A stretch of 64,000 bases of DNA from Streptomyces sp. ML-6 (GTDB lineage: Bacteria > Actinomycetota > Actinomycetes > Streptomycetales > Streptomycetaceae), in contig NZ_JAOTIK010000002.1 of the NCBI RefSeq assembly GCF_030116705.1, positions 62,001 through 126,000 on the forward strand. The letters are read 5' to 3'. The translations under genes were made by a program, and so were the position numbers. Of the stretch, positions 1 to 64,000 are shown piece after piece. Each line of letters starts with the position of its first letter. Within the stretch, counting starts at the first letter, position 1. The notes under the pieces are model-generated. The model ran no database searches. It saw nothing but the letters and a program-made list of their open reading frames with translations, and was not told the origin of the DNA.

Positions 1-605
1 GACCTTCGCGTTGCACGCGCCCTGTCCTGCATGCGTGTTCCACTTTCGTTCGTCAGTTCACATTTTCTTGATCAGGGAAAGTCGTGCGCCGTAGCGCACA
101 TACGGCGCTCTGCGCCGTTAATGCTTGGAGATTATTATTGTTCTTTGGTCGTACGTGAGTACGGTCAATCGCGAAAATTCGCGCTCCGCCGTTGCTGCCG
201 GTGCGGGCATCGGCCTCCGCAGTTCGGAATCTACAGTCAAGTCCCCTTGGCTCTACTTGAGTTGGAGGGAGCGGCTCTGTTTCGCCTGTTATCGGTTGTC
301 GCGCACGCGCCGCGAGTACTGGGTAATGAGCGTGCCGTCAAACACTCGAAATGATGATTGCACCTCCTTGGCTGAGGAATTAACGTAGTCATCACGATGT
401 TTCTGGGGGTCATCCGGAGAAAGTCGGACGACGTCCGTTGCTGGAGGACCCGGAGACGAAGCATCGGCCTTCACACATGGTCGAACGGGAACTCGTTCGA
501 CAGCGCTCACCTTCTGCGGCCAGGCGCGCCTCTCCGCAGCGCCCTGCTTCCTACTGCGAGCACCAACGATGCGGGGCGGCGCGCTCTTTCGAGAACGGCA
601 GGTAA
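1..605. other. Intergenic region rich in dyads, no recognisable gene
   Basis: No reading frame here shows a known motif or sustained G/C third-position bias, and the base composition is visibly lower in GC than the neighbours. It holds a hairpin at 102-118 (7 bp arms ACGGCGC and GCGCCGT, 3 nt loop), a GTAC-spaced dyad at 151-162 and a CGCGAA/TTCGCG dyad at 170-183. The hairpin could terminate a gene lying before the window; the others look like protein-binding dyads. Function not assignable. Confidence 0.5.
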
Positions 606-1292
606 ATGTCACCTCGTCGCATCTTCATCTGGTCCCCAGCCGCCATCGTCTTCGACTGTGACGGAACCCTCGTTGATACCGAACGACACTGGCAGGACGC
701 GCGCAGCCGGGTCTTCGGAGAGTTCGGTCTGAAACCCCGCCCCGGCTTCGCCGAACGGGCCAAGGGCGTGCACTACACCGAGTGCGGCAGCCTCATGGCC
801 AGAGAGGCCGGGAAGCCGCAACTCGCCGACGACATGACGCACGCACTCCTGAGGCAATTCACGGCGCTCGTTGCCGAAGACCCCGTGACCATGCCGGGCG
901 CGGCGGCACTGGTCCGCCTCGCCGCCCGCCACATCCCGCTCGCGGTCGCCAGCAACTGCCCGCTGGACGTGGTCGAGTCCACCCTTGCCCGGGTCGGCCT
1001 GCTCAGCTACTTCGCCCATGTCGTCGTTGCGGGTGACGGGCTGCTACCGAAACCCCATCCCGACGTCTACGCCACCGCGGTCCGCCTGTGCAGCGTGCGG
1101 CCGGAGGACGCGATGGCTGTGGAAGACTCGGTCACCGGGGTCGAGTCGGCCCGGAGAGCCGGTATGCGCGTGCTCGGCGTGGGACCTCGACCGGCCGCAG
1201 AGGAGGCTGACCAGGCCGACCTGTGGCTGCGCACTCTGGCTGATCCGGAACTCCAGGCATGGGCCCATGCCTGGGCGGACAGGACGGCCTGA
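606..1292 (+). CDS. HAD-superfamily phosphatase (beta-phosphoglucomutase/CbbY-like)
   Basis: A 228-residue cytosolic phosphohydrolase of the haloacid dehalogenase superfamily. Motif I is DCDGTLVD (residues 17-24, with Asp17 as predicted nucleophile and Asp19 as acid/base), motif II is the Ser in ASNC near 117, motif III the Lys of KPHPD near 149, and motif IV EDS near 167. A helical cap sits between motifs I and II, as in the beta-phosphoglucomutase/CbbY subgroup. Full length for the family. A dyad directly after the stop probably ends its transcript. The phosphorylated substrate cannot be deduced. It is the only intact chromosomal-type gene before the IS-damaged stretch. Confidence 0.85.
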   Translation: MSPRRIFIWSPAAIVFDCDGTLVDTERHWQDARSRVFGEFGLKPRPGFAERAKGVHYTECGSLMAREAGKPQLADDMTHALLRQFTALVAEDPVTMPGAAALVRLAARHIPLAVASNCPLDVVESTLARVGLLSYFAHVVVAGDGLLPKPHPDVYATAVRLCSVRPEDAMAVEDSVTGVESARRAGMRVLGVGPRPAAEEADQADLWLRTLADPELQAWAHAWADRTA

Positions 1293-1307
1293 GATGCCCC
1301 GGGCATC
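1293..1307 (+). terminator. Hairpin after the HAD gene
   Basis: GATGCCC, one base, GGGCATC begins at the stop codon of the HAD gene. A 7 bp GC-rich stem without a U-tract, typical of actinomycete terminators. Confidence 0.5.
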
Positions 1308-1322
1308 CTTCGGCCCGGCGGG

Positions 1323-2102
1323 GTGACGCGCAAGGAGCACTACGAGCCGCGTGCGCGGCTCGTCCCTGCCGAGCCGGAGAAGGCCATCGCCGCGGCGGAA
1401 CTGGCGCAGGTCGCAAACCGCCCGATCTACGTCGTCATGGCCGTGACCGCCGAAGGCATCCGGGACATCCTGGGGATCTGGGCCGGCGACGGCGGCGAGG
1501 GCGCGAAGTACTGGCTGCACGTGTTCACCGAGCTGAAGAACCGCGGCACCGACGACGTGCTCATGCTGGTCTGCGACGGACTGAAGGGCCTGCCCGATGC
1601 GGTGGAGGCCGTCTGGCCTCGAACGATTGTCCAAACCTGTGTCGTTCACCTGCTGCGGAACAGCTTCCGTTACGCGGCCCGCCAGGACTGGGACAAGATC
1701 GCCAAGGCGCTGCGGCCCGTTTACACCGCGCCGAACGAAGACGCGGCGATGGAGCGGTTCCTGGAGTTCCAGGAGGCGTGGGGCCGGAAGTATCCGGCGA
1801 TCGTGAAGCTGTGGTCCGACGCCTGGGCCGAGTTCGTGCCCTTCCTCTTCTTTGACGTCGAGTTCTGCAAAGTCATCTGCTCGACGAACGCGATCGAGAG
1901 CGTGAACGCCCGCATACGCAAGGCCGCCCGGGCTCGCGGGCACTTCCCCAACGAGGCCGCGGCGCTCAAGTGCGTCTACATGGCGCTGATGAGCCTGGAC
2001 CCGACCGGCAAGGGCCGCAAGCGGTGGACCATGCGCTGGAAGGCGCCCTCGAACGCTTTCCAGGTCGCCTTCGAGGGCCGCCTGACCCCCACCGACCACT
2101 GA
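1323..2102 (+). pseudogene. IS256-family (mutator) transposase, C-terminal remnant
   Basis: From about 1410 the translation is a clear IS256-family transposase: NRPIYVVMA, VCDGLKGLP with the second catalytic Asp, CVVHLLRNS, and the STNAIESVNARIRK block with the catalytic Glu. The N-terminal half, including the first catalytic Asp and DNA-binding region, is missing, so it cannot be active. About 30 preceding residues in frame do not fit the family and come from the sequence it is now fused to. After the stop, bases 2121-2145 read like the element's right end, directly against the nuclease remnant. The left end is deleted. IS relic that truncated the nuclease gene from its 3' side. Confidence 0.85.
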
Positions 2103-2145
2103 CCAACTCAACAACCAAGATCAGCCGCTAAATTGACACACCCTG

Positions 2146-2512
2146 CCCTGGTTGAACTTCGCGGACTGCGGAGCCGCGTTGGTGAAGTGGAACGTGTCGC
2201 CGTTCGCTCGCACGGCGTCTGCCTGCCGCCCCACACCGGGTCCAGGCGGTGCACCAGGTGGCCGCGGTCCAGGCTGTGGTGCGCGTAGACCGCGTTCCCG
2301 GTCTGCTGCTCGGCGGGCAGCCGCAGATCGAACTGCCACTGCCCCTCACGCTCCAGGTTCTTCAACAGCTTCCCGTCGATGCCCACCGCGGTCGCCGCGG
2401 CCAGGCGCCGGTCCGGGCGGAACACCACGCTGAAATGCATGTAGGGCAGGATCACCGTCTCGATGCTGGAATCGCTCGGCAACGGCAGCGGCACGACCGG
2501 CCCAAGGAACGC
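2146..2512 (-). pseudogene. DNA/RNA non-specific endonuclease, 3' part (disrupted)
   Basis: Reading the minus strand from 2512: LGPVVPLP, YMHFSVVF, then LDRGHL, the DRGH signature of the NUC1/endonuclease G family whose His is the catalytic base. After DPVWGG the frame shifts by one base and continues as DTFHFTNAAPQSAKFNQG, the conserved Asn-containing block that follows DRGH in this family. The sequence then stops at about 2146, where the IS256 remnant begins, so the C-terminal catalytic region is lost. The 5' part lies at 4936-5031, on the far side of the IS1182-type element. Pseudogene with insertion, frameshift and truncation. Confidence 0.85.
2507..2512 (+). repeat. Target-site duplication GAACGC, left copy
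   Basis: GAACGC occurs here and at 4936-4941, directly abutting the two terminal inverted repeats of the element. Collapsing the two copies rejoins the nuclease frame as GFDPAF plus LGPVVPLP. Confidence 0.85.
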
Positions 2513-2532
2513 GACTCTGCTGCGCAATTCCG
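2513..2532 (+). repeat. Left terminal inverted repeat of the IS1182-type element
   Basis: GACTCTGCTGCGCAATTCCG, a perfect inverted match to 4916-4935. Confidence 0.85.
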
Positions 2533-2548
2533 TGCGGGGTGAGGGTGG

Positions 2549-2574
2549 TGTCCTGCCGCAGCGAAGGCTGAGCA
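2549..2574 (-). repeat. Inner inverted repeat, left copy
   Basis: The complement of this 26 bp segment matches 3108-3133 at 24 of 26 positions (core CCTTCGCTGCG). The two copies enclose the passenger kinase in opposite orientation. The end of the kinase gene (3088-3107) resembles the same motif more weakly. They could be duplicated transposase-binding subterminal sites or scars of cassette capture. Confidence 0.75.
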
Positions 2575-2594
2575 CCTGCCCCTAGGGTGGGAGG

Positions 2595-3104
2595 ATGCAA
2601 ATCATCCTGGTGAGCGGGCCCTCGGGCTCAGGGAAGACGACCGTCGCGCGCATCCTGGCCCAGAGCAGGCTCTCTCCCAGCGTGCATCTTCATACGGACG
2701 ACTTCTACGCGGCGATCAAGCAGGGAGCGTTGGCGCCGTACCTGCCGGAGGCGCACGAGCAGAACCGGACCGTCGCTGGGGTGATCGCCCGGGCTGCCGC
2801 CGGTTACGCCGCCGGGGGCTACCACACCGTGGTAGACGGGGTAGTCGGGCCGTGGTTCCTGGAGGAGTACGAGAAGGCGGCGAAGGCCGTGAGTGTCGGA
2901 CTGGTCTACGTGGTGCTGCGGCCTGACCGGGAAGTCGCACTTGATCGCGGGATGTCCCGCTTTCAACACCCGCTCACCGACCGGCAGATCCTCAACCAGA
3001 TATACGACAGCTTCGCCGACCTCGGCCCGTACGAGAAGAACGTTCTGGACTCCACCGACCTCACCGCGGAGGAGACCGCAGAGGCCGTGCTCAAACTTCG
3101 GTGA
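2595..3104 (+). CDS. P-loop small-molecule kinase, passenger of the IS1182-type element
   Basis: A 169-residue soluble kinase-like ATPase. Walker A is GPSGSGKT (residues 8-15), followed by HTDDFY, where the acidic pair fits a Mg/substrate-binding position of nucleoside and chloramphenicol phosphotransferase-type kinases, and VVDGVVGPW as the strand-loop region. Length fits single-domain P-loop kinases. A purine-rich Shine-Dalgarno (2584-2594) abuts the ATG. The gene lies wholly inside the element, between inner inverted repeats, and ends four bases before the right one. Substrate unknown; resistance phosphotransferase and shikimate-kinase-like roles are both possible. No antitoxin gene is adjacent, so a zeta-type toxin role is unlikely. 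Confidence 0.75.
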   Translation: MQIILVSGPSGSGKTTVARILAQSRLSPSVHLHTDDFYAAIKQGALAPYLPEAHEQNRTVAGVIARAAAGYAAGGYHTVVDGVVGPWFLEEYEKAAKAVSVGLVYVVLRPDREVALDRGMSRFQHPLTDRQILNQIYDSFADLGPYEKNVLDSTDLTAEETAEAVLKLR

Positions 3105-3107
3105 GAC

Positions 3108-3133
3108 TGCTCAACCTTCGCTGCGACAGGACA
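3108..3133 (+). repeat. Inner inverted repeat, right copy
   Basis: A 26 bp segment, 24 of 26 identical to the complement of 2549-2574, lying between the kinase stop and the transposase gene. Confidence 0.75.
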
Positions 3134-3191
3134 GGTGGGCGCGGGATGATCGTCCGTGCGGTCGTTGTCCTGTCGTGCGTCCGTGGGGGTG

Positions 3192-4912
3192 ATGCGGTTG
3201 TCGATGCGGCCGAGGGGACTGCCGGAGGTGCCGGTGCAGACTGCGGCGGTGGCCCGGGCGGCGTTCCCGCGGGGGAGCCTGGCGATGCGGGTGCGTGATC
3301 GGCTCGCGGAGGTCTTCGCCGACGAGCCGTTCGCCGAGGCGTTCGGGGTGCGTGGCGCCCCTGGGCTGTCACCGGGGGTGTTGTCGCTGGTCACGGTGTT
3401 GCAGTTTGCCGAGGACCTGACTGATCGGCAGGCCGCGGCGATGGCGGTGCGGGCGATCGACTGGAAGTACGCGCTCGGGGCCGAGCTGACGGACACGGGC
3501 TTCGATGCCAGCGTGCTGAGCCGGTTCCGCGCTCGGTTGGCCGGGCACGGCATGGAGCGGGTGATCTTCGACCGGCTCCTGGAACACTGCAAGGACGAGG
3601 GCCTGGTGGCGGCCGGGGGCAAGCAGCGCACCGATTCCACCCATGTGATCAGCGCGGTGCGGGACTTGAACCGTCTGGAACTGGCCGGGGAGAGCGTGCG
3701 GGCGGCTCTGGAGGCCCTCGCGGTCGCGGCGTCGGCCTGGCTGGCCAGGCAGGTTGACGTGGCGGAGTTCGCCCACCGCTACGGGCCGAGGGTGGACGGC
3801 TGGCGCATGCCGTCCTCGCAGACGAAACGCGACCGGCTCGCGCAGGTCTTCGGGCAGGACGCCCTGGCGTTGTGCCGGGCCGCCTGGGCCCTGAACGCCC
3901 CCGGCTGGATCCGGGAGATCGAGTCCCTACGGCTCCTGCGGCAGGTCCTCGTCCAGACCTACTACCTGCACACCGACACCCGGGGACGGGAGGTGATCAG
4001 GAAGCGGGACGCCGGCGACGAGGGCGTCCCGCCCGGCCAACTCCGCCTGGCCTCCCCCTACGACCCCGATGCCCGCTGGGCGGCCAAGGGCGAAGACCTG
4101 TTCTGGATGGGCTACAAGGTCCACCTCACCGAGACCTGCGACACTCCAGCCGAAGCCGAAGCCGAAGCCGAAGCCGAGGGCCAGGTGGCACCGAACCTGA
4201 TCACCGACGTGTTCACCACCGACGCCACCGTGCCCGACGTGAAGGCGACCGAGCCGGTCCAACAGCGCCTGGCCGAGCACGGGGTGCGACCCGCAGAGCA
4301 CTACCTCGACTCCGGATACCCCTCCGCCGAACTCATCACCACCGCCCTGAAGCAGGGCACCCGCATGGTCACCCCCGTCCTGCTGGACCACTCGGCCCAG
4401 GCGAAGGCCGCCACCGGCTTCGACAAGAACGCCTTCGCCATCGACTGGCAAGCCCGCCAGGTCCGCTGCCCCGCCGGGAAGAGAAGCGCGCACTGGAACC
4501 CGGTGAAGCAGCACGGCGCGGACGCGATCGTCATCACCTTCAGCGTCCGCACCTGCCGCCCCTGCCCCTTCCAGGAACAGTGCACCAGCTCCGCGGCGGG
4601 CCGACGCATGCTCACCCTGCAGCCCAGGGAACCGTACGAGGCCCTCGTCCGGGCCCGCGCCGAGCAGAAGACCGAGCCCTGGAAGACAAGTACGCCCTGC
4701 GCGCGGGCGTGGAGGGCACCATCAACCAGGCCCTGGACATCACCGGCATACGCCGGGCCCGCTACCGCGGACTGCCGAAAGTCCGCCTCCAGCACGCCTT
4801 CTCCGCCACCGCGCTCAACGTGATCCGACTCGACGCGTACTGGACCGGACACGACCAGCACCACACCCGCAGCAGCCGCCTCGAACACCTCGCCTACCGA
4901 CTCACAGCCTGA
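3192..4912 (+). pseudogene. IS1182-family transposase with one frameshift
   Basis: DDE transposase of the IS1182 family: N-terminal LSLVTVLQFAEDLTDRQAA block, DSTHVISAVRDLNRLE with the first catalytic Asp, YLDSGYPSAE with the second, and a Cys-rich CRPCPFQEQC segment. Near 4680 (after EPW) the frame is lost by a single-base deletion, and the conserved end DKYALRAGVEGTINQAL continues in the next frame to the stop at 4910-4912. The catalytic Glu (GVEGT) lies beyond the break, so the encoded protein is inactive unless the ribosome shifts. Start chosen at ATG 3192; in-frame upstream codons lie in the intergenic repeat. Five GCCGAA/G hexamers at 4149-4178 encode an Ala-Glu run. Confidence 0.9.
4149..4178 (+). 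repeat. Hexanucleotide microsatellite (GCCGAA)4 GCCGAG
   Basis: Five tandem 6 bp units inside the transposase coding for an Ala-Glu run; in-frame, so length change would not shift the frame. Confidence 0.9.
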
Positions 4913-4915
4913 CCC

Positions 4916-4935
4916 CGGAATTGCGCAGCAGAGTC
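4916..4935 (-). repeat. Right terminal inverted repeat of the IS1182-type element
   Basis: Perfect complement of 2513-2532, beginning four bases after the transposase stop and followed by the GAACGC duplication (4936-4941). Confidence 0.85.
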
Positions 4936-5370
4936 GAACGCGGGATCAAAACCGCGCCGGCCGGTCAGAGACGCTGCGCCGGGCACGCTCTCCGGCACAG
5001 CCGGATCTGGGGAGTCGGGAACGTTTGCCATGACTGAGCCGTACCGCGTTCCATCGCACACCACACCGATAGATACCCCTTCGGACCAGCAGTCCCAGAT
5101 CCGGGCGTCGGTCAGGCGGACCGCGACAACCGAGCGGCTTTCCTCAGGAGAGGCCTCGTGCGAGACCAGGCCTGGCCACGGCTCACGCCGCGTTGCTGGC
5201 GCTGGGGCCAACTTCCAGATGTCGACGAACGCGAAGCCCCACGCCCGCTCGAACCGCTTCCTGAACTGGTCAAGGTGCCGCTTGACCGCCTTGACATCCC
5301 CTCTACGCCACCCGACCGACCCGAACCGTGGGTCAAGCACGGCTCGTTCTCCGCGAAGGAGTACCAGCAT
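4936..5370 (-). pseudogene. Endonuclease 5' part, with an upstream in-frame extension of unknown function
   Basis: The minus-strand frame from ATG 5031 reads MANVPDSPDP and ends GRRGFDPAF at the target duplication; this is the usual N-terminal lead-in of non-specific nucleases and continues in frame at 2512 once the IS is removed. The same frame is open upstream to ATG 5370 (GTG 5373), giving about 113 further residues with G/C-biased third positions (LDQFRKRFERAWG, FVDIWKLAP). That stretch matches no family I recognise. It could be an N-terminal extension of the nuclease or a separate gene with no stop before the nuclease start. No strong ribosome site precedes 5031, which leaves this open. 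Confidence 0.6.
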
Positions 5371-5595
5371 CACCGGCCACGGCCGGAGTCGAGTTGGACC
5401 CGGCTGCAGCAGTCTGTGCTGGGCGGATTCTGCGCCGGTACGCCCCGTTGCGGGATGCGCCGAACCGATGAAAAATGGGTCTTGTAGCGGCTTTTGCAGC
5501 GGCCTTCAGCCCGAAACCAAACCGTTGGACCACCCTCGAAGGGTTCTGTCCGCAACGGACGAAGCAGTGCGACGCATATCCCGTCTGGATCCACG

Positions 5596-7035
5596 ATGGC
5601 CAAAACCACCCGGCGACACGTCCTGCACATGACCAGCGCATCTGCCTTGGCCGCAGCGCTCGCGTTGCCCGCGGCTCCCGTGACCGCTCTGCCGACGCCT
5701 CAAGTCCGTAGCGAGGCCGGGGCGGACCTGCCTCTTCGGCCAACGCCTCCGTCACCCGCGCCTCCGTCACCGACGCCTCCGTCACCCGCGCCTCCGTCAC
5801 CGACGCCTCCGTCACCGACGCCTCCGTCACCGACGCCCCCTCCCCCGTCGACGCCGAGCACTCCACCCTCGACGACAGCACCTCCTCCCTCCACACCGAG
5901 CGGGACTACGAGTCCGGCCGAGACGCCGCAACCGAGCGAGACGTCGGACACCGATGAGCCGCCCAGTCCCAGGGAAGGCGATACACCGGCGTCCCACGCC
6001 GTGACGCAGCAGAAGGAGGACATCGATGAAGTGACGGGAGACCTGAACCAGAAGAAGGAGGAAGTTCCGGAGGAGCTGGTCCCGAGCGTGGGGCAACTGA
6101 CCACCATCCTAAAGGCAGTGGAGGACCCGGGGACCTCGCCGCAGGAGCGTGACGGCGTCATCAGGACCGCACAGGCTCTGAGCTCCACACTGGAAGTGAT
6201 CGGCGATCCCGAGACACCTCACGCGCTGCGGGGACAGTTGACCGGGCTCGTGAAGCAGGTGACCGCCACGCTGGACACAGCGAACCACCCAGGGATATCG
6301 CCCGAGCAGCGACGCACGGTCACCTTGGTCGCTGAGAGGTCGGCATCCGTCCTGGACATGATCGGCGACCGCGAGACGCCGCAGGGGCTGCGGGGACAGC
6401 TGATCGGGATCGTGAACGACGTGACCGCCGCCGTAACCCGTGACCGTCATGCAAGGACCTTGAAGCTCGCGAAGTCAATGACTACTTCGCTGGTCATCAT
6501 CAGCGACCCGAACACGCCTGACAAGGAACGGAAGGGCCTCGCGGAGACCACGCACGAGGCCGGTTCGTCTCTGGAAAATCAGAATGACTCGGACGAGCAG
6601 ACCGATCGAATGAAGAAGAAGCAGGAGGAAGCCGCCTCCGCTCAGGGCCTGCCGGACGTACCCCTCCCGAAGGCGGCCGAAGTCTGCACCAATGCCGTCT
6701 TCGATTCCGTCCCGGACGACACCCTGAACCGTGATCTCAAGAGCGTAGTGCCCGAGAAGTGGGAAACCGAAGGCGTCAACGATTTCTGGAAATCGGACGA
6801 GTCAGGGAACGACTACCTCGACGTACTCGTCCAGTTGCTGAACGAGGAATCCGCCGACGCTCCACTGAAAATCAAACGTCTCATCCCCAAGCTCGCCGAT
6901 TCCGTACCGGCAAGTGAACTCTTCGGGACCCTCGGCACTCCGGGGCTTCATTGCCTCCGTGCGGCCCTGCAGCTCGATCAGGATTCCGAGGTCAAATCAG
7001 GTTCCTGGGTCAAGATGGCTAAGGAGAAGGAATAG
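5596..7035 (+). CDS. Tat-secreted proline-rich repeat protein, function unknown
   Basis: 479 residues. The N-terminus MAKTTRRHVLHM followed by an alanine-rich hydrophobic stretch and PAAPVTA is a twin-arginine signal peptide, so it is predicted to be exported folded. Residues about 50-80 are six 15 bp tandem units encoding TPPSP/APPSP, a flexible wall-spanning linker, then a Ser/Thr/Pro segment. The middle (about 165-320) has repeats of roughly 36 residues built around VIGDPETPxxLRGQL, alternating with longer helical spacers; the C-terminus is a separate mixed domain with two Cys (EVCTN, LHCLR). ATG 5596 is chosen because it starts the Tat motif; upstream in-frame codons carry no signal. Its 3' end overlaps the convergent membrane-protein gene by 17 bp. 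No known enzyme domain seen. Confidence 0.75.
   Translation: MAKTTRRHVLHMTSASALAAALALPAAPVTALPTPQVRSEAGADLPLRPTPPSPAPPSPTPPSPAPPSPTPPSPTPPSPTPPPPSTPSTPPSTTAPPPSTPSGTTSPAETPQPSETSDTDEPPSPREGDTPASHAVTQQKEDIDEVTGDLNQKKEEVPEELVPSVGQLTTILKAVEDPGTSPQERDGVIRTAQALSSTLEVIGDPETPHALRGQLTGLVKQVTATLDTANHPGISPEQRRTVTLVAERSASVLDMIGDRETPQGLRGQLIGIVNDVTAAVTRDRHARTLKLAKSMTTSLVIISDPNTPDKERKGLAETTHEAGSSLENQNDSDEQTDRMKKKQEEAASAQGLPDVPLPKAAEVCTNAVFDSVPDDTLNRDLKSVVPEKWETEGVNDFWKSDESGNDYLDVLVQLLNEESADAPLKIKRLIPKLADSVPASELFGTLGTPGLHCLRAALQLDQDSEVKSGSWVKMAKEKE
5743..5832 (+). repeat. Six tandem 15 bp units in the proline-rich linker
   Basis: Units of the form (A/G)CGCCTCCGTCACC(G/C) encode alternating TPPSP and APPSP. 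Near-identical DNA units indicate recent slippage expansion. Confidence 0.9.
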
Positions 7036-8473
7036 ACCTCAGCAACTCCGCCACGGACACCTCCGAAGAAGCGTAAACCGTGGAAGTGCCGAATCTGTCA
7101 ACTTCTCTTGTTTCTTCGGCAGGATCACCCGCAGCCCCTCCACCTTTGAAATCGTAAGAGGAAGAAATAGAGTATTTAGGACTTCTTGTCGGCGACCACT
7201 CCGCTGTCACATAGCGTGGTTTGCGCGTCACGTTGACCAGGTTGTTGTTGTGACGCACCCTGCCGTGATACCTGAGCGTTTCCCTGCACAACGACGGATG
7301 GCAGTAGTACGGGCTCCTCTTGATCCACGACGCGTGCGGTTTACTGAAATTCTCCACGTCGATCCGCCCTCGATCCTTCCTCATGTATGTGATCTGCAGG
7401 TCGACGCGCAGAAGGTCGTACTGGACGTTCTTGGGAATCTCAAATACATGCACCCTAGCGTCTTCCTGCCCAGTGCCGAGGACTTCACCAGCCCTATAGA
7501 ACCGCCCACTGCTTATTGACGTATATTCGAGTTGATCGACATGACTTTCCGCCTCCTCTTTCGTCTCACCCTTCTCGAAGCTCTCCTTCCATCGTTCCTT
7601 TACCAAGTTACCCTGCTCGGAATACTTGGCAGTTCTGCCGTAGACCGTGAAGTCATTGATGATTATGTATACCGAGACCTCTCCAGTATTCTTGACGGAG
7701 AGTTTCAGCGGGACCTGAATGAAGGGGCGTCCGCGGTCTGCCCGCGCCTTTCCGAATTCCGCCTTCAGCGCGAAACGCATAGGGGCAACTGCCGGTTGGT
7801 ACATGGTTGAGTACGTCAGACTGAGAGCAGTCAGGAGGGCCGATACGAACACGCCGGCCGCGAATCTCTTGGGTTGCGGAACTCCCTTCCATGATTTCTC
7901 CCGGACCAGCAGGAGGAGGGCCCACAGTGACCAGCACCAGAGAGGCATGAACGCCAGCATGTAGGGCGTGTATTCCCGCTCTTCGAGCCACATCAGAAGG
8001 AGAAGGCTGTCGGTGCCGAGTGATATGAGTACACCAATCAGGACGATCGCACCGGAGATTTTGGACTGTCGTCTTCCCCAGTAGTCGAGTACCGAGATCG
8101 CTGCCGCAACCTGTGTCAGACCGGACAGGACGAACAGGGCCCCGGTTATTCGTTGCGCAAAAGTCAGGGCGCCGGAGGCGTCCGGCCATCCGATCATTCC
8201 GTTGAGGACCGCGGATGCGACCAGTCCCAGCATCATGAGGACGCTGGTCACGCGTCTTCTCCAGGTCCGGGCGGGCCAGGCGCTGCTGTCCCCGCCGCGC
8301 CAGCACACAGATGCCGGGTCCTCCACATCCACGTCCGGGTAACCGAGGCGGTCCAGCATCTTTCGCAGCTCACGCAGCGACCAGGTACTGCCTACGGTCT
8401 CCCCGCCGATGGTGACCCGGCGAAGACCACGACTGTCCGGTGCCTCGACGACGACCCATGGACGGATGCTCAT
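7019..8473 (-). CDS. Multi-pass membrane protein with large C-terminal domain, unknown function
   Basis: 484 residues from ATG 8473. Residues 1-75 are soluble and mention no known fold; then about five hydrophobic segments follow (SVLMMLGLVASAVLNG, ALFVLSGLTQVAAAIS, GAIVLIGVLISLGTD, LAFMPLWCWSLWALLLL, and FAAGVFVSALLTALSLTYS). The C-terminal 230 residues form a beta-rich, presumably external domain with YIIINDFTVYG and FEIPKNVQYDLLRVD. Lower GC than its neighbours, suggesting recent acquisition. It converges on the Tat-secreted protein with overlapping 3' ends. I do not recognise the family. ATG 8473 is preferred over upstream starts because the sequence before it is low-complexity. Confidence 0.7.
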   Translation of the reverse strand: MSIRPWVVVEAPDSRGLRRVTIGGETVGSTWSLRELRKMLDRLGYPDVDVEDPASVCWRGGDSSAWPARTWRRRVTSVLMMLGLVASAVLNGMIGWPDASGALTFAQRITGALFVLSGLTQVAAAISVLDYWGRRQSKISGAIVLIGVLISLGTDSLLLLMWLEEREYTPYMLAFMPLWCWSLWALLLLVREKSWKGVPQPKRFAAGVFVSALLTALSLTYSTMYQPAVAPMRFALKAEFGKARADRGRPFIQVPLKLSVKNTGEVSVYIIINDFTVYGRTAKYSEQGNLVKERWKESFEKGETKEEAESHVDQLEYTSISSGRFYRAGEVLGTGQEDARVHVFEIPKNVQYDLLRVDLQITYMRKDRGRIDVENFSKPHASWIKRSPYYCHPSLCRETLRYHGRVRHNNNLVNVTRKPRYVTAEWSPTRSPKYSISSSYDFKGGGAAGDPAEETREVDRFGTSTVYASSEVSVAELLRSIPSP

Positions 8474-8576
8474 GAAGCCAGCCTCGAACCGGAGCCGGAA
8501 CCGCGCATGCGGGTTTGCTCCGGTTGGCCCCATGCGGACGGCCCTGTTCTCCAGATGCAGGTGATTAGTTGGTCTC

Positions 8577-8588
8577 CTACCGTGGTAG
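8577..8588 (+). promoter_or_regulatory. Dyad CTACCGTGGTAG upstream of the oxidoreductase operon
   Basis: Perfect 5 bp arms with a 2 bp centre, about 90 bp before the first gene of the 8675-14917 operon and between it and the divergent membrane-protein gene. Candidate operator; the regulator is not encoded nearby. Confidence 0.35.
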
Positions 8589-8674
8589 TTGGAGCACTTC
8601 CAGGGTGTCCCTCTCCCGTGTCGTCGGGGTGCGGCTGTCGATCCGGCTCACCGCGCAAATCCATAGGAGACTTC

Positions 8675-9088
8675 ATGGCCACGGTTCCACCTGTCACCCG
8701 CCCTGGCTCGGTCTACCTGCTTGCCGGAATCAGGCTCTTCAACGGAGCCGCCGGTCTGCTGGCACCGGAGCTGCTCATCCGCCGGTTCGACCCCGGCCGT
8801 GAGCCGCCCAGTCCGGCGGCCGTCTACGCCTTCCGGCTCTTCGGTATCCGTACGGTCCTGCTCGGCCTCGATCTGCTGAGCCACAGCGGCGATCGGCTCC
8901 GAGCGGACCTGTGCGAGGGAATCCTGATCCACGGCAGTGACACCGCGACGGCGGCCACGCTCGGCATCCACGGGCACGTCCCGCCGCGCACCGCGGTACT
9001 GACCACGCTCATCTCGGCCGTCAACACCGCCTTGGCCATCAGTGCCAGTGCCTCGCTCGCCAACTCCTCGAAGAAAGAGCAGACATGA
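8675..9088 (+). CDS. Small four-helix membrane protein, first gene of the peroxidase operon
   Basis: 137 residues with four hydrophobic stretches (VYLLAGIRLFNGAAGLL, YAFRLFGIRTVLLGLDLL, GSDTATAATLGIHG, TLISAVNTALAISASAS). The layout resembles small DUF4267-like integral membrane proteins; assignment to that family is not certain. Start ATG 8675 has a good ribosome site (TAGGAGA, 8664-8670). Its stop overlaps the start of the GMC oxidoreductase by 4 bp (ATGA), so the two are translationally coupled. It may anchor or supply quinone or lipid substrate to the enzymes that follow. Confidence 0.75.
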   Translation: MATVPPVTRPGSVYLLAGIRLFNGAAGLLAPELLIRRFDPGREPPSPAAVYAFRLFGIRTVLLGLDLLSHSGDRLRADLCEGILIHGSDTATAATLGIHGHVPPRTAVLTTLISAVNTALAISASASLANSSKKEQT

Positions 9089-10989
9089 ACGCGCAGTCGG
9101 CTCCCCCGGCCGAGACGGGCTTCGACTACATCGTGGTCGGCGCCGGCGCGGGTGGCGGACCGCTGGCCGCCAACCTCGCCAGTTCGGGCATGCGCACCCT
9201 GCTCCTCGACGCCGGCGGCACCGACCAGAACGACAACTACCTGGTGCCCGCGTTCCACGCCGACGCCTCCGAGGATCCCGTCCAGTGCTGGAACTACTTC
9301 GTACGGCACTACGCCGACGAGCAGCAGCACCGGCGCGACAGTAAACTCGTACCGGACAAGGGCATCCTCTACCCGCGGGCCGGGACGGTCGGCGGATGCA
9401 CGGCGCACCATGCGCTGATCACCGTCTACCCGTACAACCACGACTGGGACGCCATCGCCGAGGAGACCGACGACGCGACATGGCACAGCACAGCCATGCG
9501 CCGGTACTTCGAGCGGCTGGAGCGTTGTACCTACCGGCCGAGACCCAAGGAGCCACCCGGCAACCCGCTGCTGGCCGCGCTGCTCCGGGTTCTGCCCGTC
9601 GTGGCGGCCCGGTACCGCAACGACGCCCGGCACGGGTTCGAGGGCTGGCTGCCCACCGCCCTTGCCGATCACGAACTTGCCGTGCAGGACAAACAGTTGC
9701 TGAAGGTCCTCCTCTCCGCCGCGCAGGACACACTCGCTGGCTTCCTCGGCCGGCCGCTGTCCCCCCTCGAGGGGTTCGGCTCTTTCGTCGACCCCAACGA
9801 CTGGCAGGTGCAGACGCACGGGCTGCAAGGGCTGTGGCAGATCCCCATCTCCACGGCGGACGGCCGCCGCAGCGCCGTACGGGAACGCGTCCAGGCGGTG
9901 CAGCGCGCTCATCCGGATCACCTGGTGGTCCGTACCCACGCGCTGGCCGCCCGGGTCGTGCTGGACGAGAGCAATGCGGCGAAAGGCGTCGACTACCTGG
10001 ACGAGGCGCACGCCTACGGGGCCGATCCCTTCAGTCACCCCGGCTCCGGGCCACCTGAGCTGCACCGGGTCCTCGCCTCCCGCGAGGTGATCCTGGCTGC
10101 CGGTGCCTTCAACACGCCCCAGCTGCTGATGCTTTCCGGCATTGGACCACCTGAGGAACTGCGGCTGCACGGCATCCCCGTGCGGGTCGCCCTGCAGGGA
10201 GTGGGCGCGCATCTCCAGGACCGGTACGAAGTCGGCGTGGTCAGCCGGATGACCCGCGAGTTCCCGGTCATCAAGGACTGCGACTTCCACGCTCCGAAGC
10301 CCGGAACCGAACCGGACCGCTGCTACCAGGCCTGGCAGCAGGGCGAGGGCCTCTACACCACCAACGGCGCCGTCCTCGGCATCACTCGCAAGTCGCACCC
10401 GGACTTGGATGCCCCCGACCTGTTCATCTTCGGCGGCCCCTTCGACTTCCGAGGATACCGTCCCGGCTACTCGCTCGATCTGACACACCACAAGGACCGC
10501 TTCACCTGGGCCATCCTCAAGAGCCGTACCCACAACGCGGGAGGCCGCGTCCGGTTGCGCTCGGCCGACCCACGCGACACCCCACTGGTCAACTTCCACT
10601 ACTTCACCGAGGGAACGGACAAGGACGGCCTGGATCTCGAGGCGATGGCCGATGCCGTGGAGTTCGTGCGAACGATGAACCGCAGGGCCGGCTCTGTCGT
10701 TCTCGAGGAGTTGTGGCCCGGCAAGGACATCGACGACCGCGACGGCGTCCGCCGTTTCGTCCAGGACGAGGCCTGGGGCCACCATGCCTCCTGCACCTGC
10801 CGGATTGGACGCCCCGACGATCCTTCGGCGGTGGTCGACAGCGCGTTCCGGGTGTGCGGGGTGGACCGTCTGCGGATCGTCGACGCCTCGGTCTTCCCCC
10901 GCATTCCTGGCTTCTTCGTCGCCGCCCCCATCTATATGATCAGCGAGAAGGCGAGCGATGTAATCCTCTCCGACGCGGCCCGCACCTGA
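9085..10989 (+). CDS. GMC-family FAD-dependent oxidoreductase
   Basis: 634 residues of the glucose-methanol-choline family, which oxidise alcohol groups with FAD. The Rossmann motif is VVGAGAGGGPLAANLA (residues 17-32) with an acidic LLLDAGG at the ribose-binding end; the second FAD block is GTVGGCTAHH, the GMC signature 2 is GAFNTPQLLMLSGIG, and the C-terminal catalytic region is WGHHASC plus the closing FFVAAPIYMISEKAS. Full length for the family. No signal peptide. Coupled to the membrane-protein gene upstream and 51 bp ahead of the peroxidase. In this context a long-chain alcohol or hydroxy-lipid is a plausible substrate, but that is inference. Confidence 0.88.
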   Translation: MNAQSAPPAETGFDYIVVGAGAGGGPLAANLASSGMRTLLLDAGGTDQNDNYLVPAFHADASEDPVQCWNYFVRHYADEQQHRRDSKLVPDKGILYPRAGTVGGCTAHHALITVYPYNHDWDAIAEETDDATWHSTAMRRYFERLERCTYRPRPKEPPGNPLLAALLRVLPVVAARYRNDARHGFEGWLPTALADHELAVQDKQLLKVLLSAAQDTLAGFLGRPLSPLEGFGSFVDPNDWQVQTHGLQGLWQIPISTADGRRSAVRERVQAVQRAHPDHLVVRTHALAARVVLDESNAAKGVDYLDEAHAYGADPFSHPGSGPPELHRVLASREVILAAGAFNTPQLLMLSGIGPPEELRLHGIPVRVALQGVGAHLQDRYEVGVVSRMTREFPVIKDCDFHAPKPGTEPDRCYQAWQQGEGLYTTNGAVLGITRKSHPDLDAPDLFIFGGPFDFRGYRPGYSLDLTHHKDRFTWAILKSRTHNAGGRVRLRSADPRDTPLVNFHYFTEGTDKDGLDLEAMADAVEFVRTMNRRAGSVVLEELWPGKDIDDRDGVRRFVQDEAWGHHASCTCRIGRPDDPSAVVDSAFRVCGVDRLRIVDASVFPRIPGFFVAAPIYMISEKASDVILSDAART

Positions 10990-11040
10990 CCGCACCGTCC
11001 GCTACGCGATACGACCAGGAGCCAATCAAGGAGCATCCCT

Positions 11041-12894
11041 ATGAGCACGCACCGAAGCGCCGCACGGCGCTCCCCGGCCGGATACCGGACGTCACTCCCC
11101 TGGCGGATCATCACCGGTGCCGCCGCATACATCGACCGTCGCTTCGGCTGGGACAGACTGCCCGTCGTCGCGGGCCTGCTGACGCTCCTCGGGCTGCGCG
11201 TCAGACTCCGGCAGAAGAACTTGTACGACACCGGCCGTCTGCCCGCGATCAATCAGCCCGAGCCCGCGCCCCCGTCCGCGAGCCACCAGGTCAACCGGAC
11301 CGCCGACGGCAGCCACAACGATCTCGGCGAGCCGCGCATGGGCATGGCGGGCACCCGCTTCGGCCGGAACATCCCGCTGGAGGCCATCGTCCCCGCCTCG
11401 CCCGAGGATGTACTGGCACGGCCCAATCCGCGCGAGGTCAGCCGCGCGCTGCTCACCCGCGACCAGCTGGTCCCCGCCGAGTCCGTCAACTCCCTGGTCG
11501 CCGCCTGGCTCCAGTTCATGGTCCGGGACTGGTTCAGCCACGGTACGAGCCCCCCGGACCGGCCCTGGGAAGTTCCCCTGATGGACGATGACGCGTGGCC
11601 GGAAGAGTCCATGCAGATCATGCGGACTCCGGACGACCCGACACGTGACCCGCAGGCGCCCGCCGGCACGCCGGATACCCGCGTCAACGTGTCCTCCCAC
11701 TGGTGGGACGCGTCCCAGATCTACGGCAAGAACGAGGCCGAGCAGCACCAGTTGCGTACCGGCGAATGGGGCAAACTGCACCTGTGGGACGACGAGCAGC
11801 CGCCCGTCCCCGCCGACCCCTCCCAGGACCCCACGCGTGTTCCCGGCTTCTGGCTGGGCCTCGCCATGATGCAGGACCTGTTCACCCGGGAGCACAACGC
11901 GGTCTGCGACCACCTGCACGCCGCCTACCCGTCCTGGGGCGACGAGGAGCTGTTCCAGCGTGCCCGGCTCGTCATCGCTGCGCTCCTCGCGAAGATCCAC
12001 ACCGTGGAGTGGACACCGGCCGTGATCAGCCATCCCACCACCGTCAAGGCGCTGCGCGCCAACTGGTGGGGTATCGCGGGCGAACGCGTCCACAACCTCT
12101 TCGGCCGCGTCAGCGACAGCGAGGTCATCAGTGGGATCCCCGGCGGTGAGACGGACCACTACGGCGTCCCCTACGCGCTCACCGAGGAGTTCGTGGCGGT
12201 CTACCGCATGCACCCGCTCGTCCGTGACAACTGGCACCTGCGCTCCGTCACCGACGACATGACGCTGCGTCACTGCACTCTGCGTGACATCGCGGGCCCG
12301 GGAGCACTGAAGTTCCTGGAGACCACCAAGATGGCCGACCTGCTCTACAGCTTCGGCACGCTGCACCCCGGACTGGTCACCCTGCACAACTTCCCCAGGT
12401 TTCTGCAGGAGTTCGAACGCCCTGACGGGCATCTGCAGGACCTCGCCGCCACCGACATCCTGCGCTCCCGGGAGCTGGGGGTGCCACGCTACAACGAGTT
12501 CCGGCGACTGCTGCGGCTCAAGCCCGCGGAGAGCTTCACGGAGCTGGCGCACGATCCTGCGTGGGCCGAGCAAATCGAGCGGCTCTACGACGGCGACATC
12601 GAGAGGGTCGACCTGACGGTCGGGCTGTACGCGGAGAAACTGCCGGCCGGATTCGCCTTCAGCGACACGGCGTTCCGGATCTTCATCCTGATGGCCTCGC
12701 GCCGGCTGAACAGTGACCGCTTCTTCACCGCCTACTACATCCCCGAGGTCTACTCCAAGCCCGGTATGGCCTGGATCGACGACAACAGCATGGTCACCGT
12801 CCTGCTGCGCCACTACCCCGAGCTGCGTACGTCCCTGTCCGGGCTGACCAACGCCTTCGTGCCGTGGCACCGCGCCGCACAGAAAGAGACCTGA
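11041..12894 (+). CDS. Alpha-dioxygenase-like haem peroxidase (animal peroxidase superfamily)
   Basis: 617 residues. The N-terminus (AYIDRRFGWDRLPVVAGL, then RFGRNIP) and overall length match fatty-acid alpha-dioxygenases rather than myeloperoxidases. Diagnostic blocks are SHWWDASQIYG, FTREHNAVCDHL, and VYRMHPLVRDNW, where Tyr is the catalytic tyrosyl residue and His the proximal haem ligand. Alpha-dioxygenases insert O2 at C2 of fatty acids, giving 2-hydroperoxides that decay to the one-carbon-shorter aldehyde. Oddity: the distal block reads WLQFMVRDWFSH; the superfamily's QxxxH distal histidine position is Arg here. That may mean altered or lost peroxidase chemistry, or use of the His five residues later. 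Strong ribosome site (AAGGAG). Ends one base before the next start. Confidence 0.82.
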   Translation: MSTHRSAARRSPAGYRTSLPWRIITGAAAYIDRRFGWDRLPVVAGLLTLLGLRVRLRQKNLYDTGRLPAINQPEPAPPSASHQVNRTADGSHNDLGEPRMGMAGTRFGRNIPLEAIVPASPEDVLARPNPREVSRALLTRDQLVPAESVNSLVAAWLQFMVRDWFSHGTSPPDRPWEVPLMDDDAWPEESMQIMRTPDDPTRDPQAPAGTPDTRVNVSSHWWDASQIYGKNEAEQHQLRTGEWGKLHLWDDEQPPVPADPSQDPTRVPGFWLGLAMMQDLFTREHNAVCDHLHAAYPSWGDEELFQRARLVIAALLAKIHTVEWTPAVISHPTTVKALRANWWGIAGERVHNLFGRVSDSEVISGIPGGETDHYGVPYALTEEFVAVYRMHPLVRDNWHLRSVTDDMTLRHCTLRDIAGPGALKFLETTKMADLLYSFGTLHPGLVTLHNFPRFLQEFERPDGHLQDLAATDILRSRELGVPRYNEFRRLLRLKPAESFTELAHDPAWAEQIERLYDGDIERVDLTVGLYAEKLPAGFAFSDTAFRIFILMASRRLNSDRFFTAYYIPEVYSKPGMAWIDDNSMVTVLLRHYPELRTSLSGLTNAFVPWHRAAQKET

Positions 12895-12895
12895 G

Positions 12896-14917
12896 ATGGG
12901 AGCGACGCAGAGGACGGGTCAGGAGCACGTACGCCAGGTCGCCGCGGCCGCCGAGCGGTACCGGGCAACGAGCGACGCGCGCCGGGCCATGGAGCGGCAG
13001 CAGGATGCCGGCGTCTCCTTCCCGGACTCGCGGCAGGCGCTCGCCGCGCGGGCCGCGCGCCTGCTGGACCGGCACGCGGTGCCCGCCGCCATGGCCGTGG
13101 AGGCCGTACGCGCGGAACCGCTGGCCGCACCCGAGGCCTATGAGCGCATCCTTGGGGTGTCCAAGGAACTGCAGGCGTGGAGCTTCCTGCCGCGGGGTGC
13201 CCGGGCGGCGCGCACCGTCGCACGGATATCGGTGCGGGAGAACGGCCGCGAACTGCCGCTCGGCACCGGCTTCCTGGTTTCGCCGCACCTGCTGATGACC
13301 AACCATCATGTGCTCGCCGACGCCGAGGCGGCCCGGGACTGCTTCGTCGAGTTCGACGCCCAGGTCACCATCGACAACACGCCGCAGCCGCCAACGCGGC
13401 TGGGGCTGGATCCGGACGCGTTCTTCGTGGCCGACGAACGCCTGGACTTCACCCTGGTACTGGTCGCACCCGGCCCGGACGCGCTGCCACCTGGGGAAAC
13501 CTTCGGCTGGAACCGTCTCAGCGCCCAACCGGGCAAGTTGGTCATCGGGGAGCCGGTCAACGTGATCGGCCACCCGATGGGCCGCCTGAAGGAGATCGCC
13601 GTCCGCGACAACATGCTCCAGGTGCGGCTCGACGACTTCCTCCACTACCAGACGGACACCGAACCCGGCAATTCGGGCTCCCCCGTCTTCAACGATCAGT
13701 GGGAGGTCGTCGCGCTCCACCACAGCGGGGTACCGAAGACCGACGACCAAGGGCGTCTGCTGCGCAAGGACGGGCAGGTGTGGCAGCCCGGTGACGGCGA
13801 CGACGCGGTCGAATGGGTGTCCAACGAGGGCGTACGCATCAGCTCCATCCTGCGCCACCTCGCTCAACTGCCGCCCGGCACCCGGTCGGGCCCGCTGTCC
13901 GAAATGGGCGCCGAGTCGGGTCTTAGCCTGACAGAGTCCGCGGTTCCCGCCCCGGCGCCCGCGGCCGCCGTGCCCGGACCGGCCACGACGGCAGTCGCCC
14001 ACACGGGCCTGCGCGCCCGGGACGGCGCGTTCGGCGGCCGGCGCCATCTCGTCTTCCTGCACGGGCGCTCCCAGGAGCACAAGCATCCGGACATGCTGCG
14101 TGGCGAATGGACGGCCGGTCTCAACCAGGGACTCGTCCGCGCCGGGCTCCCACCGGTCGACCCGGCCGATGCCTGGTTCCCCTACTACGGTGATCGGCTG
14201 GTGCAAGCGGTCTCCGCGCACGAGGCTGTTCCCCATGTCACCGAGGCCACGAGTCTCTCTCCGGCCGAGGCACTTGCTCCCGCCTCACCCACGGCCCGTG
14301 CGGTGTACGAGGAGATGATCAGCGAGGCCGCTGTCAGATGGAACATCCCACAGGAGAGGCAGCCGGAGGTCGAACGGATCGCCAGGGGCGACATCGTCAA
14401 AGGGCTTCGTCGGCAGCTGAGCTGGCTGGCCGCGAGGAGCGACCTCGACGCGTGGGCCATCGCACTGACCCTCCACGATGTGGCCGCGTATCTCGACGAC
14501 CGGCGCGTCCGGGACGCGGTCCTGGACTGTGTGCTGGAGACCCTACCGGAGGAAGGTGAGGTGATACTCGTCAGCCACAGCCTCGGCACAGTGGTCGGCA
14601 TGGACCTCACCACCCGGCTGTCTCCCGCGCTGCGTACGATCCACCTCACCACGGTGGGCAGCCCACTCGGACTGGACAGCGTGTTCAAGAGGCTGCTCAT
14701 CGGTGGGCCGAAGCGGCCCGAGGCGGTGGTGGACTGGCTCAACGCGTGGTCCCCCTCCGACGCGGTGGCCATCGGATGCCCGCTGGCCGACGACTGGTCG
14801 GGGGCGCTGTCCGACGTCGCCGTCATCAACGCCCGCGACCGGGCCCACAACATCGTGGAGTACCTCTCCCACCCGGAGGTCGCCGGGGAGATCGGCCACC
14901 ACCTCGAGCTCAGGTGA
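12896..14917 (+). CDS. Trypsin-like serine peptidase fused to an alpha/beta-hydrolase
   Basis: 673 residues, two catalytic modules. Residues about 1-95 are helical. About 100-320 is a trypsin-like domain: His in LLMTNHHVLAD, Asp in ERLDFTLVLV, Ser in TEPGNSGSPVF; no signal peptide, so it is of the intracellular trypsin_2 type. A Pro/Ala linker follows (about 345-375). About 380-673 is a hydrolase: HLVFLHGRS as oxyanion strand, nucleophile in VSHSLGTVVG, and a late HPEV histidine. Starts one base after the peroxidase stop, so it belongs to the same transcript. Known actinobacterial conflict systems use trypsin-like domains to activate attached effectors; here the attached module is lipase-like, fitting a lipid pathway. 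Substrates unknown. Confidence 0.82.
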   Translation: MGATQRTGQEHVRQVAAAAERYRATSDARRAMERQQDAGVSFPDSRQALAARAARLLDRHAVPAAMAVEAVRAEPLAAPEAYERILGVSKELQAWSFLPRGARAARTVARISVRENGRELPLGTGFLVSPHLLMTNHHVLADAEAARDCFVEFDAQVTIDNTPQPPTRLGLDPDAFFVADERLDFTLVLVAPGPDALPPGETFGWNRLSAQPGKLVIGEPVNVIGHPMGRLKEIAVRDNMLQVRLDDFLHYQTDTEPGNSGSPVFNDQWEVVALHHSGVPKTDDQGRLLRKDGQVWQPGDGDDAVEWVSNEGVRISSILRHLAQLPPGTRSGPLSEMGAESGLSLTESAVPAPAPAAAVPGPATTAVAHTGLRARDGAFGGRRHLVFLHGRSQEHKHPDMLRGEWTAGLNQGLVRAGLPPVDPADAWFPYYGDRLVQAVSAHEAVPHVTEATSLSPAEALAPASPTARAVYEEMISEAAVRWNIPQERQPEVERIARGDIVKGLRRQLSWLAARSDLDAWAIALTLHDVAAYLDDRRVRDAVLDCVLETLPEEGEVILVSHSLGTVVGMDLTTRLSPALRTIHLTTVGSPLGLDSVFKRLLIGGPKRPEAVVDWLNAWSPSDAVAIGCPLADDWSGALSDVAVINARDRAHNIVEYLSHPEVAGEIGHHLELR

Positions 14918-15067
14918 CCGCGAGCGGGACGCTGTCGGCCCGGCCGTAGGCATGTTCAGCGGCTCGACTTGCCGGCGTAGATCGCCAGCGTTGCAGTACG
15001 TGCTCGCGGGAAGGCGCTCTTGGTTGATCGCCACGTATCCCTTGGCGCCCCGGTCGAAGGCGAGGGC
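14918..15067. other. Intergenic, with a minus-strand coding-like fragment
   Basis: The minus strand 15050-14945 reads GYVAINQERLPASTYC and on to VEPLNMP with plausible codon use but no start or stop of its own. It may be the relic of a gene broken by the neighbouring rearrangement. Nothing else recognised. Confidence 0.3.
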
Positions 15068-15469
15068 ATGTTGCCGCTGTCCGACCAGTTGGAGACCGCA
15101 TCCGAGTCCGTGCTTGCCTCGGTGGCTTTGTTCACGGGTCTGGGTTCTGGCTCACTTTCCGGGCTCTGTCGCTATTTTGGGGGTAGTTGCCCCGAACCAC
15201 CGCCGCTGCCCGCGGTCTCGCGCGACGATCGAAACGCCGTCCCTTCCCAGCGCCGTCGGCACCGCATCCTCGCCCTGCTCCAGGACGACCCGGACCGCCT
15301 GTGGAGAGTTGCAGAGATCGCCGCTCGCTTCGGCGACATCCGGCTGGACACCACGTATCGGCAACTCTCCCGATGGGCGGACAGTGGCCTCATTCACAAG
15401 ATCGGCCCCGGTCTCTGCACAGCCACGACCTGGACACCAACTGCCTTGCAAACAACGGCAGATCGCTAA
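15068..15469 (+). CDS. Small winged-helix-like DNA-binding protein, 3' end at the ISAzo13 boundary
   Basis: 133 residues from ATG 15068, preceded by a GAAGGCGAGG ribosome site. The C-terminal half (SQRRRHRILALLQDD, LWRVAEIAARFGDI, TTYRQLSRWADSGLIHKI) reads as a winged helix-turn-helix of the Fur/MarR-like type found in small Streptomyces regulators; no metal ligands are seen. The TAA stop overlaps the first base of the ISAzo13-family left end, so the original C-terminus may have been cut off and the stop supplied by the insertion. A longer start at 15020 is possible. Confidence 0.55.
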   Translation: MLPLSDQLETASESVLASVALFTGLGSGSLSGLCRYFGGSCPEPPPLPAVSRDDRNAVPSQRRRHRILALLQDDPDRLWRVAEIAARFGDIRLDTTYRQLSRWADSGLIHKIGPGLCTATTWTPTALQTTADR

Positions 15470-15553
15470 GGGCCTGCGGAGAAATAAGGCGTTGCTTCCT
15501 TAGTTGCTCATCGTTGTTGTGGTATGGGGATGTTGGAGGGGGTTGAGGCGGCT

Positions 15554-15557
15554 CTAG
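15554..15557 (+). repeat. CTAG target duplication, left copy (IS5-family element)
   Basis: CTAG here and at 17240-17243 flank the IS5-type ends; CTAG is a common target of several IS5-family groups. Confidence 0.8.
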
Positions 15558-15745
15558 GGGCTGTCCGGTGGGTCGTACGAACTGGCCAGGGCCGTGGCAT
15601 AGGCGCAGATGAGCTTCTCAGGAGGCGCCGTGTCGTCGGGCTCGCTGGCACTGAGGGCTCGCCGCGAATCCGCCCATCCTTGCCTGCATCGGCCGGTTGA
15701 GGAATTTGGTTGCGGTGGATCAGGCGGATGCGGTCATACTCCGGC

Positions 15746-16195
15746 ATGAGTAGAGACGCCGAGGTCATCGTGCTCGCCCGCTGGTCGGACGAGGTGATGG
15801 AACCACTGACCCAGGACGACCCGGAACGCACGTGGCGAGGTCGCTTCGTCCCGATAGCGGGGCAGTGGGGCTACGAGTTCGGATGGGCCCTGGAGTTCGA
15901 GAAAATGCGTGGCCGCCAGGGCCTGCTTAGGCACCTGGAGTCGCTGCCGTGGCCACATCCGCACACGGTTCAGGTTCTGCTTCGCGACCAGGACGACGAC
16001 TGCTTCGGGCTATGGATGTTCCAGGAGGGCCGGCTGGTGGAAGTCACCATTCCGCGCACCGAGCGTTTCCACCAGCCGGCACCGCCCAATGAGGACTTCG
16101 AACCCGACCCGGGCATGCTGCTGCGCACCGACCAAAACACGGCTCTGCCCGAGCAGACCCCAGAAGCACGCCGCGACCCCCGCTCACCCTGGTAG
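15746..16195 (+). CDS. Uncharacterised passenger protein in the IS5-family element
   Basis: 149 residues from ATG 15746. Acidic, soluble, Trp- and Pro-rich, with WGYEFGWALEFEKMRG, PWPHPHTVQVLLRDQDDD and FGLWMFQEGRLVEVTI; no family recognised. After its TAG stop the same frame stays open to 16340, reading TEFDSSSW and AVDERVLSELRHHYPG with good codon use, so the gene may once have been longer and been cut by an in-frame amber mutation. Lies wholly between the IS5-type ends, convergent with the transposase. Confidence 0.6.
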   Translation: MSRDAEVIVLARWSDEVMEPLTQDDPERTWRGRFVPIAGQWGYEFGWALEFEKMRGRQGLLRHLESLPWPHPHTVQVLLRDQDDDCFGLWMFQEGRLVEVTIPRTERFHQPAPPNEDFEPDPGMLLRTDQNTALPEQTPEARRDPRSPW

Positions 16196-16304
16196 ACCGA
16201 GTTCGACAGCTCATCTTGGGACATCAGGGCTGTCGACGAGCGCGTACTCAGCGAACTGCGCCACCACTACCCAGGTGCCAAGGACCTCTCAACGGGGCGT
16301 TTCA

Positions 16305-17186
16305 CTACGGACGGAGCCATAGGCGGATCGCGGCCACGGTGACCGTCCCGTGGAAGACGTACGCCCGTTTGTCGAAACGCGTGGCGACGGCGCGGAAGTT
16401 CTTGAGCCGGTTGATGGTCCGCTCGACCTCGTTGCGTCGGCGGTAGATCGTCTTGTCGAAGCCCGTGGGCCGGCCTCCTTGGCTGCCGCGGCGCCGGCGG
16501 TTAGCCCGCTGGTCTCTCGGCTCGGGGATCGTGTGCTTGATCTGGCGTCTGCGCAGGTGACGCCGATTACGGCGTGATGAGTACGCCTTGTCTCCCCCGA
16601 CATGGTCGGGCCGAGTGCGCGGTCGTCCACCAGCCTGCCGGGGCACACGGATCTCTTCCAGGACGGGAATCATCTGCGGTGCGTCCCCCCACTGACCGGG
16701 CGTGATGACAAACCCGAGCGGGCGACACCCACCTTCCCCAGCAAGGTGGATCTTGCTCGTGAGCCCGCCTCGCGAGCGTCCCAGGGCCTCATCGGGACGG
16801 TGACGCGCCGGGTTTCTGCGCCGACCCGGAATCTTCGGGGCACGAGTGGAGGCGCCGGCCGCGTGCTGATGAGCGCGGCAGGTCGTGGAATCGACGCTGA
16901 CCATGCTCCAATCGATCCGGCCCTCGGCATCGGCGTCGGCCTGGACGGCCCGCAGGATCCTCTCCCACGTGCCGTCCGCCGACCACCTGCGATGACGATC
17001 GTGGACCGTCCTCCAGCTACCGAAGCAGGGAGGAAGGTCCCGCCAGGAGAGGCCGGTCCGCTGCCGGAACAGAATCCCGTTGATCACACGGCGGTGGGAT
17101 TGCCAGCGTCCACCCCGCCCGCGATTCACCGGCAAGTGCGGCTCCAGTCGAGCCCACTCTTCATCCGAAAGATCTCCCCGCCCCAT
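16305..17186 (-). CDS. IS5-family transposase, apparently intact
   Basis: 293 residues. N-terminal LSDEEWARLEPHLP and GILFRQRTGLSWRDLP are the DUF4096-type DNA-binding region; catalytic Asp in VSVDSTTCRAHQHA, second Asp in VGGDKAYSSRRNRR, and the DDE Glu in YRRRNEVERTINRLKNFRAVATR. All three catalytic residues and the usual C-terminus are present, with no internal stop, so it could be active. ATG 17186 starts 53 bp inside the right terminal repeat. It has no ribosome site of note. Confidence 0.9.
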   Translation of the reverse strand: MGRGDLSDEEWARLEPHLPVNRGRGGRWQSHRRVINGILFRQRTGLSWRDLPPCFGSWRTVHDRHRRWSADGTWERILRAVQADADAEGRIDWSMVSVDSTTCRAHQHAAGASTRAPKIPGRRRNPARHRPDEALGRSRGGLTSKIHLAGEGGCRPLGFVITPGQWGDAPQMIPVLEEIRVPRQAGGRPRTRPDHVGGDKAYSSRRNRRHLRRRQIKHTIPEPRDQRANRRRRGSQGGRPTGFDKTIYRRRNEVERTINRLKNFRAVATRFDKRAYVFHGTVTVAAIRLWLRP

Positions 17187-17236
17187 GTCCCACGGAACGA
17201 GTGCCCAGCGGGAGCGTCACGCGACCCATCGGACAC

Positions 17237-17246
17237 GACCTAGCCG
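17237..17246 (+). repeat. IS4-family target duplication GACCTAGCCG, left copy
   Basis: The 10 bp sequence recurs at 18721-18730. It contains the last three bases of the IS5-type element, its CTAG duplication, and three bases of ISAzo13 transposase. Confidence 0.92.
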
Positions 17247-18720
17247 CAATACCGGTGCTTTAGGGCTTAATTCGTGGGGTTGGGGATGTTTTGGTGGGTT
17301 CGACGAGGGTGACGGCGGGGGTGGCCGGGCGAGGTGGGTTGTTGTGTTCGGTGCGTTTGAGTGCCCAGTTGGACATTTTGCGTTTGATCACTCGCGGGTT
17401 GGACCGTAACCGCCGTGGTTCCAGGAGGCGTTCGGTGATTTCACGCAGGGTCTGCTTCAGTGCCCGGGTGAGCCGGGAGGGGGGAAAATCCCGCCTGGCT
17501 GGTGGTCTGCCGGCGGACGACGCGCAAGGTGCGGGTGAAGGACATCCGGTCCGGATCCTCCCTCTCCTGCCGGGCGGCCTGGTGCATGAGGTCGCGCAAC
17601 GCGTGGTGCACGAGGAGGAACGCGAAGATCTCCTGCTCGGCCCCGACCGGATACTGGGAGCGCAGGACGAATCCGGGTCCGCCCAGGTGGATCTTGATCT
17701 CGTCGAAGGTCGTCTCGATCTCCCAGCGTTCGGCGTAGAGTGCAGCGAGCTCCACGGCCGGTGCGGTGGCCGGGTCCAGGAGTGTGGTGACCAGCCGGTA
17801 AACGGCGCCCTCCCCACCTGGGTCCAAGGCGTATTCGATGACGCGAACCTGTGCCGGGTCGGCCCGCCGGTTCTTGTCCCGGGCGGCAACGATCTCCGAC
17901 AGATACGAGCCATCGGGCAGCGCGGCCACCACGGGCAGGACCGCGTTGCTCCGGACCCGCCACAACAGGTCCGCGCCGGTCGACGCGGCGGCCCGCCACA
18001 GATCGAAGCCGAGGAAGCCCCGATCCGCCAGGAGCAGCATTCCTCTGGTCAGCGAGGGGAACAGGCGGCGGGCCAGGGCCGTCTCATGCACCGCCAGTGG
18101 CGCGACGTCGGCGGCGAACACGGCGTGGGTGCCGCACTCGACCAGGGCCACGGCCCTGGCCTGCGGATACGCGCTCCTGCCCTGGCCACGCCCCGTTCCC
18201 GGCCGTCCGAAGAAGGCGGCGTTGGCCTGCGTATCGGGAAGGTCGAAGGTCGTCCCGTCCACCGACACCAACCGCAGACCCCGAAACCACGCTCCCGTCG
18301 TCGCCGGGAGCGCCACGGGTCGGCAGACCCTGGCGAACAACGCCTTCATCGGTTCCGCCCCCAGCCGCAACCGGGCCCGTCCGATCGCCCCGCTGGTGGG
18401 CACCCGCCACGTCTTCGACCAGCGGCGTTCCCGTTCCAGGCCCTGAGTGAGGAGCCGCCCGACCTCCTCATACCCCTGCCCCGAGAACAGGCACATCGCC
18501 AGCACGAAATACATCACCACCCGAGCGGGAAGCAGACGCTGACGTTCCTCGGTGCGTCCGCACTCCGCCACCACCTCATCCACCAGCTCCGGCGGAAACG
18601 CACGCGTGAGCACTCCCAGGGCGATGCGATCCGAAAACCGATCGCCCTCAACTACCTTCAACTGTCCTGGCCTTGGCATACCAACTCAACGAGCCAGCGT
18701 CGGCAAAGTCACCGGTATTG
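17247..18720 (-). mobile_element. IS4-family element, 1474 bp
   Basis: Ends share the 11 bp inverted repeat CAATACCGGTG (17247-17257) and CACCGGTATTG (18710-18720), flanked by a perfect 10 bp direct repeat, the duplication size usual for this family. Carries one transposase gene on the minus strand. Confidence 0.92.
17260..18679 (-). pseudogene. IS4-family transposase with a late frameshift
   Basis: From ATG 18679: MPRPGQLKVVEGDRFSDR, LVSVDGTTFDLPDT (first catalytic Asp), MLLLADRGFLGFD (second), and YAERWEIETTFDEIK (YREK-type block with the Glu). At about 17485 an extra base in a TTTT run (minus strand) diverts the frame; the conserved end FPPSRLTRALKQTL to NPRVIKRKMSNW continues in the other frame to 17260. 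All catalytic residues precede the break, so the longer-framed product (stop at 17441) may retain some activity. A homopolymer error in sequencing is a possible cause. Confidence 0.88.
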
Positions 18721-20388
18721 GACCTAGCCGCGAAGTTCCAGGCGTTGTTCCCGCACTTGGACGAGCGTCAACGCCGGTTGGCCATGGGGGCTGAGGCCCG
18801 GTCACTGGGGCACGGCGGGATTCGGAAGGTGGCCCGCGCCGCTGGCGTGCGTGAGGGCCCCGTGTCCCGCGGAGTGGCAGAACTGGAGGCCGGGACAGCG
18901 CCGTTGGGTCGGGTCCGCCGGGAAGGCGGAGGCCGCAAGCGCGCGGTAGACCTCGACCCGGGACTGCGGCCCGCCCTGCTGGCCCTCGTCGAGCCGGACA
19001 TGCGGGGCGATCCGATGTCGCCCCTGCGCTGGACGACGAAGTCAACTCGTCACCTGGCCGGCGAGCTGACCAGGCAGGGACACCACATCTCGGCGGAGAC
19101 CGTGGCCGACCTGCTGCGCGAGGAGGGCTTCAGTCTCCAGGGCAACGCCAAGACCATCGAAGGCAAGCAGCACCCGGACCGCGACGGCCAGTTCCGATAC
19201 ATCAACGAGCGGGCCAAGGAGCACCAGGCCGCCGGAGACCCGGTGGTCAGTGTCGACACCAAGAAGAAGGAGGTGGTCGGCAACTACAAGAACGCCGGCG
19301 GCGAATGGCACCGCGAGGGCGAGCCGGTCCAGGTACGGACTCACGACTTCCCGGACCCGGAGCTGGGCAAGGCCATCCCGTACGGGATCTACGATCTGGC
19401 CGCGGACACCGGCTGGGTCAGCGTGGGGACCGACCACGACACCGCAGCGTTCGCCGTGGAATCCGTCCGTCGCTGGTGGAACAGCCAGGGCCGCGGCGTC
19501 TATCCGCACGCACGGCGACTGCTGATCACCGCGGACGCGGGCGGCTCGAACGGCTACCGCACCCGCGCCTGGAAAGCCGAACTCGCCGCTCTGGCCCTGG
19601 AGGCCGGCCTGGAGATCACCGTCTGTCACTTTCCTCCAGGTACTTCAAAGTGGAACAAAGTGGAACATCGGCTGTTCTCCCACATCACCATGAACTGGCG
19701 CGGCAGGCCCCTCACCAGTCACGAAGTCATCGTGAACAGCATCGCCGCGACGCCCACCCGCACCGGGCTGACGGTGCACGCCGAACTCGACACCACCCCC
19801 TACGAGACCGGAGTCCGGATCGGCGACCGGCAGATGAACGCCCTGCCCCTGCACCGCCACGAGTGGCACGGCGACTGGAACCACACGCTGCGACCCGAGG
19901 CATACGCCCAGGTCAGTGACGCACCGGACCCCTTCGACCAGCCCAGCCCCGACCTTGCGTGGCTGTGTCACCCGGCCCTGACCGGAATGCCGGCCGAGGA
20001 GTGGGACACGCTGATCACCACGCTCACCGCCCTCCACGAGGACCAGCGGGAAGCACACCTGGACAAGCGGCGAGGCCACCGGCCCCGCCCGGCGGCCCCG
20101 GGCACCGGCCGGCGCCCCGTCCTCACCCTCGCCGACCGGCTCCTGGCCACCCTCCTCCATTACCGGCTCGGGCTCCCGCAGGTCGCCGTCGCCCGCCTCT
20201 TCACCGTCACGCCCTTCACCATCAACCGGCGCATCCGCGACATCCGCCAACTCCTCGGCACGGCCGGATACGTCATCCATCCCGCTGACCAGCAACTCAC
20301 CACCCTGGAGCACCTTTACGACCACGCGAGCGCGGTAGGCATCACCCCGCTCAAGATCAAGACGGCGAGTTAATGATCCGCAGGCCCT

Positions 20389-20513
20389 AACCACCCGGCC
20401 TTGGGTAAAGGCCCCTTGAGCCAGAATCCGTTCCCGTGTACAAAACCAACCTCGCATCAACATGAGGTCAAAGAACGCTCCCTGCTCGGCGCTTCCCTGT
20501 GGCGTGCGGGGTT
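20389..20513. other. Short intergenic region after ISAzo13
   Basis: Contains only a small GGCC-AAAGGCC-type hairpin near 20399-20418 between the element end and the histidine kinase stop. No gene. Confidence 0.4.
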
Positions 20514-21767
20514 TCAGCACGCGGAAGGCGCGGAGGACCGGAACCCGTTTTCCCCGCGCCACGCCGGCAGTTCGACCCGTACGACGAGGCCGCCGGCGGC
20601 CGGCGGCCGCGCCGTGACGGTGCCGTGGTGGCCGCGCACGATGGAGCGGACGATCGCGAGGCCCAGGCCGTGACCGCTGCGGTCGCTGGCCACGCGGGGG
20701 CGGGCCCGATAGAACGGCTCGAACAGCCGGTCCACCACCTCGGGGTCGATGGTCGGACCGGTGTTGGCGACTTCCAGCACGATCGTCTCGTCCACGCGGT
20801 CGACCCGCACGTCGACGGTGCCGTCCGGCACGTTGTGAGTGTGGGCGTTGGCCACGAGATTGACGACGAGTTGGCGCAACAGCGTCTCGCTGCCCTGCAC
20901 ATTACAGGGTTCGAGGGTGTCGACTGTGACGGTGAGCGTCACATCGGCGGCGTCGGCGCGGCGTTCGGTGGTGACCTGTTCCGTCAGGTCCGCCACGTCT
21001 ACCGGCCCGGTGTCGTGGATTTCCGGCTCCGCCGCTGCGAGCCGCAGCAATTCCTGCACGACCTGGATGTTGCGCTCGTTGGTCTCGCGCAGCATCGGCA
21101 CCAACTCGGCGAACTCCTCCTTCGATGTACCGCCGTCGGCCATCTGGAGAATCGCCCGGGTCGTTGCGAGCGGCGTCAGCAACTCGTGCGAGGCGTTCAC
21201 CGCGAACCGCTGATGCGCCGCGAACGACTCCTCCAGACGCCCCAGCATCGTGTCGAAGGTGTCGGCGAGCTGTTTCAACTCGTCGTGCGGGCCCTGGGCA
21301 TTGATGCGGTACGCGAGATCGCCCTCGCCCGCCTTGGCCGCCGCCCGGTTGATGGTGTGCAGCGGCGCGAGGAGTCGCCGCGACAACAGCCACCCCGCGC
21401 CAAGACCGACGCCGAGGACCACGGTCACACCGCCGATGGACAGCGTGAGAACCGTCGACCACACGTCTTCCTTGTCCCGGATGGGACCGGACACGTCGAT
21501 GGTCCTGCCCAGCTCGGGCGACGAGGTCGGTGTGTCCGTAGGCGTCTGCGAGGGCTCCCTCGGCACCACGTTCGGCAGGGTCGCCTCCGATTGCGGCACC
21601 AGTACCGGCGTCGAGAAGTCGTACGTCGGCAGGAAGCGGATCCCGATGTAGATGATCGCCACCATCAGCGCCGAACAGGCCGCGAGGGCGGCGCCGAAAC
21701 CGAAGAAGAGCCGGGCGTGGATGCTCAGCGTGCGTGGCCGGAGCCCCCGCCCGATGCGGCACCTCAC
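20514..21767 (-). CDS. Two-component sensor histidine kinase
   Basis: 417 residues from GTG 21767, whose first bases overlap the response-regulator stop (GTGA). Two membrane segments (LFFGFGAALAACSALMVAII, and VLTLSIGGVTVVLGVGLGAG) enclose a Thr/Pro-rich external loop of about 80 residues. HAMP follows, then the H-box NASHELLTPLATTRA with the phospho-accepting His, N-box LVANAHTHN, and G-boxes ending SGHGLGLAIV: a complete HisKA-HATPase core. Senses an extracytoplasmic signal for the partner regulator; the adjacent divergent ABC exporter is the likely output. Confidence 0.9.
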   Translation of the reverse strand: MRCRIGRGLRPRTLSIHARLFFGFGAALAACSALMVAIIYIGIRFLPTYDFSTPVLVPQSEATLPNVVPREPSQTPTDTPTSSPELGRTIDVSGPIRDKEDVWSTVLTLSIGGVTVVLGVGLGAGWLLSRRLLAPLHTINRAAAKAGEGDLAYRINAQGPHDELKQLADTFDTMLGRLEESFAAHQRFAVNASHELLTPLATTRAILQMADGGTSKEEFAELVPMLRETNERNIQVVQELLRLAAAEPEIHDTGPVDVADLTEQVTTERRADAADVTLTVTVDTLEPCNVQGSETLLRQLVVNLVANAHTHNVPDGTVDVRVDRVDETIVLEVANTGPTIDPEVVDRLFEPFYRARPRVASDRSGHGLGLAIVRSIVRGHHGTVTARPPAAGGLVVRVELPAWRGENGFRSSAPSAC

Positions 21768-22426
21768 ACCGCGCCCAGGCGGTAGCCCGCGCTGATCGCG
21801 GTGTGCACGAGCTGCGGCTCGCCGAGCTTCCTGCGCAGCGTGTGCACCACCAACCGTACGGCGTTCGTGAGCGGATCGGCATGCGCGTCCCACGCCTTGT
21901 CGAGCAGATACTCGGCGCTCAACACACCGCCGTCCGCGCGCATCAGCAACTCAAGCACCGCCATCTCCTTCGGCGTGAGCCTGACTTCCACACCACCGCG
22001 CACGACCCGACGGCGATACGTATCGAAGCTCAGATCAGCGACCATGAGGATCGGAGAATGCGCCATGGGACTACGCCGATACAAAGCCCGCAGACGAGCG
22101 ACGAGTTCGGGAAAGTCGAAGGGCTTAGCAAGATAGTCGTCAGCACCGAGGCCCAGGCCCTCCACCTTGTCGCCGAGCCGGCCCGCCGCCGTGAGCATCA
22201 GGACACGGCAGTCCAGGCCCATCTCCACGATGCGTCGGCACACCTCGTCACCGTGCACCCCCGGCAGATCCCGGTCCAGGACCACCGCGTCGTAGTCGTA
22301 CACCGTGACCCGCTCCAGGGCCGTCGCGCCGTCGTGGACGACATCGACGGCGATGGCCTCACGCCGCAGCCCGAGCTCCAGGACGCGAGCCATGTACTGC
22401 TCGTCCTCGACCACCAAAACCCGCAC
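21764..22426 (-). CDS. OmpR-family response regulator
   Basis: 220 residues from GTG 22426 (TTG 22465 is an in-frame alternative but lies in the promoter region). Receiver domain: VLVVEDEQ, phospho-acceptor Asp in VVLDRDLPG, and the Lys in YLAKPFDFPEL. C-terminal winged helix: VRLTPKEMAVLELLM and TNAVRLVVHTLRRKLG, the OmpR-type DNA-binding domain. Coupled to the kinase by a 4 bp overlap. Confidence 0.92.
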   Translation of the reverse strand: MRVLVVEDEQYMARVLELGLRREAIAVDVVHDGATALERVTVYDYDAVVLDRDLPGVHGDEVCRRIVEMGLDCRVLMLTAAGRLGDKVEGLGLGADDYLAKPFDFPELVARLRALYRRSPMAHSPILMVADLSFDTYRRRVVRGGVEVRLTPKEMAVLELLMRADGGVLSAEYLLDKAWDAHADPLTNAVRLVVHTLRRKLGEPQLVHTAISAGYRLGAV

Positions 22427-22614
22427 GTCCGCCAAACCTTTCGCCGTTCCTGAGAATTCTCTCAAAACACCGGCCGGGCCCGAAGGGATTCCGCCCGTTT
22501 CCCAGCGTTTCCGTCACGTTTATCAGACGCGGTATTTGATCCGTGTATGGGAGAGCGTGCGAGCCGCCATTTTGCAAACGTCACTCAAAACGTCGGCTTC
22601 ATAGCGTGCCGTCC
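22427..22614. promoter_or_regulatory. Divergent promoter region between response regulator and ABC permease
   Basis: Holds a perfect 10 bp palindrome GAGAATTCTC (22452-22461) on the regulator side and, 20 bp before the permease start, a direct repeat CAAACGTC (22575-22582) and AAAACGTC (22587-22594) with one-turn spacing. Direct repeats with about 11 bp phasing are the usual OmpR-family binding pattern, so this is a candidate site for the adjacent regulator. Confidence 0.45.
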
Positions 22615-24054
22615 ATGAACCTCTTCAAACGTGCGTGGTGGCGGCTCACCGGCACCCCGGGCAAGACACTGATGCTGGTCGGCCTGTTCTTCGTCATGTG
22701 CACTCTGGTGCTGTCCGGCTTCCTGATCCAGTCGGCGGCGGCGCGCGCGGCCGACAGTGCCAAGAGGAGCGTGGGCGCGGTCGCCACGATGCAGCTCGAC
22801 GTGAACGGGCTGCTGGCGTCCGGCCAGAACGACGGCCGCCGGGGAGGTGGACAGATCCCCGGCACCATCGGGTCGGCCGGTGACCTCAAGCGCGACCTGG
22901 TCGACAGGATATGCAAGTCCTCCGTCGTCGCCGACTGCAACTACACGGCCGAGGGCGCGGCCTTCCCGACCGAATCGACCAAGCTCTCCCAGCCGGTTCC
23001 GCCGCCGGCCGGCCAGGACATCACCGGCACCGACCTGTTCAAGGTGGATGGGGTCCGCAAGCTCGACGAGGTGGGCGCCTTCCGCAACGGCGACTCCGAG
23101 ATGATCGCCGGCAAGGGCATCGGCCCCGACACGAGGAACGACGAGATCGTCGTCGAGGAGCGGGTCGCCAAGGAGAACAAGCTCAAGGTCGGCGACAAGG
23201 TCAAGCTCAAGAAGGGCGACCTGAGCAACGGCATGCCGACCGAGGAACACGAGTTCAAGGTCATCGGCATCTACAAGAACAGCACGGCCCCCACCGGCCA
23301 GTACGTGCCCGCGATGATGGACCCGGCCAACCAGGTCTACACGAACATCGAGGGCGCCAGCCTCCTCGGCGGCAAGACCACCGACGGAGGCGGCACCCTC
23401 GAGTCGGCCACCTTCAAGCTGAACGACCCGAGTGACCTCGGCCGTCTCAAGGAGGACGCGAAGAAGGCGGGCGCCGACCTCCAGATCTTCCCGGTCGCGG
23501 TCAACGACAAGCAGTACAAGACCCTCGTCGGTCCCATCACCAAGACCGCGAGCTTCGCGACCGTCACCGTGTGGCTCGTCGCCGTCGCCGGCACGATCAT
23601 CCTGGCCCTCATCGTGGCCTCCAACCTGCGCGAACGCCGAGGTGAGCTGGGCATCCTGCTCTCGCTCGGCGAGAAGAAGCCCAAGCTCCTGGGCCAGCAT
23701 CTCGTCGAGGTCGTGGCCTGTGCCGTCCTCGCGATCGGCTTGGCCGGGGTGTGCAGCCAGTTCGTCTCTGCGGCGATCGGTGACAAGCTGCTCGCCGGCG
23801 AGGTCGAGTCGGCCAACAAGCACGCCGAGAACGAGGGCCTGCAACGTGACCCCAGCGACCCCACAGGTATGCGAAACAAGGGCGACGATCAGCCCGAGAT
23901 CGACCCCATCGACTCGCTCGACGTGAACCTCGGCCCTGCCGACATCGCCAAGGTCGGCACCACCGGCCTCGGCATCGCCGCCCTCGCTACCCTCGTCCCC
24001 GGCGCGCGTGTGCTGCGCCTGAACCCGCGCGACATCCTCACGAAGGGCGACTGA
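22615..24054 (+). CDS. ABC transporter permease (FtsX/MacB-like)
   Basis: 479 residues. One transmembrane helix near the N-terminus (TLMLVGLFFVMCTLVLSGFL), a large external MacB_PCD-type domain to about 335, then three helices (FATVTVWLVAVAGTIILAL, VVACAVLAIGLAGVCS, and LGIAALATLVPGARVLRL) ending NPRDILTKGD, the usual FtsX finish. The loop between helices 2 and 3 carries LRERRGELGILLSLG, the coupling helix that meets the ATPase. Two bases separate it from the ATPase gene. Mechanotransmission-type exporter or lipid/peptide extruder; likely part of an antimicrobial-sensing module with the divergent two-component system. Confidence 0.88.
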   Translation: MNLFKRAWWRLTGTPGKTLMLVGLFFVMCTLVLSGFLIQSAAARAADSAKRSVGAVATMQLDVNGLLASGQNDGRRGGGQIPGTIGSAGDLKRDLVDRICKSSVVADCNYTAEGAAFPTESTKLSQPVPPPAGQDITGTDLFKVDGVRKLDEVGAFRNGDSEMIAGKGIGPDTRNDEIVVEERVAKENKLKVGDKVKLKKGDLSNGMPTEEHEFKVIGIYKNSTAPTGQYVPAMMDPANQVYTNIEGASLLGGKTTDGGGTLESATFKLNDPSDLGRLKEDAKKAGADLQIFPVAVNDKQYKTLVGPITKTASFATVTVWLVAVAGTIILALIVASNLRERRGELGILLSLGEKKPKLLGQHLVEVVACAVLAIGLAGVCSQFVSAAIGDKLLAGEVESANKHAENEGLQRDPSDPTGMRNKGDDQPEIDPIDSLDVNLGPADIAKVGTTGLGIAALATLVPGARVLRLNPRDILTKGD

Positions 24055-24055
24055 C

Positions 24056-24772
24056 GTGACCGCCTCTCCCACCGTCGACATCACCGCGCGGGGCGGCATG
24101 ACCGCGCCGATCCTCGAACTCGCCGACGTGAGCCGTACGTACAGCACCGGCAACCGGCGTCGCGTGGTCCTCAAGTCCGTCTCCTACGCCTTCGAGGCCA
24201 GCCGCATGTACGCGATTGTCGGCCCGTCCGGTTCCGGCAAGTCGACCTTGTTGTCCCTGGCCAGCGGACTGGACGCGCCTACTTCGGGCCATGTCCGTTT
24301 CAAGGGTCAGGACGTGGCGAAACTGGGCCTGGGCACGTACCGCAACCGGCACGTGGCCACGGTGTTCCAGTCGTTGAACCTGCTGACCTACATGAACGCC
24401 GTGCAGAACGTGACCTCCGCCATGGAGATCACCGGCGTCAAGGGCGGCAGCCGGAAGCAGCGCGCCAACGAACTCCTCGACCTCCTCGGTATCGAGCCCG
24501 GCGATCGGGGGCGACGTACGCTCCAGCTCTCCGGTGGTCAGCAGCAACGCGTGGCCATCGCCCGGGCGCTTGCCTGCGAGGTCGACATCCTCTTCGCCGA
24601 CGAGCCGACCGGTGCTCTCGATCACGAGACCGCCGCCGGGATCATCGAGGTCTTCCAGAAACTGGCCCACGAGGGCAAGTGCGTGATCGTCGTGACCCAC
24701 TCCAAAGAAGTCGCCGCCGCCTGCGACGAGACCCTGATCCTCAAGCGCGGCAAACTCGTCCCGCAGGGCTGA
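24056..24772 (+). CDS. ABC transporter ATP-binding protein (LolD/MacB-like)
   Basis: 238 residues from GTG 24056 (ATG 24098 possible). Walker A GPSGSGKS, Q-loop TVFQSLNLL, signature LSGGQQQRVAIARA, Walker B DILFADEP and H-loop VVTHS are all present. This is the LolD/MacB/FtsE type that pairs with single FtsX-fold permeases. Energises the permease encoded immediately upstream. Confidence 0.93.
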   Translation: MTASPTVDITARGGMTAPILELADVSRTYSTGNRRRVVLKSVSYAFEASRMYAIVGPSGSGKSTLLSLASGLDAPTSGHVRFKGQDVAKLGLGTYRNRHVATVFQSLNLLTYMNAVQNVTSAMEITGVKGGSRKQRANELLDLLGIEPGDRGRRTLQLSGGQQQRVAIARALACEVDILFADEPTGALDHETAAGIIEVFQKLAHEGKCVIVVTHSKEVAAACDETLILKRGKLVPQG

Positions 24773-24774
24773 TC

Positions 24775-25055
24775 CTGACGTGGCGCGGGCCGTGGACCCG
24801 GCGCCCCCTGTCGTCGCGTTTCCCGCGCGGAGATGGGCGCCGGGGCCACGGCCGTTCGCGCTTGCGCGGATCCGGCTCGTTCCGCCCTCTTGTGACACCA
24901 GTGATCGCCGGCAGAATCGGCAGTACGCCGGGCGCAGCCGAGCCGCAGAGGGCAGTCGGAGGAGAAATCCACGAAACTGCCCCGTGATGCTTTTCGCGGT
25001 CCTGCAAGAGGGTCGCTGGCCTCCGGGCCCGGCATGACTGTTGCCCCCCGCTGAT
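24775..25055. other. Intergenic region between ABC genes and IS relic
   Basis: No gene seen. A GGCGC-rich inverted repeat just after the ATPase stop may act as terminator; the right part is probably the eroded end of the IS5-like relic that follows. Confidence 0.4.
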
Positions 25056-25648
25056 CACCTGGGACGTCTCGGTGACTCGGCCATCTCCCGCGCCCGCCTG
25101 TATGCGGCGGGTGCCCGCAGAAGAAGGGGGATGCAGGTCGAGCCGCCAGGTGGCATCTTCGCCGAACCCGACGACCACGGGCTCGGACGCTCCCGGGGCG
25201 GGCTGACGACCAGGCTCCACCTGGCGGTCGAGCCTGCCCAGAAGCCGATGTCACTTGTGATCACTGCCGGGCAGCGCGGTGGCTCGCCTCGATTCCAAGT
25301 GATCCTGGGCGTATCCGGGTGCCCGGGCTCGGGCCGGGCCGCCCGTGCCCCGGCCGGACAGGGGTTCGTGCGGGGCAGGCCTACGGCTCCCGCGCGAACC
25401 GCACCTACCTGCGCAAGCACGGTATCCGCATCCGCTGCACGATCCCGGAGAAGTGTGACCAGATCGCCAACCGCAAAAAGCGCGGCTCCTCGGTGGCCGG
25501 CCGCCGAAGTCCGGCATGGCCGACTGCAAAGAGCGCCATGCGATGGAGTGCGGCATCAATCGCCTCAAGCGTCACCGCGTGGTCGGTGAGGTCGACTCGG
25601 GGCGCCCTGCCGATGTCTCCACCAGCGGGTTTCCCCGAGCCGCCTCCC

Positions 25649-25682
25649 GAACCCGGCGTGCCCGTCTCCGGGCACCGGGCTC
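25649..25682 (-). ncRNA. Group II intron domain V hairpin
   Basis: 34 nt on the minus strand: GAGCCCGGTG pairs with CGCCGGGTTC, with a 2 nt bulge and an inner CCCG-GAGA-CGGG hairpin with a GNRA tetraloop. The AGC catalytic triad is at positions 2-4. Size and layout match domain V exactly. Domain VI follows, with a CTCGGGG/CCCCGAG stem. Confidence 0.88.
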
Positions 25683-25714
25683 TCCACAAATCCCGTTTCG
25701 GGATGCTCAGTTCC

Positions 25715-27167
25715 TCATGTCATAGTGAGCCACGGGGTCGGGATGAGTGTTCCCCGGTATCGGTATCTGGTCGTGCTCACCTTTGCCGGGTTGAACAATT
25801 CCGCTTCCTCCGTGGCAGGCCACCAGCCACCGCCGTAATAGCGTCGACGGAGCTGCTTCCAAGTGATCCCGGGATGCTTGCGCCGGATCCATCGCGTCAT
25901 CCTCATCCACGTGTAGTGGCTGAGGTAACAGAAAGCGACGTTCGACACTCCGGGACGGAAGTACGCGCACCATCCCCGCAACACCGAGTTCAGCCGGTGG
26001 AGCAAGGACTCCAGCGACAAGCCGACGTTCTGCCGTCCGGTCAGTTCCTTCACCTTGCCCGTTGCGGAACGCACTGACTTCCGTGCCGGATAGGTGTAGA
26101 TGTATTGCCGGTCAGTGCCCGGTTTCCGGTGGCGCTGGATGCGCCATCCGAGAAAATCAAGGCCCTCGTCAATGTGCGTGATCTTTGTCTTCTCCACCGA
26201 CAGGCGAAGGCCCATCGGCTTCAACACCTCCGCGACCTCGTCGCGTAATTCCTCGGCATGCTCACGGCGCCCGAAGACAAGCACGAGGAAATCATCCGCA
26301 TACCGGACCAGCCGATAGTTGGGCAATCCCCGGCGCCGTCTCCTGCGCCGATCCTCGGAGGTGCCATCTGATCCTCCAAGCCCCTGGGCGATGTGCTCGT
26401 CCAGGACCGAGAGCGCGATGTTGGCCAGCAGCGGCGAAGGATCCCGCCCTGCGGGGTTCCGGTGCGTGTGTCCGTGAAGGCTCCGTCCCGGGACAGGATC
26501 CCGGACTTCAAGAACGCCTTCACCAAGGACAGCACCCGCTTGTCCCCGATTCGATTCCTCACCCGCTCCATGAGAGCCGGGTGCGAGACCTCATCGAAGC
26601 ACGCCGTGATGTCGCCCTCCACCACCCACTCATATCCGTGGCTGGCGAGGTAGCGAGTCTCGGCGATCACGCCATGAGCCCGGCGATTCGGGCGGAACCC
26701 ATAGGAACACGGGAGGAAATCCGCTTCGAACACCGGCTCCAGCGCCAGTTTCAAGGACGCCTGGACCACTCGGTCCACCACGGTCGGAATCCCAAGGCGA
26801 CGGAGTTTGCCGTTCGCCTTGGGAATCATCCGCTCACGCACGGGGACCGGCCGGAAACTGCGGTCTCTGATCTGATCCCGCAACCTGCCGAGAAACATCT
26901 CGACTCCTTGCCCGGCCTCAATGGAGCGGGCGGCCCGGCCTCAATGGAGCGGGCGGTCTTCCCGTCCACACCGGCCGTGCGGGCACCCTTGTTTCCCCGG
27001 ACACGGTCCCACGCCACCAACAGGAAGGCGGGATCGGCCACGAGGTTGAACAGATCGTCGAACTTGCGATGAGAATCATCAGCAGCCCAACGGTGCAGCT
27101 TGGTCTGGATATCCAGTACCCGGCGTTCGGCCTTCATAAAGGCCCATTCCAGCTCGTCGGAATTCAC
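25715..27167 (-). pseudogene. Group II intron reverse transcriptase/maturase, two frameshifts
   Basis: Starts GTG 27167 (MNSDELEWAFMKAERR). N-terminal RT-0 region VAWDRVRGNKGARTAGVDG, then a frameshift at a 23 bp tandem duplication (26911-26956), then RERMIPKANGKLRRLGIPTV, LPCSYGFRPNRRAHG, VVEGDITACFDEV and GTPQGGIL. A one-base deletion near 26448 shifts again; the remainder has the active-site RYADDFLVLV and the maturase X domain (LLHRLNSVLRGWCAYFR). No HNH endonuclease domain at the C-terminus. Not translatable as one protein. Confidence 0.9.
26911..26956. repeat. 23 bp tandem duplication in the intron reverse transcriptase
   Basis: Units 26911-26933 and 26934-26956 are identical. Because 23 is not a multiple of three, the duplication by itself shifts the reading frame; deleting one copy restores it. 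Confidence 0.93.
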
Positions 27168-27842
27168 CGGCGACCACCCCCTGGCATTCCAGCATCCTTA
27201 CTGCCGACTTGCTGACCCCCTTCCCTCTGTGGCCGGCTTTCCCGGCCTCGGAGTACTACGGAGTCTCCGTCCTGCCCGACGGCCATCAGCCGGCGATGGG
27301 CCTGCCCTCCACCGGACTGGAGGTCCGGCTTGGGGTGCCCGCGGGCAGTTCCCACGTTCACCACGGAATCAATCGACGGGTGAGGTGCTCAGCTCTACCC
27401 CGGCAGCATCGCCCCGCTTACGCCGCAGGCTTTCGGCGTGGCCTCCTCACCGATACGTGGAATCGGCTTCGGAGTCGACCACCGGCTAGCGGTGGTCGTG
27501 CACTGCATCCGGCCCAGATCCGCCAGGTTCGAGCCGGTGTCGTAATTACGGGGCGTCAAGCACTGATTCCTCGCGTGCACCTTCCCGTCTCACTAGCCGG
27601 ACCCGGACCGTCTGGCAGTGCCAGCCCGTCCCGACGTTGTCGGGGCTGCTTACCGCTCGACTCGGCATCCCCCGAGCCGAACTTCCCCCAGCTTCAACCA
27701 GGTTGCTGCGACAACCCGGCGGTGAAGGTCTCTCACCTCACTCGATTCCATGGCGCCTCGTGGCGCACCCACGAGATACGACAAGCTCGCCGTCCGCTAC
27801 GAGGCGACCGTGCCGGTCTCAGCCAACAACGAGTGGCTGTGA

Positions 27843-27993
27843 CCAGCACCTTCGAAACGCACCCCAGAAGGGTTCCGCGGCCCGGAGGAGGCCTTGCGGA
27901 AGGGAGCTGAAGCGACTGAAGCGGCTGTCGAGCATACGCGCTGAACTACTCCGAGCACCCACCGCAGATTTCGGGGACCTGCCGGTCCAGCGG
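27843..27993. other. Intergenic, right end of the IS5-like relic
   Basis: Follows the transposase relic stop and precedes the convergent sensor phosphatase stop. No gene; presumably the eroded IS end. Confidence 0.4.
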
Positions 27994-30684
27994 TCAGATT
28001 TCCGCGTCGAGGACGTCCGACCGCGCCGCGCCTTCCGCGCTCCCGTCGGGCCGGGGCAACGACATCTCCGCCCAGATGACCTTTCCCTGGGGGGTGTAAC
28101 GGGCGCCCCAACGCTCGGCCAGTTGTGCCACGAGAAACAGGCCGCGGCCCCCTTCGTCCATCGCGGCGGCATCGCGCAGATGGGGCGAGGTGTTGCTGCT
28201 GTCGGCCACCTCACAGGTCAGGGTGCGGTCGTACAGCAGTCGTACGGTGACCGGCGCGGAGCCGTAGCGGATGGCATTGGTGATCAACTCGCTGAGCAGC
28301 AGTTCCGTGGCGAACGCAAGCTCGGACAGACCCCAGTTGTCGACCTGCTCTGCCACGGCAGCGCGCATTCCCGCCACAGCGGCAGGATCGAACGGCACGT
28401 CCCAGTCGGCGACATGGTCGGGCGGGATCGCCCGCGCCCGGGCGATGAGCAGTGCCACATCGTCCTTCGGCCGATCCGGCAGGAGCGCGTCGAGAACCGC
28501 CTGGCAGCTCTCCTCCGGCGACCGGTCGGGATGGCACGCCAGGGCCTGACGCAGCAGCTCGATCCCCACGTCGATGTCCCGGGTGCGGTCCTCGATGAGC
28601 CCATCGGTGTAGAGGACGAACTGCGTGCCCTCCGTCACCTCCAGTTCGGCCGTCTCGAACGGCATGGCGCCCAGGCCCAGGGGCGGGCCGGCCGGCAGGT
28701 CGGGGAACGACACACTGCCGTCGGGCCGGACCAGTGCGGGCAGTGGGTGCCCTGCACGGGCCATGGCGCAGTGGCGGGAGACGGGATCGTAGATCGCGTA
28801 CAGGCAGGTGGCCCCTACGATTCCCGCATCGGCGGCGGTTCCCGCCTCCTCCTGGTCGATGCGCCCGACCAGGTCGTCGAGGTGGTGGAGGATCTCGTCG
28901 GGCGGCAGGTCGAGTGTGGAGAAGTTGTGTACGGCCGTACGCAGTCGTCCCATTGTTGCGGCCGCGTGCAGGCCGTGGCCGACGACATCCCCGACGACCA
29001 GCGCCACCCGGCTGCCCGGGAGAGGGATCACGTCGAACCAGTCGCCGCTCACCCCGGAGATTGCGGGCAGGTAGCGATGGGCGACGTCGAGCGCGCTCTG
29101 TTCGGGCAGGGCCCGCGGGAGCAGGCTGCGCTGCAGAGTCACGGCCATGGCGTGCTCACGGGTGTACCGGCGGGCGTTGTCGATGCTGACGGCTGCCCGC
29201 GCGACCAGCTCTTCGGCCAGGGACAGATCGTCCTCCTCGAACGGCTGGGGCTTCTCGGAGCGCCAGAAGTTGGCCATGCCCAGGATGACGCCCCGTGCCT
29301 GGAGGGGGACCGTGATGAGCGAATGGATGCCGTAACCGACGATCATTCGTGTTCGCTCCGGGTCCTGGGCGAGCCAGCCGGGTGTGGTGGACAGGTCGGG
29401 CACCAGCTCCGGCCGACCGGTGGCGAAGGCCCGGGCCTGGGGTGTGGAGGGGAGAAAGCTGATCAGCTGGCCGACTTTGTACAGGGGATGGTCGTCCCGG
29501 ATGCCGTGTACAGCGGTGCGGTGCATGCCCGTGTCCGTACTGGTCGGCTCGTCACCGTGGAGGACCGGTTCGGCCAGATCGACGGTTGCGAAGTCGGCGA
29601 GCCGGGGGACCGCGATCTCGGTCAGTTCGTCGGCCGTGCGCACCACATCGAGCGTGGTGCCGATACCGAGGCCCGCGTCGTACAGCAGGTTCAGCCGCTC
29701 GCGGGCGTTCTCCGCCCTGCCGGACAGCACCCGCAGTTCTGTGGAGTCACGCAAGGTCGTGACTGTCCCCCGGGGGCCACCGTGACGATCCGTGGGCCGC
29801 TGGTTCACCGCGAGCAGCTGGCCCCCCACGAGATGCACTTCGTCCGTGGCCGCGCGCCCTGAGGCCAGCAGCTCCACCATGCCGGGATCAAGGCTGGACA
29901 AGTCCGAGATGCGTCGCCCCTCGGCGTCGACCGGCAGATCCAGCAACCGTCTGGCCTCGTCGTTGGCCAGCAGCAGTCGGCCGTCCTTGCTGACGATGAG
30001 CACACCTTCGCGTACGGCATGCAGCACCGCGTCGTGGTGCTCGTACATGCGATTCATCTCGGCAGGGCCCAGACGGTGGGTCTGCCGCCGCAGCCGCCTG
30101 GTCACCAGGGCCGTTCCGACCGTGGCCACTCCGAGCACGATCGTTCCTGCGCCGAGGATGATCGGAATCTGCCGCGCCACCGCTCCGGTCACTTTCTCGA
30201 TCTTCACGCCGGCGGCCACCAGGGCGACGACCTGCGAGTGATCGTGGACGGGGACGATCGTCTGCGCCTCGCGGCCGAGCGGGCCGTTGACCGTCTCGGT
30301 GTACACGTGGCCGGCCAGCGCCGGTGCGATGGTGGCGACGACCCTCTTCCCGATCAGCTCAGGCCGGGGATGCGTGTAGCGGATCCCGTTCGTGTCCATC
30401 ACCACGATGAAATCGACGCCCGCCGCCTTCCGCCCCGCCTCGGTGAGCGGCTGGAGCACTCTGGAAGGATCAGGAGCCTTCAGCGCGGTCAGGAGGACCG
30501 GTGAATGGGCGAACGTCTGCGCGACGGCGACGGAGCGGTTTCGCGCCTCCGTACTGCTGGCGTGCCGGGCCTGCACTACGAGTGCCAGCACCGAAGCAGC
30601 CACGAGGAGCACGACCACAACCACCTGCAGGGCGAAGACCTGGCCTGCGAGGCTCCGGGGGCGTTTGCCCGTGAGTGACCGCAT
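27994..30684 (-). CDS. Membrane sensor with PAS, GAF, SpoIIE phosphatase and HATPase domains
   Basis: 896 residues. Two membrane helices (VFALQVVVVVLLVAASVLAL, and PIILGAGTIVLGVATVGTAL) bracket a Cache-like sensor with VVMDTNGIRYTHP, as in CitA/DcuS sensors. Then a PAS domain (VREGVLIVSKDGRLLLAN), a GAF domain (about 350-510, ending with RAAVSIDNARRY), a PP2C/SpoIIE domain with GDWFDVIPLPG and VGDVVGHGLHAAA, and a C-terminal RsbW-like ATPase with LLLSELITNAIRYG. SpoIIE modules dephosphorylate anti-sigma antagonists and HATPase modules bind or phosphorylate them, so the protein probably controls an anti-sigma switch in response to an external ligand. No sigma or antagonist gene is adjacent. 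Confidence 0.88.
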   Translation of the reverse strand: MRSLTGKRPRSLAGQVFALQVVVVVLLVAASVLALVVQARHASSTEARNRSVAVAQTFAHSPVLLTALKAPDPSRVLQPLTEAGRKAAGVDFIVVMDTNGIRYTHPRPELIGKRVVATIAPALAGHVYTETVNGPLGREAQTIVPVHDHSQVVALVAAGVKIEKVTGAVARQIPIILGAGTIVLGVATVGTALVTRRLRRQTHRLGPAEMNRMYEHHDAVLHAVREGVLIVSKDGRLLLANDEARRLLDLPVDAEGRRISDLSSLDPGMVELLASGRAATDEVHLVGGQLLAVNQRPTDRHGGPRGTVTTLRDSTELRVLSGRAENARERLNLLYDAGLGIGTTLDVVRTADELTEIAVPRLADFATVDLAEPVLHGDEPTSTDTGMHRTAVHGIRDDHPLYKVGQLISFLPSTPQARAFATGRPELVPDLSTTPGWLAQDPERTRMIVGYGIHSLITVPLQARGVILGMANFWRSEKPQPFEEDDLSLAEELVARAAVSIDNARRYTREHAMAVTLQRSLLPRALPEQSALDVAHRYLPAISGVSGDWFDVIPLPGSRVALVVGDVVGHGLHAAATMGRLRTAVHNFSTLDLPPDEILHHLDDLVGRIDQEEAGTAADAGIVGATCLYAIYDPVSRHCAMARAGHPLPALVRPDGSVSFPDLPAGPPLGLGAMPFETAELEVTEGTQFVLYTDGLIEDRTRDIDVGIELLRQALACHPDRSPEESCQAVLDALLPDRPKDDVALLIARARAIPPDHVADWDVPFDPAAVAGMRAAVAEQVDNWGLSELAFATELLLSELITNAIRYGSAPVTVRLLYDRTLTCEVADSSNTSPHLRDAAAMDEGGRGLFLVAQLAERWGARYTPQGKVIWAEMSLPRPDGSAEGAARSDVLDAEI

Positions 30685-31214
30685 CTGTGCGCTCCGGAAT
30701 CGGCCGAAACGACTAACCCAGTGCTCTTTGTAACACCGCGAGCTCGAAGGTGCGTGCGGTCAGGGCTCGCTCGGAGGCGGTACCGCGCGTCGGCCCGACG
30801 ACAATCCGGCAGCAGCGGAACCGGCTCGGCGCCAGGGCAGTACGGATTCAACGCCAGGAGTACGGATACCGTCGGCCCGGATCGGCGGGGAGGACCCGGT
30901 CTGGTGGCCCTGGCCCACCACGGACGGCTGGATGCCCTCCGTGATGATGAGGCCTGCCGAGGCGCGCTGGGCGTAATACTCGGCGACGAGATCCGTGGTG
31001 GTGCCGCCCTCACAGGCCAGGCCGCAGGTTATCGGAGCACCGCAATGTGGTGGGCGAGACGGGTACCACACGGGCGATCATGCATGCTTCAGAAATACGC
31101 GGCCGACCAATTACTTGCGTTCCGCGTCCCTGCGGTCCGTTACGACTCGGTACGCGATAGCCGGGGCCGTCAGAGCGATTCGATGGGCCCTGGCGATCCT
31201 GCGAGACTGCTGGC
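30685..31214. other. Intergenic region with a flavin oxidoreductase relic
   Basis: Contains the old yellow enzyme fragment listed separately; the rest shows no gene. The 3' half (31040-31214) holds the likely promoter of the GrpB-like gene. Confidence 0.5.
30895..31002 (-). pseudogene. Old yellow enzyme (NADH:flavin oxidoreductase), N-terminal fragment
   Basis: Reads TTTDLVAEYYAQRASAGLI and ITEGIQPSVVGQG, the conserved N-terminal FMN-binding segment of alkene reductases. Neither a start nor the remaining 300 residues are present. Relic of a deleted gene. Confidence 0.75.
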
Positions 31215-31748
31215 ATGACTGGCATGATCGTGGTCGGCGACTATGACCCCCGATGGCCCGAGCGGTTTGAGGACCTGCGGCAGCGGCTTGCACCTCATGC
31301 CGCGGACCTGGCTGTATCCATCGAGCATGTCGGAAGCACAGCCGTGCCCGGATGTGCCGCCAAGCCGATCATCGACCTCGACATCGTGGTGGCCGAGGAG
31401 GCCACCATGCCCGCGCTGATCTCCCGGCTTTCCGAGCGGGGCTACCGGCACGAAGGCGATTTGGGGATTCCGGGGCGGGAGGCCTTTCAAGCCCCTCCTG
31501 CGGCTCCCGAGCATCACCTGTACAGCGTGGTCAAAGGATCCAGACCCCACCTTGATCACGTCTTGCTCCGTGACTACCTACGTCAGCGGCCCGATGAAGT
31601 CCGGCGCTACAGTGCGTTGAAGGTGGCCCTCGCACAGCGGTTCCGCGCCGACAGCCAGGGCAGACGGGACTACTCGAGGGCGAAGAGCGCTCTGGTGGAG
31701 GAACTGGTCGCGAAGTCCTACGTCGCTCGGGCCGCCGGAGAACCGTGA
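31215..31748 (+). CDS. GrpB-family (UPF0157) nucleotidyltransferase-fold protein
   Basis: 177 residues. The family core is seen: VVGDYDPRWPERFEDL, IEHVGSTAVPGCAAKPIIDLDIVV (a GS plus DxD nucleotidyltransferase-like motif), and HLDHVLLRDYLRQRPDEVRRY. Related proteins appear alone or fused to dephospho-CoA kinase; their reaction is not established. ATG 31215 chosen; ATG 31224 is equally possible. Confidence 0.85.
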   Translation: MTGMIVVGDYDPRWPERFEDLRQRLAPHAADLAVSIEHVGSTAVPGCAAKPIIDLDIVVAEEATMPALISRLSERGYRHEGDLGIPGREAFQAPPAAPEHHLYSVVKGSRPHLDHVLLRDYLRQRPDEVRRYSALKVALAQRFRADSQGRRDYSRAKSALVEELVAKSYVARAAGEP

Positions 31749-31835
31749 CGTGACGGTGGCCGCACGGGTTGGTGATGTCGACGCTGAGCTATTGTCAAAT
31801 CCTGTGGATGACCGGACAGCCCGATGGCCGGTCGA

Positions 31836-32819
31836 TCAAGCAAGCGGCTTGCGGTAGCGGACGTATTCGTTCTGCCGCCGGAACCCCACGCTCTCGTAGA
31901 GGTCGTAGGACCGGTGTGGATTTGCCGTGCCCGTGAACAGCCGGGCGATCGTTGCACCCTGTTCGCGAAGGCTTTGCAGCCCGTCCAGTAGCAGGGCCCG
32001 GCCGATTCCGAGGCGTCGCTGATCCGTCCGGATACTCAGCTCTTCTACCTCGCCCACGGTGTGGTCGTGACGGCGGATGGAGCAGAGGGCGACGCCGACC
32101 ATGTCCTGCCCGTTCCAGGCAGCCCTCCAGCATGCCGGGTCGGCGGTGTCGACGAAGTCCTGGAACGGCCATCTCTGAGTGAAGCCGCTGTCCGCGTACG
32201 AATCGACGACCGTCCTCCAGGCTGCACGGTAGTGGCTTGTCCCGATCGGCCCCGTCCGTATCCCGGCCGGCAGTTCGTCGCCCGGCTCGGGCATCTGCTG
32301 CAGATCGCCCAGCTCCAGCTCGACCAGACTGAAGACACGTCGGTAGCCGGCTGCGCGCAGAAGTGCCGTGGCATCCTGCTCGGAGGTCATGGCGTTCGCG
32401 CCGATCACTGCCGTCCGCGCCGTTCCATGCTGTTTGACGAGCCGGCGGATCCGCTCTTCGGCCCAGCTCAGCATCTCTGAGCCGATGCCCTGGCCGCGAT
32501 GCTCGGGCAAGAGGTAGCCGCGGTGCAGGTATAGCCACGTATCGTCCCGCTCCTGCCACCACCGGATCGTCGAGTAGCCGACGACGCTCCCGTCGCACAC
32601 CACCAGGATCTGGTTCTTGGACGGCTCCTCCAACTTGGCAGAAGCTTCCGCGATCTCGGCTGCTGTCGGGAGCCCTTCCACAACCGACTGGGCATCGACC
32701 CGGTCCCGTTCAGCACACCCCCGCCGCACCGCAGCCATGGCGCCGTGGTCTTCGTCGCCGCGATACGGCCGGAACCCGAAGCCGACCGGAAGGTCCTGTC
32801 CTGCCGTGCCATCCAACAT
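31836..32819 (-). CDS. Tandem GNAT acetyltransferase
   Basis: 327 residues with two GNAT folds. The first (about 10-165) has the acetyl-CoA loop LPEHRGQGIGSEML; the second (about 175-325) has RTDQRRLGIGRALLLDGL and ends with LYESVGFRRQNEYV. Tandem GNAT proteins of this layout include mycothiol synthase-like enzymes, but the mycothiol-specific residues cannot be judged here. Both loops look intact. Substrate unknown. Convergent with the GrpB-like gene. Confidence 0.85.
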   Translation of the reverse strand: MLDGTAGQDLPVGFGFRPYRGDEDHGAMAAVRRGCAERDRVDAQSVVEGLPTAAEIAEASAKLEEPSKNQILVVCDGSVVGYSTIRWWQERDDTWLYLHRGYLLPEHRGQGIGSEMLSWAEERIRRLVKQHGTARTAVIGANAMTSEQDATALLRAAGYRRVFSLVELELGDLQQMPEPGDELPAGIRTGPIGTSHYRAAWRTVVDSYADSGFTQRWPFQDFVDTADPACWRAAWNGQDMVGVALCSIRRHDHTVGEVEELSIRTDQRRLGIGRALLLDGLQSLREQGATIARLFTGTANPHRSYDLYESVGFRRQNEYVRYRKPLA

Positions 32820-32861
32820 GACCGGATGATCTCGAACTTCGAGGCAGGCCCGCCACCCTAT

Positions 32862-33150
32862 TCACGCCGCGGTCGTCTGCGGCCGTTCAACGAGCTGGCC
32901 GCGTTCGAAACAGGCCCCGGCGCGGACGAGGGCAACGAGGTGGGGTGCATTCACGGCTCGCCAGCGGGCCTGGGCGGCCTCGACGAGCTTGAAGACCATC
33001 GCCAGGGCGGCGGCCCGGGATCCGGCACCCTTGGTGACCTTGGTCCGCAGACGGACGGTCGTGAAGGTCGACTCGACGGGGTTGGTTGTCCGCAGGTGGA
33101 TCCAGTGCTCGGCGGGGAAGTCGTAGAACGCCAACAGTTCGTCCTCGTTC
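32862..33150 (-). pseudogene. IS256-family transposase, C-terminal fragment
   Basis: Reads DELLAFYDFPAEHW, LRTTNPVESTFTTVRLRT with the catalytic Glu, and VFKLVEAAQARWRAVNAPHL. Only about 95 of the usual 400 residues remain; the 5' side is joined directly to an unrelated small ORF. A second IS256 relic, of a different subgroup from the one at 1323-2102. Confidence 0.85.
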
Positions 33151-33249
33151 GATGAGCTCCAGGGCGCGGGCGGCGTCGCGGCGGAGTTGCCGGTTCTCGT
33201 CGACGCGGTCCTGAAGAGCCGCGTCGCGGTAGGTGTTGGCGCTGTTCAT
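33139..33249 (-). pseudogene. Small coiled-coil-like ORF cut by the IS256 fragment
   Basis: ATG 33249 reads MNSANTYRDAALQDRVDENR and QLRRDAARALELIE with strong G/C third positions, then runs into IS256 sequence near 33145. Helical, charged, no family recognised. It starts 11 bases after the stop of the preceding small ORF. Confidence 0.5.
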
Positions 33250-33260
33250 GGTCGTGGCCC

Positions 33261-33422
33261 TTACTGCTCGGTGGTGGGCCCGTACTGGGCGTCGTAGATG
33301 CCGCTCATGACCAGGAATCCTTGATTGCGGTGGTGGCGGTTTCGGCATCCATCAGTGTGCTGCACGCGGTTCAGGATCAGGCAGTGGTCGTGGAGTAGTT
33401 CTTCGCGTTCAGGGTGTCTCAT
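33261..33422 (-). CDS. Small ORF of unknown function
   Basis: 53 codons from ATG 33422 (MRHPEREELLHDHCLILNR); an internal ATG at 33308 would give only MSGIYDAQYGPTTEQ. Its frame is open further upstream (EKHQPLTWADGEAIGF), so the true start is uncertain. The codon order with its neighbours suggests a small operon, perhaps from an integrative element. No homolog recognised. Confidence 0.35.
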   Translation of the reverse strand: MRHPEREELLHDHCLILNRVQHTDGCRNRHHRNQGFLVMSGIYDAQYGPTTEQ

Positions 33423-33468
33423 GAAACCGATGGCCTCGCCGTCGGCCCAGGTCAGCGGCTGGTGCTTC

Positions 33469-33579
33469 TCAGCGCCAGACGGCTTCCTGCTCCGCCTCGG
33501 TCACGGCAGTCGTCTCGGCGGCGGACACGGCCAGGGCCTCGGCCAGCTCCTCCCTCGCAATCAGAAGAACGTCCGCCAC
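33469..33579 (-). CDS. Small acidic helical ORF of unknown function
   Basis: 36 codons from GTG 33579 (MADVLLIAREELAEALAVSA). Alanine- and glutamate-rich, with high third-position GC. Its stop overlaps the upstream extension of the next ORF. No family recognised. Confidence 0.35.
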   Translation of the reverse strand: MADVLLIAREELAEALAVSAAETTAVTEAEQEAVWR

Positions 33580-34073
33580 TGCTTCAAGCCGCGGCCGACG
33601 GCCTACCCCACGGAGGTTCGGTGGGGGTGCCGTGCGGTACGGGTGACATGCCGCATCTCAGCATGCCTCGGCGAACTGCCGCTTCCGTGCCGTCGTCGGC
33701 AGCGCTGTTCCCAGGTCGGTGCAGGTAACGCCACCAGTGAGGCAGCGCCCGTCCGGCTTGAGGACGTGTCTGCGTCTGCTGCGCTTGGATGCCGGACCAG
33801 GCACTTCGACGTCGGCATTCAGGCACCGCCGAATGCGTGACAGAGCCAGCCGTGCCCGGCCCGTACACGGCCGGTATGTCCTGGTCGGCCGGCCCGAGAG
33901 ACTGCCTCGTCTGCGAACGGAGGGAGAGCGCCCCGCTCCTCCTGCGCGGCCGGGTGTGCAGGAGGTCTTGGTGGACCTGTCATTTCCAGGACAGGTCCAC
34001 CGGGGTCCCGTGCCGGTGCCGCCGGGCAATCGTCGTCCGGGCAGGTGCGGCGGTTTACCCGCCCGAGCCCTGT
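33580..34073. other. Region of broken frames before the ligase operon end
   Basis: The minus frame 33830-33658 (ADVEVPGPASKRSRRRHVL, then DGRCLTGGVTCTDLG) has coding-like codon use and two Cys but no clear start; it may be another relic. A strong hairpin lies at 33971-34002. Nothing else recognised. Confidence 0.35.
33971..34002 (-). terminator. 12 bp stem hairpin downstream of the ligase operon
   Basis: GGTGGACCTGTC, 8 nt loop, GACAGGTCCACC: a perfect 12 bp stem about 70 bp past the stop of the acyl-CoA ligase. No U-tract on either strand; long GC stems are typical terminators in Streptomyces. Confidence 0.6.
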
Positions 34074-35558
34074 TCAGGGCTGGTTGCGGAGTTTCTTCCG
34101 GTCCACCTTGCCCAGGGCGGTGAGGGGGAGCGAATCGGCGAGCCGGAGCAGTTTCGGGGCCCAGAGTGCGCCCTTGCGGGCACGGACGTGCTCCGTCAGA
34201 TCGGCTGGGGTGGCCTGCTGTCCGGGGTGCAGGACCACGGTGGCGGTGACGGCTTCGCCCCAGTGCGGGTCGGGTGTGCCGTAGACGGCGCTGGCGGCGA
34301 CGGCCGGGTGTGTGGCGAGGGCGTCCTCGACTTCGCGCGGGTAGACGTTGAAGCCGCCGGTGATGATGATGTCCTTGATCCGGTCGATGATGGTGATCAG
34401 GCCGGTGTCGTCCCGGCGGGCGACATCACCGGTGTGCAGCCAGCCTCCGTCGAGCGCGATTGCTGTCTGTTCGGGCTTGTTCCAGTAGCCGTCCATCACG
34501 AGCGGTCCTCGGACGCACAGCTCGCCGGGCTCGCCTGCCGGTACGTGCCTGCCGTGCGGGTCGAGCAGGGCGATTTCCACGCCGGGCATCGGCCGGCCGC
34601 AGCTGCCCAGGACGTTCGGGTCGTCGCGGTGCTCGGCCGGGTCCAGGACGGTCAGCGCGTTGGGAGCCTCGGCCTGGCCGTAGTGCTGGCTGAGTACGGG
34701 GCCGAGGAGCCGGTGTGCCTGGGCGAGGCGGGCGGGGTCGGCGGGTGCGGCGCCGTAGAGGACCCAGTTCAGCCCTGACAGGTCGGCCGTGGGGAGGCGG
34801 GGGTGGTCGAGCAGGGAGTACAACATCGTGGGGACGACGAACGTGGCGCTCACGCCGTCGCGTTCGATCGCGTCGATGACGCGGTCCGGGTCGAAGGAGG
34901 GGTGGAGTTCGAAGCCGGCGCCGTGGAGCAGGCCGGGGGCGACGAGGAGCCCGGCGGCGTGCGACATGGGGGTGGTGATCAGGAAGTGGGTGTCCGGTGG
35001 CCAGGCCCAGGTGGAGGAGGCCCAGGCGTTGGCGAGCAGGGAGCGGTCGCGCAGCATCACGCCCTTGGGTTCGCCGGTCGTGCCGCCGGTGTAGAAGAGG
35101 TAGAGGGCGGGGCCGCGCGGGTCGTCGGGGCCGGGGGGCGTGTCGGCGGCGAGGCGGTCGAGTTCGGCGAGGGTGATCACCTTGGTGCCGTCGGGGCGGG
35201 CGCGGGCGGCGAAGCGGGTGTCGTCCACGACCAGGTAGTCGGACGCGCTGTCGCGCAGGATGGTCCGGTCGGTGTCCGCGGTGGCCAGCGGGTGCAGGGC
35301 GGTGTAGCGCATTCCGGCCAGGCAGGCGGCGGCCATGACGGTGAACGCCTGCGGGTTCGGGCCGCACAGCAGGGCGATCCCGTCGCCGGGTGTGAGACCC
35401 AGTTGTCCGAACGCGGCCGCGGTGCGTTCGATCCGTTCCGCGGTCTCGCCATAGGTCCAGGTGTGCTTGGTCTTGTCGTCGCCGGTGAAGCGGAAGGCGG
35501 TGCGCTCGGGCCGTCTGCGCAGCGCCGACAGGATCAGGTCCGCGTATCCGGGTGTCAT
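34074..35558 (-). CDS. AMP-dependent acyl-CoA synthetase/ligase
   Basis: 494 residues from ATG 35558, whose bases overlap the thiolase-like gene stop. ANL superfamily: P-loop YTGGTTGEPKGVML, motif YGQAE, A5/A7-type GWLHTGDV, hinge FNVYPREVED, and the C-terminal catalytic Lys in ALGKVDRKK. Activates a carboxylic acid through acyl-AMP to acyl-CoA. Being last of four coupled genes with a thiolase-like enzyme, an FAH-type hydrolase and a cyclase, it probably activates an intermediate of the same pathway. Chain length or aromatic preference cannot be told. Confidence 0.9.
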   Translation of the reverse strand: MTPGYADLILSALRRRPERTAFRFTGDDKTKHTWTYGETAERIERTAAAFGQLGLTPGDGIALLCGPNPQAFTVMAAACLAGMRYTALHPLATADTDRTILRDSASDYLVVDDTRFAARARPDGTKVITLAELDRLAADTPPGPDDPRGPALYLFYTGGTTGEPKGVMLRDRSLLANAWASSTWAWPPDTHFLITTPMSHAAGLLVAPGLLHGAGFELHPSFDPDRVIDAIERDGVSATFVVPTMLYSLLDHPRLPTADLSGLNWVLYGAAPADPARLAQAHRLLGPVLSQHYGQAEAPNALTVLDPAEHRDDPNVLGSCGRPMPGVEIALLDPHGRHVPAGEPGELCVRGPLVMDGYWNKPEQTAIALDGGWLHTGDVARRDDTGLITIIDRIKDIIITGGFNVYPREVEDALATHPAVAASAVYGTPDPHWGEAVTATVVLHPGQQATPADLTEHVRARKGALWAPKLLRLADSLPLTALGKVDRKKLRNQP

Positions 35559-36781
35559 CGTGTTCTCCCCAGGATGGTCACGGAGGCCACCGCCTCCTCG
35601 ATTCCGTAGAGGCCGCCGCCGTTCTCGGCGATGGCGATGCGCGCGTCGGGGACCTGGCGCTTGCCCGCCCGGCCGCGTAGTTGGGTGACCAGTTCGTGGA
35701 TCTGCGCCAGTCCGGTGGCGGACACCGGGTGGCCGCGCGATTCGAGTCCTCCCGACGGGTTGACCGGGAGGGTGCCGCCGAGCGCGCCGGCGCCCGAGGC
35801 CGACCACGGTCCGCCGTCGCCGATCGGACAGAATCCCAGGTTCTCCACCTGCTGGATCTCGCCGAAGGCGGTGGCGTCGTGGACCTCCGCCACGTCGATG
35901 TCCTGCGGAGCGATGCCGGCCTTCTCGTAGGCGGCACGTGCGGCCCGGCGGCCGATGTGCCGTCCGGCGTCGTCCGCCTCCCGGTCGGTGCCCGACAGCA
36001 GGACACTGCTCAGCACCGCCACGGCCGACTCGTCATGGGTGAGGTCGGCCCGCGTCACGACGACGGCGGCGGCCCCGTCGCTGACCGGTGAGCACATCGG
36101 CACCGTCAGCGGCCATGCCACCCGCCGTGCGGCCAGGATCTCCTGCGTGGTGAACGCCCGGCGGAAGTGGGCTCGGGAGTTGTGGACGGAGTGGGCGTGG
36201 TTCTTCGCCGCGACCGCGGCCAGGTGGGTTTCGGTGGTGCCGAAGCGCTGCATGTGGGCGCGGGCCAGGGAGGCGTAGATCTCCATGAACACCGACCGGT
36301 CGCCGTCCACGGTCAGTTCGGGCGGCAGGGGGTCGGTCAGGGCGGCGAGCGCGGCCAGGGTCTCCTCGCGGTGGGCGACGTCCATGGCTCCGTCGAACAC
36401 CGCCAGTCCCTGGGCGGGGTCGGCGCAGACGAGCTTGTCCACGCCGACGGCCAGGGCGGTGTCCGACAGGCCTGCCCGTACGTGGGCGATCGCCAGCCAC
36501 AGGGCTGTGGCGCCGCCCGCGCAGGCGTTTTCCACATTCACTACGGGTACCCCGGCGAACCCGTGCGGGCGCAGGGCGACCTGGCCGGGGATCATGTGCT
36601 GGCCGTCGATCGCCTTCTGGCTGACCGTGGCGTGGAAGACGGCGCCGACATCGGCCGGGGCGAGTCCGGCGTCGCGCAGTGCCTCGTGTGCGGCCTGGCC
36701 GGCGAGATCGCCGGCGGAGCGGTCGAGGTGGCGGCCGAAGGGGGTGGCGCCGACGCCGAGGATGAGTGCTTCGCGGTTCAT
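35555..36781 (-). CDS. Thiolase-like acetyltransferase (SCP-x/lipid-transfer type)
   Basis: 408 residues. Nucleophile Cys in VENACAGGATALW; His in the GGLESRGHPVSATGLAQ block; the second Cys of classical thiolases is replaced (AENGGG), as in the SCP-x/lipid-transfer subgroup that acts on bulky substrates such as sterol side chains and aromatic acyl-CoAs. Stop and start overlap with both neighbours (ATGA), so the three genes are translationally coupled. Confidence 0.85.
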   Translation of the reverse strand: MNREALILGVGATPFGRHLDRSAGDLAGQAAHEALRDAGLAPADVGAVFHATVSQKAIDGQHMIPGQVALRPHGFAGVPVVNVENACAGGATALWLAIAHVRAGLSDTALAVGVDKLVCADPAQGLAVFDGAMDVAHREETLAALAALTDPLPPELTVDGDRSVFMEIYASLARAHMQRFGTTETHLAAVAAKNHAHSVHNSRAHFRRAFTTQEILAARRVAWPLTVPMCSPVSDGAAAVVVTRADLTHDESAVAVLSSVLLSGTDREADDAGRHIGRRAARAAYEKAGIAPQDIDVAEVHDATAFGEIQQVENLGFCPIGDGGPWSASGAGALGGTLPVNPSGGLESRGHPVSATGLAQIHELVTQLRGRAGKRQVPDARIAIAENGGGLYGIEEAVASVTILGRTR

Positions 36782-37710
36782 GACACGACCCGGTTGCGCA
36801 GCACGCCCAGGCCGGAGACTTCGAGTTCCACGGTGTCGCCCGGTTCCAGGAAGCGGCCGTGTTCCAGCCCGCAGCCGGTGGGCACGGTGCCCGAGCACAG
36901 GACCTCTCCGGCATGCAGCCGGGTCGACCGGGAGGCGAATGCGATCATGTCGGCGAAGCTGTGGTGCATGTCGGCGGAGGTGCCCCGGCTGACCTCCTCG
37001 CCGTTGATGCGGGCGGTCATCGTGAGCCGGTACGGGTCGCCGAGCTCGTCGGCGGTGACGATCCATGGGCCGAGGACGTTCGCGTCGGTGAAGTCCTTGC
37101 TCTTGCTCAGGCCCAGGCCCGTGGCGATCTCCTCCAGCTGGGTGTCTCGGGCGCTGAAGTCGTTGAAGATCAGGTAGCCGAAGATGTGCGAGGGGGCGTC
37201 CGTCGCGGGGATGTCCGTGCCGCCGCGGCCCAGCACGCAGGCGAACTCCAGCTCGTAGTCCCGCACCGAGGAGTAGGCGGGCCAGTGGATGTCGCTGTCG
37301 TGGCCGGTCACGGAGAGCCGGTTGGTCACGTAGTACAGCGGGCGTTCGAGCATGATGGCGGGAAGTTCGACCTGGTCGGCCGGGATGCCCTGGATCCGGG
37401 AGCGGGCATTGCGGAAGTGATCCATGAAACTGCCGAAGTCCCGGATCTGCACGGGCTGGGGCAGCGGGGACAGCCAGCGCACCTCGGACGCGGCGACGAC
37501 CGCTTCGGGCGGGACTTGTTCGGCGAGCCGCTCCAGGGTCTGCCGCACGGGTTCGCCGCCCTCGATGATCGCCTGCATGGTGGTCAGCGCGGGGGCGTGC
37601 TCACCGGTCACCAGGCGGTGGGCGCGGTCGAGCAGCAACAGGCGCTCGCCCTGGTCGAGCACGAGCGCGGTCCGCTCGACACGGTCGTGCTCCACGGTTG
37701 CGAGTTTCAC
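36778..37710 (-). CDS. Fumarylacetoacetate hydrolase-family protein
   Basis: 310 residues. C-terminal FAH domain with metal ligands in DYELEFACVLGRGG and FNDFSARDTQ, plus SKSKDFTDANVLGPWIVT and LHAGEVLCSGTVPTGCG. Members cleave or decarboxylate C-C bonds in diketo acids, including acylpyruvates from aromatic ring cleavage. N-terminal 85 residues are the usual cap. First structural gene upstream of the thiolase-like gene, 111 bp after the cyclase gene. Confidence 0.88.
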   Translation of the reverse strand: MKLATVEHDRVERTALVLDQGERLLLLDRAHRLVTGEHAPALTTMQAIIEGGEPVRQTLERLAEQVPPEAVVAASEVRWLSPLPQPVQIRDFGSFMDHFRNARSRIQGIPADQVELPAIMLERPLYYVTNRLSVTGHDSDIHWPAYSSVRDYELEFACVLGRGGTDIPATDAPSHIFGYLIFNDFSARDTQLEEIATGLGLSKSKDFTDANVLGPWIVTADELGDPYRLTMTARINGEEVSRGTSADMHHSFADMIAFASRSTRLHAGEVLCSGTVPTGCGLEHGRFLEPGDTVELEVSGLGVLRNRVVS

Positions 37711-37734
37711 AGCCGGTTCCTCTTCTCAGCAGGA

Positions 37735-37821
37735 GCCGGGGATCAGATCCTCAGCAGGGGCTGGAAGATCAGATCCTCAGCAAGGGTCGGGGGTGTCAGA
37801 TCCTCAGCAAGGGCCGGGGTG
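37735..37821. repeat. Tandem repeats of about 26 bp between FAH and cyclase genes
   Basis: Three to four imperfect copies of a 26-27 bp unit beginning CAGATCCTCAGCA, filling the whole gap between the two genes. The unit is not found elsewhere in the window on inspection. Too few copies and no spacers, so not a CRISPR; could affect mRNA stability or read-through between the two genes. Confidence 0.8.
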
Positions 37822-38613
37822 TCAGACGAAGGCCACGACGCGGGCCGGGGCGGCGCTCGCACGGGCGATCTTGATGGGGAAGAACGCCACCCGGAACCCC
37901 GACGGGGGCAGGGCGGCGAGGTTCGTCAGCTGCTGGACGATGAAGACCTCCCGCTCACGGCCGGCCCGGTGACCGTCCCACAGCACGGAGTTGTCGCCGC
38001 TTTCACGGAACTTGCCCGCCATCACGGAGAAGCTCAGGTCCCAACCCGCCGCGTCGGTGCCCAGGACCTTGGCCCCGAGGTCGGCCAGGAACAGCGTCGA
38101 CTCGCGGCTCATGCCCGGGTAGCGGAAGAACTCGGGGTCGGACAGCCCGTACCGCTCCTGGCCGGTGCGCAGCAGGATCGCCCCACCGGCCGGGACCGGG
38201 GCGCCGTTGTCGGCGAGGGCGGACTCCAGTGCCTCGACGGTGATCGGGGCGTCCGGTTCGCACCGGCCGCGCAGGTCCAGCACGAGCGCCTCGCACCACA
38301 GCTCGTCGAGGGCAATGTCGGTGATGGTACGGGCGGGCCTGCCCTCACAGGTCGAGCCGTAGTGCAGCGGGGCGTCGACATGGGTGCCGAGGTGGGTGTT
38401 GAAGTCGGTGAGCAGTTCCGCGCCCCAGCCCTCGCCGTCGGGCAGGTCCTCGATGCTGCAGTGCATGGCGGCGGCGAACTGCTCTCGGCCCTCGCCCGCC
38501 GGGTGCGCGTAGGCCACGACGGGTGCGACCACCGGGGCGAGGGCGCGCAGCTGCTCGGGGAGCCGTTCGCGGTCGGCGGGGTCCAGCGTCCGGGTGAGGT
38601 CGATCAGTGCCAT
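37822..38613 (-). CDS. Cyclase-family amidohydrolase (kynurenine formamidase-like)
   Basis: 263 residues. The metal-binding signature HLGTHVDAPLH is intact, with GAILLRTG and a C-terminal PSGFRVAFFPIKI block, as in the family containing kynurenine formamidase, isatin hydrolase and polyketide cyclases. Start ATG 38613 follows a plausible promoter. First gene of the minus-strand operon that runs to 34074. In a degradative setting it most likely opens a ring or hydrolyses an amide. Confidence 0.85.
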   Translation of the reverse strand: MALIDLTRTLDPADRERLPEQLRALAPVVAPVVAYAHPAGEGREQFAAAMHCSIEDLPDGEGWGAELLTDFNTHLGTHVDAPLHYGSTCEGRPARTITDIALDELWCEALVLDLRGRCEPDAPITVEALESALADNGAPVPAGGAILLRTGQERYGLSDPEFFRYPGMSRESTLFLADLGAKVLGTDAAGWDLSFSVMAGKFRESGDNSVLWDGHRAGREREVFIVQQLTNLAALPPSGFRVAFFPIKIARASAAPARVVAFV

Positions 38614-38642
38614 GTCGAGCCCTTCTTGGTTATTGGACGTTC

Positions 38643-38672
38643 AGCATAGAACTGGATCGCTAACATAGGCAA
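38643..38672 (-). promoter_or_regulatory. Promoter of the cyclase-FAH-thiolase-ligase operon
   Basis: On the minus strand TTGCCT (38672-38667) and TATGCT (38648-38643) are separated by 18 bp, 30 bp before the cyclase start. It lies in the divergent region shared with the TetR gene, which probably represses it. Confidence 0.5.
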
Positions 38673-38755
38673 GGTTCGTCGGCCCCGGGGCGTCGCCCGG
38701 TCGGCGTGACAGAATCGGCTGCGTCAAGCAGCCGCAACGTTGGGAAGGACACCGC

Positions 38756-39340
38756 GTGGGTGCGACCCGCAAGCAGGAGATCTCCGCCGAGACCCGGCGC
38801 CGCCTGGTGGCCGCCGCGTGGGAACTCGCCGCCGAGGGCGGGGCTGCCGCGGCGTCGGTCCAGGCCGTGGCGGAGCGCTCCGGCATCAGCCGGGGATCCG
38901 TGGCCTGGCACTTCGGCTCGAAGGACGGGCTGCTGAAGGCGGTGGTCGAGGAAGCGTTCCGGTGGGGCGCGGGCTTCATGCGCGAACGCCTGGACGCCGC
39001 CGGACCGGACACCGGGATCGAGGCGCTGATCGAGGCGAACTTCGCCCTGATGTCCCGACCCGAGGCGCGCATCTTCTCGACACTCCTGATCGAGGTGGTG
39101 AGCCGCGAGTCGCCCTTGCGTGCGACGTACGCCGAGGAGTATGCCAAGATCCGCGGCCTGTACACCGACCACCTGCGCGCGGCGGGCGCACACGTCGCCG
39201 CCCCGGAGGCCGTCGCGACGGCACTGCTCGGCGGCACCCTGGGCATCAACATCCAGCACCACCTGGACCCGGCCCTGGACCGCCGGCAGGCCGTGACCGC
39301 GATGACGGACATCTACACCGCTGCGCTCTCCGGCACCTGA
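38756..39340 (+). CDS. TetR-family regulator
   Basis: 194 residues from GTG 38756, with ribosome site GGGAAGGA. Helix-turn-helix: LVAAAWELAAEGGAAAASVQ, AERSGISRGSVAWHFGSKDGL. The C-terminal ligand domain is of a common type with no diagnostic residues. Divergent from the cyclase operon, whose acyl-CoA or acid intermediate is the likely inducer. Confidence 0.9.
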   Translation: MGATRKQEISAETRRRLVAAAWELAAEGGAAAASVQAVAERSGISRGSVAWHFGSKDGLLKAVVEEAFRWGAGFMRERLDAAGPDTGIEALIEANFALMSRPEARIFSTLLIEVVSRESPLRATYAEEYAKIRGLYTDHLRAAGAHVAAPEAVATALLGGTLGINIQHHLDPALDRRQAVTAMTDIYTAALSGT

Positions 39341-39400
39341 CCCCACGTTCCGTCCGGCGCCGAACCCCCCGTTCCGTCCGGCACCTGACCCCTGCCTGTT

Positions 39401-39428
39401 CGCCCGGGCTGCCCGGGCAGCTCGGGCG
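39401..39428 (+). terminator. Strong hairpin after the TetR gene
   Basis: CGCCCGGGCTGCC and GGCAGCTCGGGCG pair over 13 bp (one G-T). It follows two imperfect copies of a CCGTTCCGTCCGGC-type repeat (39329-39392) just past the stop. Confidence 0.65.
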
Positions 39429-39499
39429 AGCTGGTACTGCAACGGTGCTTGCCGGGAAGGGGTGTTCGGTTCGCTCTTGGGCTATTCATGGGTGGGGAC

Positions 39500-39650
39500 A
39501 TGTCCGAGGCGGATGCTCGTCGGTGGCCGGACGGGCTCGCTGGGTTGCACGAGCGTTTGCCCACCGGTTCACGCGGAGCGAGCCGCGAGAGTCGGCTCCG
39601 GCCTGTGTGTGGGGGTTGCCGGCGCTGTTGGAGCGCAAGAACGGATGGCC
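39500..39650 (+). pseudogene. IS701-family transposase, N-terminal remnant
   Basis: EADARRWPDGLAGLHERL in one frame, then FAHRFTRSEPRE and LLERKNGW in another: the conserved N-terminal segment of IS701-family transposases, frameshifted and cut off after about 55 residues. Confidence 0.7.
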
Positions 39651-39787
39651 GGGTACCGAGGGGCGGGCGAGGGTGAGGGGCGACTCGGGTCGCTTCACGG
39701 GCCGGGGAACCGCCGGCTTCCGGAGCCGGCACCGCCGCGCCCAGCCGCCGCGCCGAAGCTGCGCGCCGAGGCCGGCGGGAGCCGATC

Positions 39788-41116
39788 TCAGTGCGCTCCG
39801 TCCGCCGGCCCGTGGTCCAGGCCCAGACGACGGGCATCGCGCTCTGGCCGGATGGCGGTCAGGGCGAGCACACCGGCGACGAGCATCACCGCGGCGGCGG
39901 TGAGGAACGCTGTGGTGTAGCCGTCGGCGGGAGACTCGGCCGTGTCGATGAGGTGGCCGGTCAGAGAGGGTGCGACGAGGCCGGGCAGGGTGCCGAGTCC
40001 GGCGACGATGCCGAAGACGGCGCCGCGCTGAGAGGTGGGCACGACCTCGGCCGCGGTCATGTAGTGCAGGGGAATGGCGATGGCGATCGTGCCGAAGGCC
40101 AGTCCGATCAGGACCAGACGGCCCACGGTGCTCCCGATGAACGGGAAGGCGGCCATCGCGCAGCCCGCGACGCACACCGCAATGCTCTGGGCCGCCCCGC
40201 TCGACCAACGGCTGCTGACGCCGCGCGCCTTGAGCGCGTCCACGACCGGGGAGACGGCGAGCAGCAGGAGCAGGCCGTAACCGGAGATGACGCTGATGGT
40301 GGTCGCGGTGGACTCCGCCGACATGTCCAGCTCGGTCCTGAGATAGGCGGGCAGCCAGGCGTGGCTGAGGGACAGCGCCCATTCCGCGCCGAACGCGCTG
40401 GAGATGCTGCCGAGGATGGTGCCGGTCGACAGGAGCCTGCGGTAGGGCAGCCGAGGATCTTCACCCTTCCCGGCGCCGGGGCCGGAGCGGGCGTGATCGT
40501 AGGGGCCGTCGTGACCGATCTGCCACCACCCCAGCGCCCAGATCGCGCTGACGGCGGCGAGGACGGCGTACGCCGAGCGCCATCCGTATCCCTCGATGAG
40601 CCAGGTCACCAGGGGTGCCGCGATGAGCGTGCCCAGAGCCGCTCCGCCGATCTGGAGGGCCGAGGGCAGGGCGCGGCGCTCGGGCGGGAACCACTTGTAC
40701 AGGGCGTGCATGGACATGGAGGCCGCCGGTCCCTCGGCGGCGCCGAGCAGGATGCGGCCGGCGAGCAGGGTGGGCACCGAGGCCACGACCAGGACCGGTA
40801 GCTGCGCGACGGCCCACAGCAGCGTCATGCCGAAGAGCAGGATGCGGCTGGAGAGGCGGGTGGAGAGAAATCCGACGAGCAGTCCGGAGAGGCTGAAGAG
40901 GAAGTAGAAGGAGCTGGAGATCAGGCCGTAGGTGCTGTTGCTGAGGTCCAGCTCCTCCATGATCGGAACGGCGGCGAGGCCGAAGACCGATTTGTCGGCG
41001 AAGTTGATGACCATGAACGTCACGATCAAGGCGGTGACCAGCCAGGCGCGGCGGCGCTCGGGAGTGGGGTCCGGGGCGTCGGTGGGCCGCGGCTGCGCGG
41101 CGGTGTGCGGTGCCAT
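39788..41116 (-). CDS. MFS transporter (anion:cation symporter-like)
   Basis: 442 residues from ATG 41116. About 12 transmembrane helices; helix 1 has TFMVINFADKSVFGLAAVP, and the loop after helix 2-3 STRLSSRI fits the ACS/phthalate permease-type family that imports organic acids. Minus strand, downstream of the acyl-CoA dehydrogenase/ligase pair running the other way in order, so it is likely co-transcribed as last gene of that block (112 bp gap). Probable uptake of the acid that the ligase activates. Confidence 0.85.
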   Translation of the reverse strand: MAPHTAAQPRPTDAPDPTPERRRAWLVTALIVTFMVINFADKSVFGLAAVPIMEELDLSNSTYGLISSSFYFLFSLSGLLVGFLSTRLSSRILLFGMTLLWAVAQLPVLVVASVPTLLAGRILLGAAEGPAASMSMHALYKWFPPERRALPSALQIGGAALGTLIAAPLVTWLIEGYGWRSAYAVLAAVSAIWALGWWQIGHDGPYDHARSGPGAGKGEDPRLPYRRLLSTGTILGSISSAFGAEWALSLSHAWLPAYLRTELDMSAESTATTISVISGYGLLLLLAVSPVVDALKARGVSSRWSSGAAQSIAVCVAGCAMAAFPFIGSTVGRLVLIGLAFGTIAIAIPLHYMTAAEVVPTSQRGAVFGIVAGLGTLPGLVAPSLTGHLIDTAESPADGYTTAFLTAAAVMLVAGVLALTAIRPERDARRLGLDHGPADGAH

Positions 41117-41227
41117 GGGGCGGCTCCTGCGGATGCGAGTGGGGCAGGGGGGCGAGTGGGCGGTTCCCCGTGGCCGCGGGCCCCGGCTGCGGGGCCCGCG
41201 GTGCCGCCCGGACACCAAGGTGGTCGG

Positions 41228-42400
41228 TCAGATCAGGCCCTTGGCGATGGCGTTCTTGTGGATCTCGGTGGTTCCGGTGACGATCCGGTACATGCGCAGG
41301 GTGCGGAAGATCTGTTCGACCTCGTTGCCGCGGGTCAGGCCGGCCTTGCCGTGGATCTGGACGGCCTGGTCGGCGACGCGGAAGGCCGCCTCGGAGGTGA
41401 AGAGCTTGCACATGTTGGCCTCGACGGAGACGTTGTCGCCCCGGTCGGCCTTGGCGGCGGTGGTCATGACCATCGCGCGGGCGGCGTAGATCTCGGTGGC
41501 CATCTCGGCGATCTTGTGGTGGATCGCCTGGTGGGCGAGGAGCGGCTGGCCGAAGACGACGCGGTTCATCGCGTACTGAAGGGACAGGTCCCAGGCACGA
41601 CGGGCGGCGCCGATCAGGGACGGGCAGTGCAGCAGGCGGTTGAGGGTGATGCGGCCGATGCCGATGCGCAGGCCCTGGCCGATCTCGCCGAGCAGGTTCG
41701 CCGCCGGGATCCGGCAGTCGTCGAAGACGAGATCGCCTTCCATCTGCTGGCCGGACATGGGGACTTCACCCTCCAGAACGGTGCAGCCGGGGGTGTCCAG
41801 GTCGACGAGGAAAGCGCTGTAAGCCTCCTCCTCATCGCCGGCCATGCGGGCCACGACGATGGCGAAGTCCGCGAAGGGGGCGGCGGAGCTGAACACCTTC
41901 TTGCCGTTGAGGACGTAGCTGTCACCGTCCGGGGTGGCGGTGGTCGTCATCCGGCGTACGTCGGAGCCCGCGTCCTCTTCCGTGATGGAGAAGCAGCACG
42001 CCCGCTCGCCCCGGACGACGGGCATCAGGTAGCGCTCCCGCTGGTCCTCGGTGGCGTACTTGACGATCGCGCCGACGCGCAGGGGTCCGCCCATGTCGCC
42101 GAGGACGGAGTGCGAGAGCGCGGCGCCGGAGGCGGTCAGCTCCTCCTTGAGCGCGCACAGTTCGGAGAAGTTCAGGCCCTGACCGCCCAGCTCCGGCGGC
42201 AGGCTGATGCCGTAGAAGCCGAGTTCAGCGCTGCGTTTCCAGACGTGTTCGAGGGTGGGGCGGTCGAGCTTGGTCTCGGCGGTGATGCCGCGCTCGTGCT
42301 CGTACGGGACGAGTTCGTCGCGCAGATAGGCACGGAGGCGGAGGACGAGGTCCTGGAGGCGGGGGTTGTCGTCGTAGGAGGGTTCGAGGGTGAAGGGCAT
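41228..42400 (-). CDS. Acyl-CoA dehydrogenase
   Basis: 390 residues from ATG 42400. All three domains are present: N-terminal helices, middle beta domain with CCFSITEEDAGSDV and the FAD-binding block, C-terminal helices with IHGKAGLTRGNEVEQIFR. Introduces an alpha-beta double bond in acyl-CoA with FAD, passing electrons to ETF. At the usual catalytic-Glu position before the last helix the sequence is RIVTGTTEIHKN; Thr stands where medium-chain enzymes have Glu, so the base is probably at the alternative helix G site. Next to an acyl-CoA ligase in a 14 bp spacing. Confidence 0.88.
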   Translation of the reverse strand: MPFTLEPSYDDNPRLQDLVLRLRAYLRDELVPYEHERGITAETKLDRPTLEHVWKRSAELGFYGISLPPELGGQGLNFSELCALKEELTASGAALSHSVLGDMGGPLRVGAIVKYATEDQRERYLMPVVRGERACCFSITEEDAGSDVRRMTTTATPDGDSYVLNGKKVFSSAAPFADFAIVVARMAGDEEEAYSAFLVDLDTPGCTVLEGEVPMSGQQMEGDLVFDDCRIPAANLLGEIGQGLRIGIGRITLNRLLHCPSLIGAARRAWDLSLQYAMNRVVFGQPLLAHQAIHHKIAEMATEIYAARAMVMTTAAKADRGDNVSVEANMCKLFTSEAAFRVADQAVQIHGKAGLTRGNEVEQIFRTLRMYRIVTGTTEIHKNAIAKGLI

Positions 42401-42414
42401 GCCGGTGATCCTGT

Positions 42415-43971
42415 TCAGTTGACGCGGCGTTCGGCGCCCGCCCAGTAGCGGTCGCGGATGGCGCGGCGGTCGATCTTGCCGTTGGGGTTGTGGGGCAGCG
42501 CGGCGACGAAGTCGACCGAGCGGGGCTTCTTCATACGGGCGAGGTGCTCGGCGCAGAAGTCGACGAGGTCGGCCTCCGTGAGGGTGGCGCCGTCGCGCCT
42601 CACGACGACCGCCGTGACGGCCTCGCCCCACTGCTCGTCGGGGACGCCGACGACGGCGGCCTCGTACACGTCGGGGTGCTGGTGCAGGACGGACTCGACC
42701 TCGACGGCGTAGATGTTGAACCCGCCGGAGACGATCATGTCCTTCTTCCGGTCGACGATGAAGACGTAGCCGTCCGCGCGGCGCCGGGCGAGGTCGCCGG
42801 TGAGGAACCAGCCGTCCCGGAAGGTCTCCGCCGTGAGTTCCGGCTCGTTGTGGTAGCCGGGCACGACATCGGGCCCGCGCACGGCGATCTCGCCGATCTC
42901 CCCGTCCGGTACGGGCTTTCCGCCGTCGTCGACGATGGCGACCTCCGCCTCGGCGAGCGGACGTCCGCAGGACAGCAACAGTTCTTCGTCCTCACCCTCG
43001 ATCGCGCGCCGGTGGTCCTCGGTGGAGAGGAACAGCACGCCGGAGGTGGTCTCGCCGCACCCGTATCCCTGGGAGAGGACGGGGCCGAAGAGGTCCCAGG
43101 CGGCCCTGATGCGGGCCGGTGACATCGGCGCGGCGCCGTAGGTCAGCTGGCGCAGGCTGGACAGGTCGTGGTCGCGGGCGTTCGGCAGTGCGAGCACGGT
43201 GTTGACCATGGTCGGCACGACGAAGGCGTGGGTGGCACGCTCGCGCTGGACGGTGGCGAGGAACTCCTCGGCGTCCCAACGCGGCAGGACGATCGCGCAG
43301 CCGCCGGCGAAGAAGATCCCCATCAGCGGCATGCCGGAGGCGTGGGTGACCGGCCCGGCCAGGATCTGCCGGCCGCCGGGACCGACCCGGGTGTCGGCGC
43401 TCATCACCGACTTGCGCATCAGGGCGAGCCTGTTTCCGTATGTCTGGACCGCCGCCTTGAGCTTGCCGGTGGAGCCCGAGGTGAAATGCAGTACGGCGAT
43501 GTCGCCCTCGTCGCAGTCCGTGTCGACGGGTTCCGGCCCGGTGCCCGCGAGGGTCTCGGCGTAGCCGGTGCCGAGATCGTTCGGGCCGTCGTAGCCGAGT
43601 ACGGTCCTCACGCCCGTGCCGGGCACTGTCGCGCGGGCGATGTCCAGGTGGGCGGCGTCCGTCAGGAGCACCCGCGCGTCGGACTCGGCGAGCAGATGGG
43701 CCACCTCGGCGGCGCCGAGCCTGGCGTTGATCGGCACTCGGGCCAGGCCGGCCTTGTAGAGGGCGACTTCCGTGACGACCAGTTCGGCTCGGTTGTCGGC
43801 GAGGATCGCCACGCGGTCGCCCCGGCTCAGGCCGAGTGCGCGCAGAGCCGTCGCGAGGCGGTCGCTGTGATCGTCGAGTTCCGCATACGTCAGCCGGACC
43901 GGTCCGCAGACCACAGCCTCGGCTCCGGGTTGATGGCCAGCAGTCCGGCGTACGTACCGCCCGAGATTCAT
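42415..43971 (-). CDS. AMP-dependent acyl-CoA ligase
   Basis: 518 residues. HFTSGSTGKLKAAV P-loop (the usual PKG is LKA here, a mild deviation), YGCGETTSG, DGWFLTGDLARR, FNIYAVEVES and the C-terminal NPNGKIDRRA with catalytic Lys. Activates an acid for the downstream dehydrogenase. ATG 43971 chosen because MNLGRYVRRTA starts the domain, and the TetR operator lies just outside. First gene of the ligase-dehydrogenase-MFS operon. Confidence 0.9.
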   Translation of the reverse strand: MNLGRYVRRTAGHQPGAEAVVCGPVRLTYAELDDHSDRLATALRALGLSRGDRVAILADNRAELVVTEVALYKAGLARVPINARLGAAEVAHLLAESDARVLLTDAAHLDIARATVPGTGVRTVLGYDGPNDLGTGYAETLAGTGPEPVDTDCDEGDIAVLHFTSGSTGKLKAAVQTYGNRLALMRKSVMSADTRVGPGGRQILAGPVTHASGMPLMGIFFAGGCAIVLPRWDAEEFLATVQRERATHAFVVPTMVNTVLALPNARDHDLSSLRQLTYGAAPMSPARIRAAWDLFGPVLSQGYGCGETTSGVLFLSTEDHRRAIEGEDEELLLSCGRPLAEAEVAIVDDGGKPVPDGEIGEIAVRGPDVVPGYHNEPELTAETFRDGWFLTGDLARRRADGYVFIVDRKKDMIVSGGFNIYAVEVESVLHQHPDVYEAAVVGVPDEQWGEAVTAVVVRRDGATLTEADLVDFCAEHLARMKKPRSVDFVAALPHNPNGKIDRRAIRDRYWAGAERRVN

Positions 43972-43983
43972 CACACCTCCAGA

Positions 43984-44027
43984 GTTTCCGAACAGAGTGT
44001 CGGGTATCAATCTTGGTGTGCGGAAAC
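43984..44027. promoter_or_regulatory. Candidate TetR operator between ligase and TetR genes
   Basis: CCGAACAGAGTGTCGG (43988-44003) is an imperfect palindrome whose pattern recurs at 44762-44777 (CCGAACAATGTGTACG). GTTTCCG (43984-43990) and CGGAAAC (44021-44027) form a wider inverted repeat around it. Confidence 0.5.
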
Positions 44028-44078
44028 GTAAGGGCAGCGTTAGGGTCAGGTCAACGGTCCGGAGGAGAAGGAAGCGAA

Positions 44079-44711
44079 ATGGACATGAAGCCCGCGGGAG
44101 ACCGCCGCGTCCGCAGGACGCGTGCCGCACTGCGCCAGGCCCTGGTCGAACTGGTCCTGGACAAGGGGTTCCACGCGGTCACGGTCGAGGAGATCACCGA
44201 GCGCGCCGATGTCGGCCGCGCCACCTTCTACGCGCACTACCGCGACAAGGAGGACCTCCTGGTCGGCATCGTCCGCGACCTGGCCGAGGACCGCGAACGC
44301 CTCCTGCCGGCGATGCGACAGGCGCATGCGGAAGGGTTCACCGGACTGCCGGTGAAGTACATCTTCGAACATGCCGAGCAGGAGAAGCCCGTCTACCAGG
44401 TCATCCTGCGGGGCGAGGGCGACGGCCGCGCTTTGCGCGAGTTCGCGGACCTCATCTGCATGCACGCCGAAGCCGCTTTCCGTACGCGGGTCGAGCAACT
44501 CGCGGTGGCCCCGAGGATCCCTCTGGACGTTGTCGCGCGGGCCTGGACGGGAGAACTCATCGCCCTGCTCACCTGGTGGGTGGAGAACGACACCGGCTAC
44601 GGCGCCGCCGAGATCACCGCCCACCTGCGCGATCTGTCGGTCTACGGTCGCGTCTGGGCCACCGGGCTCACCCCGTCCGATGCACCGGGGGCCCTCGACC
44701 TCACCCCCTGA
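44079..44711 (+). CDS. TetR-family regulator
   Basis: 210 residues from ATG 44079 with a GGAGGAGAAGGA ribosome site. N-terminal helix-turn-helix: LRQALVELVLDKGFHAVTVE, ERADVGRATFYAHYRDKEDL. C-terminal TetR domain with a WTGELIALLTWWVEN helix. Divergent from the ligase operon; two matching operator-like sites lie before the ligase gene and before a broken gene at 44821. Confidence 0.9.
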   Translation: MDMKPAGDRRVRRTRAALRQALVELVLDKGFHAVTVEEITERADVGRATFYAHYRDKEDLLVGIVRDLAEDRERLLPAMRQAHAEGFTGLPVKYIFEHAEQEKPVYQVILRGEGDGRALREFADLICMHAEAAFRTRVEQLAVAPRIPLDVVARAWTGELIALLTWWVENDTGYGAAEITAHLRDLSVYGRVWATGLTPSDAPGALDLTP

Positions 44712-44761
44712 GGCGCCCCGCCCACGCGGCCGTCTTCGCTGCCCATCTCTGGTCAAGTTAC

Positions 44762-44777
44762 CGAACAATGTGTACGA
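44762..44777 (+). promoter_or_regulatory. Second candidate TetR operator and promoter
   Basis: CCGAACAATGTGTACG resembles the site at 43988-44003 and runs into TACGATAAT, a good -10 element. It precedes the broken gene at 44821, suggesting that gene was once under the same repressor. Confidence 0.45.
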
Positions 44778-44820
44778 TAATGAGTTCAGGAGGCGCACGA
44801 TCGAAGAGTGGAGCGAACGC

Positions 44821-45196
44821 ATGACAGGCGTTCCCTCGTTGGCTGACCTCGTCCGGGCGCGGGGATACACCGATCCCGCCCGGGCCGGCCCGATGGCACA
44901 CGGCATCGGGGCGGGAACTCCTTCCGAGCCGCCGTGTCCGGCGGGGCTCCGGTGTGCCCCTCCCCGCTGCCCGCCACACCGGCCGGCGCCCTGGACGGCC
45001 TCACGTTCACGGAGCCGTACGGGCGGTGCCTCACGCTCGCGGAGCTCCTCGTCCCCCAAAGGTCGGCGAGCCCGCCGCCGATGACGTTGCCGACAGGGCC
45101 GCCTGGAACTTCCACCCGGGCACCGACGGTATCTGGAAGTCGGCCCGCCGGCCCCGCACCCACCACGACCACCCCGAGCCGGGGATCGGCTGCGTA
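44821..45196 (+). pseudogene. Broken gene of unknown function under the TetR-type site
   Basis: ATG 44821 reads MTGVPSLADLVRARGYTDPA; after about 30 residues the frame shifts, and coding-like sequence continues as NSFRAAVSGGAPVCPSP and GALDGLTFTEPYGR. It ends without a recognisable domain. Family not identified. Confidence 0.45.
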
Positions 45197-45546
45197 AGAA
45201 CCGGCCTCCGGCCGGAGGCCCGCCCGTACCGTGCCGCGTGGCTCCCACCCGCCCCGGAAGCCGATGCGGGCCTGCCTGGATCTCCACCTGGGCGGCGATA
45301 TCGCCGAGTTCACCACGGTGACAATCCAGGGGCAGGCGTGGCGGCCCGGGGTGGACGAAGCGTTCTCCGCACCGTCACCGCCCTTGGCCGGCTCCACTGA
45401 GAACTCGGCGAGATCCTTGCCCCCGATGAGCCGCCGCCCGGTCTCGTCCGGCACCGGCTGTCCCGGACCGGGTACCGGTGCCCGTTGTCCCGGACCGGGT
45501 GCCGGCGCCGGCTCCCCCGGACCGAAGGAGCCGACGCCGGTCCCGC
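45197..45546. other. Intergenic region with GC-rich repeats
   Basis: No convincing gene. A short plus-frame (CLDLHLGGDIAEFTT) looks coding-like but is not delimited. Repeated CCCGGACCGGGT-type blocks at 45463-45500 form palindromes that probably terminate the MFS operon ending at 45547. Confidence 0.4.
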
Positions 45547-46884
45547 TCAGGACTTGGGGGAGAAGCGCAGGCGGGTGGCCGCCACCGCGCCGAGGGCCAG
45601 CAGGACGATGGACACCCACAGGCCGGACAGGTGGTTGCCGGTGGCGTCCTCGGCGTAGCCCATGATGTACGGGCCGACGAAGCCGCCGGTGATGCCGATG
45701 GTGTTGAGCAGTGCGATGCCGCCTGCGAGGGTCTTGCCCGAGAGCCGGGTGGCGGGGAAGTTGAACAGGAGGGGCTGGACGACGAAGAACGCCAGGCCGG
45801 TGAAGCAGAAGCCGAGCAGGGCGATGACGGGGCCGGCGAGGGCGGCGACGACGAGGCCGGTGAACATCATCAGCAGGCCGACCACCACGAAGTTGCGGGA
45901 GCGCCGGGGCGTGGTCGCGCGCGGCGGCACCAGCACGGCGCCGACGGCCGCGGTGAGCCAGGGCAGTCCGGTGAGCAGGCCGATGGTGAACGGCGAGAGG
46001 TCGCCCCAGCCGCCGATGATGCCGGGCAGGAAGTAGACGACGGAGTACAGGGCGACCTGGTGGGTCCAGTTGGCGAAGATGGCCAGCAGCATCTGCTTGT
46101 CGCGCAGCACCGTCAGCAGGAAGCCGGATCCCGAGCCGTTACCGGCCGCCTCGGCTCCCTCGGCCTGCTCGCGGGCGACCGCGTCCTGGACCTGTTGGGC
46201 CTCCTCCGGCGTCAGCCAGGGCGCCTTGGCCGGGCTGTCGGGCAGGAACCGGAAGATGGCGACCGCCAGGAAGAGGCAGGGAGCGCCTTCGATGACGAAC
46301 ATCCACTGCCAGCCGTGCCAGCCGCCGATCCCGTCCATCTCCATGAGCAGTCCGCCGAGCGGGTTGCCGACGACGCTGGCGATGGAGGCGCCGAGCAGGA
46401 GCAGCCCGATGGCCCTGCCGCGGCTCTCGGAGCGGAACCAGTAGGTGAGGTAGAGCAGGATGCCCGGCAGCAGCCCGGCCTCGGCGGCGCCGAGCAGCAG
46501 CCGCATGGCGTAGAAGGACTTCTCACCCTGTACGAAGGCCATGCAGGCGGAGATGACGCCCCAGGTGAGCATGATCCGGGTGATCCACCAGCGGGCGCCC
46601 ACGCGGTACATGATCAGGTTGCTGGGCACCTCGGAGATCGCGTAGGTGAGGAAGAACAGCCCCGCGCCCAGGCCGTAGGCCGCGGCGGAGATGCCGAGGT
46701 CGACCTCCAGGCGTTCCTTGGCCAGGCCGATGTTGGTCCGGTCCAGGAACGACATGATGTAGGCGGCCAGCAGCAGCGGCATCAGCCGCCGCAGATTGCG
46801 CCGGTCCAGCTCGCCGAGCGCGTCGCGCGGGGGTTCGTTCGATGGGGCCGCACCTGGTGTGCGGGAAGCGCGGATCAAAGACAT
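45547..46884 (-). CDS. MFS transporter (anion:cation symporter family)
   Basis: 445 residues, about 12 helices. Helix 1 region YIMSFLDRTNIGLAKERLEVD and FFLTYAISEVPSNL are typical of the ACS family (phthalate, hydroxyphenylacetate, tartrate permeases). Minus strand, 119 bp after the E2 gene, so probably co-transcribed with E1 and E2. Likely imports the substrate of the block. Confidence 0.88.
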   Translation of the reverse strand: MSLIRASRTPGAAPSNEPPRDALGELDRRNLRRLMPLLLAAYIMSFLDRTNIGLAKERLEVDLGISAAAYGLGAGLFFLTYAISEVPSNLIMYRVGARWWITRIMLTWGVISACMAFVQGEKSFYAMRLLLGAAEAGLLPGILLYLTYWFRSESRGRAIGLLLLGASIASVVGNPLGGLLMEMDGIGGWHGWQWMFVIEGAPCLFLAVAIFRFLPDSPAKAPWLTPEEAQQVQDAVAREQAEGAEAAGNGSGSGFLLTVLRDKQMLLAIFANWTHQVALYSVVYFLPGIIGGWGDLSPFTIGLLTGLPWLTAAVGAVLVPPRATTPRRSRNFVVVGLLMMFTGLVVAALAGPVIALLGFCFTGLAFFVVQPLLFNFPATRLSGKTLAGGIALLNTIGITGGFVGPYIMGYAEDATGNHLSGLWVSIVLLALGAVAATRLRFSPKS

Positions 46885-47003
46885 CGGTGTCCTTCTGGAG
46901 TGCTCTGGCAGCCGCCGGACGCGGACTGCGGCCCAGGGGGTGGGCGGTGCCGGGCGGACCGCGGCGATGACGCCGCGGCCGGCCCGGCGCCGCCGGGGTG
47001 GGG

Positions 47004-48335
47004 TCAGACGACGAGTCGGACCGGGTTCTGAACGGCCTCGGTGAAGGCCGCGAGCCAGCGCGCCGCCACGGCTCCGTCCACCGGACGGTGGTCCACGGAG
47101 AGGACCACGCCGAGCACCTTGGCCGCGGTGACCGCACCGTCGCGGACCACCGCCTCGTCGCGTGCGGCGCCGATGGCCAGGATCGCGGCCTGCGGCGGGT
47201 TGATGATCGCGGCGAACTCCTCGACCCCGTACATGCCGAGGTTCGAGACGGTGATCGATCCGCCTTCGAGGTCCGCGGGGTGCAGGGACCCGGAGCGTGC
47301 CTGCTCCGCGTACGCGCGGGTCCGCGTGGCGATCGCCGATACCGACAGGTTCTCGATGCCGCGCAGGACCGGGGTCACCAGGCCCGTTTCGGTGGCGATG
47401 GCGACCGAGACGTCGACGGTACGGAACCGGCGGACGGCCTCCGGCTGCCAGACCGCGTTCATCTCCGGCACCTGTGTGTGTGCCGTGGCGACGGCCTTGA
47501 TCAACAGGTCGTTGACCGAGACCTTGACCGGGCTGACCGCGTTGATCCGCTGCCGCAGGGCGAGCAGCTCGTCCACGGCGCAGGTCGCCCGCAGGTAGAA
47601 GTGCGGGGTGTGCTGCTTGCTCTCCGTCAGGCGTCGGGCGATGGCCCGGCGCATGCGGGTGTGCGGGATGTCCTCGTGGTCGCCGCTGCCGGCGGGAGCG
47701 ACCGCCTGCGGCGCGGCGGGGGCCGGCCGGGGAGCCGGGGCGGCGGCCGGCTCCGTCGCCGGTACGGGTGGGGCGGCGGCGGGTTCCGTCGCCGGTACGG
47801 GCCGGGCCGCGGCCGCCGCCTCGACGTCGCGCCTGACGATGCGGCCGCCGGGTCCGGTGCCGGTGAGGGCCTCGATGTCGAGGCCCGCCTCCCGGGCCAG
47901 CCGACGGGCCAGCGGGCTGCTGAAGACGCGCCCGCCGCGATCCGGCTCGCCGGATGCCGCTGCGGCGGGGGCCGGGGAGGCCGGGCGCTGAGCGTCCGGC
48001 TCCTCCGGTACGTCCCGGCGCACTGCCTGCGGGGCGGCGGCGGGCGTGCCGACGCCGAGCTCCGCCAGCAGTGCGTCGAGGTCACCGGCCTGCTCGCCGA
48101 CGGCGCCGAGCACGGCGATCGGGTCGCCCACCTCGATCTCGACACCGGCCTCGTACAGGGTCTTGAGCAGGACTCCGTCCTGCTCGGCGGCGACGTCCAC
48201 CTCGGCCTTGTCGGTCTCGATGGAGACCAGCGCGTCGTCCTTGGTGAACGACGCCCCCTCCGCCACCTGCCAGGCGGACAGCACGGCCGTCGTCGCGTCG
48301 GCGGCCACGGCGGGCATTCGGAACAGTTCTGCCAT
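47004..48335 (-). CDS. 2-oxo acid dehydrogenase complex E2 (dihydrolipoyl acyltransferase)
   Basis: 443 residues from ATG 48335 with an AGGAGG ribosome site. Lipoyl domain 1-80 with the modified Lys in IETDKAEVD; Ala/Pro linker; E3/E1-binding domain SSPLARRLAREAG near 140; a second Ala/Pro linker with a PATEPAAAP duplication; catalytic acyltransferase domain ending in DHRPVDG (active-site His and Asp). Transfers the acyl group from E1-bound TPP to CoA. No E3 gene is nearby; the complex must share a housekeeping E3. Confidence 0.92.
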   Translation of the reverse strand: MAELFRMPAVAADATTAVLSAWQVAEGASFTKDDALVSIETDKAEVDVAAEQDGVLLKTLYEAGVEIEVGDPIAVLGAVGEQAGDLDALLAELGVGTPAAAPQAVRRDVPEEPDAQRPASPAPAAAASGEPDRGGRVFSSPLARRLAREAGLDIEALTGTGPGGRIVRRDVEAAAAARPVPATEPAAAPPVPATEPAAAPAPRPAPAAPQAVAPAGSGDHEDIPHTRMRRAIARRLTESKQHTPHFYLRATCAVDELLALRQRINAVSPVKVSVNDLLIKAVATAHTQVPEMNAVWQPEAVRRFRTVDVSVAIATETGLVTPVLRGIENLSVSAIATRTRAYAEQARSGSLHPADLEGGSITVSNLGMYGVEEFAAIINPPQAAILAIGAARDEAVVRDGAVTAAKVLGVVLSVDHRPVDGAVAARWLAAFTEAVQNPVRLVV

Positions 48336-48372
48336 GATCAACCCTCCTGGGTGTTCTCTCGTACGGGGAGGG

Positions 48373-50571
48373 TCAGTTCCCGGTGACCCGCTGGAGCGCG
48401 TCGACGACCTCTTCGGTCCGTGCGATGGCCGCCCGCTCCAGCACCTTGCTGATGCTGGGCGAGGACTCGCCGGCCTGGACGCGCTCCACCGGCTGGTCGA
48501 GCCAGTCGAAGTAGCGGCGCTGGATCTCGTCGGACAGCCAGCCGCCGTAGGAGGTGCCGACGGGTCCCTGCTCGGCGATGAGCACGTTGTTGGTCTTGCG
48601 GATGCTCTCGCCGAGGGTGTCCCAGTCGAGACTGGCGCGGTCCAGCCAGCGCAGATCGATGACCTCGGCGTCCAGGCCCAGCTGCTCGACGGCCTCCAGG
48701 ACGTAGTTGGTCATCGCGAGGTACGTCACGACGGTGATCCGCGAGCCGGTGCGGCGCACGGCCGCTCTGCCCACGGGCAGGCAGTAGTCGAAGTCGTCCA
48801 CCGGGCCCGGACCGACCGAGTTGTACAGGTCGGTGTGTTCCAGTACGACGACCGGGTCCTTGCAGGTCAGCGCGGAGTTCATCAGGCCGACGTAGTCGAA
48901 GGGCGTGGACGGGGCGACGATCCGCCAGCCCGGGGCCGTGGCGAGGATTCCCGCCGGGTCCATGGAGTGCTGGGAGCCGTAGCCGGTGCCCATGGCGACC
49001 TTGCTGCGCAGGACGAGCGGGACGCCGGTGCCCTGCCCGTCGCCGCCGAACATGTGCCGGGCCTTGCCGATCTGGTTGAAGATCTGGTCGGCCGCGACCC
49101 ACATGAAGTCGGCGTACATGAACTCCACCACCGGCTTGTACCGGCCGTCGAGCGCGATGCCGCCGGCGAGACCGGCGAAGGCGTTCTCGCTGATCGGGGT
49201 GCCCAGGACACGGTCCGGGTGGGCCTCGGCCAGGCCCTTGGTGGCGCCGTTGGTGCCGCCCTTGAGCCGGTGCACGTCCTCGCCCATGACGACGACCGAC
49301 GCGTCCTCGGCCATGCGCCGGCCCATCACCTCGGCCACGACGTCGATGAACTTCCGCTGCTCCAGACGCCCCCGGAAGGCGTCCGGCCCGCTGCCGGTGT
49401 CGGCGAGGCGCACGCCCTCGAACTCGCTGAGGTCGCCCCGTACGCCGACGTCGCGGAAGGACGGGTCGGGCCACTCGGAGGGCCTGATACGGCGGGTGCC
49501 CGGCTTGCCGTCGGGGTCGGGCTCCAGCAGTTCGTCGCCGATGGCGGCCATGACCGCCTTGGCCCGCGCGGTGCTCTCCTCGATCTCGTCGGCGCTCAGC
49601 ACGCCGTTCTCGACGAGCTGCCGCGAGAGGAGGGCCAGCGGGTCGCGGGCCCGCCACTCCTTCTCCTCGTCCTTGGTGCGGTAGCCGAACGCGCTGCCGG
49701 GGAACGGTCCGTTCTGGTGGAAGAAGCGGTAGACCTCGGCCTCGACGATGGTCGGGCCGCCGCCGGCCCGCATGTGGTCCACGGCCTCGCTCATGGCCAT
49801 GTACACGGCGAGCGGGTCCATGCCGTCCACGCGCCAGCTGGGGATGTTGAAGCCCAGACCGCGCGCCGAGAGCCGGGGCTCGGCCGTCGCCTCGTCCACG
49901 TGGGTGGAGACGGCGTACTTGTTGTTCTCGATGAAGAAGCAGACCGGAAGCTTCCAGGCGGCGGCGAGGTTCATCGTCTCCAGCACGGAGCCGATGTTGA
50001 CCGCGCCGTCCCCGAAGTAGGTCACCGAGACGGCATCGGTGCCGGCCTGCCGCGCCGACCAGGCGAACCCGGCGGCCTGCGGCACGCCGCCGCCGACGAT
50101 CGCGTTGGTGCCCATGGCCCCGGCCTCGCGCCACTGCAGATGCATGGAGCCGCCCCGGCCCCGGCAGAAGCCCCTGGCCAGCCCGCAGATCTCGGCCAGG
50201 CTGCGCTGCAGGACGGTGCGCACTTCGTCGTCGACGGGGCGGCGCAGATCGATGCCGTCGGGCGCGACGTATCCCAGTGCCTTGGCCAGGAACTGGTGGT
50301 GCCCCCGGTGCGAGCCGCCGACGAAGTCGGCGCCGGTCAGCGGCAGCACGGAGCCGACGGCGCCGCCCTCCTGACCGATGCTGGAGTGGGCCGGCCCGTG
50401 GACCAGTCCTTGGCCTGCCAGGTCGAGAACGTACTCCTCGAAGGTCCTGATCAGCAAGGTCTGGGTGAACATCGAGGTCAGCAGCCGCGGGTCCGCGCCG
50501 TGCCAGTCCTTCTTGGTTGCCGTCACCTCGGTCCAGGGTGACGCGGGGGCCAGTTTCCGGTGTGTGGGCAT
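48373..50571 (-). CDS. 2-oxo acid dehydrogenase E1, alpha and beta fused
   Basis: 732 residues from ATG 50571 (ribosome site AGGAGAG). Residues about 1-350 are the alpha half, with GPAHSSIGQEG and the TPP motif GDGAVNIGS to ENNKYAVS; about 400-732 are the beta half with VMGEDVHRLKGGTNGATKGL and PVVEFMYADFM. Decarboxylates a 2-oxo acid and hands the acyl to E2, 37 bp downstream. Fusion of the halves resembles acetoin or branched-chain dehydrogenase relatives; substrate not decidable. Confidence 0.9.
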   Translation of the reverse strand: MPTHRKLAPASPWTEVTATKKDWHGADPRLLTSMFTQTLLIRTFEEYVLDLAGQGLVHGPAHSSIGQEGGAVGSVLPLTGADFVGGSHRGHHQFLAKALGYVAPDGIDLRRPVDDEVRTVLQRSLAEICGLARGFCRGRGGSMHLQWREAGAMGTNAIVGGGVPQAAGFAWSARQAGTDAVSVTYFGDGAVNIGSVLETMNLAAAWKLPVCFFIENNKYAVSTHVDEATAEPRLSARGLGFNIPSWRVDGMDPLAVYMAMSEAVDHMRAGGGPTIVEAEVYRFFHQNGPFPGSAFGYRTKDEEKEWRARDPLALLSRQLVENGVLSADEIEESTARAKAVMAAIGDELLEPDPDGKPGTRRIRPSEWPDPSFRDVGVRGDLSEFEGVRLADTGSGPDAFRGRLEQRKFIDVVAEVMGRRMAEDASVVVMGEDVHRLKGGTNGATKGLAEAHPDRVLGTPISENAFAGLAGGIALDGRYKPVVEFMYADFMWVAADQIFNQIGKARHMFGGDGQGTGVPLVLRSKVAMGTGYGSQHSMDPAGILATAPGWRIVAPSTPFDYVGLMNSALTCKDPVVVLEHTDLYNSVGPGPVDDFDYCLPVGRAAVRRTGSRITVVTYLAMTNYVLEAVEQLGLDAEVIDLRWLDRASLDWDTLGESIRKTNNVLIAEQGPVGTSYGGWLSDEIQRRYFDWLDQPVERVQAGESSPSISKVLERAAIARTEEVVDALQRVTGN

Positions 50572-50612
50572 GAGCACTCTCCTGTGTGATTCGGTGAGCA
50601 CTGTCGCAGCGA

Positions 50613-50622
50613 ATGGATCCAT
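50613..50622. promoter_or_regulatory. Palindrome ATGGATCCAT in the divergent promoter
   Basis: A perfect 10 bp palindrome 41 bp before the E1 start. An identical copy is at 50721-50730, inside the first codons of the VOC gene. Candidate operator pair for the nearby GntR regulator. Confidence 0.45.
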
Positions 50623-50709
50623 AGCCAATACCTCGTCACTGGAACGTTACATTCAGGTACCGGGAGATTCCATTGACTACGGCACCTTCGGCGAAGCAAA
50701 GTGAGAGGC

Positions 50710-51264
50710 ATGGCGGAGAAATGGATCCATTCAGCAGATGGCCGGGGGCATGGGCTTCCGGGACTGGCCGGTGTCGAACACATCGGCTTCACCGTTCCCG
50801 ACCTCGAAGAGGCGACCCGCTTCTTCGTCGAGGTGATCGGCTGCGAACACGCCTACTCGCTCGGTCCGTTCCGCTCCGACGGCACCTGGATGAGCGACCA
50901 CCTCGGCGTCCACCCGCGTGCCGTGATGCGCGAACTGCGCTTCTTCCGCTGCGCCGGAGGCCCGAACTTCGAGATCTTCGAGTACGAGGCCCCCGGGCAG
51001 GAGACGAGGCCGCCGCGCAACAGCGACATCGGCGGTCACCACCTCGCCTTCTACGTCACCGACCTCGATGCCGCCGTGGCGCACCTGCGGCGGCACGGCG
51101 TACGGATCCTGGGCGAGCCCACGGCCAGCTCGGGCCCGAGCACGGGGCAGCGCTGGGTCTACTTCCTCACGCCCTGGGGGATGCAGCTGGAGCTGGTCTC
51201 GTATCCGGGAGGCAAGCGGTACGAAGCCGACTCACCGGTACGGCTGTGGCAGCCTTCCGTCTGA
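50710..51264 (+). CDS. VOC-family metalloenzyme (glyoxalase/dioxygenase fold)
   Basis: 184 residues from ATG 50710 (GTG 50701 possible). Two betaalphabetabetabeta units: VEHIGFTVPDLEEATRFF with a metal His, and HHLAFYVTDLDAAVAHL with a second; Glu near the end (MQLELVSYP). These are usual metal ligands of glyoxalase I and extradiol dioxygenase relatives. First gene of the plus-strand block with GntR and two SDRs, divergent from E1. Confidence 0.85.
   Translation: MAEKWIHSADGRGHGLPGLAGVEHIGFTVPDLEEATRFFVEVIGCEHAYSLGPFRSDGTWMSDHLGVHPRAVMRELRFFRCAGGPNFEIFEYEAPGQETRPPRNSDIGGHHLAFYVTDLDAAVAHLRRHGVRILGEPTASSGPSTGQRWVYFLTPWGMQLELVSYPGGKRYEADSPVRLWQPSV
50721..50730. promoter_or_regulatory. Second ATGGATCCAT palindrome, in VOC codons 4-7
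   Basis: Identical to 50613-50622, 108 bp away (about ten helical turns), an arrangement that allows looping. Confidence 0.4.
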
Positions 51265-51297
51265 ACACGCTGCCGCGACACCGCATCAGGGAGAGTC

Positions 51298-52107
51298 ATG
51301 TCACGCAAGCCGACCGCCGGATCCGAACCGTCGGGATCCGAACCATCCGGATCTGAACCCTCCGGATCCAGCGAGTCCGGAGCCGGCAAGTCCGGAGCCG
51401 GCGCGTCCGGGTCCGGCACCGCAGTCGCCAGCCAGCGCGTCGCGGACCATCTGCGGGCCGCCATCCTGAGCGGTGAACTGCGCCCCGGCGCACGGATCAT
51501 GCAGGAGCAGGTCGCCGCCCGGCTCGGCGCCAGCCGGCTGCCCGTGCGCGAGGCCCTGCGGATACTGGCGGCCGAGGGGCTGACCGTCGTGAAGTCCAAC
51601 AGCGGCGCCTGGGTCTCCAGAATGGACATGGCGGAGTGCGAGGGCGTCTACAAGATCCGCGAACGCCTGGAACCGCTCGCCCTCAGCGAGAGCATTCCGA
51701 ACCTGACCGCCGAGCAGGTCGCCGAACTGGAGACGATCGCCCGGCAGATCGAGCTCACCACCGACGTGGACCGCTTCCTGGCCCTCGACCGCCGTCTGCA
51801 TCTGCTCACCTACGCCGGATGCCGGGTCGCCCAGATCACCACCATGGTCGACCGGTTCTGGAACACCACACAGCACTACCGCCGTGCCTTCGCCCGGCTC
51901 GCGGGCGACAGCGGCTGGGAACTGATCCACGCCGAACACCGCCTGCTCATCGAGGCGATCAAGCGGGCCGACACCGTCGACGCCGAACGCTTTCTCACCG
52001 GCCACATCCGCCGCACCCGGCTGGAACTGGCCCAGCATCCCGAACTGTTCACGGAGGACGACCATGACAACGACCACATCGCAGACGCAGCAGACCGAGC
52101 GGACTGA
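51298..52107 (+). CDS. GntR-family (FCD) regulator
   Basis: 269 residues. Residues 1-40 are a low-complexity Ser/Gly/Glu/Pro tract coded by degenerate repeats around GGATCCGAA; then the winged helix AVASQRVADHLRAAILSGEL and RLGASRLPVREALRILAAEG; then an FCD effector domain (VYKIRERLEPLALSE, and the His/Asp metal ligands DRRLH, HRLL, GHI). FCD regulators usually bind carboxylates. Its last 44 bp overlap the SDR gene. Probably controls the divergent E1-E2-MFS and VOC-SDR transcripts. Confidence 0.88.
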   Translation: MSRKPTAGSEPSGSEPSGSEPSGSSESGAGKSGAGASGSGTAVASQRVADHLRAAILSGELRPGARIMQEQVAARLGASRLPVREALRILAAEGLTVVKSNSGAWVSRMDMAECEGVYKIRERLEPLALSESIPNLTAEQVAELETIARQIELTTDVDRFLALDRRLHLLTYAGCRVAQITTMVDRFWNTTQHYRRAFARLAGDSGWELIHAEHRLLIEAIKRADTVDAERFLTGHIRRTRLELAQHPELFTEDDHDNDHIADAADRAD

Positions 52108-52846
52108 CGCCCGCCCCTTCGAGGGCCGGACCCTCCTCCTGTCCGGCGCGGGCGGCGGCATCGCCCGCGAGGTGGCCCGCCAGTTCCACACCGCCGGCGC
52201 CAACCTGGTGCTCGGCGACCTGAACGCCGGGGCGCTGGAGGAATTCGCCGCGACGCTCGACCCCACGGGCACGACCGTGATCACCCGCACCCTGGACGCG
52301 GCCTCGCCGGAGAGCAACAACGCGTTCGTCGCCGCCGCGGTCGAGACGTACGGCTCGGTCGACTTTCTCGTACCGGCGGCCGGGATCTATCCGGAGCAGG
52401 CCGTCGCCGACATGACCGACGAGCAGTGGAACACCGTCATCTCGGTCAACCTCAACGGCGTCTTCTACCTCACCCGCGCCGTCCTGCCCCACCTCAACGA
52501 GGGCGGCAGCATCGTCAATCTGACCTCCATGGCCGGTCACCGCGGCAGCATCCGGCACGCGCACTACGCGGCGACCAAGGGCGCGCTGCTCGCCTTCTCC
52601 CGCAGCCTCGCCTGGGAACTCGGCTCCAGGGCACGGATCAACATGGTCTCGCCCGGCATCATCGAGACCGCCATGACCCGCGACTACGTCGCCACCCGCG
52701 GCGACACCGCTCTCGCCGGCACCCCCCTCGGCCGCCTGGGCAGGCCGGAGGAAGTGGCCTCCGTCGTCACCTTCCTGTGCTCGCCCGCGGCGAGCTTCGT
52801 GCAGGGCGAGGTCATCCATGTGAACGGCGGGATGCACATGATCTGA
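52064..52846 (+). CDS. Short-chain dehydrogenase/reductase
   Basis: 260 residues. NAD(P) motif LSGAGGGIA, NNAG-equivalent VPAAGIYPE, catalytic Ser in NLTSMAGH, and YAATK. Classical SDR length. Starts within the GntR gene (44 bp overlap), so it is translated from the same mRNA. Oxidises or reduces a hydroxyl/keto group of the pathway. Confidence 0.9.
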   Translation: MTTTTSQTQQTERTDARPFEGRTLLLSGAGGGIAREVARQFHTAGANLVLGDLNAGALEEFAATLDPTGTTVITRTLDAASPESNNAFVAAAVETYGSVDFLVPAAGIYPEQAVADMTDEQWNTVISVNLNGVFYLTRAVLPHLNEGGSIVNLTSMAGHRGSIRHAHYAATKGALLAFSRSLAWELGSRARINMVSPGIIETAMTRDYVATRGDTALAGTPLGRLGRPEEVASVVTFLCSPAASFVQGEVIHVNGGMHMI

Positions 52847-52902
52847 GCAGGACCGAACACACCGGTGGGACAGCGTAAGAACGAGCGGGAACGGAACGGA
52901 AC

Positions 52903-53724
52903 ATGACGAGCGAAGCGGCGATCTACCCCGACCTGAGGGGTAGGTCCGTATGCGTCACCGGTGCCGCGCGCGGCCTGGGTCTGGCGATGGCCGACGCGTA
53001 CGTACGGGCCGGCTGCCATGTGCTGCTGCTCGACGTCGACGGCGAGGAACTGGACCGGGTACGGCCCGTGTTGGCGGCCGGGAGCAGCCCCGGTCAGGTG
53101 ATCGAGACCGCCACCGCGCCGGTCAGCGACCAGGACGCCGTGACGGCGGCGCTCACCGCGTTCACCGCCCGGACGGGAGACCTGTCGGTGATGGTCGCCA
53201 ACGCCGGCGTGTCCGCCAATGCGCCCTCGCTCGATCTCGAACTGGACCGCTGGAACACGGCGCTGGACGTCAACCTCACCGGAGTCTTCGTCTGCGCACG
53301 CGCCGCCGCCCGCATCATGCGCGAGGGCGACGGGGGCGTCGTCCTCACCACCTCGTCGATGTACGGGGTGACCGCCGGTCCGGAACGCGCGGCATACTGC
53401 GCGACCAAGGCCGCCGTCGCCGCCCTCACCAAGGTCCTGGCCGTCGAGTGGGCCCCTTTCGGCATCCGGGTCAACGCGCTCGCACCCGGCTACGTCGAGA
53501 CCGACCTGCTGACCCGGCTCTCGGACGCCGGGAGGCTCGACACACAGGCGCTGCGCCGCCGGACCCCGCGCGGCCGTCTGGGCAGCCCCGAGGACATCGC
53601 GCATCTCGCCCTCTTCCTGTCCTCCGGGGTGTCCGCGAACATCACCGGCCAGGTGATGGTCAGCGACGGCGGCTGGACCGCCGACGGATACGCGGTGCTG
53701 CCGGACCGGCCGGAAGTCCGGTAG
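52903..53724 (+). CDS. Short-chain dehydrogenase/reductase
   Basis: 273 residues. VTGAARGLGLAMA cofactor motif, VANAGVSAN, catalytic Ser in TTSSMYG and YCATK. 56 bp after the preceding SDR. The pair may act on opposite stereoisomers or consecutive steps. Ends the plus-strand block. Confidence 0.9.
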   Translation: MTSEAAIYPDLRGRSVCVTGAARGLGLAMADAYVRAGCHVLLLDVDGEELDRVRPVLAAGSSPGQVIETATAPVSDQDAVTAALTAFTARTGDLSVMVANAGVSANAPSLDLELDRWNTALDVNLTGVFVCARAAARIMREGDGGVVLTTSSMYGVTAGPERAAYCATKAAVAALTKVLAVEWAPFGIRVNALAPGYVETDLLTRLSDAGRLDTQALRRRTPRGRLGSPEDIAHLALFLSSGVSANITGQVMVSDGGWTADGYAVLPDRPEVR

Positions 53725-53739
53725 CACCACGCCGACCGG

Positions 53740-53960
53740 GCCGACCGATCTGCAGCTCTCGGGCCAATTCCCGGACCACGGGCCTGAGTCGGCGGTGTTC
53801 GCGAGCGGGCTGTCCGGGGCCGGGAGACGGTGCTCGACCGGGACAACGAGCGCGGGCAGCACCGCGGCGGGGTGGCTGTTGGTCCCGTCACAATGCATCG
53901 CCGCGCCCACGAAGCCGCCTCCGTGCACATGGACCACGAGCGGGAGGTCGGTTCGGGCGG
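53740..53960 (-). pseudogene. Alpha/beta-hydrolase (lipase/esterase) fragment
   Basis: Minus strand reads DLPLVVHVHGGGFVGAAMH and LVVPVEHRLPAPDSPLA, the oxyanion HGGG and following strand of hormone-sensitive-lipase-type esterases. No nucleophile region or ends; relic. Confidence 0.7.
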
Positions 53961-54109
53961 CCGTTCCGTGTCAGTGACCTCACCCGTATCTCCTCCTCGG
54001 TCAGATGCGCAGAGCACCCATCTGAAACCTACGCCGCAGGTCGTGCCCTCGTACGGGCATTTCTACGGTGCAGGTTTGCCGGGGAGGGAATGGTCGCGGC
54101 CAGACGCAC

Positions 54110-54453
54110 TCAGGGCACTTCAGCAGGACTCGACCGTGCGCACATCGTCGCCGCCGTGGCACTGGTCGACCGCAACGGCCTGGAGCGCTTGGGGGTACGG
54201 CGACTCGCGCAAGAGCTCGAGGCCGGTCCGGCAGATGGTCGCGGACGCGCCCATGGTGCTGTTCGGCTTCCTCAACGGCCACCTGCCGGCGCGCACCGGC
54301 GAAGGGCCCAGCACTGTGCCCGCGTTCGACGCCACCGCGTACCCGGCGATGGCCGCGCTCAGCCCTCTCATGGCCGACTTCGGATCCCTGACAGAGTTCG
54401 ACCGGATGCCCGACACTGTGCTCGCCGGGATCAAGGACCGGGCCGCCCCTTGA
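54110..54453 (+). pseudogene. TetR-family regulator, frameshifted relic
   Basis: LDRAHIVAAVALVDRNGLER with LGVRRLAQELEAGP in one frame, then DATAYPAMAALSPLMADFGS and FDRMPDTVLAG in another: both ends of a TetR protein with the middle deleted and the frame broken. Confidence 0.7.
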
Positions 54454-54892
54454 GACCCTGCCGGTGTCCGACCCGGGCGCGCAGGTTGTGCGGCAGCCGC
54501 AGGCGGTACCAAGGAGTCCGGTCCCGCCCGGCCGCATAGCGGTGTTGTCAGCCCTCGTCGTTCCTGCAGCACCTCCAGGAAGGGCCGGCTCGAACACGAC
54601 ATCCTCGACCAGACCGAGCCCTGTGCCCGCCCAAGGCGTGAGCACCGAGGCGCTGCGGAACCAGCTGGGGCCGGGTGGGAGGCGCCTCCCGTTTCTCGTG
54701 AACGTTCCCGGCCCCGTCGGCCTCCAGCCGCTGCCCAAATGCTGGCCAAAGCTGCTGCCGAAAGTGAGAAAGGACACACCCCGACATGGTCCCCCACGTC
54801 CGCTAAGGTCGGCTCAGACCCGCCCTGAACTGGGGTTTTGCGTCGGCCACAGCAATGTGACCGACGCGGGTCCGGCCTTTCCTGGAGATTGC
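54454..54892. other. Intergenic region before the amidase
   Basis: A plus frame is open throughout but is Pro/Arg-rich with no motif, and the minus frame (FGSSFGQHLGSGWRPTGPG) is no better. Probably decayed sequence. Promoter and ribosome site (TGGAGA, 54882-54887) of the amidase lie at the end. Confidence 0.4.
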
Positions 54893-56341
54893 ATGACCGA
54901 TCCAGCTTTTCGCTCCGCAGGTCAGCTCGCTGCAGCAGTCGCGGCGAAGGAGGTGTCGAGCCTGGAGTTGCTCGACCACTACCTCGCCCGGGTGGAGCGG
55001 CTCGATCCGAAGGTGAACGCCATCGTCGCCCGGGACGAGGAGGGTGCGAGAGCCGCGGCACTGGCGGCCGACCGCGCGGTCTCCCGTGGCGAGCCGCTCG
55101 GCCGCCTGCACGGCGTCCCCGTGACGATCAAGGACAGTCTCGAAGTTGCGGGCATGCGTACCACCGGGGGTTCGGCCCGTTGGGGACACCATGTCTCGAC
55201 GAGCGACGCCGAGTCGGTCGCGCGGCTCAAGAACGCGGGAGCGGTCGTCTTCGGCAAGTCCAACATGCCGCCCGACGCCCGGGACTGGCAGACCTACAAC
55301 GAGATCTACGGGACCACGAACAATCCGTGGGACCCGACCCGCGGACCCGGCGGTTCGTCCGGCGGGTCCGCCGCGGCAGTCGCCGCGGGGCTGACCGGCC
55401 TGGAGCTCGGGGGCGACACGGCGGGCTCGATCCGGGTGCCTGCCCACTTCTGCGGCGTCTACGGGCTGCGCCCGTCGTTCGGGATCGTGCCGAGGTACGG
55501 GAGCGTCTCGGGACATGCTCCTGGGACTCTGGCGGATTTCGACATGGCGGTACTCGGCCCGCTCGGCAGGCACGCCGACGACCTCGACCTGGGCCTCGAC
55601 GTCCTCGCGGGAGCGGACCACGACCGCGCCCCGGCATGGCGGCTGGAGCTGCCCGCCGCCCGGGCGAGCGCCCTGCGGGACTTCCGGGTGGCGGCATGGC
55701 TCGACGACCCGTTCTGCCCCGTCGACAGCGAACTGGCCGCGCTCATGCAGGCCGCGCTGGAAGCGGTGCGGGCCGAGGGCGCCGTCGTGGTCGAGGACGA
55801 GGGACCGGTCGGGCTCGAAGAGACGATGGCCCTCTACCAGCCGTTGCTGATGGCACAGAGCGGGCTGGTCGAGCCGGACGAGTCGTACGCCGGGCTCGTG
55901 GAACTCGCCATGGCGGAAGGGGCCGCCGGCGGGTTCGCTTCGGCCCTGACGCTCCGCTTCCGTGACTGGCACGACCTCGACGAACGGCGCCAGCACTCCC
56001 GCCGCCGCTGGGCCGAGTTCTTCCGCGACGTCGACGTGCTCATCTGCCCGGTGAGCCCCACGGCTGCCTTCCCCCACGACCACCGGCCCGACCCCGGCTG
56101 GTCGGTCCGGACCTTGCGGGTCGACGGCGTCGACCGGCCGTATCACGAGATGCTCACGTGGATGGCGCCCTCGTCCGTCAACCACCTTCCCGCGGCGGTG
56201 GCACCTGTCGGGGCGACCCGGGACGGGCTCCCGGTCGGCATCCAGGTGATCGCGCCCTACCTGCACGACCGCACCGCGGTCCAGTTCGTGCGGCGCCTCG
56301 CGGAGGTGATCGGCGGGTTCCGCCGTCCGCCGGGATTCTGA
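54893..56341 (+). CDS. Amidase signature-family amidase
   Basis: 482 residues from ATG 54893. The Ser-cisSer-Lys triad is complete: Lys in VTIKDSLEVAG, GPGGSSGGSAAAVAAG, and the nucleophile Ser in GGDTAGSIRVPA. Full length. Hydrolyses a carboxamide to acid and ammonia. Convergent with the nitrilase-M20-amidohydrolase operon, which also attacks C-N bonds, suggesting a common substrate class. Confidence 0.9.
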   Translation: MTDPAFRSAGQLAAAVAAKEVSSLELLDHYLARVERLDPKVNAIVARDEEGARAAALAADRAVSRGEPLGRLHGVPVTIKDSLEVAGMRTTGGSARWGHHVSTSDAESVARLKNAGAVVFGKSNMPPDARDWQTYNEIYGTTNNPWDPTRGPGGSSGGSAAAVAAGLTGLELGGDTAGSIRVPAHFCGVYGLRPSFGIVPRYGSVSGHAPGTLADFDMAVLGPLGRHADDLDLGLDVLAGADHDRAPAWRLELPAARASALRDFRVAAWLDDPFCPVDSELAALMQAALEAVRAEGAVVVEDEGPVGLEETMALYQPLLMAQSGLVEPDESYAGLVELAMAEGAAGGFASALTLRFRDWHDLDERRQHSRRRWAEFFRDVDVLICPVSPTAAFPHDHRPDPGWSVRTLRVDGVDRPYHEMLTWMAPSSVNHLPAAVAPVGATRDGLPVGIQVIAPYLHDRTAVQFVRRLAEVIGGFRRPPGF

Positions 56342-56394
56342 GCGCCGCCACCGGATGCCGTCCTGGGGCGTAGTGGCGGGCGACCTGGCCGCCG

Positions 56395-56520
56395 CGGGGC
56401 CGACGACCCCGAAGGCGACGCCGCGCGCCTGCCGACGCTGCTCAACGGTCTCCTCCTGGAGCAACTGGCCGCTCCCGAGCCCGACTTCGGGCGCACCCGG
56501 CTGCGCCCGACGATCGGGCG
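56395..56520 (+). pseudogene. TetR C-terminal fragment
   Basis: One plus frame reads DDPEGDAARLPTLLNGLLLE and QLAAPEPDFGRTRLRPTIG, a common C-terminal helix pattern of TetR regulators, with nothing before it. Short relic; moderate certainty. Confidence 0.4.
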
Positions 56521-57660
56521 CTACCCGGCCGGACCGGGCTCCGGCGGCGCGATGTAGCGGGCGCCGGGAAACGCGTGCGCCGGTGGCGTGTACGCGCCCC
56601 GCTCCACCAGCCGCCGGATGTTCGCGCGGTAGATCTCGTCCGCCTCGGCGTGCCGGACCGGTTCGTCCGTCAGCCACAGGTTGGCCGGGTGGATCGGTTC
56701 GTCGTACATCCGCCGGAAGACCTCGGTGCGCAGGTCCTTGAGCCAGTTGCTGTTGAGATTCATCGTCCGGAACTGCCGCAACGCCTCGATGTCGATGATT
56801 CCGGACACGAAGGAGTTGTACCCGGAGGCGGTGTGCCCGAGCACCGCCCCGTGGAAGTCGACGACGTGCGCGTTGCCGCCCGCGATGTCGTACGGGTGGA
56901 GGGAGTCGGGCGTCGGATAGACCGGTCCGGCGTTCGGGCAGACCATGTACAGACTGTTGAAGTGGGCGTGCGCCCGGTTTTGCAGCAGCCAGGTGCCTCC
57001 GGGGTCGGGGCCGGCCTGGGTCATTGGCACCGCCTCGCTGGGGCGGTACACCACCTCGGCGCCCTGGAGGGCCAACGCCCTTACTGCTTCCGGGTATTCG
57101 CCGTCACTGCAGCAGATCGTGCCGAGGTTGCCGATGTCGTCGGTGCGCAGCACCGGGTAGAACGCGTCGATGCCGTCGCCGAAGAGTTCCACCCACCGGT
57201 CGTACACGTCGTGCGGCGTGCAGGAGCGTTCGCGGCACCACAGGTGGTTCTTTGCCGCACGGTGCACGATCTCGCCCGCCGGGGAGATGACGAACAGTGT
57301 GTTGAAGAACCGGTCGGGCAGGATCTCCGGCCAGCGCGCCTTGCACTGCGCGACGATGTAGGTGTCGTAGTGTCGGGCCAGCGCGGCCAGTCGCCCGGTT
57401 TCCGGGCCGGGGATGTCGATGAACAGCTCGCGGGCCGCGGTGACGTGCGGGATGTCGAGGATCTCGTCCGCGAATCCGGTCAACGCGCCCTCGGCCAGCG
57501 CGATCAGCTTGACCGGCATGTTGATGCCGACGACGGACACCGCGGCGTGCACGGCCTCCTCGATGATGTCGAGGTTGTGCGCGATCTGGGCGCGCGAGGT
57601 GATGCTGCGGACCACCGTCGACAGGCCGACGGTCAGGTACGGTGCGACCGGCTCGCTCAT
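56521..57660 (-). CDS. Carbon-nitrogen hydrolase (nitrilase superfamily)
   Basis: 379 residues from ATG 57660, overlapping the M20 stop by 4 bp. Catalytic triad: Glu in LIALAEGALTG, Lys in RAAKNHLWC, Cys in LGTICCSDGEYPE. The extra C-terminal 80 residues place it with aliphatic amidase/N-carbamoylase-like members. Cleaves a nitrile, amide or carbamoyl group. Third gene of a fully coupled operon. Confidence 0.88.
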   Translation of the reverse strand: MSEPVAPYLTVGLSTVVRSITSRAQIAHNLDIIEEAVHAAVSVVGINMPVKLIALAEGALTGFADEILDIPHVTAARELFIDIPGPETGRLAALARHYDTYIVAQCKARWPEILPDRFFNTLFVISPAGEIVHRAAKNHLWCRERSCTPHDVYDRWVELFGDGIDAFYPVLRTDDIGNLGTICCSDGEYPEAVRALALQGAEVVYRPSEAVPMTQAGPDPGGTWLLQNRAHAHFNSLYMVCPNAGPVYPTPDSLHPYDIAGGNAHVVDFHGAVLGHTASGYNSFVSGIIDIEALRQFRTMNLNSNWLKDLRTEVFRRMYDEPIHPANLWLTDEPVRHAEADEIYRANIRRLVERGAYTPPAHAFPGARYIAPPEPGPAG

Positions 57661-59024
57661 GATCCGCACCAGTCCATCGCGGCCAACGCGTATGCGCGTG
57701 CGGCGCAGACGATCTCGTCCACCGCGCAGCGCTCGTCGTACGCGTGCGCCATCGCGAGTTCGCCCGGCCCGAGGCCGACCGCGGGGATCCCGGCGGCGCA
57801 CAGCCACGTGGAGTCGGCCGCGGAGGGGAACGCCGCCACCGGCGGGCGGCCCGCCAATGGCGTGTCGACGGCGGCGCGTTCACGGGCGTCGGTGACCGCG
57901 GCGCAGAGCGGATGGGTCGCATCGACCCGCGAACCCGGATACCGCAACGTCCATTCCACCACCGGCGGATGCACGCGCAGCCAGGGGTCGGTGGCGGCGA
58001 CGTGCGCGATGTGGTCCTCGATCTCCTTGCGCACGGCCGCCTGGTCCTCCCCCGGAGGGTGGAACACCGCGTACACCATGCTCATCGAGTCGGGGATGAA
58101 CGCCCCACTGCGCGAGTGGCGCGCGCCGCCGTCCACGACGCCGGGCGCGAGGGTGAAGCATCCCGGTTCGAAGAGCGGATCGAACTTGGTCACCGCCCAG
58201 TCGCTCTCCAGCCGGCGCAGCGCCTGGTAGATCACGAAGCCGCGGTCGATCGCGCTGGCCGCGACCGCCCCGTTCGTGCCGGGTCCGTACAGCATCCGCC
58301 CGCGCATCGACGAGTGGGAGCTCTTGCCGGTCACCTCGATCCGCATCACCAGCAGGCCGGGGGTCGCGGCCATGACGGACAGGGGTGAGGCTCCGCCGGT
58401 CGGTTCGGAGACGATGGCCCCGTCCGCGGTGTAGCCGCGGTCGAGCACCGCGGAGGTGCCGAGGTGGTTCTCCAGGTTCTCCTCGCCGACGACCGCCTGG
58501 AGGATCAGGTCACCGCGCAGGCGCACCCCGGCCTCATGCAGTGCCCGGGCCGCGAACGCCTGCGCGACCAGGCCGCTCTTCATGTCGACGGTGCCGCGGC
58601 CGCGGATCCAGCCGTCCTCGACGACACCGTCGAACGGGTCGCCCGAGCGCCAGCCGGACGTGTTCCCGGGCGGGACCACATCGACGTGTCCATTGAAGAT
58701 CAGCGAACGCCCGCCGCCGGTACCGCGGATCACACCCACCGCGTTGTCGCGGCCGGGTTCCACGGCGAAGACGTCGGTCTCGGCGCCTGCTTCGGCGTAG
58801 ACCCCGGCCAGCAGGCGCGAGACCTCCCCCTCGGCGCCGACCAGGTCGGCGTAGACCTCACCGGGGTAGGTCGGGGTGATGCTGGGGATCCGGACCGCGG
58901 CGGTGAGGGTGTCCAGCATCTCGTCGCGCAGCAGGTCGAGCCGGGTGAGCACCCGTTGGCGCGTGCTCGTTTCCGGGGACCCGGGCACGCCCCTGTCGTG
59001 GTTCAGGCTCTCGTCCATGGTCAC
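57657..59024 (-). CDS. M20-family metallopeptidase/deacylase (ArgE/DapE-like)
   Basis: 455 residues from GTG 59024 (ATG 59018 possible). Zinc ligands: His in FNGHVDVVPPG, Asp in GRGTVDMKSG, catalytic/ligand Glu pair in VVGEENLENH, and a late His (MAHAYDE). Dimerisation domain between. Members remove acyl groups from N-acyl amino acids or cut small amides. Overlaps both neighbours by 4 bp. Confidence 0.9.
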   Translation of the reverse strand: MTMDESLNHDRGVPGSPETSTRQRVLTRLDLLRDEMLDTLTAAVRIPSITPTYPGEVYADLVGAEGEVSRLLAGVYAEAGAETDVFAVEPGRDNAVGVIRGTGGGRSLIFNGHVDVVPPGNTSGWRSGDPFDGVVEDGWIRGRGTVDMKSGLVAQAFAARALHEAGVRLRGDLILQAVVGEENLENHLGTSAVLDRGYTADGAIVSEPTGGASPLSVMAATPGLLVMRIEVTGKSSHSSMRGRMLYGPGTNGAVAASAIDRGFVIYQALRRLESDWAVTKFDPLFEPGCFTLAPGVVDGGARHSRSGAFIPDSMSMVYAVFHPPGEDQAAVRKEIEDHIAHVAATDPWLRVHPPVVEWTLRYPGSRVDATHPLCAAVTDARERAAVDTPLAGRPPVAAFPSAADSTWLCAAGIPAVGLGPGELAMAHAYDERCAVDEIVCAARAYALAAMDWCGS

Positions 59025-60814
59025 GCCCCCATCGGTGCCGGCTCGTCGCCGAGGGTCCGCAGTTCACCGGTGTCGTACACGGTTCGCCCGCCGAGCAGCG
59101 TGCGCAGCACCGTCGTGCCCGCGAGATCGTCCAGGTCGCAGCGCAGCGGATCGCGGTCGACGATCGCGATGTCGGCATGGTGGCCGGGGACCAGCGCGCC
59201 GATGTCCGACCAGCCGAGCACCTCGGCCGCGCCGGTGGTCCACATCGCGAACGCCTGGGCGCGGGTGAGTACTTGGTCCGGCCCGTCGTTGCGGTGGTCG
59301 CTGCCCGCGAACTCGTGCGTCTGGGCGAGCTTGATCTGTTCCCAGGGGTTCTTCGGCCCCCAGTCGGTACCTCCGGCGAGGTCGAGGCCGGCGTCCAGCA
59401 GCCGCCTGAGTGGCGTCAGGTCACGCCACACGTGGGTGCCGATCCGCTCGCCGTACATCGTGCCCTTGCCCCACGCGAAGCCGACCGACGTGGTGACCTG
59501 GAAGCCGAGGGCACGGTAGCGCCGCACCTGGGCCGGGGTGATGGTCATGGCGTGCTGGAGGATCCAGCGCCGGTCCCGGAAGTCGTGCTCGCGCACTACG
59601 CGTTCGGCGATCTCCAGGAACTCGTCGTGCTCGCGGTAGGCCCCCAGGCACACGTTCGCGCGGATGCCGTGCTCGGCGCAGTGGCGGACGAACGCCTCCT
59701 CCTTGTCGAGGGTGATGAAGCGGGTACCCTGCGCGGGCCGGCCGAAGGGGTTCGTGTACGGCTCGTGGGTCGCGAAGTGGCCGGAGAAGCACGGGCCGCC
59801 GGGGCTGAGGGTGAGGCCGTTGAACCGCAGCAGGTCGTCGTCGAGGTCGACGCAGTGGGCGCCGAGGCGGTGCAGGCGCTCGGTGAACGCGTCGAGGCTC
59901 AGCGGATCGAACGGGTAGAAGATGGCCGATTCCATGTCCCAGGTCGCCAGTACCCGGGCCGTGAGTGCGTCTGCGGCCCGCAGCCGGCGGTAGACGTCGA
60001 TGTGCTCGGGCTCCATCGCGTGTGCCTCGTAGAGCGCGGTCACGCCCTTGGCCGTGAAGCGGGCCATCTCGTCGATCGTGCCCTGAACCGCGTCGGCGGG
60101 GTCCGGACCGGGCAGCTTCATCAGGATCTGGCCCCAGAACGGGTCGTACGTGTAGTAGTTGGTGACCGGGCCGCGCAGGATGCCGGTCGGGTCGCCGTGC
60201 TCGTCCTTGGCGATCTCGACGTCGCAGACCCGGTCCGGCAGGAAGCCGACCAGTCCCACGGCGCGCAGTCCGGCGCTGTTGAACGCCACCACGGCGGGCA
60301 TCTTGGGCGCCCACGCCTGGATCAGCACCGGGTGGTCGGCGGTGGCCCGGTCCAGCGTGTGGCGGTCGGGCAGTCGTCGCTCCGCGAGATCCCGTTCGGA
60401 ACGGCGGATGAAGTAGTGCGGCTCGCCGACCGGGGTGCACATGATCCAGTCGCCGGCCGGTGTGGTGGCGGCCCTGGCCCGGATCCGCTCGACGATGTCG
60501 GCGTGGTCGACGGCGTCGGTCAGGTCGACCAGGCCGCCCGCGAGCCCGCCGAAGTGCAGCACGTGGGGGTGGGTGTCGATCAGGCCGGGCACCACCCAGG
60601 CGCCCTCCGCGTCGATCCGGTGCGCGGCCGGACCCGCGAGGCTGAGCATGTCGTCGTCCGGCCCCGCAGCGAGTACCCGGCCGTGCTCCAGCACGACGGC
60701 CTCGGCTTCGGGGGCGGCCGGGTTCAGGGTGTGTACGCGTCCGCCGGTGATGATCGTCCTGGTCGTTGGCCCTGTGGCCGGCCCGGCCGTGGTCCCATTC
60801 ATTGCTTCGGGCAT
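59021..60814 (-). CDS. Amidohydrolase, YtcJ-like
   Basis: 597 residues from ATG 60814 with GGAGG ribosome site. Metal-binding HPH in LIDTHPHVLH, then WILQHAMTI and LAGGTDWGPKN with a late Asp: the amidohydrolase_3 (YtcJ/NfdA) layout. Hydrolyses formamide, amide or imidazolidine-like bonds. First gene of the amidohydrolase-M20-nitrilase operon; divergent from the LuxR gene. Confidence 0.88.
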   Translation of the reverse strand: MPEAMNGTTAGPATGPTTRTIITGGRVHTLNPAAPEAEAVVLEHGRVLAAGPDDDMLSLAGPAAHRIDAEGAWVVPGLIDTHPHVLHFGGLAGGLVDLTDAVDHADIVERIRARAATTPAGDWIMCTPVGEPHYFIRRSERDLAERRLPDRHTLDRATADHPVLIQAWAPKMPAVVAFNSAGLRAVGLVGFLPDRVCDVEIAKDEHGDPTGILRGPVTNYYTYDPFWGQILMKLPGPDPADAVQGTIDEMARFTAKGVTALYEAHAMEPEHIDVYRRLRAADALTARVLATWDMESAIFYPFDPLSLDAFTERLHRLGAHCVDLDDDLLRFNGLTLSPGGPCFSGHFATHEPYTNPFGRPAQGTRFITLDKEEAFVRHCAEHGIRANVCLGAYREHDEFLEIAERVVREHDFRDRRWILQHAMTITPAQVRRYRALGFQVTTSVGFAWGKGTMYGERIGTHVWRDLTPLRRLLDAGLDLAGGTDWGPKNPWEQIKLAQTHEFAGSDHRNDGPDQVLTRAQAFAMWTTGAAEVLGWSDIGALVPGHHADIAIVDRDPLRCDLDDLAGTTVLRTLLGGRTVYDTGELRTLGDEPAPMGA

Positions 60815-60919
60815 TCCCTTCCTCCGCTGCGACCGGTATTCCCGGTCGCCGAGGCGAAGCTATGCCCGTCGCTCGCCCCCGAGCATCATTCCAATGTATG
60901 AGATCGCGCCTGTTTCGCT

Positions 60920-60940
60920 TTCCCGGATTCCTGCTAGAAT
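60920..60940 (+). promoter_or_regulatory. Promoter of the LuxR gene
   Basis: TTTCGC and TAGAAT are separated by 16 bp about 40 bp before ATG 60975. The divergent amidohydrolase promoter must lie within 60815-60900. Confidence 0.4.
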
Positions 60941-60974
60941 CGCGCAAATCCGCTTCGAGGTTGTGGCGACGACG

Positions 60975-61661
60975 ATGCGACTTCTTCCTGAAAACGAAGG
61001 CCTCTGGAGCTTCAAGACCGAGGCAATGACGTTCCTGGCGAACATGGTGAACTGCTCCGGAATCGTCTTCTACTCCGTCGACGCGCGACTGAACGCCGTC
61101 GATCACGCGTTCCACCGGATTCGGCCGGTCGAGAACCGGAGCTACACCGCGCACTACCACCGCCTCGATCCGTTCCACCCGCGGCGCTTCGTCGGCCCCC
61201 GCCGGCCCCTGGTGACCATGCGCGACCTGCCGGAGCGATACGAGCGCGGCGAGTACTACCGGCGCTTCATGGCTCCGCTCGGGTTCCGCCACGAGACGGA
61301 GCTCTACCTTTACAGCGGGGCGCGGATCGTGGGTGGCCTGTCCCTGCTGCGGACTGCGGAGCTGGGCGATTTCACCCCCTCCGACCTGGCTTTTCTCGAC
61401 AAGGCCCATGCATTCCTGGAGCACACCTTCCAGGCCGGCCGCCACCTTGTCGAGACCGGGCCGCCGCTCGCCGCGTGGGGGCTCACCCCGCGCGAGCGCG
61501 ATGTGGTCCGCCTGGTCTGCGAGGGCGCCGCGAACGCCGAGATCGGTGCCGCGCTGTTCATCAGCGTGGCCACCGTCAAGACGCACGTGCAGCACGTCTT
61601 CGAGAAGGCGGGAGTCCGTTCCCGGACACAGCTGATCGCACGACTGCGGGACGACGGGTAG
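60975..61661 (+). CDS. LuxR-family transcriptional regulator
   Basis: 228 residues from ATG 60975; GTG 60963 and ATG 60894 are in-frame alternatives, but a plausible -10 at about 60935 argues against the latter. C-terminal GerE helix-turn-helix: LTPRERDVVRLVCEGAANAE, LFISVATVKTHVQHVFEKAG. N-terminal 150 residues resemble a GAF or autoinducer-binding sensor (FYSVDARLNAVDHAF). Single-domain regulator without receiver. Divergent from the amidohydrolase operon and probably its activator. Confidence 0.85.
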   Translation: MRLLPENEGLWSFKTEAMTFLANMVNCSGIVFYSVDARLNAVDHAFHRIRPVENRSYTAHYHRLDPFHPRRFVGPRRPLVTMRDLPERYERGEYYRRFMAPLGFRHETELYLYSGARIVGGLSLLRTAELGDFTPSDLAFLDKAHAFLEHTFQAGRHLVETGPPLAAWGLTPRERDVVRLVCEGAANAEIGAALFISVATVKTHVQHVFEKAGVRSRTQLIARLRDDG

Positions 61662-62605
61662 CGGTCACTCACGCGCCGCACGGGCCGGCGGGCGGAAAAG
61701 ATTTTCCTCGCGCCCGCCGAGCGAGTACACCGGGGGCGCATGGCGTGAAATCCCCGAACTTTCGAGCGGGCGACATCGCACATTATCGAGGTCTGACGGC
61801 GACGCGAAACCCCGTATGGAATACGCGCCGTCCCGGAAATTCGCGCGTTCAAATCATCGATGCCGCAGACCGAATTTCGGCCTGCCAATACCGTGATCCA
61901 CGTATGTCGACGAATGACGCACGAAGAAAAAGCGCACGCGGCAGACATACGACCGGCGGCTCTCCGGTTCCCGCGCCTGCATCGAACGGCGCCCGGCCGG
62001 TGGGCACCACGATCAGGTCGCCCCGGCCCACAGGTGCCGCCCGGGACTCCCGCCCCGTGCCGGTTTCACCTCCTCGCCTGCCCTCCCCTCCTCGGGGCGG
62101 ATCGGCCGCGTCGTCCCCGACGGCACGGTCCGGCCCGATGGTGGCGAGCGTATCGCCGTTCCCCAGTTTTCTCCAGTCGGAGAAAATTGAGCACATACGG
62201 AGGCAGCGGCCCGGAGCTCCAGCTCCCGCACCCGGTTCTCCGCCTGTCGCAGCGAGTACGACCCGCAGCGGACCACGCCGTCCGGGCCCTCGTCGCGGCC
62301 ACCGGCAGGAGTGGGTGGCGGGGCCGTGCCCTGGCCGTGCCGCGTCCCACGCGCCCCGGCGCGGAGGCCGTACGGCGCCTGGCCGGGAAAAATTTTTCCG
62401 CCGGGCACTTCCCGCCGTCTTCCCTGACGACCGGTCGATCAGGGCCGGGACCTGCGCCGGGCAGGAAGCAGCCGGCCAGGTCCACGAACTGCTGAAGCTG
62501 CTTCCAGATGTCGGACCCACTGTTTCTCTACGGGGCTGATCACCCGGTCCAGTTGAGTACCAGCACTCAGGCAGGCCGTCCCGAGCCGCTCGTAGCGTTC
62601 AGGCC
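61662..62605. other. Non-coding region bounded by AT-rich inverted repeats
   Basis: No frame has a recognisable domain; the minus frame 62520-61849 is long but Arg/Pro/Gly-rich and unconvincing. Three AT-rich dyads stand out: GGAAAAGATTTTCC (61694-61707), TTTTCTCC-AGTC-GGAGAAAA (62167-62186) and GGAAAAATTTTTCC (62386-62399). The outer two extend to about 18 bp (15 matching) in inverted orientation, 0.7 kb apart, and could be ends of a small non-autonomous element or a set of regulator sites. Confidence 0.5.
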
Positions 62606-63634
62606 ATGCACATAGACCACACTGCTCGCGGCCCCGTGCGCCGGGCGGGCATCACTGCGGTGGCCTCTTGCCTGCCGGAGCGCGAAGTGACGTCCCGGCA
62701 GCTCCAGGAGGGCATTACCGCCGCCTCGGGGCTGTCCTTGCCGGCCCGGATGCTCGAACGGGCCACCGGCATCGTCTCGCGCCGGGCTGCGGCGGAGGAC
62801 GAGTATGCATCGACGCTCGCGGTGCGGGCTGCCCGTGTCGCCCTGGCCAGGGCCGGGCTCGACCCGTACGACGTGGACCTGCTGGTGTTCGCCTCCGCCA
62901 CGCGGGACGTGGTCGAACCGGCGACCGCGCACATCGTTCAGGCCGAACTCGGTTCCCGGGCACATGCGTTGGACGTGACGAACGCGTGCAACAGTTTCGT
63001 CAACGGCATCGACACGGCACGGGCGATGATCCTCTCCGGCCGCGCTCGCCGGGCTCTGGTCGTCACCGGGGAGACTCCGAGCCGCGCGGTGCGGCACGAG
63101 CCGTCCGGCCCCGGCCAGCTCCGGGAGGGGTTCGCGGGGTACACCTTCGGGGATGCGGGGGCCGCGGTCGTCCTGGAGGGGGTGGAGCGGGGCGGCATCC
63201 TCGACGTGGACACCGAGACCCACTCCGGGCACTGGTCGGTCGGGGGAATCTTCGGGGGCGGCTCGCGCCACCCCCGCGGGGACGAGTACACGTACTTCCA
63301 CGGGGACGGCAGCGAGCTGCGCGAGGTGTTCGAGAAGGTCGGCACGTCGGTGCTCGACCGGATGCGGCAGCGCACCGGCCTGGGGTGGAGCGACTTCCGG
63401 CACATTCTGGTGCACCAGGTCACCGTGCCGTACCTGGAGCGGTTCGTGGAGCTCACCGGCATCCCCCGGGACCGGCTCGTCGTCACCGTACCCCGGCTGG
63501 GCAACATGGCCAGCGCCACGCTCGGCGTGCAGCTCGACCTCGTCCACGAGGGTCTGGAGGCCGGCGACCGGGTTCTGTTCGTGGGCCTGGGCGGGGGCGT
63601 GAGCATCATGACGATGGTGTGGGAGCAGTCATGA
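62606..63634 (+). CDS. 3-oxoacyl-ACP synthase III-like (KAS III/OleA-type) enzyme
   Basis: 342 residues. Catalytic Cys in VTNACNSFVNGID, His in LVHQVTVPYLERF and Asn in GNMASATLGVQL form the KAS III triad. N-terminal extension slightly longer than FabH. Condenses an acyl-CoA or acyl-ACP with malonyl units, or two acyl chains (OleA type). Followed with ATGA overlap by a glycosyltransferase, so it more likely serves a glycolipid or secondary metabolite pathway than bulk fatty acid synthesis. Confidence 0.85.
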   Translation: MHIDHTARGPVRRAGITAVASCLPEREVTSRQLQEGITAASGLSLPARMLERATGIVSRRAAAEDEYASTLAVRAARVALARAGLDPYDVDLLVFASATRDVVEPATAHIVQAELGSRAHALDVTNACNSFVNGIDTARAMILSGRARRALVVTGETPSRAVRHEPSGPGQLREGFAGYTFGDAGAAVVLEGVERGGILDVDTETHSGHWSVGGIFGGGSRHPRGDEYTYFHGDGSELREVFEKVGTSVLDRMRQRTGLGWSDFRHILVHQVTVPYLERFVELTGIPRDRLVVTVPRLGNMASATLGVQLDLVHEGLEAGDRVLFVGLGGGVSIMTMVWEQS

Positions 63635-64000
63635 GCGCCCTGTGGGTGGTGGTGCCCGCCTACCAGGAGGCCGCGCGCATCGGCGCCACGCTGGAAGCGC
63701 TCGCGGCCCAGCGCGACCGTGACTTCACCCTTGTCGTCGTGGACAACGCCTCCACCGACGCGACCGCCGCCGTCGCGTGCGACTTCGCCCGCTGGGCGCC
63801 CTTCCCGGTTCACGTCCTGTCCGAGCCGGACAAGGGCGTGGGCTGTGCGGTGGACACCGGGTTCCGGTACGCGATCAAGCACGGTGCGACGCTGCTGGCC
63901 CGCACCGACGCCGACTGCCTGCCGCGCCCCGGCTGGACGGCCGGTGCCCGCGATGCCCTGCACCGCGGTGCGGGTCTGGTGTGCGGGCGCATCGACGCAC
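63631..64000 (+). CDS. Family 2 glycosyltransferase, 3' end beyond the window
   Basis: First 123 residues only. GT-A start WVVVPAYQEAARIGATLEAL, VVVDNASTDAT and the metal-binding RTDADCLPRPGW (DxD-type). Start overlaps the KAS III stop by 4 bp. Transfers a sugar from a nucleotide donor, probably to a lipid or polyketide made with the upstream enzyme. Confidence 0.85.
   Translation, partial: MSALWVVVPAYQEAARIGATLEALAAQRDRDFTLVVVDNASTDATAAVACDFARWAPFPVHVLSEPDKGVGCAVDTGFRYAIKHGATLLARTDADCLPRPGWTAGARDALHRGAGLVCGRIDA

Follow-up and report, generated by a model that had tools for sequence, protein, structure and literature searches.

The window, a stretch of 64,000 nucleotides from the 9.1-Mb genome of Streptomyces sp. 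ML-6 (assembled in five contigs), contains four consecutive genes of the forward strand, here designated A to D, and their arrangement raises the question of whether they constitute a pathway of lipid oxidation or merely lie next to each other by chance. The original prediction drew them as one coherent system in which a hydrolase frees a fatty acyl chain, a dioxygenase oxidises it, a GMC enzyme converts a product and a protease gates the hydrolase, with a possible role in signalling or defence.

Organisation of the locus

Gene A (8675-9088, + strand) encodes a small hydrophobic, probably membrane protein of 137 aa, and its ATG start is preceded by AGGAG. It overlaps by 4 bp (ATGA) with gene B (9085-10989, + strand), which encodes a 634-aa FAD-dependent GMC oxidoreductase. 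After a 51-bp spacer (10990..11040, + strand) that carries an AAGGAG motif ahead of the next start follows gene C (11041-12894, + strand) for a 617-aa alpha-dioxygenase-type heme protein (PF03098), and a single base pair (TGAgATG) separates C from gene D (12896-14917, + strand), whose 673-aa product is a fusion of a trypsin-like protease with an alpha/beta-hydrolase-like domain. The predicted four-gene run with its overlap and two short gaps is thus borne out by the ORF coordinates. The G+C content of A-D is 0.69, the same as that of the window. A scan of the locus gave no promoter-like sites (0.4 expected) and one terminator-like site (2.1 expected). Transposase-like genes, identified by eye, lie 3' of A-D.

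Gene C encodes an alpha-dioxygenase homologue with a distal arginine

The product of gene C matched PF03098 (4.4e-102) and was homologous over its full length to plant and cyanobacterial alpha-dioxygenases (alpha-DOX), the plant match reaching 353 bits (2e-104) in an alignment over 580 residues. Its active-site residues were placed by the rice DOX numbering given in Kim et al. 2021 (PMC8720084) and were counted in 81 copies, those in the 80 loci compared. The radical Tyr (Y388), the proximal His (H391) and the carboxylate triad (H320/T325/R555) were kept in 81 of 81 copies, and F384 and F548 were also invariant in all of them. This agrees with the prediction of an alpha-dioxygenase-type protein, though the distal heme His is missing and Arg162 occupies its position. 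Across the 81 copies the distal residue was Arg in 54, His in 25, Lys in one and Asn in one, and on a tree of 86 rows four changes between His and non-His suffice to explain this distribution. According to Kim et al. (PMC8720084), generation of the Tyr radical involves two heme ligands, of which the distal His is one, and this residue is just partly conserved within alpha-DOXs. For this reason we class C as a homologue of alpha-DOX, belonging to a clade with a distal Arg, and stop short of calling it a proven alpha-DOX. The plant alpha-DOX chains 4kvj and 4hhr resemble C in full-length homology and in the residues of the substrate site but have the distal His where C has Arg162; these chains were assigned to rice and Arabidopsis by residue numbering; PMC8720084 prints related codes reversed.

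The literature searched contained no assay or study of the distal-Arg form of alpha-DOX, and an NCBIfam search with C returned no family name. At least 7810 of 8000 scored candidates from a large protein set were relatives of C, and the best matches with species names came from Streptomyces. Counting the window's own genome, C was found in 56 of 394 genomes of the family at E ≤1e-100 (63 at 1e-3); across the class, 19 of 296 genomes had it at 1e-50. This implies that it is an accessory gene. No hydropathy peak of C exceeded the cut-off, and a location of this protein at the membrane is therefore suggested by its likeness to the plant enzymes.

Genes A and B

Two hydropathy regions of A exceed the cut-off, in line with the predicted membrane protein, and its Pfam match to DUF4267 is sub-threshold (E 0.013); the membrane assignment is therefore probable. 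In 20 aligned rows G24, H86, D89, S114 and N117 of A were invariant. The identification of B as a GMC oxidoreductase was confirmed by the presence of PF00732 and PF05199 and by the catalytic His pair H566/H567, invariant in 11 aligned rows.

Among solved structures the top profile match of B was fatty acid photodecarboxylase (FAP; 201.7 bits), whose key residues we take to be C432 and R451. This candidate function was rejected because the essential Cys and Arg are absent in the alignment: the Cys/Ser-variable position of FAP is Ala in B according to the structure-chain alignment, and the position varying between Arg and Ala falls inside an insertion missing from B. Conversely, FAP, itself of the GMC family, has Ser/Asn at the site of the His pair of B.

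Gene D encodes a putative protease-hydrolase fusion that is mostly unlinked to gene C

The trypsin-like (V8-like) domain of D (13196..13885, + strand; approximately residues 101-330) was assigned to PF13365 (Trypsin_2), and its triad H138, D184 and S260 was invariant in 34 aligned rows. The C-terminal domain (13991..14914, + strand; approximately residues 366-673) received no Pfam assignment above the cut-off, its best match being Abhydrolase_6 at 1.4e-4, obtained with 3 of 11 rows and not with that of the window; nor did it match solved structures significantly. Its hydrolase signatures (HGR at 389-391, the H-S562-L-G elbow and the candidate residues D622 and H651) were likewise kept in the 34 sequences, and the linker between the domains was variable and rich in Ala and Pro. 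Both active-site signatures of the predicted trypsin-hydrolase fusion are thus conserved, and its C-terminal part is a putative alpha/beta hydrolase. In a Geodermatophilus locus (L067) a separate hydrolase gene aligned with the whole C-terminal domain of D (probability 100, 43% identity), indicating that the two domains also occur as adjacent genes. No family assignment of D names a lipid substrate, and the proposed release of a fatty acyl chain found no confirmation; the gating of the hydrolase by the protease is an argument from analogy.

The predicted role in defence was not substantiated either, as PADLOC returned no match for A, B or C. Its matches for D (RT-Protease_XI with 28 bits at residues 113-283, and two weaker ones) were rejected as defence evidence, the match being limited to the trypsin part. 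A trypsin-endonuclease function of D was also rejected: the label 'endonuclease G' is the submitter's name on proteins whose alignments cover 96-100% of D. In Hachiman and Avs, as described in PMC12799240, trypsin-like proteases activate pro-nucleases, and D resembles these pairs in combining a trypsin-like protease with an effector. Unlike them, D has neither an MBL nuclease nor a sensor, and its putative effector is the hydrolase of the same chain; the gene upstream of D is C, a heme protein, and not an MBL-type pro-nuclease.

The genomic distribution of D led us to reject it as a dedicated partner of C, since it is mostly unlinked. D was present in 10 of 149 other genomes of the family, all ten of which were without a strong DOX match, and seven of the ten regions, from two genera, shared a site between aro-like and efp/nusB-like genes (names by eye). 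Among 25 DOX-positive genomes seven carried D, one of the seven matches (G265) being the protease part alone, and D adjoined C in one. Moreover, the trypsin domain of D was 43% identical over 305 aa to a trypsin fused with Endonuclease_NS (L159), a gene located two genes from a DOX. The mostly unlinked occurrence of D together with this reuse of its trypsin domain suggests a protease-effector module that can exist independently of C. One Streptomyces clade has D 1 bp behind C.

The genes recur beside gene C as parts rather than as a fixed set

The window was compared with 80 loci, the top matches among at least 577 relatives of C, and close Streptomyces consequently dominate the 81 loci. On the same strand as C, A was found in 36 loci, B in 18 and D in 12. 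The B set includes two remnants (L033, L036) and excludes one (L047); the D set includes a partial copy (L036), one with broken frames (L038), a split into two genes (L067) and a non-adjacent gene (L107); A-type genes on the opposite strand (L063, L084) were left out of the A count. All four genes occurred together in only 6 of the 81 loci, namely the window, L035, L037, L038 (with the broken frames), L044 and L079, which speaks against a fixed four-gene set. Genome context thus supports the original prediction in that the parts recur beside C, but the full set is rare and D lies mostly elsewhere.

The order A-B-C was observed in Streptomyces and Blastococcus (L074, L080), and the order C-A-B in two Actinobacteria/Thermoleophilia bins (L090, L095), one Thermoleophilia; the B proteins of the Blastococcus and Actinobacteria/Thermoleophilia units showed 52-58% identity. 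When profile matches were placed on the DOX strand of 101 loci, GMC was at position -1 in 18, A at -1 or -2 in 32 and D at +1 in 9, and this positional pattern shows that the A-B-C-D arrangement is more than chance. In the set of 25 DOX-positive family genomes (DOX identity ≥61%, the window's own excluded) B was present in six and lay directly upstream of DOX in all six, so that B and C travel together. At 1e-120, B was found in the window's own genome only among 121 evenly drawn genomes of the family. A comparison of 258 genes operonic with DOX with 819 far genes gave 34 versus 0 matches for A, 21 versus 4 for GMC, 10 versus 0 for D, 19 versus 2 for the catalase-related family, 7 versus 3 for patatin and 6 versus 2 for the hydrolase, counts that are partly circular because the profiles were seeded with DOX neighbours. 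Several close copies of C (e.g. L041, L042, L050, L052) had no A, B or D in the flanks examined.

Of the 22 DOX places found in class genomes other than that of the window, 20 made up the class sample (two second copies were excluded); it includes three short contigs and possibly overlaps with the 80 loci. An A-type gene lay by the DOX in four of the 20 regions (one divergent) and a patatin in two, and in six a catalase-related protein was beside the DOX or fused to it (one divergent). B was directly upstream of DOX in none of the 20, the only GMC-like fragment lying five genes away in L171, and D was in none of them within the genes listed. The lack of a B directly upstream of DOX in this sample implies that the full arrangement is confined to part of the family. 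Many DOX copies of the class sample were without any shared neighbour.

Lipase-type and catalase-related partners of gene C homologues

Lipase-type genes were located near DOX in 30 of the 81 loci and belonged to D-type fusions (12), patatins (8), subtilase/hydrolase genes (9) and Abhydrolase_10 (1; L078). These sets were listed by hand, and three of the nine subtilase/hydrolase cases are divergent pairs (L087, L097, L110) and one is a hydrolase alone (L103); in the remaining five a subtilase gene precedes an alpha/beta hydrolase gene, recognised by Pfam in L093 and by clustering in L102, L104, L105 and L106. Patatins were detected by Pfam in L059, L069, L090, L095 (separated by a 542-bp gap) and L099 and by clustering in L051, L053 and L055. 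Esterase/phospholipase-type genes of several unrelated families thus adjoin C homologues, and the lipase-type state of the neighbour requires 18 changes on the tree of C. The background of patatins in the family was low, at 100 matches in 61 genomes, a number that includes multiple fragments from single genes; this count is independent, whereas the near/far ratio of patatins is inflated by the seeding of the profile with DOX neighbours.

A second recurrent partner is a catalase-related family of about 390 aa, whose profile best matched 3e4w (2.5e-6), which we take to be MAP-2744c, and catalases, and which matched coral allene oxide synthase at 0.0096; a single sequence of the family, unlike its profile, gave no match in the PDB. 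This partner was a separate gene in 28 loci examined and was fused to DOX in nine called genes. N-terminal fusions were seen in S. ochraceiscleroticus (L051) and in two further members of the genus to which the window belongs (L176, L177), and C-terminal ones in five mycobacteria (L087, L091, L097, L103, L110) and in L167. Two plasmid-borne DOX genes of alphaproteobacteria are likewise fusions. The pairs of a C homologue and a catalase-related protein resemble the Nostoc 10S-DOX and its catalase-related lyase (2014; cited in PMC13049297), which combine a COX-related fatty-acid dioxygenase with a dedicated partner for handling the hydroperoxide. The Nostoc enzyme is, however, a different dioxygenase, and in the window C adjoins a GMC gene and lacks a catalase-related neighbour. 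DOX operons also include a DyP-like family and two nameless families. Neighbour families of about 430 aa and 150 aa had no name in Pfam or NCBIfam, and the former had no PDB match.

A GMC and a patatin gene accompany the DOX of Calothrix

The DOX encoded on a plasmid of Calothrix sp. PCC 6303 shows 49.2% identity to C over 583 aa. It carried the residues printed for CalDOX in PMC8720084 at all 13 positions checked by script (131, 290, 294, 295, 304, 310, 354, 361, 519, 522, 523, 526 and 529), and V18 and R22 of CalDOX are legible in its printed N-terminus. To judge by this residue numbering, the protein appears to be CalDOX. Recombinant CalDOX was active on C10-C14 acids (PMC8720084). The genes on the same strand are, in order, DOX, a transposase, an unassigned gene, a GMC gene and a patatin gene; the GMC protein is encoded 2.5 kb from DOX and is 49.7% identical to B, and the patatin gene overlaps the GMC gene by 4 bp. 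When a plasmid collection was searched with B, the Calothrix record was again the best match. The cyanobacterial enzymes CalDOX and LepDOX share with C the Tyr, the proximal His and the His/Thr/Arg carboxylate site, but CalDOX has the distal His131 where C has Arg162 (PMC8720084). Thus, CalDOX resembles the window in having a B-type GMC nearby and differs in that a patatin stands where the window has the trypsin-hydrolase D; no A-type gene was found in the Calothrix stretch.

The main text of the CalDOX paper (PMC8720084) contains no mention of GMC, operon, gene cluster, patatin, phospholipase or neighbor, and our literature search, whose scope excluded most subscription papers, found nothing that joins alpha-dioxygenase, GMC oxidoreductase and patatin. 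The predicted lipid-oxidation pathway is supported by the DOX-GMC-patatin combination in a cyanobacterium whose enzyme fits CalDOX, but not as a fixed set and not in its gating and defence parts.

Proposed pathway and alternative explanations

The best reading of these data is a modular alpha-oxidation cassette of a lipase, an alpha-DOX and a GMC oxidoreductase, a theme and not a fixed four-gene system. On balance we regard it as probable that A-B-C is a membrane-associated module for the alpha-oxidation of fatty acids to which D has been added as an acyl-releasing enzyme, and C is quite likely to oxygenate fatty acids at C2. From the gene order, the family and site residues of C, the two signatures of D and the recurrence of DOX with GMC and lipase-type genes we infer the substrates, the products, the order of steps, the roles of D and A and the membrane site as follows. 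The hydrolase domain of D would free a carboxylic acid out of an ester lipid, and D, like the patatins elsewhere, would most likely be the supplier of the acid; C would hold the carboxylate via His320/Thr325/Arg555, and its Tyr388 radical would abstract the alpha hydrogen, after which addition of O2 would give a 2-hydroperoxy acid. This product could decay to the Cn-1 aldehyde or be reduced to the 2-hydroxy acid. B may then oxidise a product, be it the aldehyde hydrate, an alcohol or the hydroxy acid. Should B be an oxidase, it could also provide peroxide that keeps the heme/Tyr site of C activated. A possible part for A is to tether the complex to the membrane or to couple it there, and the protease of D may release hydrolase activity, its own or that of a partner.

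It is rather unlikely, in our estimation, that C is off the dioxygenase path and functions as a fatty-acid peroxygenase/decarboxylase that consumes peroxide, or as another heme oxidase, with B as an oxidase serving as the peroxide source. Such a function would fit the 56 of 81 copies that have a non-His distal residue while the other site residues are kept, the few (four) His/non-His changes needed on the 86-row tree and the position of B directly upstream of C in six of six B-bearing genomes of the 25-genome set; however, none of the 81 copies departs from Tyr388 or from the carboxylate triad, on which tyrosyl-radical alpha-oxygenation depends, and Kim et al. still name proteins alpha-DOXs despite a distal His that is only partly conserved (PMC8720084). 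Moreover, in B-class DyP peroxidases, which have a distal Arg, according to PMC6153280 it is the distal Asp and not the Arg that deprotonates peroxide, the Arg keeping the cavity open, so that a lone Arg is no obvious stand-in. We also consider it unlikely that the cassette is catabolic, removing a single carbon from branched or odd lipids to serve beta-oxidation or remodelling and having no part in signalling or defence. Chain shortening fits all of the activities, and C, present in 56 of 394 family and 19 of 296 class genomes, belongs to the accessory genes, but no beta-oxidation or aldehyde dehydrogenase gene was present among the Pfam-named neighbours, which are a minority of all neighbours. 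In L103 a gene four places off the DOX resembles an aldehyde dehydrogenase by eye.

That D is an independent protease-effector module (for stress, cell death or defence) and no more than a neighbour of A-B-C is a more serious possibility, although we still hold it for the lesser one. The D homologues standing alone at the shared aro-like/efp/nusB-like site in seven of ten regions from two other genera, the Endonuclease_NS fusion of a related trypsin domain in L159 and the switching on of pro-nucleases by the Hachiman and Avs proteases (PMC12799240) all point in this direction. Against it stand the 1-bp C-D spacing within a Streptomyces clade, the trypsin and hydrolase gene pair behind the Geodermatophilus DOX (L067) with a linked copy in Nocardia (L107), and the patatins that occupy the identical +1 place in other lineages. 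The modular alpha-oxidation cassette is itself weakened by R162, by the mostly unlinked D, by the close C copies without partners and by the fewer partners in the class sample. Even so, the support for it exceeds that of a chance neighbourhood, provided that it is understood as a theme with exchangeable parts.

Implications for bacterial alpha-dioxygenases

The cassette might serve in signalling or defence. An oxylipin burst, in which a protease-controlled lipase strips the cell's own lipids, the distal-Arg C makes reactive products and the peroxide of the GMC enzyme amplifies the response, with interchangeable lipases, appears improbable at present. If true, the lipase slot would be filled by a patatin, a subtilase plus hydrolase or a trypsin-hydrolase depending on the lineage, comparable to modular immune systems. 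The large clade in which the distal His has given way to Arg or Lys while the other alpha-DOX residues are kept poses the question of how such a heme is activated. To our knowledge, bacterial alpha-dioxygenases are familiar as isolated biocatalysts, and a recurring unit with a lipase-type and a GMC gene, often joined by a catalase-related one, would place them in a pathway and assign them a role open to testing. Eukaryotic oxylipin pathways follow a lipase-to-oxygenase logic, and if a lipase feeds the dioxygenase in these bacteria, the cassette would be a parallel to them.

Flanking genes and relatives of the four-gene unit

Upstream of the four-gene unit (A-D) of the window, a protein with a long Pro/Ser/Thr repeat is encoded at 5494-7035. 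Among the named loci compared, which are the best 80 of at least 577 relatives of the alpha-dioxygenase (alpha-DOX) homologue C, this gene and the minus-strand gene at 7019-8533 were matched only in S. viridiviolaceus (L079). Downstream of D, the trypsin/hydrolase-like fusion, genes judged transposase-like by eye from their translations occupy 16305-20373.

An Endonuclease_NS domain is fused to a trypsin-like domain, 43% identical to that of D, in locus L159 (10811-12769, minus strand), where two genes separate the fusion gene from a DOX gene. In L134 (7649-11741) an Endonuclease_NS protein gene follows a D homologue by 10 bp, with no DOX nearby. On the Rhizobium johnstonii plasmid pRL11 (L182:1696-10676) a GMC oxidoreductase 43% identical to B precedes a patatin; upstream of it, where a DOX would be, stand a RoxA-like cytochrome-c protein and a second protein whose cytochrome-c match is sub-threshold.

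Recurrent neighbours and fusions of alpha-DOX

In Mycolicibacterium/Mycobacterium an A-C pair is followed at once by an F420H2-dependent quinone reductase-type gene (L108:10781-11317, assigned by Pfam; L111:10786-11328, by clustering). A gene set recurring beside DOX genes comprises unnamed families of ~150 and ~430 aa, which some genomes carry in joined form, plus a DyP-like protein and a catalase-related protein (L060:4051-8443, L070:4051-8383 and L160:2336-6807). The catalase-related domain and alpha-DOX are also joined in one chain, with either domain first and across two phyla: in S. ochraceiscleroticus (L051:2424-5288), two further Streptomyces loci (L176:6305-9163 and L177:7035-9914), mycobacteria (L087, L091, L097, L103 and L110), L167, and alphaproteobacterial plasmids (L179:4762-7611 and L180:4771-7599).
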